Source of the DNA: Prevotella sp. | GTDB taxonomy: Bacteria > Bacteroidota > Bacteroidia > Bacteroidales > Bacteroidaceae | Assembly: GCA_017645905.1 (NCBI GenBank) | Contig: JAGCNO010000038.1 | Coordinates: 1 to 44,898 of the forward strand | Direction of reading: 5' to 3' | DNA length: 44,898 nt | In this document: positions 1 to 44,898 of the stretch, piece by piece | How the letters are laid out: each line of letters begins with the position of its first letter | Numbering within the stretch: position 1 is the stretch's first letter | Translations under genes and position numbers: made by a program | Notes under the pieces: model-generated | What the model was told of the DNA's origin: nothing | The model's input: the letters and a program-made list of their open reading frames with translations, nothing else | Database searches by the model: none

Positions 1-55
1 CAAGTGCCTCGCTCGAACGATTAGTGATGCTTTTCTGAATCTTTAGCTGTCTCAT
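1..55 (-). CDS. rpoD: RNA polymerase primary sigma factor RpoD, N-terminal fragment
   Basis: The first 18 codons of a gene leaving the window leftward read MRQLKIQKSITNRSSEAL. This matches the very conserved start of the Bacteroidota housekeeping sigma factor (MRQLKI-KSITNR-S--L), which is normally followed by the DKYLQEIGRE segment of region 1.2. The product directs core RNA polymerase to TTTG/TAnnTTTG promoters, the type found repeatedly in this window. The ATG lies about 65 nt downstream of the predicted transcription start. Only the N-terminus is visible, so nothing can be said about the other sigma regions. Confidence 0.85.
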   Translation of the reverse strand, partial: MRQLKIQKSITNRSSEAL

Positions 56-128
56 CTTTTTACCCTGAAATTTAATTGCAACTGTTTGAATAATAGGCTT
101 ATATGGCTGATTTTATAAAACAAGCGTG

Positions 129-160
129 CAAAGGTAATAAAAATAATGATACGATGCTAA
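129..160 (-). promoter_or_regulatory. Promoter for rpoD
   Basis: Read on the minus strand, a perfect Bacteroidota -7 box TACCTTTG (129-136) lies 20 nt downstream of TTAG (157-160), a weak -33 TTTG. It implies a leader of about 65 nt before the rpoD ATG. The surrounding sequence is AT-rich and without genes. Confidence 0.6.
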
Positions 161-179
161 TTTTGTTTGCATTATTTAA

Positions 180-2177
180 CTAATAAATAACAATTCCTCC
201 GTTCGGCTGGATAGTTATCTTGGCCTGTTGTTTCTTGTCGGTCTTCAGCGGAAGGGTTGCTACACCTGTGATGTTGCCCTTCTTGTCGGCAACGTCGTTA
301 AGCTGGCTGAGGGTCGTTCCTGGAGCAAACATGTCAAGGCTCAACGTGAGCTTCAGCGGTTCCTTGTTGGCGTTAAGACCAGCCACGTACCACTTGTCAG
401 CATGTCGGCGGGCCAGCACCACGTAGCGTCCGGGATAGCCGTCGATGAAGCGTGTCTCGTCCCAAGTAGTGGGGATAGTCTTGAGGAAGTCGAGCTCAAC
501 CTGAGGCAGTTCTTCGAGGTTGTTGGGTTGCATGGCGATGCATTGTACAGCCGTCTGGTTAGTGAAGGCCGAGGCAATCTCGAAGATGTCGGTAGTCATT
601 CGCTGGTGGCGGCTCTTGTTGTCCTTCGACATGTGTTTGTTCATAATCACGCCGCCCCAGTCCATCGTGCCTACGGCATTGCGGCAGAAGGGATGCATGG
701 TCAGGTCGAACGGTTCACGACGGGCAGCACCATCATTGAAGAAGACGTTCTCTGAGGCAAGCACAGCCTCGCTGGCCACGTAGTTGGGGTACATACGCTC
801 CCAGCCACGAGGAATAGTGCAACCATGAAAGATGCATTGCAGACCGTAACGGTTGGCATCGTAGAGGATGTCCTCGTAGAGCTTCATCGTCTCCTGCTTG
901 TCGCCTCCGAAGAAGTCCACCTTGATGCCCTTCACGCCAATCTTCTGCATCCAGGCCATCTCGCGGTCGCGGGCATAGCCGGTATTCATACAGTCGCGTG
1001 GCGTTTGCGGAGCATTGTTCTCATAGCCGTTACTGTTATACCAAAGCATCAGGGAAACACCCTTTGACTGAGCATAGCGCGACAACTCCCCGATGCGCTC
1101 ACGACCGATGTTCTGGTCCCACCAGTTGTCCACAAGACAGTACTCGTAGCCCATAGCCGAGGCCAGGTCGATGAACTTCACCTGGTCGTCGTAGTTGATG
1201 CTGTTGTCCTGCCAGATGAGCCAGCTCCAGGTGTAGCGTCCGTATGGGTTGAGAGTTGAGAGTTGAGGGTTGAGCGTGTAGATGGGTTCCACCACGTCGT
1301 ATGCAATAGTCGTCTCCACAATAGGCTTCAGCGAAGTCCCCAAGGTGATAGTTCGCCAAGGTGTGCTGCCCGGCAAGGCAATACCGGCGTAGGTGTCGCC
1401 ACGTCCGTTATTCTCGCCCGCCATAGGGTAGGCGATAGTGTAGCCTCCGGGAGAATAGTCGCTGAGATGCGAGCCGCAGTAGGCCGACGAAACTCCAGTC
1501 TCGCTGATAAGGAGCCAGGCCACATTCCTCTCACCTCTCACCTCTTGCCCCTCACTCCCAACGCGGAACAGACACGGGAACGTATACCCCTGCCCATAAC
1601 GTGACTTCGTGGTCATCGGAGCGTCGGCAACGTATTCCTCCTCATAGCTGGGCTTCGTACGCTCCCAGCCTACCATAGGGCCGCTCTGCGGGGTGAGGAA
1701 GGTTGTGGTGCCGTCAGGCAGACAGAAGGCCGTAGCCTCGTTGTAAATGACCGCCGACTTCGGGTTGTCGTTCTTCTGGCGAGGAATGAGGTAACGGAAG
1801 GCCACGTCGTTGTCCGACATGGAGAACTCCGCCGACATCTTCAGTCCCTCGGTATTCTCGAAGTCTACGGTGAGCACAGTAGCCACATAGCGGATATGCG
1901 ACTGCTTCACCTGCCGCATGTCATACTCGCGGTCAATCTGCTTGGCCGAGGTGTTGACAATCTTCAGTCCGCGGGTAAAGTCGCCAAAGTCGGCCTTAAA
2001 ACCCAAAGCCGACGGCAGCACCATCTGCCGACTCTCTAAACTGACGCTGTAAGTCGCCTGTCCGCCTTCGTCATTGACGACAACGATGAGCTTTCCGTTA
2101 GGTGAAGAAACTGTGGCCTCCCGGGCCTGGACTGTCAAAGAAAGGGAAAAAGCGAAGAGAAGTAGTAATTTCTTCAT
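180..2177 (-). CDS. GH97 family glycoside hydrolase (secreted alpha-galactosidase/alpha-glucosidase type)
   Basis: The 665-residue protein has a signal peptide (MKKLLLLFAFSLSLTVQA), a GH97 N-terminal beta-sandwich (about 20-290), a TIM barrel (about 315-560) and a C-terminal beta domain. GH97 enzymes remove alpha-linked galactose or glucose from oligosaccharides in the periplasm; SusB is the archetype. The barrel strand IKVDFF places Asp421 where retaining (alpha-galactosidase-type) members have the nucleophile, so a retaining enzyme is more likely than a SusB-type inverting one; this is inferred from motif position only. Two in-frame low-complexity inserts are visible at about 205-218 (GSEGQEVRGER) and 301-311 (LNPQLSTLNP), both encoded by heptanucleotide tandem repeats. 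No SusC/SusD genes lie beside it. A TAAATTTG sequence (2183-2190) just upstream could be a -7 box giving an almost leaderless mRNA, but no -33 element is evident. Confidence 0.9.
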   Translation of the reverse strand: MKKLLLLFAFSLSLTVQAREATVSSPNGKLIVVVNDEGGQATYSVSLESRQMVLPSALGFKADFGDFTRGLKIVNTSAKQIDREYDMRQVKQSHIRYVATVLTVDFENTEGLKMSAEFSMSDNDVAFRYLIPRQKNDNPKSAVIYNEATAFCLPDGTTTFLTPQSGPMVGWERTKPSYEEEYVADAPMTTKSRYGQGYTFPCLFRVGSEGQEVRGERNVAWLLISETGVSSAYCGSHLSDYSPGGYTIAYPMAGENNGRGDTYAGIALPGSTPWRTITLGTSLKPIVETTIAYDVVEPIYTLNPQLSTLNPYGRYTWSWLIWQDNSINYDDQVKFIDLASAMGYEYCLVDNWWDQNIGRERIGELSRYAQSKGVSLMLWYNSNGYENNAPQTPRDCMNTGYARDREMAWMQKIGVKGIKVDFFGGDKQETMKLYEDILYDANRYGLQCIFHGCTIPRGWERMYPNYVASEAVLASENVFFNDGAARREPFDLTMHPFCRNAVGTMDWGGVIMNKHMSKDNKSRHQRMTTDIFEIASAFTNQTAVQCIAMQPNNLEELPQVELDFLKTIPTTWDETRFIDGYPGRYVVLARRHADKWYVAGLNANKEPLKLTLSLDMFAPGTTLSQLNDVADKKGNITGVATLPLKTDKKQQAKITIQPNGGIVIY
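1246..1273. repeat. In-frame heptanucleotide tandem tract inside GH97
   Basis: Four consecutive 7-mers on the plus strand: GGGTTGA, GAGTTGA, GAGTTGA, GGGTTGA. Read on the coding strand they give the peptide LNPQLSTLNP at a domain boundary just before the conserved GRYTWSW strand. The tract looks inserted because it replaces the usual short linker. Confidence 0.85.
1527..1560. repeat. Second in-frame heptad tract inside GH97
   Basis: Plus-strand 7-mers CCTCTCA, CCTCTCA, CCTCTTG, CCCCTCA followed by CTCCCA. They encode a charged loop (GSEGQEVRGER) in the N-terminal beta-sandwich that separates YTFPCLF from the conserved NVAWLL strand. The heptad is close to the one in nspC. Confidence 0.8.
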
Positions 2178-2274
2178 AATGTCAAATTTACAAGTTCCTT
2201 ATAGTAGTATAACTCTAAAACTCACAGATTATTATCTGTTGTCTCCGAAACTTTTTGTATCCAGCATACACAGT

Positions 2275-2310
2275 ACCGCGCCGATGCCCAAAAGACATTG
2301 ACGCGGTGCT
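2275..2310. repeat. 36-nt imperfect hairpin, copy 1 (GH97/GH35 intergenic region)
   Basis: A stem-loop opened by ACCGCG and closed by CGCGGT, with further pairing inward around an AAAAG loop. 29 of 36 positions are identical to a second copy at 18845-18880, and several differences keep pairing. It sits in the 238-nt gap 2178-2415, which otherwise shows no gene. It could be part of a 3' end or a repeat; no U-run follows, so a simple terminator is unlikely. Confidence 0.6.
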
Positions 2311-2415
2311 TAGCTTTCGCTGGGATATTTTTCTGAGGTCTTACTCCTCCGTCACTTCCAATTAAGAAACAAAATGTCAAACTCTAAAGTATAGGAGATA
2401 AAGATATCTTGGTGA

Positions 2416-4014
2416 CTAATATTCGTAGAGTCTGATGTGCAGTAATTTCCACTCGCCGACACTGATGCGGGCGTGACGGCCTTGGTGGGTCTGGTCACCG
2501 TTATGACGACGGAGATACTGCATCGTGCCGTCATCCGAAATGCAGACTTCATCGACGGAAAGCAGACCGAGGCGTTTGCCGTGGAAGTGTTTGTCCGCTT
2601 TTGGGCTTGTGTTTCCGCCTGCTTCGGCAAATCCATCTTCGCCTAATTGTTTCATTTCCTCCTGCCGTTTTTCAGTGGGTGTCTTGAAGTCGACGACCAC
2701 ACCGCTGCCTGCCAACAGATAGTCATACTTGCCAAGACGGATTAGCATGGCGCCGCCCTCTGGCCATGTGCTACCGTCGGTGGCGCGTGGATCCCAAGGA
2801 AGGGTGAAGTAATGGCGGCAAGTCATCACCACGCCTTCGTCATCGATGATACGTTCCTTATCGTCCTGATCGAAGAGTAATCCCCAAGTATTCATTGCCT
2901 GCTTCACATTGGATACTTGCCGCAACAGCGAATAGGCCTCTGTCACGGATTCTGTCTCTTTTGGAGAAGCCTGGTCGATGGCGAAGGGAGAGAAGCCAAG
3001 TGCCTGATGCTCGCCAAAGGCATAGAGGGCACGCACACCGCTGTTCTCGCAACAACGGCTCTCTGGGATGAAAAGACGATTCTTGATTTTTCCACCATCT
3101 TGTGGACGCAGAGGCATCGCATATTGTGCACACCACGATTTGAACCCCGTGTCGTAGATGTCGGGGGCGAGCAGGTCGATGCTCGGTGCACCCTCATGCC
3201 AGAAGTCGATGAGATGCGCCAACGGACCAGCCGATGGATATTCGCCAGGGCGACGCCCACGACTGTTCATGGCGGCATTCACATAGAGCGGCATGTCGTG
3301 AATCTCACGGGCAGCCTTGGCCAGATGTTCCACATAGCGGGCGTAGCTCAGCGCCATAAACTTCTCGTCGGCATATTCGTCCGTACCGTATCGCTCTGCC
3401 CACCGTTCTTTATGATAAGCCTTTTCTGCTAACGGTGAATGGTCGCGTGCCGATTCCAGCATACCAATCTCGTTTTCTATTTGCATCATGATGACTACCT
3501 TGCGCTGCGGGTCACGCTCTTTGATATGTCGCATCAGTGCTGAGAAGGCTTTCAGGTCGGCCTGCAATACATCGTCACTGAAGCACGATGCAATCTCCAT
3601 CTGCTTTCCCTCGGCAGTCATTGCCCGCGGAAACCGCTTCACATCGTGTTTGAACCATGCCGGCGCATAGCACGACATGGAGTTCTTCCATGCTCCAAAC
3701 CAGAGTGGCACAATCTTCAGCCCCTGCTGTCGGGCTACTTCGATGGTGCAATCGACAAGTGTAAAGTCCATCTGACCCTCCACGGGTTCGAGGAATTCCC
3801 AATAGACTGGCACGAGCACTGTGTTCAGATCCAGCGTCTTCATTCGCGGCAACACCTCCTCAATATCACTTACCGACGTCGCTGCCGAGTTGCTCAACTC
3901 GCCACCAAGAATACGAGGCAGCGAAATGACGTTGTCAGCTCGCAATGTATTTGACACGAGCATCATGATGATACTCAATAATGCCGATATAAATCTGTCC
4001 TTTTTCATAAACAA
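2416..4014 (-). CDS. GH35-like beta-galactosidase with DUF5597 C-terminal domain, secreted
   Basis: The 532-residue protein has an N-terminal signal segment. The TIM barrel begins around GELSNSAA, continues through PVYWEFLEPVEGQMDF and WFGAWKNSMSCYAPAW, and carries the acid/base motif QIENEIG. A second conserved Glu in FIPESR is the likely nucleophile. The C-terminal half corresponds to DUF5597 and ends in the family-typical LYEY. Bacteroidota homologues are annotated as beta-galactosidases acting on plant or host glycans in the periplasm. Between the signal peptide and GELSNSAA, homologues usually have about a dozen more residues (an LIVDGKPFLML-type strand). Here only LPRILG is left, so the first barrel strand looks shortened. 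An alternative start at 4008 is possible. The DNA runs without frameshift to its stop. Confidence 0.82.
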   Translation of the reverse strand: MFMKKDRFISALLSIIMMLVSNTLRADNVISLPRILGGELSNSAATSVSDIEEVLPRMKTLDLNTVLVPVYWEFLEPVEGQMDFTLVDCTIEVARQQGLKIVPLWFGAWKNSMSCYAPAWFKHDVKRFPRAMTAEGKQMEIASCFSDDVLQADLKAFSALMRHIKERDPQRKVVIMMQIENEIGMLESARDHSPLAEKAYHKERWAERYGTDEYADEKFMALSYARYVEHLAKAAREIHDMPLYVNAAMNSRGRRPGEYPSAGPLAHLIDFWHEGAPSIDLLAPDIYDTGFKSWCAQYAMPLRPQDGGKIKNRLFIPESRCCENSGVRALYAFGEHQALGFSPFAIDQASPKETESVTEAYSLLRQVSNVKQAMNTWGLLFDQDDKERIIDDEGVVMTCRHYFTLPWDPRATDGSTWPEGGAMLIRLGKYDYLLAGSGVVVDFKTPTEKRQEEMKQLGEDGFAEAGGNTSPKADKHFHGKRLGLLSVDEVCISDDGTMQYLRRHNGDQTHQGRHARISVGEWKLLHIRLYEY

Positions 4015-4057
4015 TCCTCAATATCATGTTTATTCTAATGATTCTCAAATTTGGTCA

Positions 4058-4065
4058 CAAAATTA
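4058..4065 (-). promoter_or_regulatory. Possible -7 box for the GH35-like gene
   Basis: TAATTTTG on the minus strand about 43 nt upstream of the ATG. No TTTG is found at the expected 19-20 nt, so this rests on the -7 box alone. Confidence 0.35.
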
Positions 4066-4263
4066 GTTATAATTCTTCAAATAATGATTTTTTTTGACTT
4101 TTTTGCAACATATTTTAGGAATATATGATTTACAAGCGGCAACACCTTAATGTCACCGCTCGGCTCTGCCGCTTTACTTGCAAAGAACTTCTCAACAGGA
4201 TGCTCGATGATTCGTATCAGCTCATCACGCCTGAAATCATCAGACTTCCAAAATGGCCATAGA
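4066..4263. other. Gap with possible decayed coding remnant
   Basis: About 200 nt without a recognised gene. On the minus strand a frame stays open for roughly 60 codons from near 4270 to 4085 (reading LWPFWKSDDFRRDELIR and onward). It has no start codon and overlaps the end of the small gene to its right. It may be the remnant of a displaced gene; I cannot assign it to a family. A short inverted repeat AGCGGCA/TGCCGCT lies around 4133-4175. Confidence 0.3.
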
Positions 4264-4446
4264 CTAATACTTGGTGAAGTTGTACTTTTCTCTCAACTCA
4301 GTTTTCTTCTCCTCGCTTTGGGAAGTAAAGTAACCCTTCCAGCCCGGACATAAGTTAATGTGCCAACGCCAGAACTTGCCTAACATCGAATTGGGTTCCT
4401 TGTCGTAATGAGCCCTGAACTTACAGTTTTCGCATAGATGTGCCAT
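4264..4446 (-). CDS. Small Cys/Trp-rich protein (CxxCKF ... FWRWH ... CPGWK)
   Basis: A 60-residue protein beginning MAHLCENCKFRAHYD, with FWRWHINLCPGWKGY in the middle and a charged C-terminus. The three cysteines (CENC and CPGW) and the conserved aromatic run resemble a short conserved Bacteroidota hypothetical protein I recall, possibly metal-binding; the function is unknown. The ATG at 4446 is preferred over one at 4461 because the latter lies inside the preceding gene. The start follows the stop of the BspA-like gene by one nucleotide, so translation may be coupled. Confidence 0.6.
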   Translation of the reverse strand: MAHLCENCKFRAHYDKEPNSMLGKFWRWHINLCPGWKGYFTSQSEEKKTELREKYNFTKY

Positions 4447-4447
4447 A

Positions 4448-5014
4448 TCAAATCCAAACATCCTCCACGCTACCTGGTATCGTCACAGTCTGGAACAAGC
4501 CATTCTCAAAAGCGTAGTTGCCGATTTTACGTACACCTTCGGGTATAATCAAATCTCTTATCTCTGTGTTCGCATCACTATAAAAGTGCTTTGCGTAATA
4601 AAGAGGATTGCTGTATTGGTTGACAAAGGAAATAGTACACCATGCTGCCAAGTTTGGCACAATCACTTTCTGCAAACCACCGCATTGATAAAAGGCACTG
4701 TCTCCAATATTCGTTATACTCTCTGGAATACTAACCGATATCAACTGGCTACATTTCGAAAAGGCTTTATAGCCAATGGAAGTCACACGATATGTTTCCC
4801 CTTCATATTTAACTGATTTTGGTATTGTGACATTTCCTGAATAGGATGTGCCGGAATCTGCAAATCCGCCATCATAAGTTACTTTAACGGAGAGGTCTTC
4901 TGTAGATGTGATGTTATAATAAATGCCGTCCACCTCAAAGTCGTGGGCCGACACACATAGGCTGGCGAAGCATAGCAGCATCGGCAACATGAGCTTTACG
5001 TTATGGTGTTTCAT
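4448..5014 (-). CDS. Short BspA-like leucine-rich-repeat surface protein
   Basis: 188 residues from MKHHNVKLM: a signal peptide ending near CVSA, a short N-terminal module (HDFEVDGIYYNI) and about three LRR_5 units of the type YRVTSIGYKAFSKCSQL / SVSIPESITNIGDSAFYQC / EGVRKIGNYAFENGL. Proteins of this type bind host or bacterial surfaces. Most are much longer with many repeats. This one stops in the middle of a repeat (VTIPGSVEDVWI), directly against the next gene, and is probably a 3'-truncated member. The frame is open upstream to 5122, but those codons lack signal-peptide character, so the start at 5014 is chosen. Confidence 0.75.
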   Translation of the reverse strand: MKHHNVKLMLPMLLCFASLCVSAHDFEVDGIYYNITSTEDLSVKVTYDGGFADSGTSYSGNVTIPKSVKYEGETYRVTSIGYKAFSKCSQLISVSIPESITNIGDSAFYQCGGLQKVIVPNLAAWCTISFVNQYSNPLYYAKHFYSDANTEIRDLIIPEGVRKIGNYAFENGLFQTVTIPGSVEDVWI

Positions 5015-5136
5015 TATCGTTTTGGTTTTAGTAATTAAAATGGGAGTTACCTGCGAGCTTTTTAACTTTATTAACGGGCATTCTCTTGGATTTGTCTTAG
5101 AAATCGCAGTCGGCGTGAACAATCTACTTCAGTTCT

Positions 5137-5400
5137 TTAAATTGTTTCCCACTGTTTGCGGGGCATGATAACGGAACTGATGACGACCCCTGACTGTAGT
5201 TCAATTTCGAAGAGCTTCCGCGCAATGAAATGCTCCCTTTCCGGAAGGACTCTATCTTCTGGAACGAGAATGAGCAGATCGATGTCGCTGTCCTGACGGG
5301 CATCGCCGCGAGCTTCTGAACCGTAGAGGATGGTTTGGGACTCGGGCATGAATGTCCGAGCCTGCTCTCTGATGAGGTTCACAATTTCAGTTCGTTTCAT
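5137..5400 (-). CDS. MNT-type minimal nucleotidyltransferase, orphan
   Basis: An 87-residue nucleotidyltransferase domain with the active-site pattern GSEARGDARQDSDIDLLIL (GS-x-x-RG ... D-x-D), as in MntA-type proteins that AMPylate a HEPN toxin partner. No HEPN gene is next to it. The protein stops at PRKQWETI, where many relatives continue for 15-20 residues, so the C-terminus looks shortened. A clear promoter lies upstream. It could be a solitary antitoxin remnant or a standalone enzyme. Confidence 0.75.
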   Translation of the reverse strand: MKRTEIVNLIREQARTFMPESQTILYGSEARGDARQDSDIDLLILVPEDRVLPEREHFIARKLFEIELQSGVVISSVIMPRKQWETI

Positions 5401-5449
5401 TTTAGCTGTATTCTGTAGCAGTAATTTGCCAAGTGACTGTAGACGGGTG

Positions 5450-5481
5450 CAAAATTACGATATTATTTGGAAATGAGCAAA
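5450..5481 (-). promoter_or_regulatory. Promoter for the MNT gene
   Basis: Minus strand: TTTG (5478-5481), 20 nt spacer, TAATTTTG (5450-5457). The predicted start is about 45 nt upstream of the ATG. Confidence 0.7.
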
Positions 5482-5498
5482 TAAAAGGACAGGAAAAA

Positions 5499-5529
5499 TT
5501 TGTCATTTCAAGCTTTTTCCCTACCTTTG
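5499..5529 (+). promoter_or_regulatory. Promoter for the DUF6055-like gene
   Basis: TTTG (5499-5502), 19 nt spacer, TACCTTTG (5522-5529). It is divergent from the MNT promoter. Confidence 0.75.
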
Positions 5530-5556
5530 TAGCCGCTAACCGATAATTTACTTTTT

Positions 5557-6804
5557 ATGTACATGAAGAATTACCTTGTTGTCTTATTCTTGCTGTTTGC
5601 CTTGCTCTGTTCCTCTAATTGTCATGCCCAGAAGCGCATATACATCCCTGAAGACCTTCGTTCCATACAGTTGGACAGCGACACTTCGCGCTGGAGCTGG
5701 AGACGCTCTGCCGAGACCCGCGACGTCGTATTCTTCTGGGAGCGCGGCTTCGGCAATGACTTGCAGGCGCCTCCGCAGTTAGAGGGCAAGCCTATGGCCT
5801 TCAATCTCTCTGTGCTTATGGACCGTGTGCAGTCGTTCTACACGTTTTTCCGCGACACGCTGAAATTCACGCTTCCCGGTTCAAAGGCCGACACTTACAA
5901 GATGATGGTTATGGTGAACTACTCGCTCGACGGCACCGCCTACGGTGGCTCTTACGATGACTTCATAGGAGCGTTGTGGGTGGCTCCCAATCGCTTACAG
6001 GACAAGACGATGAACTGTATGGCTCACGAGCTGGGACATTCGTTCCAGTCGCAGATTATGGCCGATTCTGTTGGCAGCTGTTGGGGAGGAACAGGCTTCT
6101 TCGAGATGGCTTCTCAATGGATGCTGTGGCAGGTGAATCCTTGGTGGCTTCGCGATGAGAACTATCATTTTGAGGCTTTCAAGACACTCACTCACAAGGC
6201 TTTCCTGGCTATGGAGAACATCTACCACTCTCCCTACGTGTTGCAATGGTGGAGCGACCTGCATGGCCGTCAGTCCATAGCCGAGCTGTTCCGTGAGGGC
6301 CGCATCGGCGAAGACCCCGTGCTGACCTATCAGCGCATGTATGGACTATCGCAGCAACAGTTTTGCGACGAGCTGTTCCTGGGCTACCAACACTTGGTCA
6401 ACATCGATTTCCATCATGCCTGGGAGCAGACACGCCCTTACGCCGGCACGTGGCATACACCACTTGACACACTCAGTGGCCGATGGCTCCAGCCCAAGGA
6501 CACGCTTGAGGACTACGGCTTCCACATCATTCCGCTGCCCGAAGGGTATAAGGGTACACCGAAAGTTAAGGGCAACAGCCTGCGCTGGGCCATAGTGGGA
6601 ATCAGCAACGATGGCCGTACTGTCTACAATGTCTCCCGTTCTGGCGGCCTCACCGCCGACGGCAGTCACGTCCCCGCCTCACTCCTCAAGAAAAGTTTCC
6701 TTCTTGTTATGGCCGCTCCAGCAGAGCACATAAAGTTGGCTATGCCCTTTGGCCGCGGGCGAGACGCAAAGCCAAGACTCTATCCCTATCGGTTCCACCT
6801 TTGA
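5557..6804 (+). CDS. Secreted DUF6055-like putative zinc metallopeptidase
   Basis: A 415-residue protein with a signal peptide (start at 5557, or at the second ATG 5563, giving MKNYLVVLFLLFALL). The central region has a zincin motif MAHELGHSFQSQ (His157, Glu158, His161) followed by GGTGFFEMASQW, whose Glu183 could be the third zinc ligand (HExxH...E, gluzincin arrangement). The overall pattern (FWERGFG, GGSYDDFIGALWVAPNR, ELGHSFQ) resembles DUF6055 proteins. The substrate is unknown. It stands alone between its own promoter and the 22-bp repeat array downstream. Confidence 0.7.
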   Translation: MYMKNYLVVLFLLFALLCSSNCHAQKRIYIPEDLRSIQLDSDTSRWSWRRSAETRDVVFFWERGFGNDLQAPPQLEGKPMAFNLSVLMDRVQSFYTFFRDTLKFTLPGSKADTYKMMVMVNYSLDGTAYGGSYDDFIGALWVAPNRLQDKTMNCMAHELGHSFQSQIMADSVGSCWGGTGFFEMASQWMLWQVNPWWLRDENYHFEAFKTLTHKAFLAMENIYHSPYVLQWWSDLHGRQSIAELFREGRIGEDPVLTYQRMYGLSQQQFCDELFLGYQHLVNIDFHHAWEQTRPYAGTWHTPLDTLSGRWLQPKDTLEDYGFHIIPLPEGYKGTPKVKGNSLRWAIVGISNDGRTVYNVSRSGGLTADGSHVPASLLKKSFLLVMAAPAEHIKLAMPFGRGRDAKPRLYPYRFHL

Positions 6805-6824
6805 GCAGCCTTCAGACTTGTCCG

Positions 6825-6912
6825 TAGAAAGAACGGCTTTTTCTCATAGAATAAACGGCTTTTTCTGGTAGAAAAGACGGCTTTTTCTCATCGAAAGAAC
6901 GGCTTTTTCTTA
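6825..6912. repeat. 22-bp tandem repeat array, locus A (4 copies)
   Basis: Four head-to-tail 22-bp units (6825, 6847, 6869, 6891), each carrying the core ACGGCTTTTTCT preceded by an A-rich half. Each unit can fold as a 7-bp stem, AGAAAGA with TTTTTCT, around the loop ACGGC. The array starts 20 nt after a stop codon and occupies much of the gap 6805-7031. The same unit occurs at three other loci. Confidence 0.9.
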
Positions 6913-6969
6913 GAGGCTGTTCGGAGCAGGCGTTTATTCGTCGGCAAATCAACTTTTTTCGGCAATATC

Positions 6970-7001
6970 TTTGGTGGTTCGGGTGGAAATGTGTATTTTT
7001 G
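6970..7001 (+). promoter_or_regulatory. Promoter for the beta-helix gene
   Basis: TTTG (6970-6973), 20 nt spacer, TATTTTTG (6994-7001), about 26 nt before the ATG. Confidence 0.65.
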
Positions 7002-7031
7002 CAGCGATAATACTGAAATCCTGAAAACGTT

Positions 7032-8660
7032 ATGCGCATCCTACCAGCTCTTCTCACTCTTTCTCTGCTGATGACGATGTTGCCTGCACGGGCAGCTGAG
7101 ACACCTGATACCGTTGCGACGGAGATTATCGTCAGCGACGGCGAGAGCCTCCACGCCGCCCTCCGTCAGGTTCGCGAGTGGCGGCGCACGGGTGATGAGC
7201 GTTGCCTTCATGGTGTCATCGTCAAGGTGCGTGCCGGCCGTTACTACATGTCGGAGCCGCTCTTCCTGCGCCCGGAGGATAGCGGAAGTGCTGAGGCTCC
7301 CACCATCATACGCGGTGAGGAGGGAACGGTCATCTATGGTGACCAATGCCAGCGTCATGTGCAGCTGTGGCCCCGCGAGGGCATGGACAGACTGCTCGGC
7401 TTCGATACTGAGCGGCGTACTATCACTATCCCTTCGCCGAAGGATGCAAAGGGTAATCTGCTGCCGTTGACCTTCCCGAAATCCTCGTCGGGGAGGGGCG
7501 TGCTATATAAGGGCGACGGTCATCGCGAGCCTTTCGGCGACGGCTTGGAGATGGTTGTCTGCCAGCGGTGGGCTATGGCCATCCTGCGCGTGAAGGACAT
7601 GAAGCAGAACGGCGACAGCACCACAGTCACTTTCATGGAGCCTGAGAGCCGTCTGGAGTTCGACCATCCTTGGCCGCAGCCTGTCATCAACGGCGAGAAA
7701 GGGAGCAGCGCGTTCCTGCTTCGTACTACAGAACTGCGCGACGGCGTGGAACAGCTGGTCGTTATTGGCGGTACCGACGGGCATCCTGTGAGCCACATAC
7801 GCTTCGAGAATATCACCTTTGAGAAGACCTGCTGGAACCGTCCGCTACACCGAGGGCACGTCACCTTGCAGGGAGGTATGCCGCTCGTCGATGCCTATAA
7901 GCTGAAGGATCATGAGGGACTGCCTTGGGATGCCGGACTGGAAAACCAGGCTTGGGTGGAACGTCCTGTGGCGGCCGTCAGCGTGAGCCACGCCTCGCAG
8001 GTGAGCTTCCGAGGGTGTACCTTCCGAAAGTTAGGAGCTACGGCCCTTGACTTCATTGACGATACCGACAGCTGCTCCGTCACGGGCTGCACGTTCAGCG
8101 ACATTGGCGGTACGGCTATCATGGCCGGTTCCTTTGCCGAAAGCCCACGAGAGGTACATCGACCCTACGACGACCTTGCACCCCGCACGCGCCATCTTAG
8201 CATCAGCGGAAACAGTATCAGCCGTGCCTCTGCCGAGGACTGGGGAGCTGTGGCTATAGGTTGCGGCTATGTCTCCGACACAGACATCAGCCACAACACC
8301 ATAGACCACGTGAACTACAGCGGCATCTGCGTAGGCTGGGGATGGACGGCAAAGGAGACGGGCATGAAGCGCAACCGTATATATAATAATAATGTGAAGG
8401 ACTACGCCCTGCAGCTCTACGACGCTGGCGGCATCTATACCCTGAGCAACCAGCCCGGCTCTGTCATCCGCGACAATATCATCGGCGCTCCTGGTCCTGC
8501 ACCCTACGCCACTAATGACCGAGCCTTCCGCATCTACCTCGATGCCCGCACCGACGGTTATACTCTCAGCGGCAATAACAATGAGGAGGGACAGCCCATC
8601 AAGGCCGAGGACATAGGCTACAATCAGCCGGGGCCGAACGTCATAGTTAATAGTGAATAG
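7032..8660 (+). CDS. Secreted right-handed parallel beta-helix enzyme (putative polysaccharide-active)
   Basis: 542 residues with a signal peptide (MRILPALLTLSLLMTMLPARA). The N-terminal module (SLHAALRQVREWRR ... VRAGRYYMSEPLFLRPEDSG ... IIRGEEGTVIYG) is typical of beta-helix glycosidases of the GH141/pectate-lyase-like group. Beta-helix rungs follow from about 250 on (VSFRGCTFRKLGATALDFID, CSVTGCTFSDIGGTAIM, ISHNTIDHVNYSGICVGWG, IYNNNVKDYALQLYDAGGIY). The exact substrate cannot be read; plant cell-wall side chains are plausible because rhaA follows. The last codons and stop (VIVNSE) fall inside a heptad tract, so the C-terminus may have been altered by it. Confidence 0.75.
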   Translation: MRILPALLTLSLLMTMLPARAAETPDTVATEIIVSDGESLHAALRQVREWRRTGDERCLHGVIVKVRAGRYYMSEPLFLRPEDSGSAEAPTIIRGEEGTVIYGDQCQRHVQLWPREGMDRLLGFDTERRTITIPSPKDAKGNLLPLTFPKSSSGRGVLYKGDGHREPFGDGLEMVVCQRWAMAILRVKDMKQNGDSTTVTFMEPESRLEFDHPWPQPVINGEKGSSAFLLRTTELRDGVEQLVVIGGTDGHPVSHIRFENITFEKTCWNRPLHRGHVTLQGGMPLVDAYKLKDHEGLPWDAGLENQAWVERPVAAVSVSHASQVSFRGCTFRKLGATALDFIDDTDSCSVTGCTFSDIGGTAIMAGSFAESPREVHRPYDDLAPRTRHLSISGNSISRASAEDWGAVAIGCGYVSDTDISHNTIDHVNYSGICVGWGWTAKETGMKRNRIYNNNVKDYALQLYDAGGIYTLSNQPGSVIRDNIIGAPGPAPYATNDRAFRIYLDARTDGYTLSGNNNEEGQPIKAEDIGYNQPGPNVIVNSE

Positions 8661-8664
8661 TTAA
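8644..8664. repeat. Heptad tract across a stop codon
   Basis: Three 7-mers TAGTTAA, TAGTGAA, TAGTTAA. The stop codon TAG (8658-8660) of the beta-helix gene is within the third unit. Confidence 0.75.
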
Positions 8665-8707
8665 TTCCTTTGGTTTTTGCCAAACGACCTTATTTTTTTA
8701 CTATTTT

Positions 8708-8739
8708 CTTGCCTGTTCGGAAAATGTTTCGTAACTTTG
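8708..8739 (+). promoter_or_regulatory. Promoter for rhaA
   Basis: CTTG (8708-8711), 20 nt spacer, TAACTTTG (8732-8739), giving a leader of about 40 nt. No regulator gene or clear operator is seen nearby. Confidence 0.6.
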
Positions 8740-8783
8740 CGAAAGTTTTTAAACGCTAACCTTATAAAATAGAGTTAAGACTC

Positions 8784-10034
8784 ATGAAATCAAACCTTAT
8801 TGAACAGGCTTATGCCGTAGCCAAGGAACGCTACGCAGCCATTGGCGTCGACACCGACGCAGTACTTGATCAGCTTCAGAAGCAGCAGCTCTCCTTGCAC
8901 TGCTGGCAGACCGACGACGTGGTGGGCTTCGAGCGCAATGAGGCTCTGAGCGGCGGTATACAGACCACGGGAAACTATCCCGGCCGTGCCCGTACCATCG
9001 ACGAGGTGCGCCAGGACATTGAGTTCGTGAAAACGCTGCTCGGCGGCAACCACCGCCTGAACCTCCACGAGATTTACGGAGACTTCGGCGGACAGTTCGT
9101 TGACCGCGACCAGGTGGAGGTGAAGCACTTCCAGAGCTGGATTGACTGGGCCAAGGAAAACAACATGAAGCTCGACTTCAACAGTACCTCGTTCTCGCAT
9201 CCGAAGAGCGGCGACCTCACGCTGGCTAATCCCGACAAGAGCATCCGCGACTTCTGGATTGAGCACACCAAGCGCTGCCGCAAGATTGCCGACGCTATGG
9301 GTAAGGCTCAGAACGACCCTTGTATCATGAACATCTGGGTGCACGACGGTATGAAGGACATCCCCGTTCAGCGCAAGAAGTATCGTGAGATTCTCGCTGC
9401 CGCCCTCGACGAGATTATGGAGGAGAAACTCGACTGGGTGAAGAACTGCTTCGAGGCTAAGCTGTTTGGTATCGGCTTAGAGAGCTACACCGTAGGCAGC
9501 CACGACTTCTATACCGCCTACTGCGCTACCCGCAAGTGCATCTACACCCTCGATACCGGCCACTATGAGCCTACGGAGAACGTCTCCGACTTCGTGTCGA
9601 CCTTGCTGATGTATGTGCCTGAGCTGATGCTTCACGTCAGCCGTCCTGTCCGTTGGGACAGCGACCATGTGACGATTATGAACGACCAGACGCTCGACCT
9701 GTTCAAGGAACTGGTGCGTAGCGACGCCCTCGACCGTGCTCATGTAGGCCTCGACTATTTCGATGCCAGCATCAACCGCATCGGTGCCTATATCATAGGC
9801 AGCCGCGCCACGCAGAAGTGCATCCTGCAGGCCCTGCTCGAGCCGAAGGCAAAGCTGCGTGAGTATGAGGACAATGGTCAGTTCTTCGAGCGCCTCGCTC
9901 TGATGGAGGAAGCTAAGTCGATGCCCTTCGGTGCCGTCTATGACTACTTCAACCTGAAGAACAATGTGCCTGTTGGTGAAGAGTTCATTGCCTGCATCCA
10001 GCAGTACGAGAAGGAAGTCACCTCAAAGCGATAA
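8784..10034 (+). CDS. rhaA: L-rhamnose isomerase
   Basis: A 416-residue protein, normal for RhaA, converting L-rhamnose to L-rhamnulose in the cytoplasm. Family segments are clear: LHCWQTDDVVGFE at the N-terminus, GGIQTTGNYPGRAR, NLHEIYGDF, LDFNSTSFSHPK, WVHDGMKDIP, a metal-site region DTGHYEPTENVSDF and HVSRPVRWDSDHV. The Glu, Asp and His residues in these motifs form the two-metal site. Rhamnulokinase and aldolase genes are not adjacent, so the pathway is split or lies outside the window. The gene has its own promoter and ends at a strong hairpin shared with the convergent gene. Confidence 0.97.
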   Translation: MKSNLIEQAYAVAKERYAAIGVDTDAVLDQLQKQQLSLHCWQTDDVVGFERNEALSGGIQTTGNYPGRARTIDEVRQDIEFVKTLLGGNHRLNLHEIYGDFGGQFVDRDQVEVKHFQSWIDWAKENNMKLDFNSTSFSHPKSGDLTLANPDKSIRDFWIEHTKRCRKIADAMGKAQNDPCIMNIWVHDGMKDIPVQRKKYREILAAALDEIMEEKLDWVKNCFEAKLFGIGLESYTVGSHDFYTAYCATRKCIYTLDTGHYEPTENVSDFVSTLLMYVPELMLHVSRPVRWDSDHVTIMNDQTLDLFKELVRSDALDRAHVGLDYFDASINRIGAYIIGSRATQKCILQALLEPKAKLREYEDNGQFFERLALMEEAKSMPFGAVYDYFNLKNNVPVGEEFIACIQQYEKEVTSKR

Positions 10035-10060
10035 ATAGTTGTTTCATAATAGTAAGGATT

Positions 10061-10092
10061 GCGGCTGTCCAAGTGCTTCACTTGGCAGCCGC
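10061..10092. terminator. Bidirectional hairpin between rhaA and the MBL-fold gene
   Basis: GCGGCTG-T-CCAAGTG, loop CTT, then CACTTGGCAGCCGC: 14 paired bases with one bulged T, followed by an AT-rich run on both sides. It lies between two convergent stop codons. Confidence 0.8.
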
Positions 10093-10102
10093 GATTATTT
10101 AT

Positions 10103-10750
10103 TCATTTCCATGCTGTAGCCCACCACCACGACCAGGCTTCCATAGTTGTGGAGGGACCGTGACCGGGATAAAGGATAGTATGTGGCGGGATGATGGAAG
10201 TCAGTCTATTCAGGCTGGCCTTCAGTTTTTCCCATGAGCCGCCGGGCAGGTCAGTACGTCCGAAGCTCATGTAGAAAATGGTGTCGCCGGTAAAGGCAAT
10301 GTTTTCCTCCGCACAATAGAACACCAGGCCGCCCTCGGAGTGGCCAGGAGTGTAGATGACCTTCAGCGTGTGGCTGCCGAAGCTGACGGTGTCGCCCTCG
10401 GCAAGCAGTTGTGAGACCTTCACCGATGGGCGAGGGTAGGGCTCTCCCAGCATGTCGCGGAACTGGCGGTCCATATCTTCCACAAGGTAGCGGTCGGCCT
10501 GATGAATCTCGGGGGCGAGGCCAAACTCCTCAAAGATGGTGTCGGCACCAAACACATGGTCGAAGTGGCCGTGAGTGCACAGATGGTGGCGCAGGGTGAG
10601 ACCCTTGTCTCGGATATAGTTGGTGACGGCCTTGCGCTCTTGCTCAAAGAAGGCACCGCAGTCGATAATAACGGCCTCGGCGGTCTCGTCGCTCACGATG
10701 TAGCAGTTCTCCTGCAGCTGGTTCACTACCAGCGTCTTGATGTTCAGCAT
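10103..10750 (-). CDS. MBL-fold metallo-hydrolase (glyoxalase II-like)
   Basis: 215 residues from MLNIKTLVVN. The zinc motif THGHFDH (His60, His62, Asp64, His65) is followed by TPGHSEG, a bridging FTGDT and YPGHGP, the metal-ligand series of hydroxyacylglutathione-hydrolase-like thioesterases. Bacteroidota lack classical glutathione metabolism, so the true substrate is uncertain. The ATG overlaps the rsmG stop (ATGCTGA), implying translational coupling. The C-terminus (MEAWSWWWATAWK) is unusually Trp-rich and differs from the usual short tail after GHGPSTT, possibly from a late frameshift. Confidence 0.85.
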   Translation of the reverse strand: MLNIKTLVVNQLQENCYIVSDETAEAVIIDCGAFFEQERKAVTNYIRDKGLTLRHHLCTHGHFDHVFGADTIFEEFGLAPEIHQADRYLVEDMDRQFRDMLGEPYPRPSVKVSQLLAEGDTVSFGSHTLKVIYTPGHSEGGLVFYCAEENIAFTGDTIFYMSFGRTDLPGGSWEKLKASLNRLTSIIPPHTILYPGHGPSTTMEAWSWWWATAWK

Positions 10751-11367
10751 AGTGGTAGGTAGATGACGTATTTTTCCTTGAACCATTCTTCGGTGAAATA
10801 GCTGTTCAGCTCTATGGTCTGGATGACTTTGCGGAAGGGCTTGGTCTCCTCCTGCAGGTCGCCACCTTTCAGGCAGATGATGCCGTTGGGCAGGGCGTTT
10901 GTCTGTTCCTTGCTGATGTTCTTTCGGACAAGCTTCACAAGGTCGGGCAGGGGCATGACGGCACGGCTGACCACGAAATGGAACTTCTCCTTCTCCTCCT
11001 CGCCGCGCAGGTGCTCAGGGTGGCAGTTCTTTAGACCGATGGTCTGACACACCTCCTGGGCCACGCGAATTTTCTTCCCCGTGCCGTCGATGAGCTTGAA
11101 CTCACAGTCGGGGAACATAATGGCTAATGGCACACCGGGAAAGCCTCCGCCGGTTCCAAGGTCGAGGATGCGGGTGCCGGGACGGAAGTTGATGTATCGG
11201 GCTATGGCCAGCGAGTGGAGCACGTGGTGCTCATAGAGGTTGTCGATGTCCTTTCGTGAGACGACGTTTATCTTCTCGTTCCACTCACGGTAGAGGCTGT
11301 CGAGGGCGGCAAATTGCTCGCGCTGCCTGTCGGTCAGCGAGGGGAAATAGTTCTCAATCAGATGCAT
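10744..11367 (-). CDS. rsmG: 16S rRNA (guanine-N7) methyltransferase RsmG
   Basis: 207 residues from MHLIENYFPSLTDRQ. RsmG (GidB) methylates G527 of 16S rRNA using S-adenosylmethionine. Characteristic segments are WNEKINVVSRKDIDNLYEHH, the SAM-binding ILDLGTGGGFPGVPLAI and FKLIDGTGKKIRV, and VVSRAV. The start at 11367 is preferred over an open frame reaching 11406 because a -7 box lies between them. It forms a two-gene operon with the MBL-fold hydrolase. Confidence 0.95.
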   Translation of the reverse strand: MHLIENYFPSLTDRQREQFAALDSLYREWNEKINVVSRKDIDNLYEHHVLHSLAIARYINFRPGTRILDLGTGGGFPGVPLAIMFPDCEFKLIDGTGKKIRVAQEVCQTIGLKNCHPEHLRGEEEKEKFHFVVSRAVMPLPDLVKLVRKNISKEQTNALPNGIICLKGGDLQEETKPFRKVIQTIELNSYFTEEWFKEKYVIYLPLC

Positions 11368-11387
11368 AGAAATAATGATTACGGGTG

Positions 11388-11395
11388 CAAAAGTA
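11388..11395 (-). promoter_or_regulatory. -7 box for rsmG
   Basis: TACTTTTG on the minus strand, about 21 nt upstream of the rsmG ATG and 20 nt from the bglX stop. There is no clear -33 TTTG. Confidence 0.5.
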
Positions 11396-11414
11396 CTCCA
11401 CAACACCCATCACC

Positions 11415-13742
11415 TTAGATATTTGGTGTGTCCCATATCTTGGTTGCCTTGCAGCTGGCGGGAGCTGTGAGTCGGCCTATGCGCAGCAGGAAGTCTCCCT
11501 CTTCGAGTGTCCATCGTCCGTCGGCTCCGACGAAGGCCATGCTTTTGGCAGGTAGTCGGAAGGCGACGGTCTGCGTTTCTCCGGGCTGCAGCTCTATCTT
11601 TATGAAGTCGCGCAGTCGGCGGTTGTCGGGGACGATGCTGGCCACGAGGTCGCTGGAGTAGAGCAGCACGGCCTCCTTTCCTGCTCGGCTGCCAGTGTTC
11701 TTCACATCGACGGTGACGGTCAGGATATCGTCGGCTGTGAACGTCGTTGGGCTGACGTGGAGGTTGGCATACTCAAAGGTGGTATAGCTCAGGCCGTAGC
11801 CGAAGGGCCATTGCAGCGAGACCTTGGCGTCGTAGTTGTAGGCTCCTGTCATAGTGCCCATCTCTTCACTGACCTTGTAGTCGTAGGTGTTCAGGGAGTT
11901 GATTTCCCTGGGATAGGTATAGGGCATCTTGGCGGAGAAGTTGGCATCGCCAGCAAGGAGGTTGGCGAGGGCGTCGCCGCCGTAGTTGCCTGGGAGGAGA
12001 ATATCGATGACGGCCTTTGCCAGCGGCTCGATGTCGGCGATGAGGCGTGGACGGCCTTCGTTGAGCACGAGGATGATGGGTTTACCGGTCTTGGCAAGTT
12101 CCTTGACGAGGTTGCGCTGGTTCTCCGAGAGCCACAGGTCGGAAAGGTTGCCGGGTGTTTCGCAGTAGGAGTTTTCGCCGATAGCGGCGATGATGACATC
12201 GGCTTGGGCGGCAGCCTTAACAGCCTTTTCTATCTCGGGCACGTTCTCCTCGTAGTACTGTCCTTCTTCTTTGTAGGTAACTCCCTGTTCGAGGATGACG
12301 TTGTCCTTGCCATACTTGTTGCAGAGGGCCTCGTAGATGGTGTTGTATTTCTCGGCAAGGTCTTCAGCCTTGGAGCCCTGCCAGGTGTAGCTCCATCCGC
12401 CGTTAAGGCAGCGCATCTGGTTGGCGTTGGGGCCGGTGAGGAGAATTTTGGGTGTTGGACGTTGTGAGTTAGGTGTTAGAGGCAGGATATTGTCTTCATT
12501 TTTTAAAAGCACGATACCTTCTTCGGCGGCCTGCAGGGCCTTGTCGGCATGCTCCTTAGAACCGAACTTCTCGTAGCCCTTGCCACCGGTATTGGGCTGC
12601 TCGAAGAGATTCAGACGATATTTTACACGCAGGACGCGGCGCACAGCATCGTCGATACGGGTCATCGGCACCTTGCCCTCCTGTACCAGCTCCTTCAGCA
12701 GGATGAAGAAATCGATGCTGTAGGGGTCCATTGACATGTCTATGCCGGCGTTGATGGCGATGCGGATAGCATCCTTCTTGTCCTTGGCTACGCGCTCACG
12801 CTGGAAGAGGTTGTTGATGTCTGCCCAGTCGGTAACGAGCATTCCGTCCCACTGCAGGTCTTCCTTCAGCCACTTCGTCAGATACTCGTAGCTGGCATGG
12901 ACAGGCACGCCGTTGATACTGCCGGAGTTGACCATCATGGTCAGGCTTCCGGCCATAGCAGCGGCACGGAAGGGCTCGAAGTATTTCTCACGGAGTATCT
13001 GCGGCGAGACGTAGGCCGGTGTACGGTCCTTGCCGCTCCACGGGGCGCCGTAGGTGAAATAGTGTTTCGTGCTCGTAGCCACGTGGTACTTGCCCAGATG
13101 GTTGGGGTCGTCGCCCTGATAGCCCTTTATCTCGGCTTCCACCATGCGGGCGTTGACGATGGCATCCTCGCCGAAGCTCTCATAGATACGAGGCCAGCGG
13201 GGGTCACGGCCGAGGTCGACAACGGGGTTGAATACCCACGGGCAGTTAGAGGCGCGACTCTCGTAGGCCGTAATCTCGGCACCCGTACGGCATAGCTCCG
13301 TATTGAACGATGCGGCTATATTGATAGGCTGCGGGAAAAGCGTGCCGCCCTGTGTGTAGGTCGAGCCGTGGTTCTGGTCGAGGCCATAGAGGTCGGGGAT
13401 GCCCATATACTCCATAGACTTCTTCTGAATGAGCGGTATCCAGCGCTGCCATTGCTCGATGGTGGCGGCGCGGTTGGGGGCGTTCAGTATCGAGCCCACC
13501 TTGTACTTCGAGATGCAGGTGTCGAGCCTGGTCTCGTCTATATCCCAGCCACCTTTGGCATCGTACTTGCCGAAGATGTCCAGATTCAACTGCAGCATCT
13601 GCCCTATCTTCTCGTCGAGGGTCATCTTGCTGAGCGTATTCTCAATCTTTGCCTCCAGCTCCGCATCGCGGGGTATGGCAGGCTGTGCCGACACTGCCGT
13701 TACAGACAGGGTCAGCATCAATGTTGTCAGAATGTTTTTCAT
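11415..13742 (-). CDS. bglX: GH3 beta-glucosidase, periplasmic (BglX type)
   Basis: 775 residues with a signal peptide ([19 protein letters not shown]). The GH3 N-terminal barrel contains [32 protein letters not shown] and the nucleophile strand MLVTDWADI. It is followed by the alpha/beta sandwich ([15 protein letters not shown] ... [14 protein letters not shown]) and a C-terminal fibronectin-III-like domain ([18 protein letters not shown]). The enzyme releases terminal beta-linked glucose or xylose from oligosaccharides. A heptad tract adds TPNSQRPTP around residue 425 in the linker before the second domain. The gene ends 20 nt before the rsmG -7 box. It lies downstream of tRNA-Gln on the same strand and may be cotranscribed with it, as no separate promoter is evident. 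Confidence 0.93.
12450..12477. repeat. In-frame heptad tract inside bglX
   Basis: Plus-strand 7-mers GGGTGTT, GGACGTT, GTGAGTT, AGGTGTT, encoding a Pro/Thr/Asn-rich loop in the GH3 interdomain linker. Confidence 0.7.
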
Positions 13743-13826
13743 TTTTATTGGGAGTTGTGAAGTTGGGTATTAAAACAAAATTTCCACAAGTGCTTTATCT
13801 TCGGCAACTTGTGGATTTGAAGATGT

Positions 13827-13896
13827 TGGGGTACCCGGACTCGAACCAGGAAAGGCAGGACCAGAATCTGCAGTGTTACCATTACACCATACCCCA
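13827..13896 (-). tRNA. tRNA-Gln (anticodon CUG)
   Basis: 70 nt folding as a cloverleaf: acceptor TGGGGTA/TACCCCA, D arm GTGT...ACAC, anticodon arm GCAGA-TTCTGGT-CCTGC with anticodon CTG (reading CAG), and T arm with GGTTCGAGTCC. There is one A-C mismatch at the base of the anticodon loop (31-39). CCA is not encoded. The first pair is U-A, as expected for tRNA-Gln. Confidence 0.95.
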
Positions 13897-13941
13897 AACA
13901 TTACTTAGCTTAGCAACAGACCTCTGTCCGAATTGCGGGTG

Positions 13942-13972
13942 CAAAGGTACGGCTTTTTTTTGAACTACCAAA
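13942..13972 (-). promoter_or_regulatory. Promoter for tRNA-Gln
   Basis: Minus strand: TTTG (13969-13972), 19 nt spacer, TACCTTTG (13942-13949), about 45 nt before the mature 5' end. This is a perfect consensus match. Confidence 0.85.
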
Positions 13973-14043
13973 TTTTTTAGCCACTTTTTTCTTAAAAACA
14001 CAAAAAAAAGTGGTAATATGAGTGCTAATAAGATTAAAAGCAG

Positions 14044-14051
14044 TAACTTTG
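14044..14051 (+). promoter_or_regulatory. -7 box for rsfS-ftsH
   Basis: TAACTTTG, about 44 nt before the rsfS ATG. The upstream TTTG is not obvious at 19-20 nt. Confidence 0.5.
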
Positions 14052-14094
14052 CAGGACTTTTTACAGACATTAGGACATAAGAACAGAATTATTA

Positions 14095-14451
14095 ATGGAG
14101 CATACTGAGAAACTTGTTCAGACAATAATTAATGGTATAGAGGAGAAAAAAGGCAGTGACATCGTCGTGGCCGACCTGAAGGGCATCGAGGGCACGATTT
14201 GTCGCTATTTCATTATCTGCCAAGGCAACTCGCCGACTCAGGTGGAGGCTATCACAGAGAGCATCGGCGACGTTTGCCGCGAGCAGTTAGGCGAGAAACC
14301 GGCACACGTCGTGGGACTGGAGAACGCACTTTGGGTAGCTATGGACTACGGCGACGTTTTGGTGCATATTTTTGTGCCCGACGTCCGACAGTATTACGAC
14401 TTGGAGCACCTCTGGGCCGACGCGAAGATTGACTATATTACAGGCGAATAG
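14095..14451 (+). CDS. rsfS: Ribosome silencing factor RsfS
   Basis: 118 residues. RsfS binds ribosomal protein uL14 and blocks subunit joining in starvation. Family signatures are visible: SDIVVADLKGIEGTICRYFIICQGNS, EAITESI, GLENALWVAMDYGDVLVHIFVPDVRQYYDLEHLWADA. The stop is one nucleotide before the ftsH ATG, so the pair is an operon. Confidence 0.95.
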   Translation: MEHTEKLVQTIINGIEEKKGSDIVVADLKGIEGTICRYFIICQGNSPTQVEAITESIGDVCREQLGEKPAHVVGLENALWVAMDYGDVLVHIFVPDVRQYYDLEHLWADAKIDYITGE

Positions 14452-14452
14452 T

Positions 14453-16504
14453 ATGGATAAAAACAAAGCAAACAACCAACCGCGTATGCCCCGGTTCAAT
14501 ATGAACTGGATATACCTCATAGTGATTGCCGCCCTGGCCTTCTTCTATTTCTCCGGCGAGCAGGGCAGCATTATGCAGCCGCAACAGCAACAGCAACGGG
14601 AAACGACCTACACCGAGTTCAAGCACTACTTGGAGCATGGCTATGTGTCGCAAGTGGTGGCCAACAAGACCACAAGCACCCTGAAGATGTATGTGAAGAA
14701 GGACAGCGCAACGGTGCTCTTCCCTGAGATTAAGGTGCCCGTTAGCACCAATCCCTACATGACTGTGGAGTTCGGTTCTACAGACAAGCTGGAGCAGCAG
14801 GTAGACAGTGCCCGTGCTCACGGACAGTTCACGGGTACGCTGAAGTATGAGCGCGAGCCGCAGGGAGGCATCATCAGCTTCCTCATCTCTACGCTTCTGC
14901 CCATCCTTTTCTTCGTAGGCATCTGGATGCTCTTCATTCGTGGCATGGGCGGCGGAATGGCTGGTGGCATGGGCGGCATCTTCAACGTCGGTAAGTCGAA
15001 GGCAAAGATGTACGAGAAGGGTGGCGAGCTGGGCATCACGTTCAAGGACGTTGCCGGACAGGCTGGTGCCAAGCAGGAGATACAGGAGATTGTGGAGTTC
15101 CTGAAGAACCCGCAGAAATATACCGACCTTGGCGGTAAGATTCCCAAGGGTGCCCTGCTCGTAGGTCCTCCGGGAACGGGTAAGACGCTGTTGGCCAAGG
15201 CTGTAGCTGGTGAGGCTGGCGTTCCGTTCTTCTCGATGAGCGGCTCAGATTTCGTGGAGATGTTCGTTGGCGTAGGTGCCAGCCGTGTGCGAGATCTGTT
15301 CAATCAGGCCAAGTCAAAGTCACCTTGTATTATATTCATAGATGAGATAGATGCCGTGGGCCGTGCCCGCTCAAAGAACCCTGCTATGGGCGGCAACGAC
15401 GAGCGTGAGAACACGCTGAACGCCCTGCTCACAGAGATGGACGGCTTCGGCACGAACAGCGGTGTCATCATACTGGCTGCCACCAACCGTGTGGATATGC
15501 TCGACTCTGCCCTGCTCCGAGCCGGACGTTTCGACCGTCAGATACACGTCGACCTGCCCGACCTCAGTGAGCGCAAGGAGATATTCCTTGTTCACCTGAA
15601 GCCTATCAAGATGGACGATACTGTCGACGTGGACTTCCTGGCCAAGCAGACTCCCGGTTTCTCGGGTGCCGACATCGCTAACGTCTGCAACGAGGCGGCG
15701 CTCATTGCTGCCCGTCACGACAGCAAGTCCGTAGGCAAGCAGGACTTCCTTGATGCCGTAGACCGCATCATCGGCGGTCTGGAGAAGAAGACCAAGGTGA
15801 TGACCGAGGCTGAGAAACGTTCCATCGCCATCCACGAGGCAGGACATGCCACCATCTCATGGTTCACGGAGTTTGCAAACCCGCTGGTGAAGGTCAGTAT
15901 CGTACCGCGTGGTCAGGCACTTGGCGCCGCCTGGTACTTGCCAGAAGAGCGCGTTCTGCAGACCAAACAGGCCATGCTCGACGAGATGTGCTCGCTGCTC
16001 GGCGGACGTGCTGCCGAGGAGCTCTTCATCGGCCAGATATCGACGGGAGCCATGAACGACCTGGAGCGCACCACAAAGCAGGCATACGGCATGGTAGCCT
16101 ACGCCGGCATGTCTGACAAGTTGCCCAACCTCTGCTATTACAGCAATCAGGAGTATGCTTTCCAGAAGCCCTATTCCGAGACCACGGCAAAGATTATGGA
16201 CGACGAGGTGCTTCGCATGATTCAGGAGCAATATGACCGTGCCAAGAAGATTCTCACCGAGCATGCCGACGGCCACGCCCAGCTGGCTCAGCTGCTCGTA
16301 GAGCGTGAGGTTATCTTTGCCGACGATGTAGAGCGTATTTTTGGTAAGCGTCCTTGGCAGAGCCGTGCCGACGAGCTGCTCGAAGCCCAGATGCGGGCCG
16401 AGGCAGAGCGCATGGCGGCAGAAAGGACGAAGGAACTGGAGGCAAAGGCCCAGGAAGCCGAACAATCTGGCGACCAGACAACCGAACAACAAGAGAAGCA
16501 GTAG
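14453..16504 (+). CDS. ftsH: ATP-dependent zinc metalloprotease FtsH
   Basis: 683 residues, membrane-anchored AAA+ protease that degrades unassembled membrane proteins and regulators. It has an N-terminal transmembrane helix ([15 protein letters not shown]), a periplasmic domain, a second helix near 150-170 followed by a Gly/Met-rich linker, Walker A GPPGTGKT (238), Walker [11 protein letters not shown], the second region of homology ([10 protein letters not shown]-type with RAGRFDR), and the zinc motif HEAGH (His461, His465) with a downstream Asp ligand region. The start is at 14453, one nucleotide after the rsfS stop. The C-terminus is Glu/Gln-rich. In relatives cdsA often follows; here a convergent lipoprotein gene follows. 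Confidence 0.97.
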
Positions 16505-16525
16505 CACCCCGCTACTGCTTCTCTT
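16491..16525. terminator. Bidirectional hairpin overlapping two stop codons
   Basis: A 15-bp perfect stem, AAGAGAAGCAGTAGC with GCTACTGCTTCTCTT, around the loop ACCCC. It contains the stop of ftsH (16502-16504) on one strand and the stop and last codons of the lipoprotein gene (from 16512) on the other. Confidence 0.8.
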
Positions 16526-16817
16526 CTTCTCGGTATCTCACTGGAGGTGGTCCGTAGACTACCTTCATTTCTTTTTGCCGCTCAATGACCCTCCTGATGG
16601 AGTCCTGCCTTTGCTGTTCCTTGATGGCCTCCTGGTCGTATTCTACAGGAGGCGGTCCGTAGACTTCCTTAATATCCTGCATGTCCCTGATGGAGTCTGT
16701 CGGTGGCGGGCCGTAAACCGTCTCAATGTTTTTCGATGACTTGCAGCAGCCCAGGCCCAGCATCGCAATGAGCGATGAGAGCAACACGTTTGTGATGGAA
16801 TAAAACTGTTTCTTCAT
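16512..16817 (-). CDS. Small lipoprotein with three VYGPPP repeats
   Basis: 101 residues. A lipoprotein signal (SSLIAMLGLGCC) gives a lipidated Cys near residue 24. The mature part repeats the motif (E/K/V)VYGPPP three times (TVYGPPPTD, EVYGPPPVEY, VVYGPPPVRY), about 20 and 35 residues apart, separated by charged, probably helical stretches. The function is unknown. The repeated Tyr-Gly-Pro-Pro-Pro could be a binding or assembly motif at the envelope. It is convergent with ftsH and shares a terminator hairpin with it. Confidence 0.75.
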   Translation of the reverse strand: MKKQFYSITNVLLSSLIAMLGLGCCKSSKNIETVYGPPPTDSIRDMQDIKEVYGPPPVEYDQEAIKEQQRQDSIRRVIERQKEMKVVYGPPPVRYREEEKQ

Positions 16818-16836
16818 ATCTAACTCTAAATTATTA

Positions 16837-16870
16837 ATTCTTCATTCTTCATTCTTCACTCTTCACTTTT
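16837..16870. repeat. Heptad tract at the nspC 3' end
   Basis: Plus-strand 7-mers ATTCTTC (three times), ACTCTTC, then ACTTTT, running into the stop codon of nspC (16870-16872). Confidence 0.8.
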
Positions 16871-18015
16871 CAGTCCATACGGTCACGGTAGTCCTCGTAG
16901 GTGAAGTGGCGCAGCGTCTCTAACCTCCCGTCGCTGTGTAGCATGGCAATGTCGGGGTGTCCGATGCCGTTGAACATACAGGTCTTCACCGTCGTGTAGT
17001 GTATCATGTCCTCGAAGATAACCTCCTCGCCCACCTTCAGTTCATGGTCGAAGAGCCAGTCGCCCATGAAGTCGCCGCTCAGGCAGCTGCAGCCGCCGAG
17101 ACGATATCGTAGGGGTGAGGGGTAAGAGGTGAGGGGTGAGAGGTTTGTCTCAGGGGTAACATGTTTCGCTCCTCGAACTTCTGGGAAGTACGGCATCTCC
17201 AGGCAGTCGGGCATGTGGCAGGTGAAGCTCACGTCGAGGATGGCGGTGCGTATGCCCTTGTCCTCCACGATGTCCACCACGTGGCTCACTAACGGCCCTG
17301 TCTGCCAGGCGAAGGCGCTTCCAGGCTCGAGGATAATCTTCAGCCAGGGGTAGCGCTCGTGCAGGCCCTGCAGGATGCCCACGAGCAGCTCCACGTCATA
17401 GTCCTTGCGGGTCATCAGATGTCCTCCGCCGAGGTTCAGCCATTTCAGTTGCGGGAACCACCGTGAGAAATGCTCTTCGATATGCACCAGCGTGCGCTGC
17501 AGCACGTCGGCACCGCTCTCGCAGTGGCAGTGGCAGTGGAAACCCTCGATGTCCTTGGGCAGCACGTCGGGCAGCTTGTCGCTCGTCACCCCGAAGCGCG
17601 TACCAGGCGCACAGGGGTTGTAGAGTAGCGTCTCCACCTCACTGTACTCCGGGTTCACTCTTAGTCCGATGCTGGCACGACCCGCCACACGCCCATGCAG
17701 CCGCTCGTACTGCGACAGCGAGTTAAACGTCAGGTGACTGGAACAGGCCACAATCTCGTCAATCTCCTCGACTGTGTAGGCCGGGGAGTAGGTATGCGCC
17801 TTGGCACCGAACTGCTCCTTGGCCAGCCTTGCCTCTGCCAGCGAGCTGGCCGTCGTAGCGCTGATATACTCGCGGAAGACGGGGAAGGTCTTCCACAGGG
17901 CGAACGCCTTAAAGGCCAGGATTATCTCCACGTCGGCACGACGCGCCACGTCGGCAATGAGCCGCAGGTTGCGCCGCAGCAGCTCCTCCTCAATGATATA
18001 CACAGGTGTCGGCAT
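16870..18015 (-). CDS. nspC: Carboxynorspermidine decarboxylase
   Basis: 381 residues from MPTPVYIIEEELL. It is a PLP-dependent fold-III decarboxylase that turns carboxyspermidine or carboxynorspermidine into the polyamine. Lys36 in LAFKAFA is the expected PLP lysine; the segments HCHCESGAD, LNLGGGHLMTRKDY, ILEPGSAF and the late cysteine motif GGCSCLSGD fit the family. An insert of about 17 residues (286-303, PETNLSPLTSYPSPLR) encoded by a heptad tract sits just before the catalytic-Cys loop. The partner gene for carboxyspermidine dehydrogenase is not in the window. The frame is open upstream, but the -7 box location supports the start at 18015. Confidence 0.95.
   Translation of the reverse strand: MPTPVYIIEEELLRRNLRLIADVARRADVEIILAFKAFALWKTFPVFREYISATTASSLAEARLAKEQFGAKAHTYSPAYTVEEIDEIVACSSHLTFNSLSQYERLHGRVAGRASIGLRVNPEYSEVETLLYNPCAPGTRFGVTSDKLPDVLPKDIEGFHCHCHCESGADVLQRTLVHIEEHFSRWFPQLKWLNLGGGHLMTRKDYDVELLVGILQGLHERYPWLKIILEPGSAFAWQTGPLVSHVVDIVEDKGIRTAILDVSFTCHMPDCLEMPYFPEVRGAKHVTPETNLSPLTSYPSPLRYRLGGCSCLSGDFMGDWLFDHELKVGEEVIFEDMIHYTTVKTCMFNGIGHPDIAMLHSDGRLETLRHFTYEDYRDRMD
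17111..17145. repeat. In-frame heptad tract inside nspC
   Basis: Exactly five 7-mers on the plus strand: AGGGGTG, AGGGGTA, AGAGGTG, AGGGGTG, AGAGGTT. The unit AGGGGTG is also the repeated unit in the tail of the DUF559 terminal repeats near 34.7 and 35.2 kb. Confidence 0.88.
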
Positions 18016-18039
18016 AGTTATTTGCTTCCTTGACGGCCA

Positions 18040-18047
18040 CAAAATTA
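18040..18047 (-). promoter_or_regulatory. -7 box for nspC
   Basis: TAATTTTG on the minus strand, about 25 nt upstream of the ATG. No good -33 element. Confidence 0.45.
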
Positions 18048-18122
18048 CTAATAATTCCGGAAATAATCTTCATTTTACACATTATTTAATATATAAGTGC
18101 TTTCTCATTCACAATTTATTCG

Positions 18123-18130
18123 TACTTTTG
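18123..18130 (+). promoter_or_regulatory. -7 box for nth
   Basis: TACTTTTG ends 7 nt before the nth ATG, so the leader should be only a few nucleotides. The upstream element is weak. Confidence 0.55.
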
Positions 18131-18137
18131 CAGCACG

Positions 18138-18788
18138 ATGAGAAAGAAAGACCGTTACCGCCTGGTGCTCGACTTTTTCCGCCAGGCCATGCCGATTGTA
18201 GACACTGAGTTGCAGTATGGCAATGTGTTCCAACTGCTCTGTGCCGTTATCCTGAGTGCCCAGTGTACCGACAAGCGCATCAACCAGGTGACGCCTGCGC
18301 TGTTCCGCCGCTTCCCCGATGCCCTGTCGATGGCCGGGGATTCCAATGGTGATTGTTCAATGATCGACGAAGTGCTGGAGTATATCAAGAGCGTGAGCTA
18401 CCCCAACAGCAAGGCCCGCCATCTTGTGGCTATGGCCCAACGGCTTGTTGAACAGTACGGCGGCGAGGTGCCCCAGGACATGGACGCTTTACTCACCCTT
18501 CCCGGCGTAGGCCGCAAGACCGCCAATGTCATTCAGGCTGTTGCTTTCGGACAGGCCACAATGGCTGTCGACACCCACGTCTTTCGCGTCAGTCACCGCC
18601 TAGGTCTTGTTCCGCCATCGGCCAACACCCCGCTGAAGGTAGAGCGCGAACTGGTGAAGAACATTCCCGCCGAGGACATTCCCCGTGCCCACCACTGGCT
18701 GCTGCTTCACGGCCGCTATGTCTGCACCTCCCAGCGTCCCCATTGTGCAAAATGTGAGTTGGAGCCGCTCTGCCCGAAAATACTGTAA
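18138..18788 (+). CDS. nth: Endonuclease III
   Basis: 216 residues, DNA N-glycosylase/AP lyase removing oxidised pyrimidines. The helix-hairpin-helix LPGVGRKTAN contains the catalytic Lys127. Asp145 lies in VDTHVFRVSHRLGL. The [4Fe-4S] ligands are Cys196, Cys203, Cys206 and Cys212 (spacing C-x6-C-x2-C-x5-C). All key residues are present. It is divergent from nspC. Confidence 0.97.
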   Translation: MRKKDRYRLVLDFFRQAMPIVDTELQYGNVFQLLCAVILSAQCTDKRINQVTPALFRRFPDALSMAGDSNGDCSMIDEVLEYIKSVSYPNSKARHLVAMAQRLVEQYGGEVPQDMDALLTLPGVGRKTANVIQAVAFGQATMAVDTHVFRVSHRLGLVPPSANTPLKVERELVKNIPAEDIPRAHHWLLLHGRYVCTSQRPHCAKCELEPLCPKIL

Positions 18789-18844
18789 GGTTCGAGGTTG
18801 GAGCATTGAACAAAGAACTCCTGTTAGGGAATATAAAACAATTC

Positions 18845-18880
18845 ACCGCGTCATTGCCCGAAAGGTATTGGCGCGGTGCT
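18845..18880. repeat. 36-nt imperfect hairpin, copy 2 (downstream of nth)
   Basis: Same architecture as 2275-2310: ACCGCG...CGCGGT ends, inner CATTGCC paired with GGTATTG, loop GAAAG. It lies 56 nt after the nth stop, where it might act at the mRNA 3' end. Confidence 0.6.
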
Positions 18881-18897
18881 CCTTAACTTCTAAGAGT

Positions 18898-19106
18898 AAA
18901 GGTAGTTCAAAGTCCAGAAATAATTGGCTTCTCCTGATATTTACCTCCGTTCTTTCTGAAAAATTCTCTCGAGAATTTTGGAGATAAAACGGCTTTTTCC
19001 CAGAGATTGAACGGCTTTTTCTCAGAAATTCTCGAGAGAATTTTTCAGATAGAGTAGTTCTTTGTTTCTTTATATGCCGGCTTTTGTCTGACTTTGAACT
19101 ACCTTT
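18898..19106. repeat. Nested inverted-repeat element in the nth-ispE gap
   Basis: Outer arms of 17 bp, perfectly complementary (18898-18914 and 19090-19106; AAAGGTAGTTCAAAGTC and its complement). They enclose inner arms of 23 bp, perfectly complementary (18956-18978 and 19026-19048), which contain TTCTCTCGAGAA. Two 22-bp repeat units sit at the centre. The 500-nt gap 18789-19288 has no gene I can support; this element fills its middle. Confidence 0.8.
18981..19024. repeat. 22-bp tandem repeat array, locus B (2 copies)
   Basis: Two 22-bp units (18981, 19003) with the core AACGGCTTTTTC, lying exactly between the inner inverted arms of the nested element. Confidence 0.85.
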
Positions 19107-19276
19107 TCGTCTGGTTTACAGTAAGTTTCGGGCGTTTCTTGTCGTCAAAGGGCGCTGGGATGAAGGGCGTTAGGCTGCACGGGGCCTGCCGCTACACCGG
19201 AGGATAACACCGGAAGTGAATTAATAAACTATCATAAAAGAAAGTGGGATTATGGCGGTCTTTCTTTAATTATTCG

Positions 19277-19284
19277 TAACTTTG
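19277..19284 (+). promoter_or_regulatory. -7 box for ispE, probably leaderless
   Basis: TAACTTTG ends 4 nt before the ispE ATG (19289). The predicted transcription start coincides with the start codon. Confidence 0.55.
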
Positions 19285-19288
19285 CAGC

Positions 19289-20125
19289 ATGATTATATTT
19301 CCCGTAGCAAAAATAAACCTCGGACTGAACGTTGTGGAGCGCCGCCCGGACGGCTACCACAACCTTGAGACCGTGTTCATGCCCTTGCCGGGCCTTCGCG
19401 ATGCGCTGGAGGTGACGGTGATGGAAGAGCAGTTTCCCTCGGCGGTGGACTGCGACTTGAAAGTGACGAACATTGCCATTGAGGGCGACGAGCAGAAGAA
19501 CCTCGTGGTCAGGGCTTACCGCCTGTTGAAGGAAGAGTTTCCCGACCTGCCCCGTGTGCATGCCCATCTCTACAAGGCCATCCCCACACAGGCGGGCATG
19601 GGCGGCGGCTCAAGCGACTGTGCGGCCATGCTTGTGCTGCTTAACAAGATGTTCGGCCTGGACCTGACGGAGCAGCAGCTCATAGACCGTGCCGCAAGGC
19701 TGGGAGCCGACTGCCCGTTCTTCATCATGGGTCGTCCGGCTTATGCCGAGGGGATTGGCGAGCGGTTGCAGCCTGTAGAGCTGAATATCAGCGGGCTGAG
19801 CATCGTCGTGGTGCGTCCCGATATTCCTGTTCCCACGAAGGAGGCTTTCTCTCTCATCAAGCCCCACTACCCGAAGAAGAATTGCCGCGACGTGGTGGCC
19901 CAGCCCATAGCCACCTGGCGTTCCGACCTCGTCAATGACTTCGAGACGAGCGTCTTTGCCCTTCATCCAGAGATTGCCGCCATCAAGGAGCGGCTCTATG
20001 AGCTTGGTGCCGTCTATGCTGCCATGAGCGGCAGCGGAAGTGCGGTGTTCGGCCTCTTCCGTGAACTGCCCAGCTTCGAAAGAGAATTTGACGGAATGTT
20101 TACTTGGAAAGGTCAAATTTATTAA
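19289..20125 (+). CDS. ispE: 4-diphosphocytidyl-2-C-methyl-D-erythritol kinase
   Basis: 278 residues, a GHMP kinase that phosphorylates CDP-methylerythritol in the MEP isoprenoid pathway. Motifs: N-terminal FPVAKINLGLNVVERRPDGYH, the glycine-rich ATP loop PTQAGMGGGSSDCAA, LGADCPFFIMGRPAYAEGIGE and C-terminal AAMSGSGSAVFGLF. All expected motifs are present. The next gene starts 10 nt downstream, so they may be cotranscribed. Confidence 0.97.
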   Translation: MIIFPVAKINLGLNVVERRPDGYHNLETVFMPLPGLRDALEVTVMEEQFPSAVDCDLKVTNIAIEGDEQKNLVVRAYRLLKEEFPDLPRVHAHLYKAIPTQAGMGGGSSDCAAMLVLLNKMFGLDLTEQQLIDRAARLGADCPFFIMGRPAYAEGIGERLQPVELNISGLSIVVVRPDIPVPTKEAFSLIKPHYPKKNCRDVVAQPIATWRSDLVNDFETSVFALHPEIAAIKERLYELGAVYAAMSGSGSAVFGLFRELPSFEREFDGMFTWKGQIY

Positions 20126-20135
20126 TCATATAGCT

Positions 20136-21332
20136 ATGAAAAAGAGAATCATTTCCATCATTATCTGTGTGTTGTCGGGTTTCACTGCTATGACGGCCCA
20201 GACAATTGCTATTTGGCCAAACTGGTGCGAGGCTGCCGTAACGTTTACCTTTGAAGATGCAACGGGGCAAGAGTCTCATCAGTGGGCTGTGGAGCGGTTA
20301 GACAACTACGGGTTCAAAGCCACGTTCTTTGTTGTGACCAATTGGAATCCTTCCTGGGATTGGTGCAGGAGCGTTGCTCAAAACGGACATGAAATAGGCA
20401 GCCACTCCGATTCACATCCACATAATTGCGATGGTGAGGAGGCTTCCTCAAAAATACACATAGAGGAAAAGGTCGGCCAGCCTTGCCTGACTATGGCTTA
20501 TCCGAACTGCAACGCACCTGAAGAAGAAACTGCCATGAGCGAAAACTATATCGGTGGGCGCATCTGTAATGGTAGTTGGATGGGAATCCTTGACATTATG
20601 GGAAAGGACGGTCCATCAAACTGGTACAAAATCCCATGTAATTTATGTGGCAGTGGCGGCTATATTAATACGACGAATGATTATGTAAGCAAATGTAGGG
20701 AAGCCATTGATAAAAATGGGTGGGTTGTCTTTGGACTGTTTGGCTTTTCAGGTCTAAAAAACGGTGTTGCAACCTACGCCCCGGCAGATCAGAACGCATT
20801 TATGGGAACTCTCTCATGGCTGAATCAGAACAGAAGGGATTGCTGGGTGGCAACATTCCGAGATGCCATCATGTATGTTAAGGAACGGAAAGCTTCCTAT
20901 CTTATGAAGAAAGCCTCTGACAACTATAGCCAGACATGGAAGCTCACCCACAATTTGGATAAGACGCTTTGCAACTGGGACTACCCACTCTCCATCGAAA
21001 TACCGCTGCCTGTTGGATGGACTTCTGTCAAGGTGAAACAAGGCGACAAGAAGATAGACGCTGAGGTGAAAGACGGGAATGTCTACTTTAATGCTGTTCC
21101 CAACGGTGGAGACATTGTCTTGATGTCTGGTGTCAAGGGCGACGTGAACGCTGATGGAGTGGTAGACGTGGCCGACATCGCTGTCGTTATCGATGTGATG
21201 GCCGGCAAAGGCGACAGTACCACAAAGACTGCGGCCGATGTTAATGACGACAATAGCGTCGACGTGGCCGACATTGCTGCCGTCATCGATATCATGGCAG
21301 GAAAAAGCCGTAGCGTAGTGATGAAGGAATAA
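20136..21332 (+). CDS. Secreted NodB-like polysaccharide deacetylase with dockerin-type repeats
   Basis: 398 residues from MKKRIISIIICVL, with a signal peptide ending near MTAQ. The NodB-like domain (about 25-260) has AAVTFTFEDATGQ, FKATFFVV and NGHEIGSHSDSHPHN. The last fits the metal-binding H-S/D-x-x-H motif; the first has Glu-Asp where most deacetylases have Asp-Asp. The C-terminus holds two calcium-type dockerin repeats (GDVNADGVVDVADIAVVIDVM and ADVNDDNSVDVADIAAVIDIM). A deacetylase of chitin, xylan or peptidoglycan type is possible; because of the Glu-Asp change activity is not certain. Its stop overlaps the hemW start. Confidence 0.8.
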   Translation: MKKRIISIIICVLSGFTAMTAQTIAIWPNWCEAAVTFTFEDATGQESHQWAVERLDNYGFKATFFVVTNWNPSWDWCRSVAQNGHEIGSHSDSHPHNCDGEEASSKIHIEEKVGQPCLTMAYPNCNAPEEETAMSENYIGGRICNGSWMGILDIMGKDGPSNWYKIPCNLCGSGGYINTTNDYVSKCREAIDKNGWVVFGLFGFSGLKNGVATYAPADQNAFMGTLSWLNQNRRDCWVATFRDAIMYVKERKASYLMKKASDNYSQTWKLTHNLDKTLCNWDYPLSIEIPLPVGWTSVKVKQGDKKIDAEVKDGNVYFNAVPNGGDIVLMSGVKGDVNADGVVDVADIAVVIDVMAGKGDSTTKTAADVNDDNSVDVADIAAVIDIMAGKSRSVVMKE

Positions 21333-22447
21333 TGTCGGGAATCTACGTACATATTCCCTTTTGCCAGAGCCGCTGCATCTATTGCGGCTTCTATTCCACT
21401 ACGGGTCTGTCGCTACGGCAGCGATATGTAGATGCACTCTGTTGTGAGTACCACTTGCGCCATGACTACATCACCCTTCCTCCTATAACTATATACATAG
21501 GCGGCGGAACACCTTCTGTGCTCACTGCCAGCCAGTTGGAGCAGCTTTTCGCCACGGTATGGGATTGCAACTCCCCTTCAACAGAGGTGACAATAGAGTG
21601 TAATCCTGACGACGTGACCGAGGACTTTGCCGTGCTATTGGGTCGTCTGCCCGTCAATCGTGTGTCGATGGGTGCTCAGACCTTCAATGATGAGAGGCTG
21701 CGCTTCCTTCACCGACGCCATACTTCCGGGCAGGTGGCCTTAGCCGTAGACCGACTGCGGCGTGCTGGCATCGATAACATTAGCATTGACCTTATCTATG
21801 GCTTCCCCGGCCAGACGCTTGTCGAGTGGGAGGACGATGTAGACAAGGCCTTGGCGCTCGGTGTGGAACACCTATCGGCCTACGCCCTGACCTATGAGGA
21901 GGGTACGCCATTGCACCGCCTCTTTCAGCAGGGAAGAGTGCAACCTATTGACGACGAGCAGAGCCGTGCTATGTACTATGCTCTGCTTGACCGAACTGCC
22001 GCCGCTGGTTTTGAGCACTACGAAATCAGTAACTTCGCCCTGCCCGGACGTCGTTCGCGCCACAACAGCGGCTACTGGAACGGGACGCCCTATCTGGGTC
22101 TTGGCGCTGCGGCACACTCCTACGACGGACAGAGCCGACGGTGGAACGTGGCCGATGTCGTCAAGTATATTGAAGGTGTGGAAAGCGGACAGCTGAACTA
22201 TGAGGGCGAAACCCTTGACGCCGACACCCTCTACAACGAACTGGTAATGACGGCGCTTCGTACCATCGACGGCCTTACCTTGTCTCTTCTCTCCCCAACG
22301 GAGCGCAGCTATTGCCTGAGCATGGCTGCCCGATACATCGACGGCGGGCTGCTCGTCCACGACAAAGAGAAAGGCCGCCTGCGCCTTACACGCGACGGCC
22401 TCTTTGTCAGCGACATGGTCATTGCCGACCTGATGAAAGTTCCTTGA
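21332..22447 (+). CDS. hemW: Radical SAM heme chaperone HemW
   Basis: 371 residues beginning MSGIYVHIPFCQSRCIYCGF, with [4Fe-4S] cysteines 11, 15 and 18 (C-x3-C-x2-C). Further family segments are IYIGGGTPS, VTIECNPDD, NRVSMGAQTF, SIDLIYGFPGQ, HYEISNFA and GLGAAAHSY. HemW carries heme to respiratory proteins; it is not the oxygen-independent coproporphyrinogen oxidase. The start codon overlaps the preceding stop (TAATG), and the last 29 bp overlap the 3' end of the convergent GT2 gene. Confidence 0.93.
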   Translation: MSGIYVHIPFCQSRCIYCGFYSTTGLSLRQRYVDALCCEYHLRHDYITLPPITIYIGGGTPSVLTASQLEQLFATVWDCNSPSTEVTIECNPDDVTEDFAVLLGRLPVNRVSMGAQTFNDERLRFLHRRHTSGQVALAVDRLRRAGIDNISIDLIYGFPGQTLVEWEDDVDKALALGVEHLSAYALTYEEGTPLHRLFQQGRVQPIDDEQSRAMYYALLDRTAAAGFEHYEISNFALPGRRSRHNSGYWNGTPYLGLGAAAHSYDGQSRRWNVADVVKYIEGVESGQLNYEGETLDADTLYNELVMTALRTIDGLTLSLLSPTERSYCLSMAARYIDGGLLVHDKEKGRLRLTRDGLFVSDMVIADLMKVP

Positions 22448-23450
22448 AGGTTTTCTTCCCCTTGGCGTAATACTGCCAGAGCAGGAACAGCGGCATGCGC
22501 TCGTCGGCCTGCCCTTCCTTTCGCCAACCCTGTATCTCCTGCCGGTCTTTGTCGAAGTCCTTGCGCCATCTGCGGAAAGCACGGCGGGCACGGTAAACGG
22601 CCAGGAAATCGCCAAGGTTGTGCTGTAGCAAAAGCATCTGCCACGCTGCCACATAGTCGAGTAGCCAGCGCACGAACATCACACGGCGCAGGTCGCGTTG
22701 CGGCAGACACTTGTAGAGCATGGTGAGGTTATTGCGGAAATTGAGGAAGGTCTTCATGGGATTGCCCTTGGGTAGCGTTCCTCCGCCCAGATGGAAGACG
22801 TGAGATTCGGGCACGCAGTACACGCTGTAGCCCTTGATCATCATGCGCCAGCAGAGGTCAATCTCTTCGCAATGGGCGAAGAAACGGGCATCGAGGCCTC
22901 CCACCTCTTTATATACACACGCACGTACAAGGAGGGCAGCCCCTGTGGCCCAAAGTACCGGAGCGGTGGTGTTGTATTGGCCTTGGTCTTGCTCTACGGT
23001 CTCGAACAGCCGACCACGGCAGAAAGGATAGCCATAGCGGTCGAGGAAGCCGCCGCTGGCGCCCGCATACTCGAAATGGTCGCGGGAGGTTAGGGAGAGC
23101 AGCTTCGGCTGACAGGCGGCCACCTCAGGATGGGTGTCCATGAAAGCCAGGAGAGGAGTAAGCCAGTGAGGAGTGGTCTCGATGTCGCTGTTCAGGAGCA
23201 GGTAGTACTCGGCGTCAATCTGTGCCAGCGCACGGTTGTAGCCTTCGGCGAAGCCCCAGTTGCGGCCCAACTCGATGAGAGGAACCGAGGGGAATTGTTC
23301 ACGGAGCAACGTTAGGCTGTCGTCGGTGGAACCATTGTCGGCCACGTAGACGGTACCTTCGTCGCTTGAGTGCTGAAGCACGGTAGGCAGATATTGGCGT
23401 AGCATCGCCGCACCGTTCCAGTTAAGGATAACTATGGCAAGTCGTTCCAT
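22419..23450 (-). CDS. GT2 family glycosyltransferase (rhamnosyltransferase-like)
   Basis: 343 residues from MERLAIVILNWNG. The GT-A fold shows VADNGSTDDS, GRNWGFAEGYNRAL and the metal-binding LLNSDIE. WATGAALLVR and FFAHCEEIDLCWR, with the catalytic Glu/Asp region, are also present, as in WbbL-like transferases that build surface polysaccharide. The C-terminal part is Arg-rich and probably membrane-associated. The ATG at 23450 is used; a possible upstream TTG would overlap mtaB. It lies 8 nt downstream of mtaB, probably an operon. Confidence 0.9.
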   Translation of the reverse strand: MERLAIVILNWNGAAMLRQYLPTVLQHSSDEGTVYVADNGSTDDSLTLLREQFPSVPLIELGRNWGFAEGYNRALAQIDAEYYLLLNSDIETTPHWLTPLLAFMDTHPEVAACQPKLLSLTSRDHFEYAGASGGFLDRYGYPFCRGRLFETVEQDQGQYNTTAPVLWATGAALLVRACVYKEVGGLDARFFAHCEEIDLCWRMMIKGYSVYCVPESHVFHLGGGTLPKGNPMKTFLNFRNNLTMLYKCLPQRDLRRVMFVRWLLDYVAAWQMLLLQHNLGDFLAVYRARRAFRRWRKDFDKDRQEIQGWRKEGQADERMPLFLLWQYYAKGKKTFKELSSGRQ

Positions 23451-23458
23451 TTCAGTCG

Positions 23459-24790
23459 TCAAATGATTTGGGCATCGAGTGCCTCGTGGAGAACATTGAA
23501 GTTGCCCAGGCGGACGTTCATGAGCTGGTTGTCGTACTCCGGGCGTGCATCGCGGGCTGGCAGTTCCACACGGAGATAGTTGCGAGTGAAACCGTGCATG
23601 GCCCTGCCACGCGGTGCCTTCTCGAAAAGCACTTCGGCCTCGGTGCCAGTGTATTGCATGTAGAACTCACGGGTCTTCTTCTCTGAGAGTTCCAGCAACC
23701 GGTTGCAGCGTTCATCCTGCTCCTGTTTTGTCACCACGTAGGGAATCTTGAGGGCCTGTGTGCCGGGTCGCTCAGAGTAGGGGAACACGTGGAGCTGGCT
23801 TACGGGCAGCGACTCTAACAGGGTGTAGGTCTCCTCGAAACAATCGGGCGTCTCACCCCGGCAGCCCGCCATGACGTCTACGCCAATGAAAGCATCGGGA
23901 ATAAGCTTCTTGATGCGCAGTATCTTTTCTCGGAAGAGAGCGCTGTCATAGTGACGGTGCATGAGTCGCAGCACCTCGTCGCTTCCGCTCTGTAGGGGAA
24001 TATGGAAGTGGGGCATGAAGGCACGGCTCTCTCGTGCACAGTATGCTATCAGCTCGTCGCTGAGGAGGTCGGGTTCCAGACTGCTGATGCGGTAGCGGCT
24101 GATGCCCTCTACACGGTCGAGGGCACGTACCAGGTCAATGAAGCGTTCGCCGGTAGTCTTGCCGAAGTCGCCAATGTTCACACCCGTGAGTACTATCTCA
24201 CGACCACCATCACGGGCCGCCTCCTCGGCTTGGGCCACAAGCGAGGTAATCGTAGGGTTGCGGCTGAAACCTCGGGCGTATGGGATAGTACAGTAGGTAC
24301 AGAAATAGTCGCAGCCGTCTTGAACCTTCAGGAAATAGCGTGTACGATTGCCACGAGAGCAACTGGGCGCAAAGGTGGTGATGTCCTTCGTCTTCTCCTG
24401 ACGGATGACGGTAGGGTGGTGGGAAGTTAGCTTTTCAGCAAGCAGCTGCACGAGACGGTCCTTTTCGTTATTGCCCAGCACAAGATTAACGCCCTCGATG
24501 GCTGCTATAGAAGGAGCCTCTAACTGAGCATAACAGCCTGTGACAACGACGAAGGCATCTGGGTTCTCCCGTATGATGCGATGAATGGCCTGTCGGCACT
24601 TGCGGTCAGCAACGCTCGTCACCGAGCAAGTGTTGATGAGGCAGATGTCGGCCCGCTCGCCCTTCTCTGCGGTGCGCACACCCAATTCCTGAAGCATCTT
24701 CCCGAAGGTTGATGTCTCAGAGAAATTCAGTTTGCATCCCAGCGTAAAGTACCGGGCCGTCTTGCCCTGAAAGGCAGAAGTATCAATCAT
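23459..24790 (-). CDS. mtaB: tRNA t6A37 methylthiotransferase MtaB
   Basis: 443 residues from MIDTSAFQGKTARYFTLGCK. It is a radical SAM enzyme adding a methylthio group to N6-threonylcarbamoyladenosine-37 of tRNA. The N-terminal UPF0004 domain holds Cys19, Cys55 (INTCSVT) and Cys86 (TGCYAQ), binding the auxiliary cluster. The radical SAM motif is CDYFCTYC (Cys160, 164, 167). A C-terminal TRAM-like region follows. The frame is open upstream to 24859, but that would start before the promoter at 24820-24850, so the start at 24790 is chosen. Confidence 0.94.
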   Translation of the reverse strand: MIDTSAFQGKTARYFTLGCKLNFSETSTFGKMLQELGVRTAEKGERADICLINTCSVTSVADRKCRQAIHRIIRENPDAFVVVTGCYAQLEAPSIAAIEGVNLVLGNNEKDRLVQLLAEKLTSHHPTVIRQEKTKDITTFAPSCSRGNRTRYFLKVQDGCDYFCTYCTIPYARGFSRNPTITSLVAQAEEAARDGGREIVLTGVNIGDFGKTTGERFIDLVRALDRVEGISRYRISSLEPDLLSDELIAYCARESRAFMPHFHIPLQSGSDEVLRLMHRHYDSALFREKILRIKKLIPDAFIGVDVMAGCRGETPDCFEETYTLLESLPVSQLHVFPYSERPGTQALKIPYVVTKQEQDERCNRLLELSEKKTREFYMQYTGTEAEVLFEKAPRGRAMHGFTRNYLRVELPARDARPEYDNQLMNVRLGNFNVLHEALDAQII

Positions 24791-24819
24791 AAAACGCGCT
24801 GCATGATGATTACGGGTTG

Positions 24820-24850
24820 CAAAAGTACGAAAAAACGGGGGAAAGACAAA
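24820..24850 (-). promoter_or_regulatory. Promoter for mtaB
   Basis: Minus strand: TTTG (24847-24850), 19 nt spacer, TACTTTTG (24820-24827). It lies back to back with the his promoter. Confidence 0.7.
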
Positions 24851-24866
24851 GGAAAACAATGATTTA

Positions 24867-24898
24867 TTTGGCCGTTAAGGAAAAAATACGTAATTTTG
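24867..24898 (+). promoter_or_regulatory. Promoter of the his operon
   Basis: TTTG (24867-24870), 20 nt spacer, TAATTTTG (24891-24898). The leader to hisG is about 40 nt, too short for a his-leader attenuator; none is seen. Confidence 0.7.
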
Positions 24899-24938
24899 CA
24901 CCCCAAAATATAATTAGGTCAAACATAAACTAGACAAT

Positions 24939-25790
24939 ATGCTTAGAATTGCCGTACAATCGAAAGGTCGTCTCTACGACGATACCATGCAGCTGCTCAG
25001 CGAGGCCGACATCAAGGTAAGTGCCACGAAGCGCACGCTGTTAGTGGCTGCCCATAATTTCCCCCTGGAGGTGCTCTATCTGCGCGATGATGACATTCCG
25101 CAGAGCGTGGCCTCGGGTGTGGCCGACATTGGCGTGGTGGGCGAGAACGAGTATGTGGAGCGCGGAGCTGAGGCAGAGATTGTCTCGCGTCTGGGGTTCA
25201 GTAAGTGCCGTCTGTCGCTGGCTATTCCCAAGGAGACCGTCTATCAGGGACTGGAGTGGTTCAATGGCAAGACCATTGCCACAAGCTATCCCGTTATTCT
25301 TGGTAACTTCTTGAAGGAAAACGGAATACAGGCCGACGTTCATGTAATTACTGGTAGCGTGGAGATTAGTCCGGGCATAGGGTTGGCCGATGCTATCTTC
25401 GACATTGTGAGCAGCGGTTCGACACTCGTGAGCAACAACCTGCGCGAGGTGGAAGTTGTGATGCAGAGCGAGGCCCTGCTCATTGGCTATCCGAAGATGA
25501 GCCAGGAGAAGCAGGATATTCTCAGTCAGATGCTCTTCCGTTTCGACGCTGTCCGTCAGGCTGAGGATAAGAAATATGTACGCATGAACGCCCCGAAGGC
25601 CCGTCTGGAAGAGATTATCAGTGTGCTTCCAGGCCTGAAGAGTCCCACCATTATTCCTCTGGCCGACTCAGAATGGTGCTCGGTACACACCGTGCTTGAG
25701 GAGAAACGCTTCTGGGAGATTATCGGCCAATTGAAGGAACTGGGAGCACAGGGTATTCTCGTCACACCGATAGAAAAAATGATTCTGTAA
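24939..25790 (+). CDS. hisG: ATP phosphoribosyltransferase, long form
   Basis: 283 residues, first step of histidine synthesis (ATP + PRPP). The N-terminal part starts LRIAVQSKGRLYDDTMQLL. The PRPP loop region is IGLADAIFDIVSSGSTLVSN. The C-terminal regulatory domain (about 210-283, SVLPGLKSPTIIPLADSEWCSVHTVL) marks the long, self-sufficient HisG that does not need HisZ. It is the first gene of a tightly packed operon. Confidence 0.97.
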   Translation: MLRIAVQSKGRLYDDTMQLLSEADIKVSATKRTLLVAAHNFPLEVLYLRDDDIPQSVASGVADIGVVGENEYVERGAEAEIVSRLGFSKCRLSLAIPKETVYQGLEWFNGKTIATSYPVILGNFLKENGIQADVHVITGSVEISPGIGLADAIFDIVSSGSTLVSNNLREVEVVMQSEALLIGYPKMSQEKQDILSQMLFRFDAVRQAEDKKYVRMNAPKARLEEIISVLPGLKSPTIIPLADSEWCSVHTVLEEKRFWEIIGQLKELGAQGILVTPIEKMIL

Positions 25791-25792
25791 AG

Positions 25793-27088
25793 ATGAAGAT
25801 ATACAATTATCCTGGCAAGGAAGAGTGGGCGGAAATAGTTCGCCGTCCACATCTTGACAATGCCAAGTTGCAGGAGACCGTCAGCGGTGTGCTTGCCGAT
25901 GTGCGTCAGCGTGGCGATGAGGCTGTGAAAGAATACGAGGAGCGCTTCGACCATATAAGTCTCGACTCACTGGCCGTTAGCGAGGAGGAGATGGCCGAAG
26001 CAGAGTCTCTTGTCTCGCTCGAATTGAAGGAATCCATAGTACTGGCACACAGCAATATACGGAAATTCCATGAGGCGCAGTTCTTCAATCCTATCAAGGT
26101 GGAGACAACACCGGGTGTGATTTGCTCTCAACGTAGTATTCCCATCGAGAAAGTGGGCCTTTACGTTCCTGGCGGTACTGCTCCGCTATTTTCCACGGTG
26201 CTCATGCTTGCTACCCCTGCTAAGATTGCAGGATGTCGAGAAATAGTACTTTGCACGCCGCCTACCTACCGCGACGAGAATACAAAGCTGACCATCCATC
26301 CTGCCATTCTGGTTGCGGCTCGTATTGCCGGAGTGAGCAAGATTTTCAAGGCCGGTGGCGTGCAGGCTATCGGAGCTATGGCCTACGGAACGGAGAACAT
26401 TCCCAAGGTTTACAAGATTTTCGGTCCCGGCAATCAGTACGTTATGGCTGCCAAGCAACAGGTGTCGTTAGGCGACGTGGCTATCGACATGCCTGCAGGC
26501 CCCAGTGAGGTATGCGTCATTGCCGATGAAACTTCTGTTCCCTCCTTCGTAGCTGCCGACTTGTTGTCACAGGCAGAGCATGGAATTGACTCACAAGTAC
26601 TGCTCATTACCACCTGCGAGGAGATGATAAAGAAGGTGGAACATGAACTTCAACAACAACTTGAAGCCCTTTCTAGGAAAGATATTGCTGCTCAAGCACT
26701 TGAGAATAGCCGCCTTGTGCTTGTGAAAGATAAGGAAGAGGCCATGCAACTCTCGAATCTTTACGCTCCTGAGCACTTGATTCTTGCCACCGACGACTGG
26801 CTTCCGCTGGCCGATAAGGTGGTCAATGCCGGAAGTGTATTCCTTGGAAAGTATGCTTGTGAGAGTGCCGGCGACTATGCCAGCGGCACTAACCACACGT
26901 TGCCTACTCACGGCTACGCTACGGCGTATAGCGGTGTGAACCTCGACAGCTATTGCCGTAAGGTCACTTTCCAGATGCTCACCGAAGAGGGCGTGAAGAA
27001 AATCGGCCCTGCCGTAGAGCGAATGGCTGAGGCTGAACAATTACAAGCCCACAAGAACGCGATGACACTTAGATTAAAGGAAGTATGA
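25793..27088 (+). CDS. hisD: Histidinol dehydrogenase
   Basis: 431 residues, catalysing the last two oxidations from histidinol to histidine. Motifs: [70 protein letters not shown], and the zinc-site and catalytic-His region [19 protein letters not shown]. It starts 2 nt after hisG and overlaps hisC by 4 nt (ATGA). Confidence 0.97.
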
Positions 27089-28125
27089 AATCACTTAAAG
27101 CCCTTGTCCGCCCCAATATCTGGAGCCTTGCCCCTTACAGTAGTGCCCGCAACGAATATTCAGGTCACACCGCCCATGTGTTTCTCGACGCTAACGAGAA
27201 CCCATACGGCAATCCGCTGAACCGCTATCCTGACCCCCTTCAGGAGGAGCTGAAGAAGAAGATCGAGGCGGTGAAAGGAATCCCTGTTGAGTACACTTTC
27301 CTCGGTAATGGAAGCGATGAGGCCATTGACTTGCCTTACCGAATCTTCTGCCGTCCGGGCGTGGACAACGTGGTGGCCATAGAGCCTACCTACGGCATGT
27401 ATCGCGTTTGTGCCGACATCAACGACGTGGAGTACCGTCCCGTGTTGCTTGACGACCAGTTCCAGCTCCATGCCGACCGTCTTCTTGCCGCTTGTGACAA
27501 GAATACGAAAATCATTTGGATATGTAGCCCTAACAACCCTACGGGCAACAGCCTCGACCGCGAGGAGGTTGTCAAGGTGATTAAGGGATTTGAGGGCATT
27601 GTCATCGTTGACGAGGCTTATAGCGATTTCTCCCGTGAGCGTCCCCTTCGTTACGAACTTCCGAAATACCCAAATCTTATTGTGCTCAACACCATGAGCA
27701 AGGCTTGGGCATCGGCGGCTATTCGCTTGGGTATGGCTTTTGCATCGAAGGAAATCATCGCCCTTATGAACAAGGTGAAATATCCCTACAACGTGAACCT
27801 GCTCACCCAGCAGCAAGCCATGAAGGTGCTCGATGACCGCTTCGACGTGGAGCGTTGGGTGACTATGATTCTTCAGGAGCGTGGTCGCATGGTGGAAGCT
27901 TTTGCTCAGTTGCCCATCTGCGAGAAGGTCTATCCTACTGACGCCAATTTCTTCCTCGCTCGCGTTACTGATGCTCAGGGTATCTACGACTACCTTGTGG
28001 CTCAGGGCATCATCGTGCGCAACCGCAACCGTGTGAAGCTTTGCAACAACTGCTTGCGCATCACGATTGGTACGCGGAGCGAGAACAACGAACTGGTCGG
28101 TGCTTTGAGGCAGTACGAGGGTTGA
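27085..28125 (+). CDS. hisC: Histidinol-phosphate aminotransferase
   Basis: 346 residues, class-II PLP aminotransferase. [17 protein letters not shown] and [15 protein letters not shown] open the domain. [10 protein letters not shown] and [10 protein letters not shown] contact PLP. The Schiff-base lysine is in [14 protein letters not shown], with the late Arg in [10 protein letters not shown]. It is coupled to hisD by the 4-nt overlap. The usual next gene hisB is absent here; a U32 peptidase gene follows after 1 nt. Confidence 0.96.
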
Positions 28126-28126
28126 C

Positions 28127-29950
28127 ATGAGACGCCGCCTTGAACTGCTTTCCCCTGCCCGCGATTTGGCTTGTGGTATAGCCGCTATTGACCACGGAGC
28201 CGATGCTGTCTATATCGGCCCTCCCAGTTTTGGAGCAAGGGCGGCAGCAGGTAATAGCGTCGAGGACATTGCCAGTTTGTGCAGCTATGCTCACCAATTC
28301 GACGCGAAGGTCTACGTCACCGTCAATACCATAATTTATGACGATGAGCTTCCAGAACTCCGCCAATTGTTGCATCAGTTGGCCGAGGCGGGTGCCGATG
28401 CCGTGCTCTTCCAGGACATGGCCGTGCCGCTCATCGTGAAAGAAGAGCATCTGCCTCTTCAGCTTCATGCTTCGACGCAAACCGACAACCGTACCGCCGA
28501 GAAGGTGGAGTGGCTAAGTTCCCTTGGTGCAAGCCGTGTGGTGCTCGCCCGTGAGTTGTCGAAAGAGGAGATTGCCGACATTCATCGCCGAGTGCCGAAC
28601 ACGGAATTAGAGGTCTTTGTGCATGGGGCATTGTGCGTGAGCTATAGCGGATTGTGCTACGCCTCGCAACATTGTTTCCACCGTTCGGCCAACCGAGGGG
28701 AGTGTGCCCAGCTTTGTCGCATGAAGTACGACCTTGTTGACGCCGACGGCCGCACGTTGCAACACGACCGTTATCTGCTTTCTTTGAAAGACCTCAACCA
28801 GAGCCAGCACTTGGAGGAGCTGATTGAAGCAGGAGCCACATCGTTTAAAATCGAAGGTCGCCTGAAGGACATCACCTACGTGAAGAACACTACGGCCGCC
28901 TATAGTCAGTTGCTCGACCGATTCATCAGCCGACACCCTGAGGAGTATGAGCGTGCCTCTTTGGGACATTGTCGTTACACCTTTACTCCCGACCTCCGCA
29001 AGACCTTCAACCGAGGCTACACCACTTACTTCCTAAATGGCCGTCAGCCAGACATTTACTCTCCTGACACACCGAAGGCTATTGGTGAGTTTGTGGGCAC
29101 GGTGAAAGACCTTCGGCCTCAAGGTTCGGAGCTTCGTGTGGCGGGTACGGCTGCTTTTGCAAATGGCGACGGGCTTTGCTTCATCGACGACAACCGTCAG
29201 TTGCAAGGTTTCCGCGTAAACCGAGCTGAGGGCAACCGTCTCGTAGTGGCCGGGAAGCTCCCTTCGTCGGTACGAAAAGGAATGAGCCTTTATCGCAACA
29301 ACGACCAGCAGATGGAGCGTGTGCTTGCGGCAAAGAGCAGCGAGCGCAAGATTCCCGTCACGATGACCCTTGAAGTATCGTCTGACGGCTATCGGCTCAT
29401 CGTTGATGATGGTCGCCATCAAATGACTGGCAGTATCATTTGCGAGCATCAGCAGGCGCAGAAGCCGCAACACGATAACATCGTCCGTGAACTCTCGAAA
29501 CTCGGTAACACCCCTTACGAGTGCGCCGAGGTTCGTTTGCCAGAAGGCTTTGACGGTTTCATCCCAGCCAGCCGCTTGTCGGAATTGCGCAGGAATAGCC
29601 TCGCCACTTCCCCCAACGACCAAGCCACCAATCCCCCCAACGACCAAACGACCAAACCACCCATTCCGCAAACCACCATACAACTCAATGTTGCCAATGC
29701 TCTTTCACGTCAGTTCTACGAATCGCTTGGCATCAATACCGTCCCTGCTTTTGAGCTTCAGGAGCCTCATGGTGAAAACGTTCTCATGCAATGCCGTCAT
29801 TGTCTTCGCTTTGCTCTCGGACATTGCGTGAAGCACGGTGGAACACCGCCTGTCTGGCACGAACCGCTCTTCCTAACGCTTGCGAACGGCCGACGTTTCC
29901 GACTTCATTTCGATTGTAAAAAATGTGTGATGAAAGTCCTCTCCGTTTAG
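28127..29950 (+). CDS. U32 family peptidase-like protein (TrhP/RlhA type)
   Basis: 607 residues. The N-terminal barrel starts LELLSPARDLACGIAAIDHGADAVYIG and has the U32 signature EVFVHGALCVSYSGLCY, with nearby Cys residues (CFHRSANRGECAQLCR) that can hold an iron-sulfur cluster. E. coli relatives (TrhP, RlhA) hydroxylate tRNA or 23S rRNA rather than act as proteases, so an RNA-modification role is favoured. A C-terminal Cys set (CRHCLRFALGHC, CKKC) may bind metal. A Pro/Asn/Thr-rich linker (about 490-522) encoded by a low-complexity repeat separates the last domain. It is translated with the his genes (1-nt gap). Confidence 0.88.
   Translation: MRRRLELLSPARDLACGIAAIDHGADAVYIGPPSFGARAAAGNSVEDIASLCSYAHQFDAKVYVTVNTIIYDDELPELRQLLHQLAEAGADAVLFQDMAVPLIVKEEHLPLQLHASTQTDNRTAEKVEWLSSLGASRVVLARELSKEEIADIHRRVPNTELEVFVHGALCVSYSGLCYASQHCFHRSANRGECAQLCRMKYDLVDADGRTLQHDRYLLSLKDLNQSQHLEELIEAGATSFKIEGRLKDITYVKNTTAAYSQLLDRFISRHPEEYERASLGHCRYTFTPDLRKTFNRGYTTYFLNGRQPDIYSPDTPKAIGEFVGTVKDLRPQGSELRVAGTAAFANGDGLCFIDDNRQLQGFRVNRAEGNRLVVAGKLPSSVRKGMSLYRNNDQQMERVLAAKSSERKIPVTMTLEVSSDGYRLIVDDGRHQMTGSIICEHQQAQKPQHDNIVRELSKLGNTPYECAEVRLPEGFDGFIPASRLSELRRNSLATSPNDQATNPPNDQTTKPPIPQTTIQLNVANALSRQFYESLGINTVPAFELQEPHGENVLMQCRHCLRFALGHCVKHGGTPPVWHEPLFLTLANGRRFRLHFDCKKCVMKVLSV
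29597..29690. repeat. Low-complexity tract inside the U32 gene
   Basis: C/A-rich near-repeats of AACGACCAA and CCACCAATCC. They encode a linker of Asn-Asp-Gln and Pro-Pro units (SPNDQATNPPNDQTTKPP) that is absent from the conserved fold, in otherwise normal coding sequence. Confidence 0.75.
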
Positions 29951-30038
29951 TCTCGGAGAAAATGCCGTTCTTTCTCGGAGAAAAAGCCGTTCTTTCTATG
30001 AGAAAAGATAGTCTTTTCTATGAGAAAAAGCCGTTCTT
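29951..30038. repeat. 22-bp tandem repeat array, locus C (4 copies, inverted orientation)
   Basis: Four 22-bp units (29951, 29973, 29995, 30017) in the opposite orientation to loci A, B and D, with the core AGAAAAAGCCGTTCT. The array begins directly after the U32 stop codon. Confidence 0.9.
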
Positions 30039-30078
30039 TCTCTGACCTCCAAATAATTATTAAAAGTTAGGGGAAAAA

Positions 30079-30110
30079 CTTGCAGGGTATTCAAAAAAGT
30101 CTTACCTTTG
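30079..30110 (+). promoter_or_regulatory. Promoter for the NIF3 gene
   Basis: CTTG (30079-30082), 20 nt spacer, TACCTTTG (30103-30110), 28 nt before the GTG start. Confidence 0.7.
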
Positions 30111-30138
30111 CACCGCAAAAACATTTTAGACAAGAAGC

Positions 30139-30924
30139 GTGAAAATAAAGCAAGTGCTTGACGCCCTTGAACGATTCGCGCCTTTGCCGCTACAGGAAAG
30201 CTGGGACAATGCTGGCCTGCAGATTGGATTAACAGAGGCGGAGGTTTCAGGGGCATTATTGTGTTTAGACGTTACCCCCGACGTGATTGATGAGGCTGTC
30301 CGTCGTGGTTGTAACCTTGTGGTGAGCCACCATCCTTTGCTCTTCCGGGGATTGAAGCAAGTGGCCGACCAGAACGACGTCCAGCGGATAGTGAGAATGG
30401 CCATCAAGCAAGACATCGCCATCGTTTCCATGCATACCAACATGGATAATGCGCTTGACGGTGTGAACTGGAAGATTGCCGAGAAGCTGGGGCTTACGGA
30501 CGTGGAGTTCTTCGTTCCTAAGACGGTAGGCGACCTTCAGGGCGGAAGCGGAGTGACTGGTCTGCTTCGTCAGCCCTTGGAGGCTTTGAAGTTCATTGTA
30601 AAGGTGAAGGAGACTTTCGGCGTGGAGTGCGCTCAATGTAACGAGGTGCTTCAACGTCCTGTCCGTAAGGTGGCCATTTGTGGAGGTGCCGGAGACTTCC
30701 TTCTTGACGAGGCGATTACGGCTGGTGCTGATGCCTTTATCACGGGCGAGATGCACTACCACGTCTACTTCGGCCACGAGCAGGAGATTCAGATTTGCGT
30801 CATCGGCCACTATCAGAGCGAGCAATTCACCTCCGAGGTGTTCCGCGACATTATTGAGCGTGAATGTCCGGGTGTGAGATGTTGTATAGCAGAGACAAAT
30901 ACTAATCCAATTAATTATTTATAA
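30139..30924 (+). CDS. NIF3-like dinuclear metal centre protein
   Basis: 261 residues starting with GTG (VKIKQVLDALERFAPLPLQESWDNAGLQIG). Metal-ligand motifs are SHHPLLF, HTNMDNALDGVN and the C-terminal TGEMHYHVYFG with GHYQSEQF. The family forms hexameric rings with two metals per site; a GTP cyclohydrolase type 2 activity has been reported for a relative, but the general role is unclear. The next gene (zinc ribbon) starts 3 nt downstream; this NIF3/zinc-ribbon pair is frequent in bacteria. Confidence 0.92.
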   Translation: MKIKQVLDALERFAPLPLQESWDNAGLQIGLTEAEVSGALLCLDVTPDVIDEAVRRGCNLVVSHHPLLFRGLKQVADQNDVQRIVRMAIKQDIAIVSMHTNMDNALDGVNWKIAEKLGLTDVEFFVPKTVGDLQGGSGVTGLLRQPLEALKFIVKVKETFGVECAQCNEVLQRPVRKVAICGGAGDFLLDEAITAGADAFITGEMHYHVYFGHEQEIQICVIGHYQSEQFTSEVFRDIIERECPGVRCCIAETNTNPINYL

Positions 30925-30927
30925 ATT

Positions 30928-31782
30928 ATGGCAAAGAAAGATCCTACAGACTTGACGGTAGAAGAGCGCCTGAAAACCCTCTACCTGATGCAGACGGCCC
31001 TGTCGGCCATCGACGAGAAGAAAGCATTGCGTGGTGAACTCCCCCTCGAAGTTGAAGACTTGGAGGCCGAGATTGAAGGTCTCACCACCCGTATTGAGCG
31101 CATCGAGAACGAGATTGGCGAGTTTGAGCGCGCCATTTCTCAGAAGAAGGGCGAAATCATCGAGGCCCAGGCAAACGTTGACCGCTACAAGGGTCAGCTC
31201 GACATCGTGCGCAACAACCGTGAGTACGACACGCTCTACAAGGAGATTGAGTTCCAGACGCTTGAGATTGAGCTTTGCAACAAGAAAATCCACGAGGCCG
31301 AGAACCGTATTGCCGAGAAGCAGGAGGAGCTTGCTCAGGCCAAAGAGCAGTACGACGAGAAGAAGGAAGACCTTGACTTGAAGCGCGGCGAACTCGACGA
31401 GATTATCGAGGAGACACGCACCGAGGAGGAACGTCTCAGAGAGAAGGTCCACGACTATGAGGCAAAGATTGAGCCACGCCTGCTTACTTCGTTCAAGCGT
31501 ATCCGTAAGAATGCCCGCAACGGCTTGGGTATCGTCTACGTGCAACGCGATGCTTGTGGCGGTTGTTTCAACAAGATTCCGCCCCAGCGTCAGCTTGACA
31601 TCAAGATGCACAAGAAAGTCATCGTTTGCGAGTATTGCGGACGTATTCTCATCGACCCCGAACTGGCTGGCGTAAAGGCCGACAAGCCTGTTAGCGACGA
31701 CAAGAAGACACGTAAGCGCTCTACGACAACCCGCAAGACAGCTTCCTCGAAAAAGACCACCGACGCTAACGACATGGATTAA
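30928..31782 (+). CDS. Coiled-coil C4 zinc-ribbon protein (COG1579 type)
   Basis: 284 residues. A long antiparallel coiled coil (about 10-190, rich in Glu/Lys/Leu heptads) is followed by a zinc ribbon, CGGCFNKIPPQRQ ... VIVCEYCGRIL (two CxxC pairs), then a Lys/Thr/Ser-rich tail (KTRKRSTTTRKTASSKKTT). It is likely a nucleic-acid or ribosome-associated protein. It is operonic with the NIF3 gene and with the peptidase gene, which begins 1 nt after its stop. Confidence 0.9.
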   Translation: MAKKDPTDLTVEERLKTLYLMQTALSAIDEKKALRGELPLEVEDLEAEIEGLTTRIERIENEIGEFERAISQKKGEIIEAQANVDRYKGQLDIVRNNREYDTLYKEIEFQTLEIELCNKKIHEAENRIAEKQEELAQAKEQYDEKKEDLDLKRGELDEIIEETRTEEERLREKVHDYEAKIEPRLLTSFKRIRKNARNGLGIVYVQRDACGGCFNKIPPQRQLDIKMHKKVIVCEYCGRILIDPELAGVKADKPVSDDKKTRKRSTTTRKTASSKKTTDANDMD

Positions 31783-31783
31783 T

Positions 31784-33184
31784 ATGAAGCGTATCTTATT
31801 GTTAGTCAGTCTTTGTCTGGCCACCTTCACAGGTCAGGCACAGACACGCGATGGCGGCATCTCGGACAAGATGCTTCGCGAGATGGAGAAGGAGCAGAAG
31901 CTCACTCCGGCCGACAAAGCCCTGATGAACGCCATTGCGGCCAACGCAATCGACAACGTGGCCGTGAATCACGAGAACGCCGGAGCAATCGACACGCACT
32001 TCAGCATCGAGACGAAGAAGCAATCGATTACCGACCAGCAACAGTCTGGCCGCTGCTGGATGTTCTCGGGCTTTAACGTGCTGCGCGGCGACTACCTGCT
32101 CAAGACTGACTCGGTGCAGGTGGAGTTCTCCGAGGCCTACCTCTTCTTCTACGACCAGTTAGAAAAGGCAAACCTCATGCTCCAGGGTTGTATAGACAAC
32201 GCCACGAAACCCATTGACGACCAGCGCGTTCAGTTCTTCTTCCACTATCCGATTAGCGACGGCGGAACGTTCTGTGGCGTAGCAGACTTGGCCGAGAAGT
32301 ACGGACTGGTACCTCGCGAAGCCATGCCTGAGTCGTTTGCCTCTGACAACACGTCCAAGGCTCGCCAGCTCATCGCTTCAAAGCTTCGTGAGTACGGTCT
32401 CCAGCTTCGCGAGATGGTGCAGAAGGGCAAGAAGGAGGGAAGCATTGAGAAGGCCAAGACACGCATGCTCTGCCAGATTTACCACATGCTGCAGTACACC
32501 ATCGGCGACCCGCCTCAGAAGTTCACCTACACTTTCCGCTCGAAGAAGGGAAACCCCGTCGGTGAAGCCGAGGAATACACGCCGGAGAAGTTCTACAAGA
32601 AGGTGGTCGGGGGTAAGCTCAACGGCACGTTTATCATGGTGATGAACGACCCGCGCCGCCCTTACTACAAGACCTTCGAGGTAGAGCTTGACCGCCACAC
32701 CTACGACGGCCACAACTGGAAGTACGTCAACCTTCCTATGGACGATATTGAGGAGATGGCCATTGCAACGCTACGTGCCGGCCACAAGCTCTATAGCTCG
32801 TACGACGTTGGCAAGATGCTCGACCGCAAGCGTGGCTATGCCGACACGGAGAACTTCGACTACGGCTCGCTCTTTGGCACTACCTTCGGAATGGACAAGG
32901 CCGAGCGCATCTCGACTTTCGATAGTGGTTCCACCCACGCCATGACTCTTTGCGCCGTTGACCTCGACAAGAAGGGAAAGGCCACGAAGTGGAAGGTGGA
33001 GAACTCATGGGGAGCCTCGTGGGGTCAGCAGGGTTGTCTAATTATGACCGACCGTTGGTTCCGTGAGTACATGTTCCGCCTCGTTGTTCCCCTCGACTAC
33101 GTTCCGGCGAAGGTGATGCAAGCCTGGCAGACAGAGCCAGTCATGGTGATGCCTGAAGACCCATTGTTCATGCTTGACGAGTAG
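31784..33184 (+). CDS. Exported C1-family aminopeptidase (PepC/bleomycin-hydrolase-like)
   Basis: 466 residues with a signal peptide (MKRILLLVSLCLATFTGQAQ). The papain-fold triad is Cys91 (QSGRCWMFSG), His385 (GSTHAMTLC) and Asn407 (VENSWGASWG), with the family's VEFSEAYLFFYDQLEKAN. PepC-like enzymes trim N-terminal residues in a hexameric barrel. The signal peptide indicates a periplasmic or secreted form, as is common in Bacteroidota. Confidence 0.93.
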   Translation: MKRILLLVSLCLATFTGQAQTRDGGISDKMLREMEKEQKLTPADKALMNAIAANAIDNVAVNHENAGAIDTHFSIETKKQSITDQQQSGRCWMFSGFNVLRGDYLLKTDSVQVEFSEAYLFFYDQLEKANLMLQGCIDNATKPIDDQRVQFFFHYPISDGGTFCGVADLAEKYGLVPREAMPESFASDNTSKARQLIASKLREYGLQLREMVQKGKKEGSIEKAKTRMLCQIYHMLQYTIGDPPQKFTYTFRSKKGNPVGEAEEYTPEKFYKKVVGGKLNGTFIMVMNDPRRPYYKTFEVELDRHTYDGHNWKYVNLPMDDIEEMAIATLRAGHKLYSSYDVGKMLDRKRGYADTENFDYGSLFGTTFGMDKAERISTFDSGSTHAMTLCAVDLDKKGKATKWKVENSWGASWGQQGCLIMTDRWFREYMFRLVVPLDYVPAKVMQAWQTEPVMVMPEDPLFMLDE

Positions 33185-33191
33185 TTTAGGG

Positions 33192-33235
33192 GAAGTGAAA
33201 GGGAATTGAAGAGGGAGTGAAAGGGAAGTGAAAGG
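33192..33235. repeat. 11-bp tandem repeat upstream of the S8 protease
   Basis: Four 11-bp units: GAAGTGAAAGG, GAATTGAAGAG, GGAGTGAAAGG, GAAGTGAAAGG. The array ends 11 nt before the ATG, so it occupies the translation-initiation region. Confidence 0.8.
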
Positions 33236-33246
33236 GACGATAGTAT

Positions 33247-34653
33247 ATGAAAGCCATTCTTCTGTTGCTCTTCCTGACGTTTGGCTCGTCTTGTTTCGCC
33301 AAGGTGAAATACCCTGGCGACCGATACTTCATTTATCGTTACACGCTTCGCGACAAGGCGGCCACTACTCATTCCCTTGAGCGTCCCCACAGGTTTCTCT
33401 CTCGTCGGAGCATTGAGCGGCGTGAACGTCAGAACCTGAAGCTCGACTCTACCGACCTCCCCGTCTGCCACCGTTACGTCAGGCAATTTGAGGTGTTCGG
33501 AGCCGAAGTTTTAGGAACGAGCCGTTGGCATAATACGGTGCTCGTACGTTCGCGCGATTCGTTGCTCTTAGAGCGTCTGGCCAAGTTGCCGACGGTGAGC
33601 AAGAGCCGATGTGTGTTCATTGCTCCTGATAGCATTGACAAGCCTTCAGAAGTGCGCCCAAGGGTTCACGAGGCGTTCAACAAGTGGGATTCGGTGAAGA
33701 ACGACCCGTTAGGCATGTCTCGTCCTCAGATAGAGATGCTTAGTGGCGACCGGCTTCACGAGGCAGGCTTTCGTGGGCAGGGCATGATGATTGCCATTCT
33801 CGACGGAGGTTTTCAGAACTACGAACGTATTCCAGCCTTCCAAGAGGCTCGCATAGAAGGCGTTAAGGACTTCGTGCCTCCCCCTTTGAACGCCAAGCTC
33901 CCGTTGAGTCCTATCCAGCAGATTGACCACGGTACGAAGGTGTTCTCCGCCCTTGCTGCTCAGGCACCCGAGGTCATCATGGGAACGGCTACGGAAGCCG
34001 CCTACTGGCTCCTGCGTTGTGAAGACCCGTTGACCGAGCAACCCGTTGAGGAAGACTTCTGGACGATGGCCGCCGAAATGGCCGACTCGGCGGGTGTGGA
34101 CATTATCAACTCGTCGTTAGGGTATTACAAGTACGACAACGACCTCTGTGTCTATCGTCTCCAAGACCTCGACGGAAAGACGTCCTTCGTTTCCCAGACG
34201 GCCTCAATGCTTGCCCGCAAGGGTATCGTGCTTTGCAACTCGGCGGGTAATAGCGGCATGGGTCAATGGAAGAAGATTGGCGTTCCTGCTGATGCCCCTG
34301 ACATTCTCACCGTGGGAGCCATCAACAAGGAGCGGCGTATCGCCACGTTCAGTAGTGTAGGCCCTGCGCAAGACGGCCGTGTGAAGCCCGACGTGGTGGC
34401 ACAAGGTGCACCTGCCGCCCTCATTTCCGGACGAGGAACGTTGATGCACGACATGGGCACTTCGTTCTCCACGCCTATCGTGTGCGGCCTTGTAGCTTGT
34501 CTCTGGCAAGCCCACCGCAACCTGACGGCGCTTGAAATCATCGACCTCGTGCGCCGATGCTCCGACCAGTACGACGAACCCACCAACATCTTCGGCTATG
34601 GAATTCCAGACTTCTGGAGAGCGCATGAAGAAGAGATAAAAACCACGAATTGA
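33247..34653 (+). CDS. Secreted S8 subtilisin-like serine protease
   Basis: 468 residues with a signal peptide (MKAILLLLFLTFGSSCFA) and an N-terminal pro-region carrying the FLSRRSIERRERQ segment seen in Bacteroidota S8 proteases. Catalytic residues are Asp186 (IAILDGGF), His228 (IDHGTKV) and Ser406 (GTSFSTP), with the oxyanion Asn in NSAGNSG. There is no long C-terminal sorting domain, so it is probably periplasmic or simply secreted. Confidence 0.93.
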   Translation: MKAILLLLFLTFGSSCFAKVKYPGDRYFIYRYTLRDKAATTHSLERPHRFLSRRSIERRERQNLKLDSTDLPVCHRYVRQFEVFGAEVLGTSRWHNTVLVRSRDSLLLERLAKLPTVSKSRCVFIAPDSIDKPSEVRPRVHEAFNKWDSVKNDPLGMSRPQIEMLSGDRLHEAGFRGQGMMIAILDGGFQNYERIPAFQEARIEGVKDFVPPPLNAKLPLSPIQQIDHGTKVFSALAAQAPEVIMGTATEAAYWLLRCEDPLTEQPVEEDFWTMAAEMADSAGVDIINSSLGYYKYDNDLCVYRLQDLDGKTSFVSQTASMLARKGIVLCNSAGNSGMGQWKKIGVPADAPDILTVGAINKERRIATFSSVGPAQDGRVKPDVVAQGAPAALISGRGTLMHDMGTSFSTPIVCGLVACLWQAHRNLTALEIIDLVRRCSDQYDEPTNIFGYGIPDFWRAHEEEIKTTN

Positions 34654-34669
34654 ACGACGAAGATTTTTG

Positions 34670-34729
34670 ATGGTGCGCAGCCGCTCCCCTCCCTTGTAGG
34701 GGAGGGGTGAGGGGTGGGGTCAGTAACTA
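34670..34729. repeat. Left terminal inverted repeat of the DUF559 element
   Basis: Starts ATGGTGCGCAGCC, contains the palindrome CCCCTCCCTTGTAGGGGAGGGG read as a hairpin, and ends GTCAGTAACTA. It lies 16 nt after the S8 protease stop. Confidence 0.9.
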
Positions 34730-34755
34730 GATTCATTCTTATAGAAAAAGAACTT

Positions 34756-35196
34756 ATGCATTATCTAACGGCTAAAGCAAATGTTACAGAGCAAAAAGAG
34801 AATCGCAAGGCTCTGCGCAACAATATGACACCAGCCGAAGCTACACTTTGGCGAGCCCTGAAGGGTCGTGGGGTCGGTAGCATGAAATTTCGTCGTCAGC
34901 AAGGCATAGGTCCTTTCATTCTTGACTTCTACTGCCCTGAGCACCTACTTGGTATAGAACTTGATGGTGCCAGCCACGAATATAAGTATGAATACGACGA
35001 AAAACGAACTGAATATCTTCGTAGACAGGGCATTCGTATACTCCGCTTTAGTAATCAGCAGGTGTTTACGTCCATGCAAGGAGTCTTGGCTGAGATTGTG
35101 AGAGTAGCAAAGGAAGATACTGACCCCCAATTATTAGTTACTGACCCCACCCCTAACCCCTCCCCTACAAGGGAGGGGAGCGGCTGCGCTCCATGA
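34756..35196 (+). CDS. DUF559 domain (Vsr-like) endonuclease
   Basis: 146 residues from MHYLTAKANVTEQ. The DUF559 fold is clear: LRNNMTPAEATLWRALKGRG, MKFRRQQGIGPFILDFYCPE, LLGIELDGASHEYK, DEKRTEYLRRQGIRILRFSN. Asp57, Glu68, Asp70 and His74 match the PD-(D/E)xK / EDxHD-type catalytic cluster of Vsr and related homing endonucleases. From about residue 128 the frame runs into the right inverted repeat, giving a PTPNPSPTREG tail, and the stop codon straddles the element end. A frame-open GTG upstream (34714) lies within the left repeat; the ATG at 34756 fits the domain better. The role is unknown; it may process the flanking palindromes. Confidence 0.88.
   Translation: MHYLTAKANVTEQKENRKALRNNMTPAEATLWRALKGRGVGSMKFRRQQGIGPFILDFYCPEHLLGIELDGASHEYKYEYDEKRTEYLRRQGIRILRFSNQQVFTSMQGVLAEIVRVAKEDTDPQLLVTDPTPNPSPTREGSGCAP
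35135..35194. repeat. Right terminal inverted repeat of the DUF559 element
   Basis: Reverse complement of the left arm with two differences. It overlaps the last 20 codons of the DUF559 gene. Confidence 0.9.
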
Positions 35197-35203
35197 TAAG
35201 AAG

Positions 35204-35254
35204 ACTTTCATACTAATCACACTTTCATATTAATCAGACTTTCATACTAATCAG
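35204..35254. repeat. 17-bp tandem repeat upstream of xseA
   Basis: Three 17-bp units (35204, 35221, 35238), consensus ACTTTCATACTAATCAG, plus a partial fourth. It lies immediately right of the DUF559 element and 20 nt before the xseA ATG. Confidence 0.85.
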
Positions 35255-35273
35255 ACTTTTAATCGCATAGAAT

Positions 35274-36752
35274 ATGCAGGCATTGACCTTATATGAGCTT
35301 AACGCGCTGGTACGGCAGACCATCGAGCACACCCTCAATCGCGAGTACTGGGTGGAGGCGGAGCTTTCGGAGTGTCGTGAGAGCCGCGGCCATTGCTACA
35401 TGGAGCTGATTCAGTATGAAAGCCTTCCCCTCGGGGGGAGGAAGGTGGGGACTACCCCAATCGCTCGTGCCCAAGCCAAGTGCTGGCGTTCTCAATGGCT
35501 GATGCTCCAGCCGATGTTTGAGCGCACCACCGGCCAACAATTGCACGCTGGGATGAAGGTGAGGCTGAAGGTCTACGCTCAGTTTCATGAGGCTTACGGT
35601 TTCTCGTGGATAGTCACCGACATCGACCCCACGTACACCCTTGGCGACATGGCCCGGCGCCGTCAGGAAATCATCGCGAAGCTGAAGGCCGAGGGTGTCT
35701 TCGACATGCAGAAGTCGCTCGAGCTTCCGCTGTTATGCCTCAACATCGCCGTCATTTCGAGTGCTACCGCTGCCGGCTATGGCGATTTCGTCAACCAGCT
35801 GTCCGACTCTCCCTTCGCTTTCCGCACCCAGCTATTCCCCGCCACCATGCAGGGCGAGCAGGTGGAGCAGAGCATCATCGACGCGCTCAACAATATAAAT
35901 GACAAAATAGAAATGACAAATGACAAATATGATTACAATCAGGGACTTGCTGGTAATCATCTTTCTCATTTATCATCTATTAATTCTCCTTTCGATTGTG
36001 TGGTCATCATCCGAGGCGGAGGAGCCACCGCCGACCTCTCGGGCTTCGACACTCTATCCTTGGCCGAGAATGTGGCGCAGTTCCCTTTGCCTATCATCAC
36101 CGGCATAGGCCACGACCGCGACGAGAGCATCCTCGACATGGTGAGCCATACCCGCGTTAAGACTCCCACGGCTGCTGCTGCCTTCCTCATCGACCATGCT
36201 CAGACCGTCCTCGACGCCATTAACGACGCCCAAGAACGCATAGCCCGCCATACAAGACTGAAACTCACGGCCTACACGTCGCAGCTCTCAGCTCTCGCTG
36301 GCATACTCCCGCAGCTCTTCTCCAAGCTCAAGACTCGTCATGAAGCCCGGCTCGACGGTCTCACATCACGTCTCAGTGCCGCCATACGGCAGCGTATCAT
36401 TGGCGACCGCGGCAAACTGGATAACATTAAAAGCCGTCTGCCCATCGTCATCGACCGCCGCCTGCTCACAGAGAAGCATCGCCTGCAACTCCTTGAAGAG
36501 AAAGCCCGCAGCCTTGACCCCACATTGCTCTTGCAGCGCGGCTATAGTATCACAATGAAAGACGGAAAAGCAGTAAAAGACGCCAGCACCCTAAAGCCCG
36601 GCGACACCTTAGAGACCCGACTGGCCAAGGGCAGCGTGACGTCGACCGTTGATTTTGCCTCACCGGCGTCGTCCCCAAAAGACACTCAGAAGAATTCAAG
36701 CACAAACTCAACTTTCGCAAGTAATGAAGTATCGCGCAGCAAAGCCCCGTAG
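35274..36752 (+). CDS. xseA: Exodeoxyribonuclease VII large subunit
   Basis: 492 residues, the catalytic subunit of exonuclease VII acting on single-stranded DNA. It has an N-terminal OB-fold (YWVEAELSECRESRGHCYMEL), then the catalytic domain (VISSATAAGYGDF, LFPATMQGEQ, DCVVIIRGGGATADL, ITGIGHDRDESILD, VKTPTAAAAF), a long helical region and the C-terminal RGYSITMKDGK domain. It is longer than usual because of two inserts: about 48-61 (YESLPLGGRKVGTT, palindrome-derived) and about 206-236 (AT-rich, MTNDKYDYNQGLAG). Its stop codon is provided by a CCGTAGG palindrome. The core motifs are intact. Confidence 0.95.
   Translation: MQALTLYELNALVRQTIEHTLNREYWVEAELSECRESRGHCYMELIQYESLPLGGRKVGTTPIARAQAKCWRSQWLMLQPMFERTTGQQLHAGMKVRLKVYAQFHEAYGFSWIVTDIDPTYTLGDMARRRQEIIAKLKAEGVFDMQKSLELPLLCLNIAVISSATAAGYGDFVNQLSDSPFAFRTQLFPATMQGEQVEQSIIDALNNINDKIEMTNDKYDYNQGLAGNHLSHLSSINSPFDCVVIIRGGGATADLSGFDTLSLAENVAQFPLPIITGIGHDRDESILDMVSHTRVKTPTAAAAFLIDHAQTVLDAINDAQERIARHTRLKLTAYTSQLSALAGILPQLFSKLKTRHEARLDGLTSRLSAAIRQRIIGDRGKLDNIKSRLPIVIDRRLLTEKHRLQLLEEKARSLDPTLLLQRGYSITMKDGKAVKDASTLKPGDTLETRLAKGSVTSTVDFASPASSPKDTQKNSSTNSTFASNEVSRSKAP
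35421..35458. repeat. Palindromic G/C-rich insert in xseA
   Basis: CCTTCCCCTC, loop, GGAGGAAGG hairpin followed by TGGGGACT. It has the same plan (pyrimidine arm, purine arm, G-rich tail) as the DUF559 terminal repeats and encodes a loop in the OB-fold. Confidence 0.6.
35892..35988. repeat. AT-rich hairpin insert in xseA
   Basis: About 97 bp of much lower GC than its surroundings, with repeated ATGACAAA units and the perfect arms ATGATTAC (35929-35936) and GTAATCAT (35953-35960). It is in frame between conserved motifs. Confidence 0.7.
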
Positions 36753-36932
36753 GGGCAAGATAGGGGTAGCCAGCCATTCTTATGGCTGGTATGTAGAAGC
36801 CGCAGGGAAAGCATGCCGTAGGTATGCGATATGCATTACCTATTTATTGCGTACCTACGGCACGCCCCTTACTGTCACCATTTATCCAGCCATAAGAATG
36901 GCTGGCTACCCTTATCAGATGCCTACGGCATC
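36744..36932. repeat. Mosaic palindromic element between xseA and xseB
   Basis: Four short palindromes sharing a CCGTAGG/CCTACGG core: 36744-36756 (GCCCCGTAGGGGC), about 36811-36827, about 36849-36865 and 36918-36932 (GATGCCTACGGCATC). They surround a 26-bp perfect inverted pair (36764-36789 and 36886-36911), each arm itself a hairpin (CCAGCCAT, 4-nt loop, ATGGCTGG). The layout resembles mosaics of REP-type sequences. It fills the 215-nt xseA-xseB gap and supplies the xseA stop codon. Confidence 0.85.
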
Positions 36933-36967
36933 ACTATGCTGAACTTCCGAAAACTTGAATTAATAAT

Positions 36968-37162
36968 ATGAAAGAGAACCTGAAATACGAGGAGGCCTTC
37001 GCCCAGCTGCAGGACATCGTTCGCAAGATGGAGAGCGACGAGTATAGTATAGACGAAATTGCTGTGCAGCTGAAAACCGCACAGCAATTAATCAAGTTCT
37101 GCAAGGACAAGCTGACCAAGACAGAAGAGGAAATCCAGAAGATTCAGGCCGACAACATGTAG
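36968..37162 (+). CDS. xseB: Exodeoxyribonuclease VII small subunit
   Basis: 64 residues, normal for XseB: YEEAFAQLQDIVRKMESDEYSIDEIAVQLKTAQQLIKFCKDKLTKTEEEIQKI, a helical hairpin that binds XseA. It is separated from xseA by the palindromic mosaic, so coupling of the two subunits may be affected. Confidence 0.95.
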   Translation: MKENLKYEEAFAQLQDIVRKMESDEYSIDEIAVQLKTAQQLIKFCKDKLTKTEEEIQKIQADNM

Positions 37163-37198
37163 GCCCTGGTCTGCTGGAGGGGACTGCAATCCCCCGAC

Positions 37199-37915
37199 TT
37201 AGAGGTAGATACCAAAGGCAAGCGACTGGAACTTAGGACCGCGGTCCTTCTCCAGCACGCTCATCGGCGAGTACTTGCAATAGATGCCTATCTTGCCGAA
37301 GTCCACAATTCCCAGCACGTCGACCGTGATGTCACGCTGGCCAATCTTCTTCGTGTAGTCGTCAACCTCATGGTCGCCCAACTCAAAGTAGTTGTGGGCG
37401 CGGCCCCAGAAGTTCCAGTTCACCTGAGCACCCACCGAGACGGCGAAGTTCTTGTGGAACCTCTGTTTGACGAGCAGGGGGAAGGAGAGCGACGTGGTGT
37501 GAATGTTCGACGAGAGTTCGTCCATCTTCTCGCCTGGTTCGAGTGGTTTGTATTGAAGCCAACCATCCGGTTGCTTCTCGAAGTACGTGTTGTGCCCCTT
37601 CAGCGTATACATGCGCCAGTTAAAGCCCACACCGGCGGAGAACGTCGTCTTCCAGTCCTGCGGCGTGTAGTTATACTGCAAAATCGTCCAGTTGAACTCC
37701 CATGAGCGGAACGGAGCAAACTTCATCCCGTCGGGCGCACCCGTAGGAATGTCAACGCCAAAATAGACATGCATCGACCAGCGGTCGTTCTCATCCTTAC
37801 CCTCACCGAGGTCTAAGAGGCTCTTGTTCGTCTCCTCGCCGTCATTGTTCACGATAGTCTCAGCATTGGCCGTCAAGCCGAAAGCCAGAAAAGCCATTAA
37901 AAACAGTTTCTTCAT
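37199..37915 (-). CDS. Predicted outer-membrane beta-barrel protein
   Basis: 238 residues from MKKLFLMAFLAFGLTANA, a signal peptide. The mature part alternates polar and hydrophobic strands with aromatic girdles (WSMHVYFGVDIPTG, TTFSAGVGFNWRMY, TTSLSFPLLVKQRF, FAVSVGAQVNWNFWGRAHNYF, GIYCKYSPMSVL) and ends in a strand with a terminal Leu (LAFGIYL). This fits an 8-10 stranded barrel of the Bacteroidota outer-membrane protein type. The specific role is unknown. Confidence 0.75.
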   Translation of the reverse strand: MKKLFLMAFLAFGLTANAETIVNNDGEETNKSLLDLGEGKDENDRWSMHVYFGVDIPTGAPDGMKFAPFRSWEFNWTILQYNYTPQDWKTTFSAGVGFNWRMYTLKGHNTYFEKQPDGWLQYKPLEPGEKMDELSSNIHTTSLSFPLLVKQRFHKNFAVSVGAQVNWNFWGRAHNYFELGDHEVDDYTKKIGQRDITVDVLGIVDFGKIGIYCKYSPMSVLEKDRGPKFQSLAFGIYL

Positions 37916-37951
37916 AATTCCTTTGTTTTGTTTTTGTGAATAAAGATGGTG

Positions 37952-37983
37952 CAAAGGTAGGCATTTTGCGCGAAAGGAGCAAG
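37952..37983 (-). promoter_or_regulatory. Promoter for the outer-membrane protein gene
   Basis: Minus strand: CTTG (37980-37983), 20 nt spacer, TACCTTTG (37952-37959). Confidence 0.7.
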
Positions 37984-38028
37984 CGTTAAAGGTTTTTTAA
38001 CCATCAGAGGATTGTCTCCACCCTCTCA

Positions 38029-38160
38029 TAGAAAGAACGGCTTTTTCCCATAGAAAGAACGGCTTATTCTCATAGAAAGAACGGCTTATTCTCATAGAAA
38101 GAACGGCTTTTTCTCATAGAAAGAACGGCTTTTTCTCATAGTTTAAACGGCTTAAAGTCT
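38029..38160. repeat. 22-bp tandem repeat array, locus D (5 good copies plus 1 degenerate)
   Basis: Units at 38029, 38051, 38073, 38095 and 38117 are nearly identical; the sixth (38139) is diverged. Core GAACGGCTTTTTCTCA. It lies between two divergent promoters in the 407-nt gap 37916-38322, which holds no gene. Confidence 0.92.
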
Positions 38161-38255
38161 GAGCCGGACATTTGATTTTTTACGGGACGATTTAACCGTC
38201 TTTGTGGTAACCTTCACTTTATTTCATCTAATTACGCTAAAAAATGCAGAAAAAC

Positions 38256-38286
38256 TTTGCTGATACGAGAAAAATGCCTACCTTTG
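38256..38286 (+). promoter_or_regulatory. Promoter for ilvE
   Basis: TTTG (38256-38259), 19 nt spacer, TACCTTTG (38279-38286), 36 nt before the ATG. Confidence 0.8.
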
Positions 38287-38322
38287 CACAAATAATACAC
38301 ACAAACATTTATATACTGATAT

Positions 38323-39339
38323 ATGAAGAACTTAGAATGGGGTAGTCTGTCGTTCGGCTACATGAAGACCGACTACAACGTGCGTTGCTACTATCGCGAC
38401 GGGAAATGGGGCGAGATTGAGGTCTGCTCCGACGAGTATCTGAAACTGCACATGGCCGCCACGTGCCTGCACTACGGCCAGGAGGCTTTCGAGGGCCTGA
38501 AGGCTTACCGTTGCAAGGACGGCAAGGTGCGCGTGTTCCGCATGGACGAGAACGCCGCCCGCCTGCAATCGACCTGCCGCGGCATTATGATGCCCGAGGT
38601 CTCGACGGAGCTGTTCTGCGAGATGGTGAAGAAGGTGGTGCGGCTGAACCAGGAGTGGATTCCCACTTACGAGAGCGGCGCCACGCTCTATATCCGCCCG
38701 CTGCTCATCGGTACGAGCGCTCAGGTGGGAGTGCATCCCGCAAAGGAGTATCTGTTCCTTATCTTCGTCACGCCAGTGGGGCCGTACTTCAAGGGTGGCT
38801 TTGCTGCTAATCCCTACGTCATCATCCGTGACTACGACCGCTCGGCACCGCTCGGAACGGGTAAGTACAAGGTGGGCGGAAACTATGCCGCCAGCCTCTT
38901 TGCCAACAATCTGGCTCACGAGAAGGGCTACGCCTGCGAGTTCTATCTCGACGCTAAGGAGAAGAAGTACATGGATGAGTGTGGTGCGGCTAACTTCTTC
39001 GGCATCAAGGATAACACCTACGTCACTCCGAAGTCTACCTCGATTCTGCCCTCTATCACGAACAAGTCGTTGATGCAGGTGGCCGAGGACCTGGGCATGA
39101 AGGTGGAGCGCCGACCCATCCCGGAGGAGGAGCTGGAGACCTTCGAAGAGGCTGGTGCATGCGGAACGGCCGCCGTCATCAGTCCTATCTCGTATATCGA
39201 CGACCTCGATACCGGCAAGCGCTACTCCTTCGGAGACAAGCCCGGCCCTGTCTCGAAAAAGCTCTACGACACCCTGCGCGGCATACAGTACGGCGAGATT
39301 GAGGACAAGCACGGATGGACGACCGTGGTGATTGAGTAG
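38323..39339 (+). CDS. ilvE: Branched-chain amino acid aminotransferase
   Basis: 338 residues, class-IV PLP aminotransferase for valine, leucine and isoleucine. Segments: LHYGQEAFEGLKAYR, RMDENAARLQSTCRGIMMP, LYIRPLLIGT, GTGKYKVGGNYAASL containing the PLP lysine, MDECGAANFFGI, ILPSITNKSLMQVA and EEAGACGTAAVISPI. It has its own strong promoter. A heptad tract starts at its stop codon. Confidence 0.96.
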   Translation: MKNLEWGSLSFGYMKTDYNVRCYYRDGKWGEIEVCSDEYLKLHMAATCLHYGQEAFEGLKAYRCKDGKVRVFRMDENAARLQSTCRGIMMPEVSTELFCEMVKKVVRLNQEWIPTYESGATLYIRPLLIGTSAQVGVHPAKEYLFLIFVTPVGPYFKGGFAANPYVIIRDYDRSAPLGTGKYKVGGNYAASLFANNLAHEKGYACEFYLDAKEKKYMDECGAANFFGIKDNTYVTPKSTSILPSITNKSLMQVAEDLGMKVERRPIPEEELETFEEAGACGTAAVISPISYIDDLDTGKRYSFGDKPGPVSKKLYDTLRGIQYGEIEDKHGWTTVVIE

Positions 39340-39358
39340 TTAAGAGTTAAGAGTTAAT
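39338..39358. repeat. Heptad tract at the ilvE stop codon
   Basis: 7-mers AGTTAAG, AGTTAAG, AGTTAAT, the first overlapping the TAG stop. Confidence 0.8.
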
Positions 39359-39367
39359 CTGACAAAC

Positions 39368-39401
39368 AAATCGTAATTCGAAAATCAGTAAATCGAAAAT
39401 C
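39368..39401. repeat. GTAAATCGAAAATC repeat, copy 1
   Basis: Two imperfect 14-15 bp units (TCGTAATTCGAAAA, then TCAGTAAATCGAAAA) ending 6 nt before the ATG of the DUF975 gene. A near-identical pair precedes sufE. Confidence 0.85.
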
Positions 39402-39407
39402 ATCATT

Positions 39408-40037
39408 ATGGGAAACAATCAAACTTACAAGAACCGGGCGCTGAAGTCGCTCGAAGGAAAATGGGTGGAGGGTATTCTTACAACGCTCTTCTATGTTATC
39501 ATTGCAGGCATGGTAGGCTCCATCATCACGCTCCCCATGGGTCAAGACGCCTATACGTTGAGGTTGGGAACCCAGGGTGTCTGGACGCTCATCTGCCTGC
39601 CGCTGGGCTGGGGTTTCGTGGTGTATTTCCTGAACCTCATCCGCAACCAGGACATCAGCTACGGCCGTCTCTTCGACGGTTACAAGGACTTCTTGCGCAT
39701 CTTCGTGGCTGGGCTCCTCGTGTTGATTTGCGAGGCTATTGGCTTTGCCCTGATCATCGTGCCGGGCGTCATCGTCGCCCTGATGTTCTCGCAGACAAGT
39801 TTCATCCTGAAAGACGACCCGCAGGTGAGCGCTATTGACGCGATGAAGCAAAGCGCAAAGATGATGGAGGGCCACAAGTGGGAGCTGTTCAAGCTCTGGC
39901 TCAGCTTCATCGGATGGCTTATCCTCGGCTTGCTGACCTGTGGCTTCGGATTCCTCTTCCTCTATCCCTATATGTACGCTGCGTTCGCACACTACTACGA
40001 GGACTTGAAGGCTGAGACTCAGACACAGGTGTTCTAA
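39408..40037 (+). CDS. DUF975-like integral membrane protein
   Basis: 209 residues with about four to five hydrophobic helices (ILTTLFYVIIAGMVGSIITL, TLICLPLGWGFVVYFLNLI, IFVAGLLVLICEAIGFALIIVPGVIVALMF, LWLSFIGWLILGLLTCGFGFLFLYP) and the DUF975 features SLEGKW, DAMKQSAKMMEGHKWELF and a C-terminal AFAHYYEDL. The function is unknown. It is likely cotranscribed with the next small membrane protein, which starts 9 nt downstream. Confidence 0.85.
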   Translation: MGNNQTYKNRALKSLEGKWVEGILTTLFYVIIAGMVGSIITLPMGQDAYTLRLGTQGVWTLICLPLGWGFVVYFLNLIRNQDISYGRLFDGYKDFLRIFVAGLLVLICEAIGFALIIVPGVIVALMFSQTSFILKDDPQVSAIDAMKQSAKMMEGHKWELFKLWLSFIGWLILGLLTCGFGFLFLYPYMYAAFAHYYEDLKAETQTQVF

Positions 40038-40046
40038 AGCACGAAG

Positions 40047-40418
40047 TTGAAGAAAACGCTGCTTTACATTCTGCTGATAATCATAGGGTTGGGCATTCTA
40101 TACATGTTCAACCCTATTGAATACAAGTGGATGCCTCATTGCGTGGTGAAGCAGCTGACGGGTCTCAGTTGCCCGGGGTGCGGGTTGATGCGCGCCACCT
40201 ATACCGCCCTTCACGGACACTTTGCCGAGGCCTTCAGCTACAACTACTGGCTGCTGCTCACCGTGCCCTACGTGATTGCACTCATAGCGCAACGGCTCAT
40301 GCCGTCGGGAAGGTTGAAGAGCAGGGTAGGGCAAGTGCTGGAACACCGCTACATGCTGGGATTCTACATCATCACTTTCCTTGCGTGGTTTGTCATCAGG
40401 AATATCTATGACCTTTAG
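40047..40418 (+). CDS. DUF2752 membrane protein
   Basis: 123 residues starting with TTG (KKTLLYILLIIIGL). DUF2752 hallmarks: FNPIEYKWMPHCVVKQLTGLSCPGCGLMRA (the CPGCG-x-x-RA motif) followed by two more helices (YWLLLTVPYVIALIAQRL and LGFYIITFLAWFVI). The role is unknown. No ATG fits the N-terminus, so the TTG start is accepted. Confidence 0.88.
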   Translation: MKKTLLYILLIIIGLGILYMFNPIEYKWMPHCVVKQLTGLSCPGCGLMRATYTALHGHFAEAFSYNYWLLLTVPYVIALIAQRLMPSGRLKSRVGQVLEHRYMLGFYIITFLAWFVIRNIYDL

Positions 40419-40423
40419 TATCA

Positions 40424-40456
40424 AAATCGTAAATCGAAAATCCGTAAATCGAAAAT
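40424..40456. repeat. GTAAATCGAAAATC repeat, copy 2
   Basis: Same two-unit repeat as at 39368, directly before the sufE ATG (40461). Confidence 0.85.
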
Positions 40457-40460
40457 AATC

Positions 40461-40928
40461 ATGGTGAATACCATCAACGAGAGACAAGACGAGATTATCG
40501 AGGAGTTTCAGGACTTCGACGACTGGATGGACCGCTATCAGCTGCTCATTGACTTGGCTGGTCAGCAAGAGCCCCTCGACCCGAAATACAAGACGGAGCA
40601 GAACCTCATAGACGGTTGTCAGAGCCGCGTGTGGCTACAAGCCGACTTCGACGGGGAGCGCATACACTTCCAGGCAGAGAGCGACGCGCTGATCGTGAAG
40701 GGAATCGTGGCCCTGCTCATCCGTGTGCTCGACGGGCAGACACCGCAGGACATTCTCTCGGCCGACCTCTATTTCATCGACCGCATAGGCTTGCGTGAGC
40801 ATCTTTCGCCCACGCGTAGCAATGGTCTGTTAGCAATGATTAAGCAGATACGCCTCTATGCCCTGGCCTTTCAGACAAAGGTCAGTCACGATGAGGACAA
40901 GGAAGCTCAGGAAGAATCTTGCGAGTGA
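40461..40928 (+). CDS. sufE: Cysteine desulfuration protein SufE
   Basis: 155 residues. SufE accepts sulfane sulfur from SufS and hands it to the SUF iron-sulfur scaffold. Motifs: NERQDEIIEEFQDFDDWMDRYQLLIDL, the active-site loop NLIDGCQSRVWL with the acceptor Cys53, and a C-terminal IGLREHLSPTRSNGLLAMI. Its last 47 bp overlap the 3' end of the convergent gene. Confidence 0.95.
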   Translation: MVNTINERQDEIIEEFQDFDDWMDRYQLLIDLAGQQEPLDPKYKTEQNLIDGCQSRVWLQADFDGERIHFQAESDALIVKGIVALLIRVLDGQTPQDILSADLYFIDRIGLREHLSPTRSNGLLAMIKQIRLYALAFQTKVSHDEDKEAQEESCE

Positions 40929-41784
40929 AGATGTCTGCCCCTATGGCATTAAGGTGGTAAGGCTCGTTGAACCACTCAGGATGCGTTATGAACTCGTCGT
41001 CCTGCTCGTGGTAGAGATAGGTGAGGTGGTGCTCGTGCGCCACCTTTTCTATGGCCATAATCCAATTGCGCTCCTTAGGCAGACGGTTGTAGCTGGGAGA
41101 AGTGGAGAGCACGAGGAGCACGTCGTTATCGGCACATAGACGGATGCAACGCTCCAGATAGTCGAGCTTCTGAGGGCTGACGTCGTAGCCGGAAGTCGAT
41201 TCCGAGGGCTCGCCGCTCCACGTTCCTTCCAGGGGCGTGAAACCATTCTCCTGCCGCTGGCCTTTATTGCGCTTGGGCTTGAGATAGTCAAGGATGTTCG
41301 AGTTGTGGCGGTAGAGGTTGGAGTAGTGTACGAAGAAATACTCGCGAGGGTCGATGACGTCGGCAAGCAAGCTATCTACAGCCGGAACATTGTCGTAAGG
41401 ATAGAGGAGGCTCAGGTGCTCGGTGTTCCAGCCCTTGACGTCGCAGATGTCCGACTCCGAGAGGTCGAGAATGACCATCTGGGGCTTTTTCTCCGACTGG
41501 TTGATGAGCATGTCGAGCACGGCCTTGTCGGCAAAGATGTTGAGACCCTCAATGCCGTAGTTATAGGCCGTGAGGTGAAGGCTATCGGCAAGCAGCTGAG
41601 GGTCATAATGATGGTTAGCCCGCGAGGAGCCGATGATGGCAATATCCTCGTGGGCTTCCCTAATGTGGTCAATTGAAGTAACGTATCGGTCTCCCGAAAG
41701 CTTCTCCATGGCAAAGCCATAGAGCACGTCGATGACGACGAGGGCCAATAAGGTGAGGCAAACGTATGACAGGAATTTCTTCAC
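40882..41784 (-). CDS. Membrane-anchored SGNH/GDSL-like protein
   Basis: 300 residues. There is an N-terminal transmembrane or signal anchor (FLSYVCLTLLALVVIDVLYGFAM). The SGNH-type block I motif is DIAIIGSSRANHHYDP. VILDLSESDI and a C-terminal YHLNAIGADIFT segment, with His in the usual block V place, follow. Relatives occur with polysaccharide O-acyl transfer systems; here no MBOAT gene is adjacent. The substrate is unknown. Confidence 0.7.
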   Translation of the reverse strand: MKKFLSYVCLTLLALVVIDVLYGFAMEKLSGDRYVTSIDHIREAHEDIAIIGSSRANHHYDPQLLADSLHLTAYNYGIEGLNIFADKAVLDMLINQSEKKPQMVILDLSESDICDVKGWNTEHLSLLYPYDNVPAVDSLLADVIDPREYFFVHYSNLYRHNSNILDYLKPKRNKGQRQENGFTPLEGTWSGEPSESTSGYDVSPQKLDYLERCIRLCADNDVLLVLSTSPSYNRLPKERNWIMAIEKVAHEHHLTYLYHEQDDEFITHPEWFNEPYHLNAIGADIFTRKILPELPCPHRD

Positions 41785-41807
41785 AAAATGTCGGTCAGCG
41801 TTCGTCG

Positions 41808-42353
41808 TTACTTCACCTCTTCAATAATCTTTCCGCCTTCCTCAAGTGCCTGCATGTTCAGGGGAATGAGGTTGTGGTGACGCTCGGGAAGGGTCTTCTT
41901 CAGGGCCTTCTCCACTCCGCCCATGCCAACGACGGGCGCCACCTTGAGCAGTCCGCCGAGAACAATCATGTTGAAGATTTTGCCGTTCTTCATCTCCGCA
42001 GCCTTGTCCATAGCGTCAATCTTGTAGACGGTGATGTCCTTTCGTGTCGGCGGATTGATGATGCCGTAACTGTCGTAGATAAGTATGCCGCCGGGCTTCA
42101 GCTTCGGTTCGAACTTCTCCAGCGACGGCTGGTTGAGCACGATGGCAATGTCGTACTTGCTGAGGATGGGCGACGAGATACGGTCGTCGCTTACGATAAC
42201 GGTGACGTTAGCCGTACCACCACGTTGCTCGGGGCCGTATGCAGGCATCCAAGTAACCTCCTTGTCCTCCATCAGACCTGAGTATGCCAGGATTTTACCC
42301 ATTGAGAGGACACCCTGACCGCCGAATCCGGCTATGATGATTTCTTTTTTCAT
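41808..42353 (-). CDS. 2-oxoacid:ferredoxin oxidoreductase, gamma subunit
   Basis: 181 residues starting EIIIAGFGGQGVLSMGKILAYSGL, the typical gamma-domain (KorC/PorG-like) nucleotide-type loop, then VTWMPAYGPEQRGGTANVTVIVSD. It is part of a four-subunit enzyme that oxidises 2-oxoacids to acyl-CoA with ferredoxin as acceptor. The start overlaps the beta-subunit stop by 4 nt (ATGA). Last gene of the operon. Confidence 0.92.
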   Translation of the reverse strand: MKKEIIIAGFGGQGVLSMGKILAYSGLMEDKEVTWMPAYGPEQRGGTANVTVIVSDDRISSPILSKYDIAIVLNQPSLEKFEPKLKPGGILIYDSYGIINPPTRKDITVYKIDAMDKAAEMKNGKIFNMIVLGGLLKVAPVVGMGGVEKALKKTLPERHHNLIPLNMQALEEGGKIIEEVK

Positions 42354-43120
42354 ATTGTCGTGTCTTTAAGGTCTCCCTTCGGGTAGAAGGGGAACATGTG
42401 TTCCTTCATCCATTCATTAGCTTGCTGAGGAGTAAGTTTCCAACCGCTATTGCAGGTGCTCACGAACTCCACAAGCGAGCTTCCCTTACCGTCCATCGAG
42501 GCCTGGAACGCCTTCTTCAGGGCTTTCTTGGCTTTGAGAATGCTGGCGACGTTCTCCACCGACTGGCGCGTAACGTAGCAAGTTCCCTCCAATCCTGCGG
42601 CAATATCGGCCATCTTCAGAGGATAGCCATGAAGCTTCGGGTCACGACCGTAAGGGCAAGTAGCCGTCTTCTGGCCGATGAGCGTAGTGGGAGCCATCTG
42701 TCCGCCCGTCATGCCGTAGATAGCATTATTGACGAAGATGATGACAATGTTCTCGCCACGGTTCAAAGCATGGATGGTCTCGCATGTACCGATACATGCG
42801 AGGTCGCCGTCGCCCTGATAGGTGAACACAAGACGGTCGGGCCAGCAACGCTTGATACCTGTTGCCAATGCGGGAGCACGACCGTGTGCAGCTTCCTGCC
42901 AGTCAATATCTATATAATTGTACGCGAAGACGGCACATCCAACAGGGCTTACACCAACGGCCTTCTCCTCCAGGCCCATCTCCTCGATGACCTCAGCGAT
43001 GAGCTTGTGCACCACGCCGTGAGAGCATCCCGGACAATAGTGCATGTTGTTGTCATTCAACAAAGACGGTTTCTTATATACCAGGTTCTCTGGCGAAATA
43101 ATCTGATTGTCCATAACCAT
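42350..43120 (-). CDS. 2-oxoacid:ferredoxin oxidoreductase, TPP-binding beta subunit
   Basis: 256 residues. The TPP motif is FTYQGDGDLACIGTCETIHALNRGENIVIIFVNN, with the early Cys pair YCPGCSHG and VGVSPVGCAVF expected for a beta subunit. The start is 43120 or the internal ATG 43114 (MDNQIIS). It lies 6 nt or 12 nt downstream of the alpha subunit. Substrate preference (2-oxoglutarate or branched-chain 2-oxoacids) cannot be decided from motifs alone. Confidence 0.93.
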   Translation of the reverse strand: MVMDNQIISPENLVYKKPSLLNDNNMHYCPGCSHGVVHKLIAEVIEEMGLEEKAVGVSPVGCAVFAYNYIDIDWQEAAHGRAPALATGIKRCWPDRLVFTYQGDGDLACIGTCETIHALNRGENIVIIFVNNAIYGMTGGQMAPTTLIGQKTATCPYGRDPKLHGYPLKMADIAAGLEGTCYVTRQSVENVASILKAKKALKKAFQASMDGKGSSLVEFVSTCNSGWKLTPQQANEWMKEHMFPFYPKGDLKDTTI

Positions 43121-43126
43121 TGTCGT

Positions 43127-44218
43127 TTATTTGTTCATAAGTTGGGCGCGGAGGGCGCAAACAATCTCTTCTGGGTCGGGCACGATGCCTCCGAGGCGTC
43201 CGAAGTGCTCAACAGGCTCAGCACCATTAATGGCCAGGCGAACATCCTGAACCATCTGGCCGGCATTGATTTCTACGACGAGGACGCCCTTCTTGCCCTT
43301 TGCCATCTCAGCAATCTGCTTCGTGGGGAAGGGCCAGACGGTGATGGGGCGGAAGAGCCCCACCTTGATGCCCTCGCCACGGGCCAGCTCCACGCTCTTC
43401 TCGGCGATACGGGCTGCAGAGCCAAAAGCAACAATCATATACTCGGCATCGTCGAGCTGCTGGGTCTCATAGCGCACCTCCTTCTCGCGAATCTCGGCAT
43501 ACTTGGCCTGCAGGTGCAGGTTACGCTGCTCCATAATCTCGGGCTTCAGCTCGAGCGAGGTGATGACGTTGCGCTGGCGGTCCTTTGTCTTACCAGTCGA
43601 AGCCCAGGGGCACTGTGCAATAACCTCCTCATCAGTACGACGACGCTTGAAGGGTGGCAGGACCACTTTCTCCATCATCTGACCGATGACACCGTCAGAG
43701 AGAATCATGGCGGGGTTGCGATACTTGAAGGCCAGCTCGAAAGCCAGGTCTACGAAGTCGGCCATCTCCTGAACAGAAGCAGGGGCAAGCACGATGGTCT
43801 GGTAGTCACCATTACCACCGCCGCGAGTAGCCTGGAAATAGTCGCCTTGTGAAGGCTGGATGGTTCCCAGTCCGGGGCCGCCACGCTGCACGTTGACGAT
43901 GAGTGCAGGCAGCTCAGCACCAGCCAGATAGGTGATACCCTCCTGCATGAGGGCTACGCCGGGCGATGACGACGAGGTCATGGCCTTCTTGCCGGCTCCG
44001 GCCGCGCCATAAACCATATAAATGGAAGCCAGCTCGCTCTCTGCCTGCACCACCTGCATGCCGGTGGTCTCCCAAGGCTTCAGCTCAGCCAGCGTCTCGA
44101 TTACTTCACTCTGCGGGGTGATGGGATAGCCAAAATAGCCGTCCACGCCGCAACGAATAGCAGCACGAGCTATCGCCTCGTTGCCTTTCATTAATACAAC
44201 TTCTCTTTCTTCAGCCAT
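43127..44218 (-). CDS. vorB: 2-oxoacid:ferredoxin oxidoreductase, alpha subunit (VorB type)
   Basis: 363 residues: LMKGNEAIARAAIRCGVDGYFGYPITPQSEV, AESELASIYMVYGAAGAGKKAMTSSSSPG, VQRGGPGLGTIQPSQGDYF, then the C-terminal domain FRPITVWPFP. This matches the subunit commonly named VorB (3-methyl-2-oxobutanoate) in Bacteroidota, but 2-oxoglutarate enzymes look alike. It begins 2 nt after the ferredoxin-type subunit. Confidence 0.92.
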   Translation of the reverse strand: MAEEREVVLMKGNEAIARAAIRCGVDGYFGYPITPQSEVIETLAELKPWETTGMQVVQAESELASIYMVYGAAGAGKKAMTSSSSPGVALMQEGITYLAGAELPALIVNVQRGGPGLGTIQPSQGDYFQATRGGGNGDYQTIVLAPASVQEMADFVDLAFELAFKYRNPAMILSDGVIGQMMEKVVLPPFKRRRTDEEVIAQCPWASTGKTKDRQRNVITSLELKPEIMEQRNLHLQAKYAEIREKEVRYETQQLDDAEYMIVAFGSAARIAEKSVELARGEGIKVGLFRPITVWPFPTKQIAEMAKGKKGVLVVEINAGQMVQDVRLAINGAEPVEHFGRLGGIVPDPEEIVCALRAQLMNK

Positions 44219-44220
44219 TC

Positions 44221-44448
44221 CTATTCAACTTTTTTACGGTAAACAGTGATACACCCGTCGGGGCATACGATAGCGCACGATGCGCAACCCACACACGCGT
44301 CCATGTTCTTAGGCTCCACGTAGGGGTAGCCGTGCACATTGACTTTTCCTGCCATCTCGATAACCTTGGCCGGGCAGGCCACTATGCATAGCGAGCAGCC
44401 TTTGCACCGCGCCGTGTCAACGACGATAGCACCTTTCATCTTTGCCAT
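44221..44448 (-). CDS. 2-oxoacid:ferredoxin oxidoreductase, 4Fe-4S delta subunit
   Basis: 75 residues with two ferredoxin motifs, CKGCSLCIVACP and CVGCASCAIVCP, binding two [4Fe-4S] clusters for electron transfer out of the enzyme. First oxidoreductase gene of the operon, 14 nt after thrC. Confidence 0.93.
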   Translation of the reverse strand: MAKMKGAIVVDTARCKGCSLCIVACPAKVIEMAGKVNVHGYPYVEPKNMDACVGCASCAIVCPDGCITVYRKKVE

Positions 44449-44462
44449 TTTGCTTCTCTATT

Positions 44463-44898
44463 TTATTGTTGTAAAAGATATTTCTTGAAGTCTGCGAAGT
44501 CCTTCGTCATGGCGACGCTCTGCTTCTCTCCCTTCATGAAGGCGGCCAGGCGGTCGGGTATTTCAACGTCGATACCCAGGATTTCGTCTACCTTCTCCTT
44601 GAACTTTGCGGGATGAGCCGTTTCGCAAAAGATACCCACCTCGCCAGGCTTCAGCTGGTCTTTCAGAGCCTGATAGCCGCAAGCACCATGAGGGTCGAGT
44701 ATGTAACCCGTCTCTTTGTAGCATTGGCGCATGGTCTCACGTATCTGGTCGTCGGTATAGGTGGCTCCGCTGATGAGCTTCGTAATCTTGCGATGAGTCT
44801 CCTCTGCCGAGAGCTTTCCGCCCTTGCTATAGAGGTCGATGATGCGTGCGAAGTTAGAGGGGTCGCCGACGTCCATTGCGTTTGCCAGTGTCTGAATG
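44463..44898 (-). CDS. thrC: Threonine synthase, C-terminal part
   Basis: The frame enters from the right edge reading IQTLANAMDVGDPSNFARI, the well-known threonine synthase segment, and continues through GATYTDDQIRETM, GYILDPHGACGYQAL and FCETAHPAKFKEKV to the stop. It makes threonine from O-phosphohomoserine with PLP. The N-terminal two thirds lie outside the window. Confidence 0.95.
   Translation of the reverse strand, partial: IQTLANAMDVGDPSNFARIIDLYSKGGKLSAEETHRKITKLISGATYTDDQIRETMRQCYKETGYILDPHGACGYQALKDQLKPGEVGIFCETAHPAKFKEKVDEILGIDVEIPDRLAAFMKGEKQSVAMTKDFADFKKYLLQQ

Follow-up and report, generated by a model that had tools for sequence, protein, structure and literature searches.

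Organization of the unit and its protein

The DNA analysed here, referred to as the window (44,898 nt), is contig C71 of a 3.4 Mb genome that consists of 181 contigs and is 87.5% complete. Between an S8 peptidase gene and xseA it contains a 525 bp unit made up of two inverted arms and the single gene between them (Table 1). By direct reading the arms (34670–34729 and 35135–35194) differ at two of 60 positions and enclose one DUF559 gene with intact catalytic residues, exactly as described in an earlier note on this DNA (58 of 60 positions identical); the pair extends to 65 nt with 94% identity, 405 nt apart. Both arms carry the hairpin CTCCCCTCCC-TTGT-AGGGGAGGGG, which is followed by a G-rich strand directed towards the DUF559 gene. 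A search with the 24-mer hairpin allowing up to three mismatches returned only the two arms within the window and nothing in shuffled sequence, and single-stranded DNA folding of the 60 nt arms outperformed that of shuffled sequences (z = −3.3 and −2.7). The sole open reading frame between the arms runs forward and encodes 160 residues from a GTG, with an ATG at 34756. Most of the protein's C-terminal tail, TDPTPNPSPTREGSGCAP, is translated right arm; the note had described PSPTREG-type tails of DUF559 proteins as translated palindromes, and the tail agrees with this. A short tandem repeat with a period of 17 bp is located immediately outside the right arm (35192–35259).

Table 1. Features of the unit and its neighbours in the window
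Feature	Position	Strand	Evidence
Left TM/BoxC-type arm: hairpin and inward-pointing G-rich third strand	34665..34729	+	Sequence, arm alignment, blastn, folding
Left-arm hairpin, C/T-rich stem	34684..34707	+	Motif search, folding
Left-arm G-rich tail, candidate third strand of an intrastrand triplex	34708..34721	+	Sequence; analogy with TM_ECO (PMC4666352, accessible part)
DUF559 ORF, 160 residues; DUF559 domain 34789–35106; tail from right arm	34714..35196	+	Translation, Pfam, alignments
Right TM/BoxC-type arm, inverted	35135..35199	-	Sequence, arm alignment, blastn, folding
Right-arm hairpin	35157..35180	-	Motif search, folding
Left neighbour: S8 peptidase gene, beside xseA in most fetched relatives	33247..34653	+	ORFs, relatives
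Right neighbour: xseA (exonuclease VII large subunit)	35274..36752	+	ORFs, relatives

The window protein matched DUF559 (PF04480) with 108.4 bits (gathering cut-off 20.6 bits), and residues D57, E68, D70 and H74 did not vary in two alignments, one of 14 and the other of 40 homologues. Besides DUF559, the Pfam search of the ORF between the arms gave a sub-cut-off match to REase_MTES_1575 and no Y1_Tnp; against the NCBIfam model vsr (cut-off 97.85 bits) the window protein was not listed at E ≤ 1 and YcjD reached 16.1 bits. A profile built from 14 DUF559 proteins retrieved PDB entry 3hrl (E = 1.5e-42), itself the structure of a DUF559 protein, and the homing endonuclease I-Bth0305I (PDB entry 3r3p; E = 6e-6). 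The fold predicted by AlphaFold2 (mean pLDDT 79) likewise ranked 3hrl and then I-Bth0305I at the top, with Vsr at ranks 13 and 18. Among the PADLOC models the best, although weak, match of the L001 protein was 'homing endonuclease'; the E. coli DUF559 protein had zero PADLOC matches at E ≤ 1 and the window protein only weak ones. The family is described by Pfam as still of unknown function. As stated in the accessible parts of the respective papers, YcjD was placed among known or predicted PD-(D/E)XK members in 2005 (PMC1189080), the Caulobacter DUF559 protein VsrA is the reported cause of an SOS response seen without a methyltransferase (PMC12907096), and transposase and DUF559 segments were among the intragenomic recombination hotspots of a Legionella evolution experiment (PMC12308824).

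The palindromes and their association with DUF559 genes

A C/T-rich hairpin, which folds in silico, followed by a G-rich third-strand stretch is the plan of the BoxC/PIT/TM intrastrand-triplex repeats, and the window arms share it; a triplex would form here by analogy with TM_ECO, for which one has been reported in vitro (PMC4666352, accessible part). The earlier note had proposed an undescribed REP-like mobile system; the palindromes as such are already described, their plan being that of the repeats in Holder et al. (2015; PMC4666352, accessible part). According to the same part of that article, BoxC/PIT/TM repeats have been known from E. coli since the 1990s and are associated with unstable loci, TM loci vary more between strains than controls do, inverted TM pairs occur in E. 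coli too, and activities giving genetic mobility were never found near TM. A word search of its accessible text returned none of 'endonuclease', 'ycjD' and 'DUF559', and no link of DUF559 or ycjD to BoxC/PIT/TM or to another palindrome was found in the literature searched (subscription journals and preprints lying mostly outside it).

The arm is a multi-copy sequence, as the note had predicted: blastn in its own genome listed 55 matches at E ≤ 10, among which the top 31 have E values of about 1e-9 or less, and many copies are plus/minus doublets of about 125 bp across. At the 15 arm places that were read with their flanks (the window's included) mini-elements were found that consist of an arm, a short spacer and an inverted arm, in most of which the hairpin is outermost and the G-rich strand innermost; the window unit follows this plan with the gene replacing the spacer. 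Some arm copies are solitary, and some copies (L018 and L032) have the appearance of lying in coding sequence and are candidates for such a location.

Inverted flanks of DUF559 genes were scored by the best local alignment of 350 bp upstream with the reverse complement of 350 bp downstream, a score above 30 being counted as a pass. The genus sample comprised the four DUF559 genes of the window's own genome and the 30 best-scoring fetched matches, from which one contig-end locus was dropped; 28 of the remaining 33 loci passed, compared with 8/417 control intervals of the same loci. The cross-phylum sample was formed by the top 80 among 566 relatives retrieved with a YcjD-like query and is mostly from Proteobacteria (in the old sense), with few records from Chloroflexi, Elusimicrobia, Nitrospira, Kapabacteria and Gastranaerophilales. 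Out of its 79 testable loci, 66 passed, one of which (L160) was an N-run artefact and was removed, leaving 65/78 against 7/301 neighbouring genes (Fisher p of about 2e-51). For the Bacteroidota, 30 loci were collected with the Pfam model and 25 were testable; 15 of these passed, several of them barely, and ten stayed under the threshold (16/319 control intervals passed). When a C/T-rich and a G/A-rich run were additionally required in both arms, TM-like flanks were found at 25/33 genus loci versus 5/417 controls, 58/78 cross-phylum loci versus 0/298 and 13/25 Bacteroidota loci versus 9/319. The excess of flanking inverted palindromes at other DUF559 genes that the note had anticipated is therefore very large in all three samples, and the packaging of the gene between such palindromes extends over several phyla.

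All four DUF559 genes found in the window's own genome lie between GC-rich inverted palindromes, the hairpin sequences of which differ; those at L004 were recognized by eye, their alignment score of 19 being below the threshold. The sole Elusimicrobia locus failed the flank test and the Kapabacteria locus passed barely. Among records of the plasmid collection, 5/12 loci passed (Neisseria, Picosynechococcus, Sphingomonas, Deinococcus and Pseudanabaena), visual inspection found such palindromes on one side of other loci, and a Bacillus locus had no inverted flanks. At L140 (Rickettsiales) a 1460-residue open frame contains DUF559 amid a great many translated palindromes of the PHPNPLPKEGEG type. 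RAYT-like genes of the same genus passed the flank threshold at 2/19 loci (one truncated locus was dropped), and neither of the two repeats was TM-like, so that TM-like flanks were found at 0/19. A cognate pairing of arms with nucleases was considered, for which arm/protein co-variation was weak (cross-phylum ρ = 0.25, a value reached in 0/500 permutations; genus ρ = 0.15, 53/500), and a combination of one type A with one type B arm, as in E. coli, proved not to be a general rule (49 units).

The motif CCCCTCYC-N(2–14)-GRGAGGGG was counted in 150 genomes of the genus, the reversed-pattern control giving zero to two matches per genome. Genomes with a DUF559 match at E ≤ 1e-18 were taken as positive (79 genomes); the other 71 include eight with weaker DUF559 matches. 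Kinship being ignored, the median number of TM hairpins was 28 in the positive and 0 in the other genomes, and at least ten were present in 53/79 with and 10/71 without DUF559. Among genomes of at least 90% completeness the corresponding numbers were 27/37 and 1/33. No more than two copies of the searched hairpin occur in 15 of the 79 DUF559 genomes. RAYT-like HUH matches are present in 76/150 genus genomes (in the window's own genome the match, L035, is below the Pfam cut-off), and the partial rank correlation with TM number, again with kinship ignored, was 0.59 for DUF559 and 0.46 for RAYT-like genes. When all 150 genomes are stratified by one of the two genes, the effect of the other persists; among the 70 complete genomes this is so for DUF559 in both strata, while RAYT-like genes have a weak effect (p = 0.03 and 0.14 in rank tests). 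Within the DUF559-positive genomes at least ten TM hairpins were counted in 43/54 with and 10/25 without a RAYT-like match. Genomes G026 and G003 (99% complete) hold 100 and 80 TM hairpins and have DUF559, with no RAYT-like match at E ≤ 1e-8. TM number tracks the DUF559 gene; the proposal that DUF559 is the partner of the repeats needs correction in that RAYT-like genes, found in half of the genus, correlate too, although none of those analysed is TM-flanked.

Sites with and without the unit

The junction of the S8 peptidase gene and xseA was compared in 18 fetched relatives that have both genes (L245–L262). In 16 of them the unit is absent, and the alignment places the two genes within about 180 bp of one another, too little for a unit; no TM is present in the 13 of these 16 junctions that were read. 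A TM doublet is located at the junction in L253, and in the most similar relative (L249, 85%) the region is rearranged. At two more sites, which precede genes read as argG and argC, one pair of genomes has a unit and the other pair has no TM, the flanks being too diverged to fix the exact ends. Sites free of the unit, the existence of which had been predicted, are found in relatives.

A 613 bp stretch with the unit is 94.8% identical at unrelated loci in genomes G278 and G117, the S8–xseA regions of which are 85% identical; near-identical units thus reside at unrelated places, and the unit has been mobile on an evolutionary time scale. For the site in G278 (L243) the right flank alone was matched in G117, with no TM in the part inspected. 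The site in G117 (L244) could be followed into G278 (L263), where the outer sequence on both sides and the left arm are the same and a mini-element before the unit is shared, about 30 bp shorter in G278. Past the left arm, G278 continues with a 20 nt spacer and one right arm; in G117 the gene follows, then a right arm and, after about 100 bp, part of another arm. The right parts are not identical; at this one TM array the DUF559 gene is nevertheless present in one orthologous copy and absent from the other, which is the pattern of a homing gene. Homing of the gene into TM, its loss, and mobilization of TM by the nuclease would account for this array equally well, and calling DUF559 the autonomous partner of the palindromes, as the earlier note did, goes too far in this respect.

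A target-site duplication of fixed length, as expected of an insertion sequence or MITE, was not found. In 84 units the longest repeat shared by the flanks measured 5.26 nt on average, compared with 4.88 nt (standard deviation of the mean 0.11) after shuffling; repeats of at least 8 nt occurred at five units against 1.4 expected, a small excess with unstable length. With a wider span of flank searched, 4/80 units and 7/168 controls reached a score of 13. Single direct repeats were seen around the L244 array (14 bp), at E. coli pstA–pstB (8 bp) and around L154; the unit at the last locus (about 5001–5309) is bounded by a near-perfect direct duplication of 74 bp, the strongest among 80 units tested. 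In five genomes (L211, L212, L215, L216 and L229) a DUF559 insertion occupies the same place at about 75–94% identity, so that some units have seemingly been inherited vertically for a long time.

The DUF559 gene of E. coli is ycjD, which lies between sapF and fabI; a 2 kb query across sapF–ycjD–fabI was at least 80% covered in 3362 of 5426 E. coli genomes. By eye, palindromes of BoxC plan follow ycjD on one side only. We take these palindromes to be BoxC, also called PIT and TM, partly from the TM sequence and partly from the description in PMC4666352. The place of ycjD in strains that lack it was considered as an empty site and discarded: other genes (MFS, outer-membrane efflux) occupy it in the two regions read (PMC12817139, accessible part). 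The cstA–ybdD site is not a clean insertion either. At pstA–pstB, 60 listed records taken at even rank steps comprised 23 full-length alleles, 36 without about 92 bp and one unrelated sequence; comparison of one full-length with two short alleles gave a precise 92 bp difference which holds one BoxC-like motif and has an 8 bp direct repeat at its ends and a third copy inside. This is an insertion or deletion of the repeat alone, and ycjD is not concerned. BoxC-like matches number between one and 27 per E. coli genome (median 16), some strains keeping one to three.

Units also reside in frame inside other genes. Frames of more than 250 residues make up 47 of the 150 genus DUF559 frames listed and 12/80 in the cross-phylum sample. 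In the genus, units were found in frame inside MazG, an ABC-F ATPase and an SF1 helicase (the latter two named by reading), and others are fused to the N-terminus of IspF, ArgB, Gmk, an RNA methyltransferase and further proteins (also named by reading); similar cases in other phyla were read as IspE (L157) and HsdS (L184), and units lie inside LeuRS, MetH and HsdR in the Bacteroidota. The interrupted MazG is the only MazG match in the window's own, 87.5% complete genome. Three genomes from three genera, all listed as 100% complete (G426, G450 and G500), have a single locus that exceeds the LeuRS cut-off; DUF559 interrupts all three at one place (profile positions 233 to 235–239), through which the LeuRS of the relative G481 continues unbroken. 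The LeuRS arms are degenerate and failed the flank test. LeuRS is an essential enzyme. No splicing (Hint) domain was listed by Pfam at E ≤ 1e-5 in eight fusion proteins. A palindrome in the MazG of relatives was considered as the empty site of the MazG unit and rejected: 18 readable interrupted relatives have a linker of 27 to 43 residues without TM, compared with 13 residues in most other relatives, and the MazG locus (L003) therefore has no clean empty site. Across the genus this linker, between HPHVY and NWEQ, ranges from 13 to 43 residues without TM (L066–L113).

Proposed mode of spread and relation to known systems

We give a probability of roughly 0.54 to the reading that the 525 bp unit is a copy of a selfish element present across phyla, in which a YcjD/DUF559 nuclease gene located between inverted BoxC/TM palindromes spreads by break-and-copy repair. 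The nuclease would most likely nick DNA at or beside TM arms that have folded into a hairpin or triplex, as could happen on the lagging strand. Repair would then copy between TM arms, by which the gene could enter gene-less TM doublets in a homing-like manner, and arms or doublets may now and then be seeded at new sites; the gene-less doublets would be the non-autonomous form. Repair-based copying is preferred to classical transposition because no constant target duplication was found and because this nuclease fold is not known to make a covalent DNA intermediate. We infer that the nuclease may cut TM DNA and drive the spread of TM, and likewise the direction of gain or loss and the route of repair.

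The main rival holds that TM is moved by something else and that DUF559 is a homing nuclease with TM doublets as its landing site. The TM array that contains the gene in G117 but not in G278, the fold shared with I-Bth0305I, the PADLOC match of the L001 protein and the weak co-variation of arm and protein all agree with this, but whole units are also present where relatives have no TM, and TM hairpins reach ten in just one of the 33 genomes of at least 90% completeness that lack DUF559; we consider homing alone doubtful. A movement of TM by RAYT-like HUH transposases, with DUF559 as cargo trapped between two TM copies, would account for the presence of RAYT-like matches in about half of the genus genomes and for the larger share of TM-rich genomes among DUF559-positive genomes that have them. 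It is less easily reconciled with the RAYT-like genes themselves, none of which is TM-flanked, or with G026 and G003, which are rich in TM with DUF559 and no RAYT-like match, and random cargo would not yield such an excess over neighbouring genes; this explanation appears unlikely.

That DUF559 is a host repair or defence nuclease resembling VsrA, at which palindromes gather as terminators or hotspots, seems very improbable, even though the Caulobacter report (PMC12907096, accessible part) and the presence of the sapF–ycjD–fabI place in most of the E. coli genomes speak for it. Neighbouring genes of the same loci are without such flanks (7/301 pass), units reside in frame inside unrelated genes and near-identically at unrelated loci, and PADLOC recognized the E. 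coli protein not at all at E ≤ 1 and the window protein weakly.

Among the closest known systems is REP/RAYT (REPtrons and REPINs; in part PMC3733652), in which one enzyme gene likewise lies between inverted palindromes and gene-less doublets of the same palindrome are likewise dispersed in the genome. The DUF559–BoxC architecture resembles a REPtron in both respects, and its classification depends on how architecture is weighed against enzyme: the RAYT enzyme is an HUH tyrosine transposase and the REP palindrome is GTAG- or CGTC-tagged, whereas the DUF559 unit has a PD-(D/E)XK/EDxHD nuclease and a C/T-rich BoxC/TM palindrome with a G-rich third strand. With BoxC/PIT/TM the plan of hairpin and G-rich third strand is the same, and the nuclease gene flanked by TM here stands against the lack of a mobility activity nearby as given in the accessible part of PMC4666352. 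The unit shares with I-Bth0305I (PDB entry 3r3p) the catalytic fold and, at one site, the presence or absence of the gene in the same array; unlike that enzyme it is seen with no intron or intein, and it would land in a family of palindromic repeats.

Rickettsia palindromic elements are palindromic elements that lie in frame in coding genes; DUF559 inserts are found well beyond Rickettsia and can in addition include a complete nuclease domain. Inteins with homing nucleases place a nuclease domain in frame inside conserved proteins, as does DUF559 in LeuRS and MetH; unlike inteins, the DUF559 fusions have no listed splicing domain and have palindromic DNA ends. DUF559–BoxC lacks the defining traits of RAYT, of insertion sequences with fixed duplications, of inteins and of Vsr. 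What is new is the link of BoxC/PIT/TM to DUF559, the palindromes themselves being known, and DUF559 is a strong candidate for the missing partner of the BoxC/TM repeats.

A wider proposal can be made only tentatively, at somewhat less than even odds: that DUF559–BoxC is an unrecognized form of selfish DNA across phyla, in which a Vsr-like nuclease acting on triplex-forming ends spreads both itself and BoxC/TM by break-and-copy repair and can reside, in frame and unspliced, inside essential enzymes such as the sole LeuRS of a genome, and that the BoxC/PIT/TM repeats of E. coli, Neisseria, cyanobacteria and Bacteroidota are its non-autonomous offspring. With a definite candidate enzyme, for which there are a solved structure (3hrl) and a member in E. 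coli K-12 (ycjD), the question can be tested at once. If true, it would give DUF559 a biological role and would add, beside introns and inteins, a further way for a nuclease gene to reside within conserved genes.
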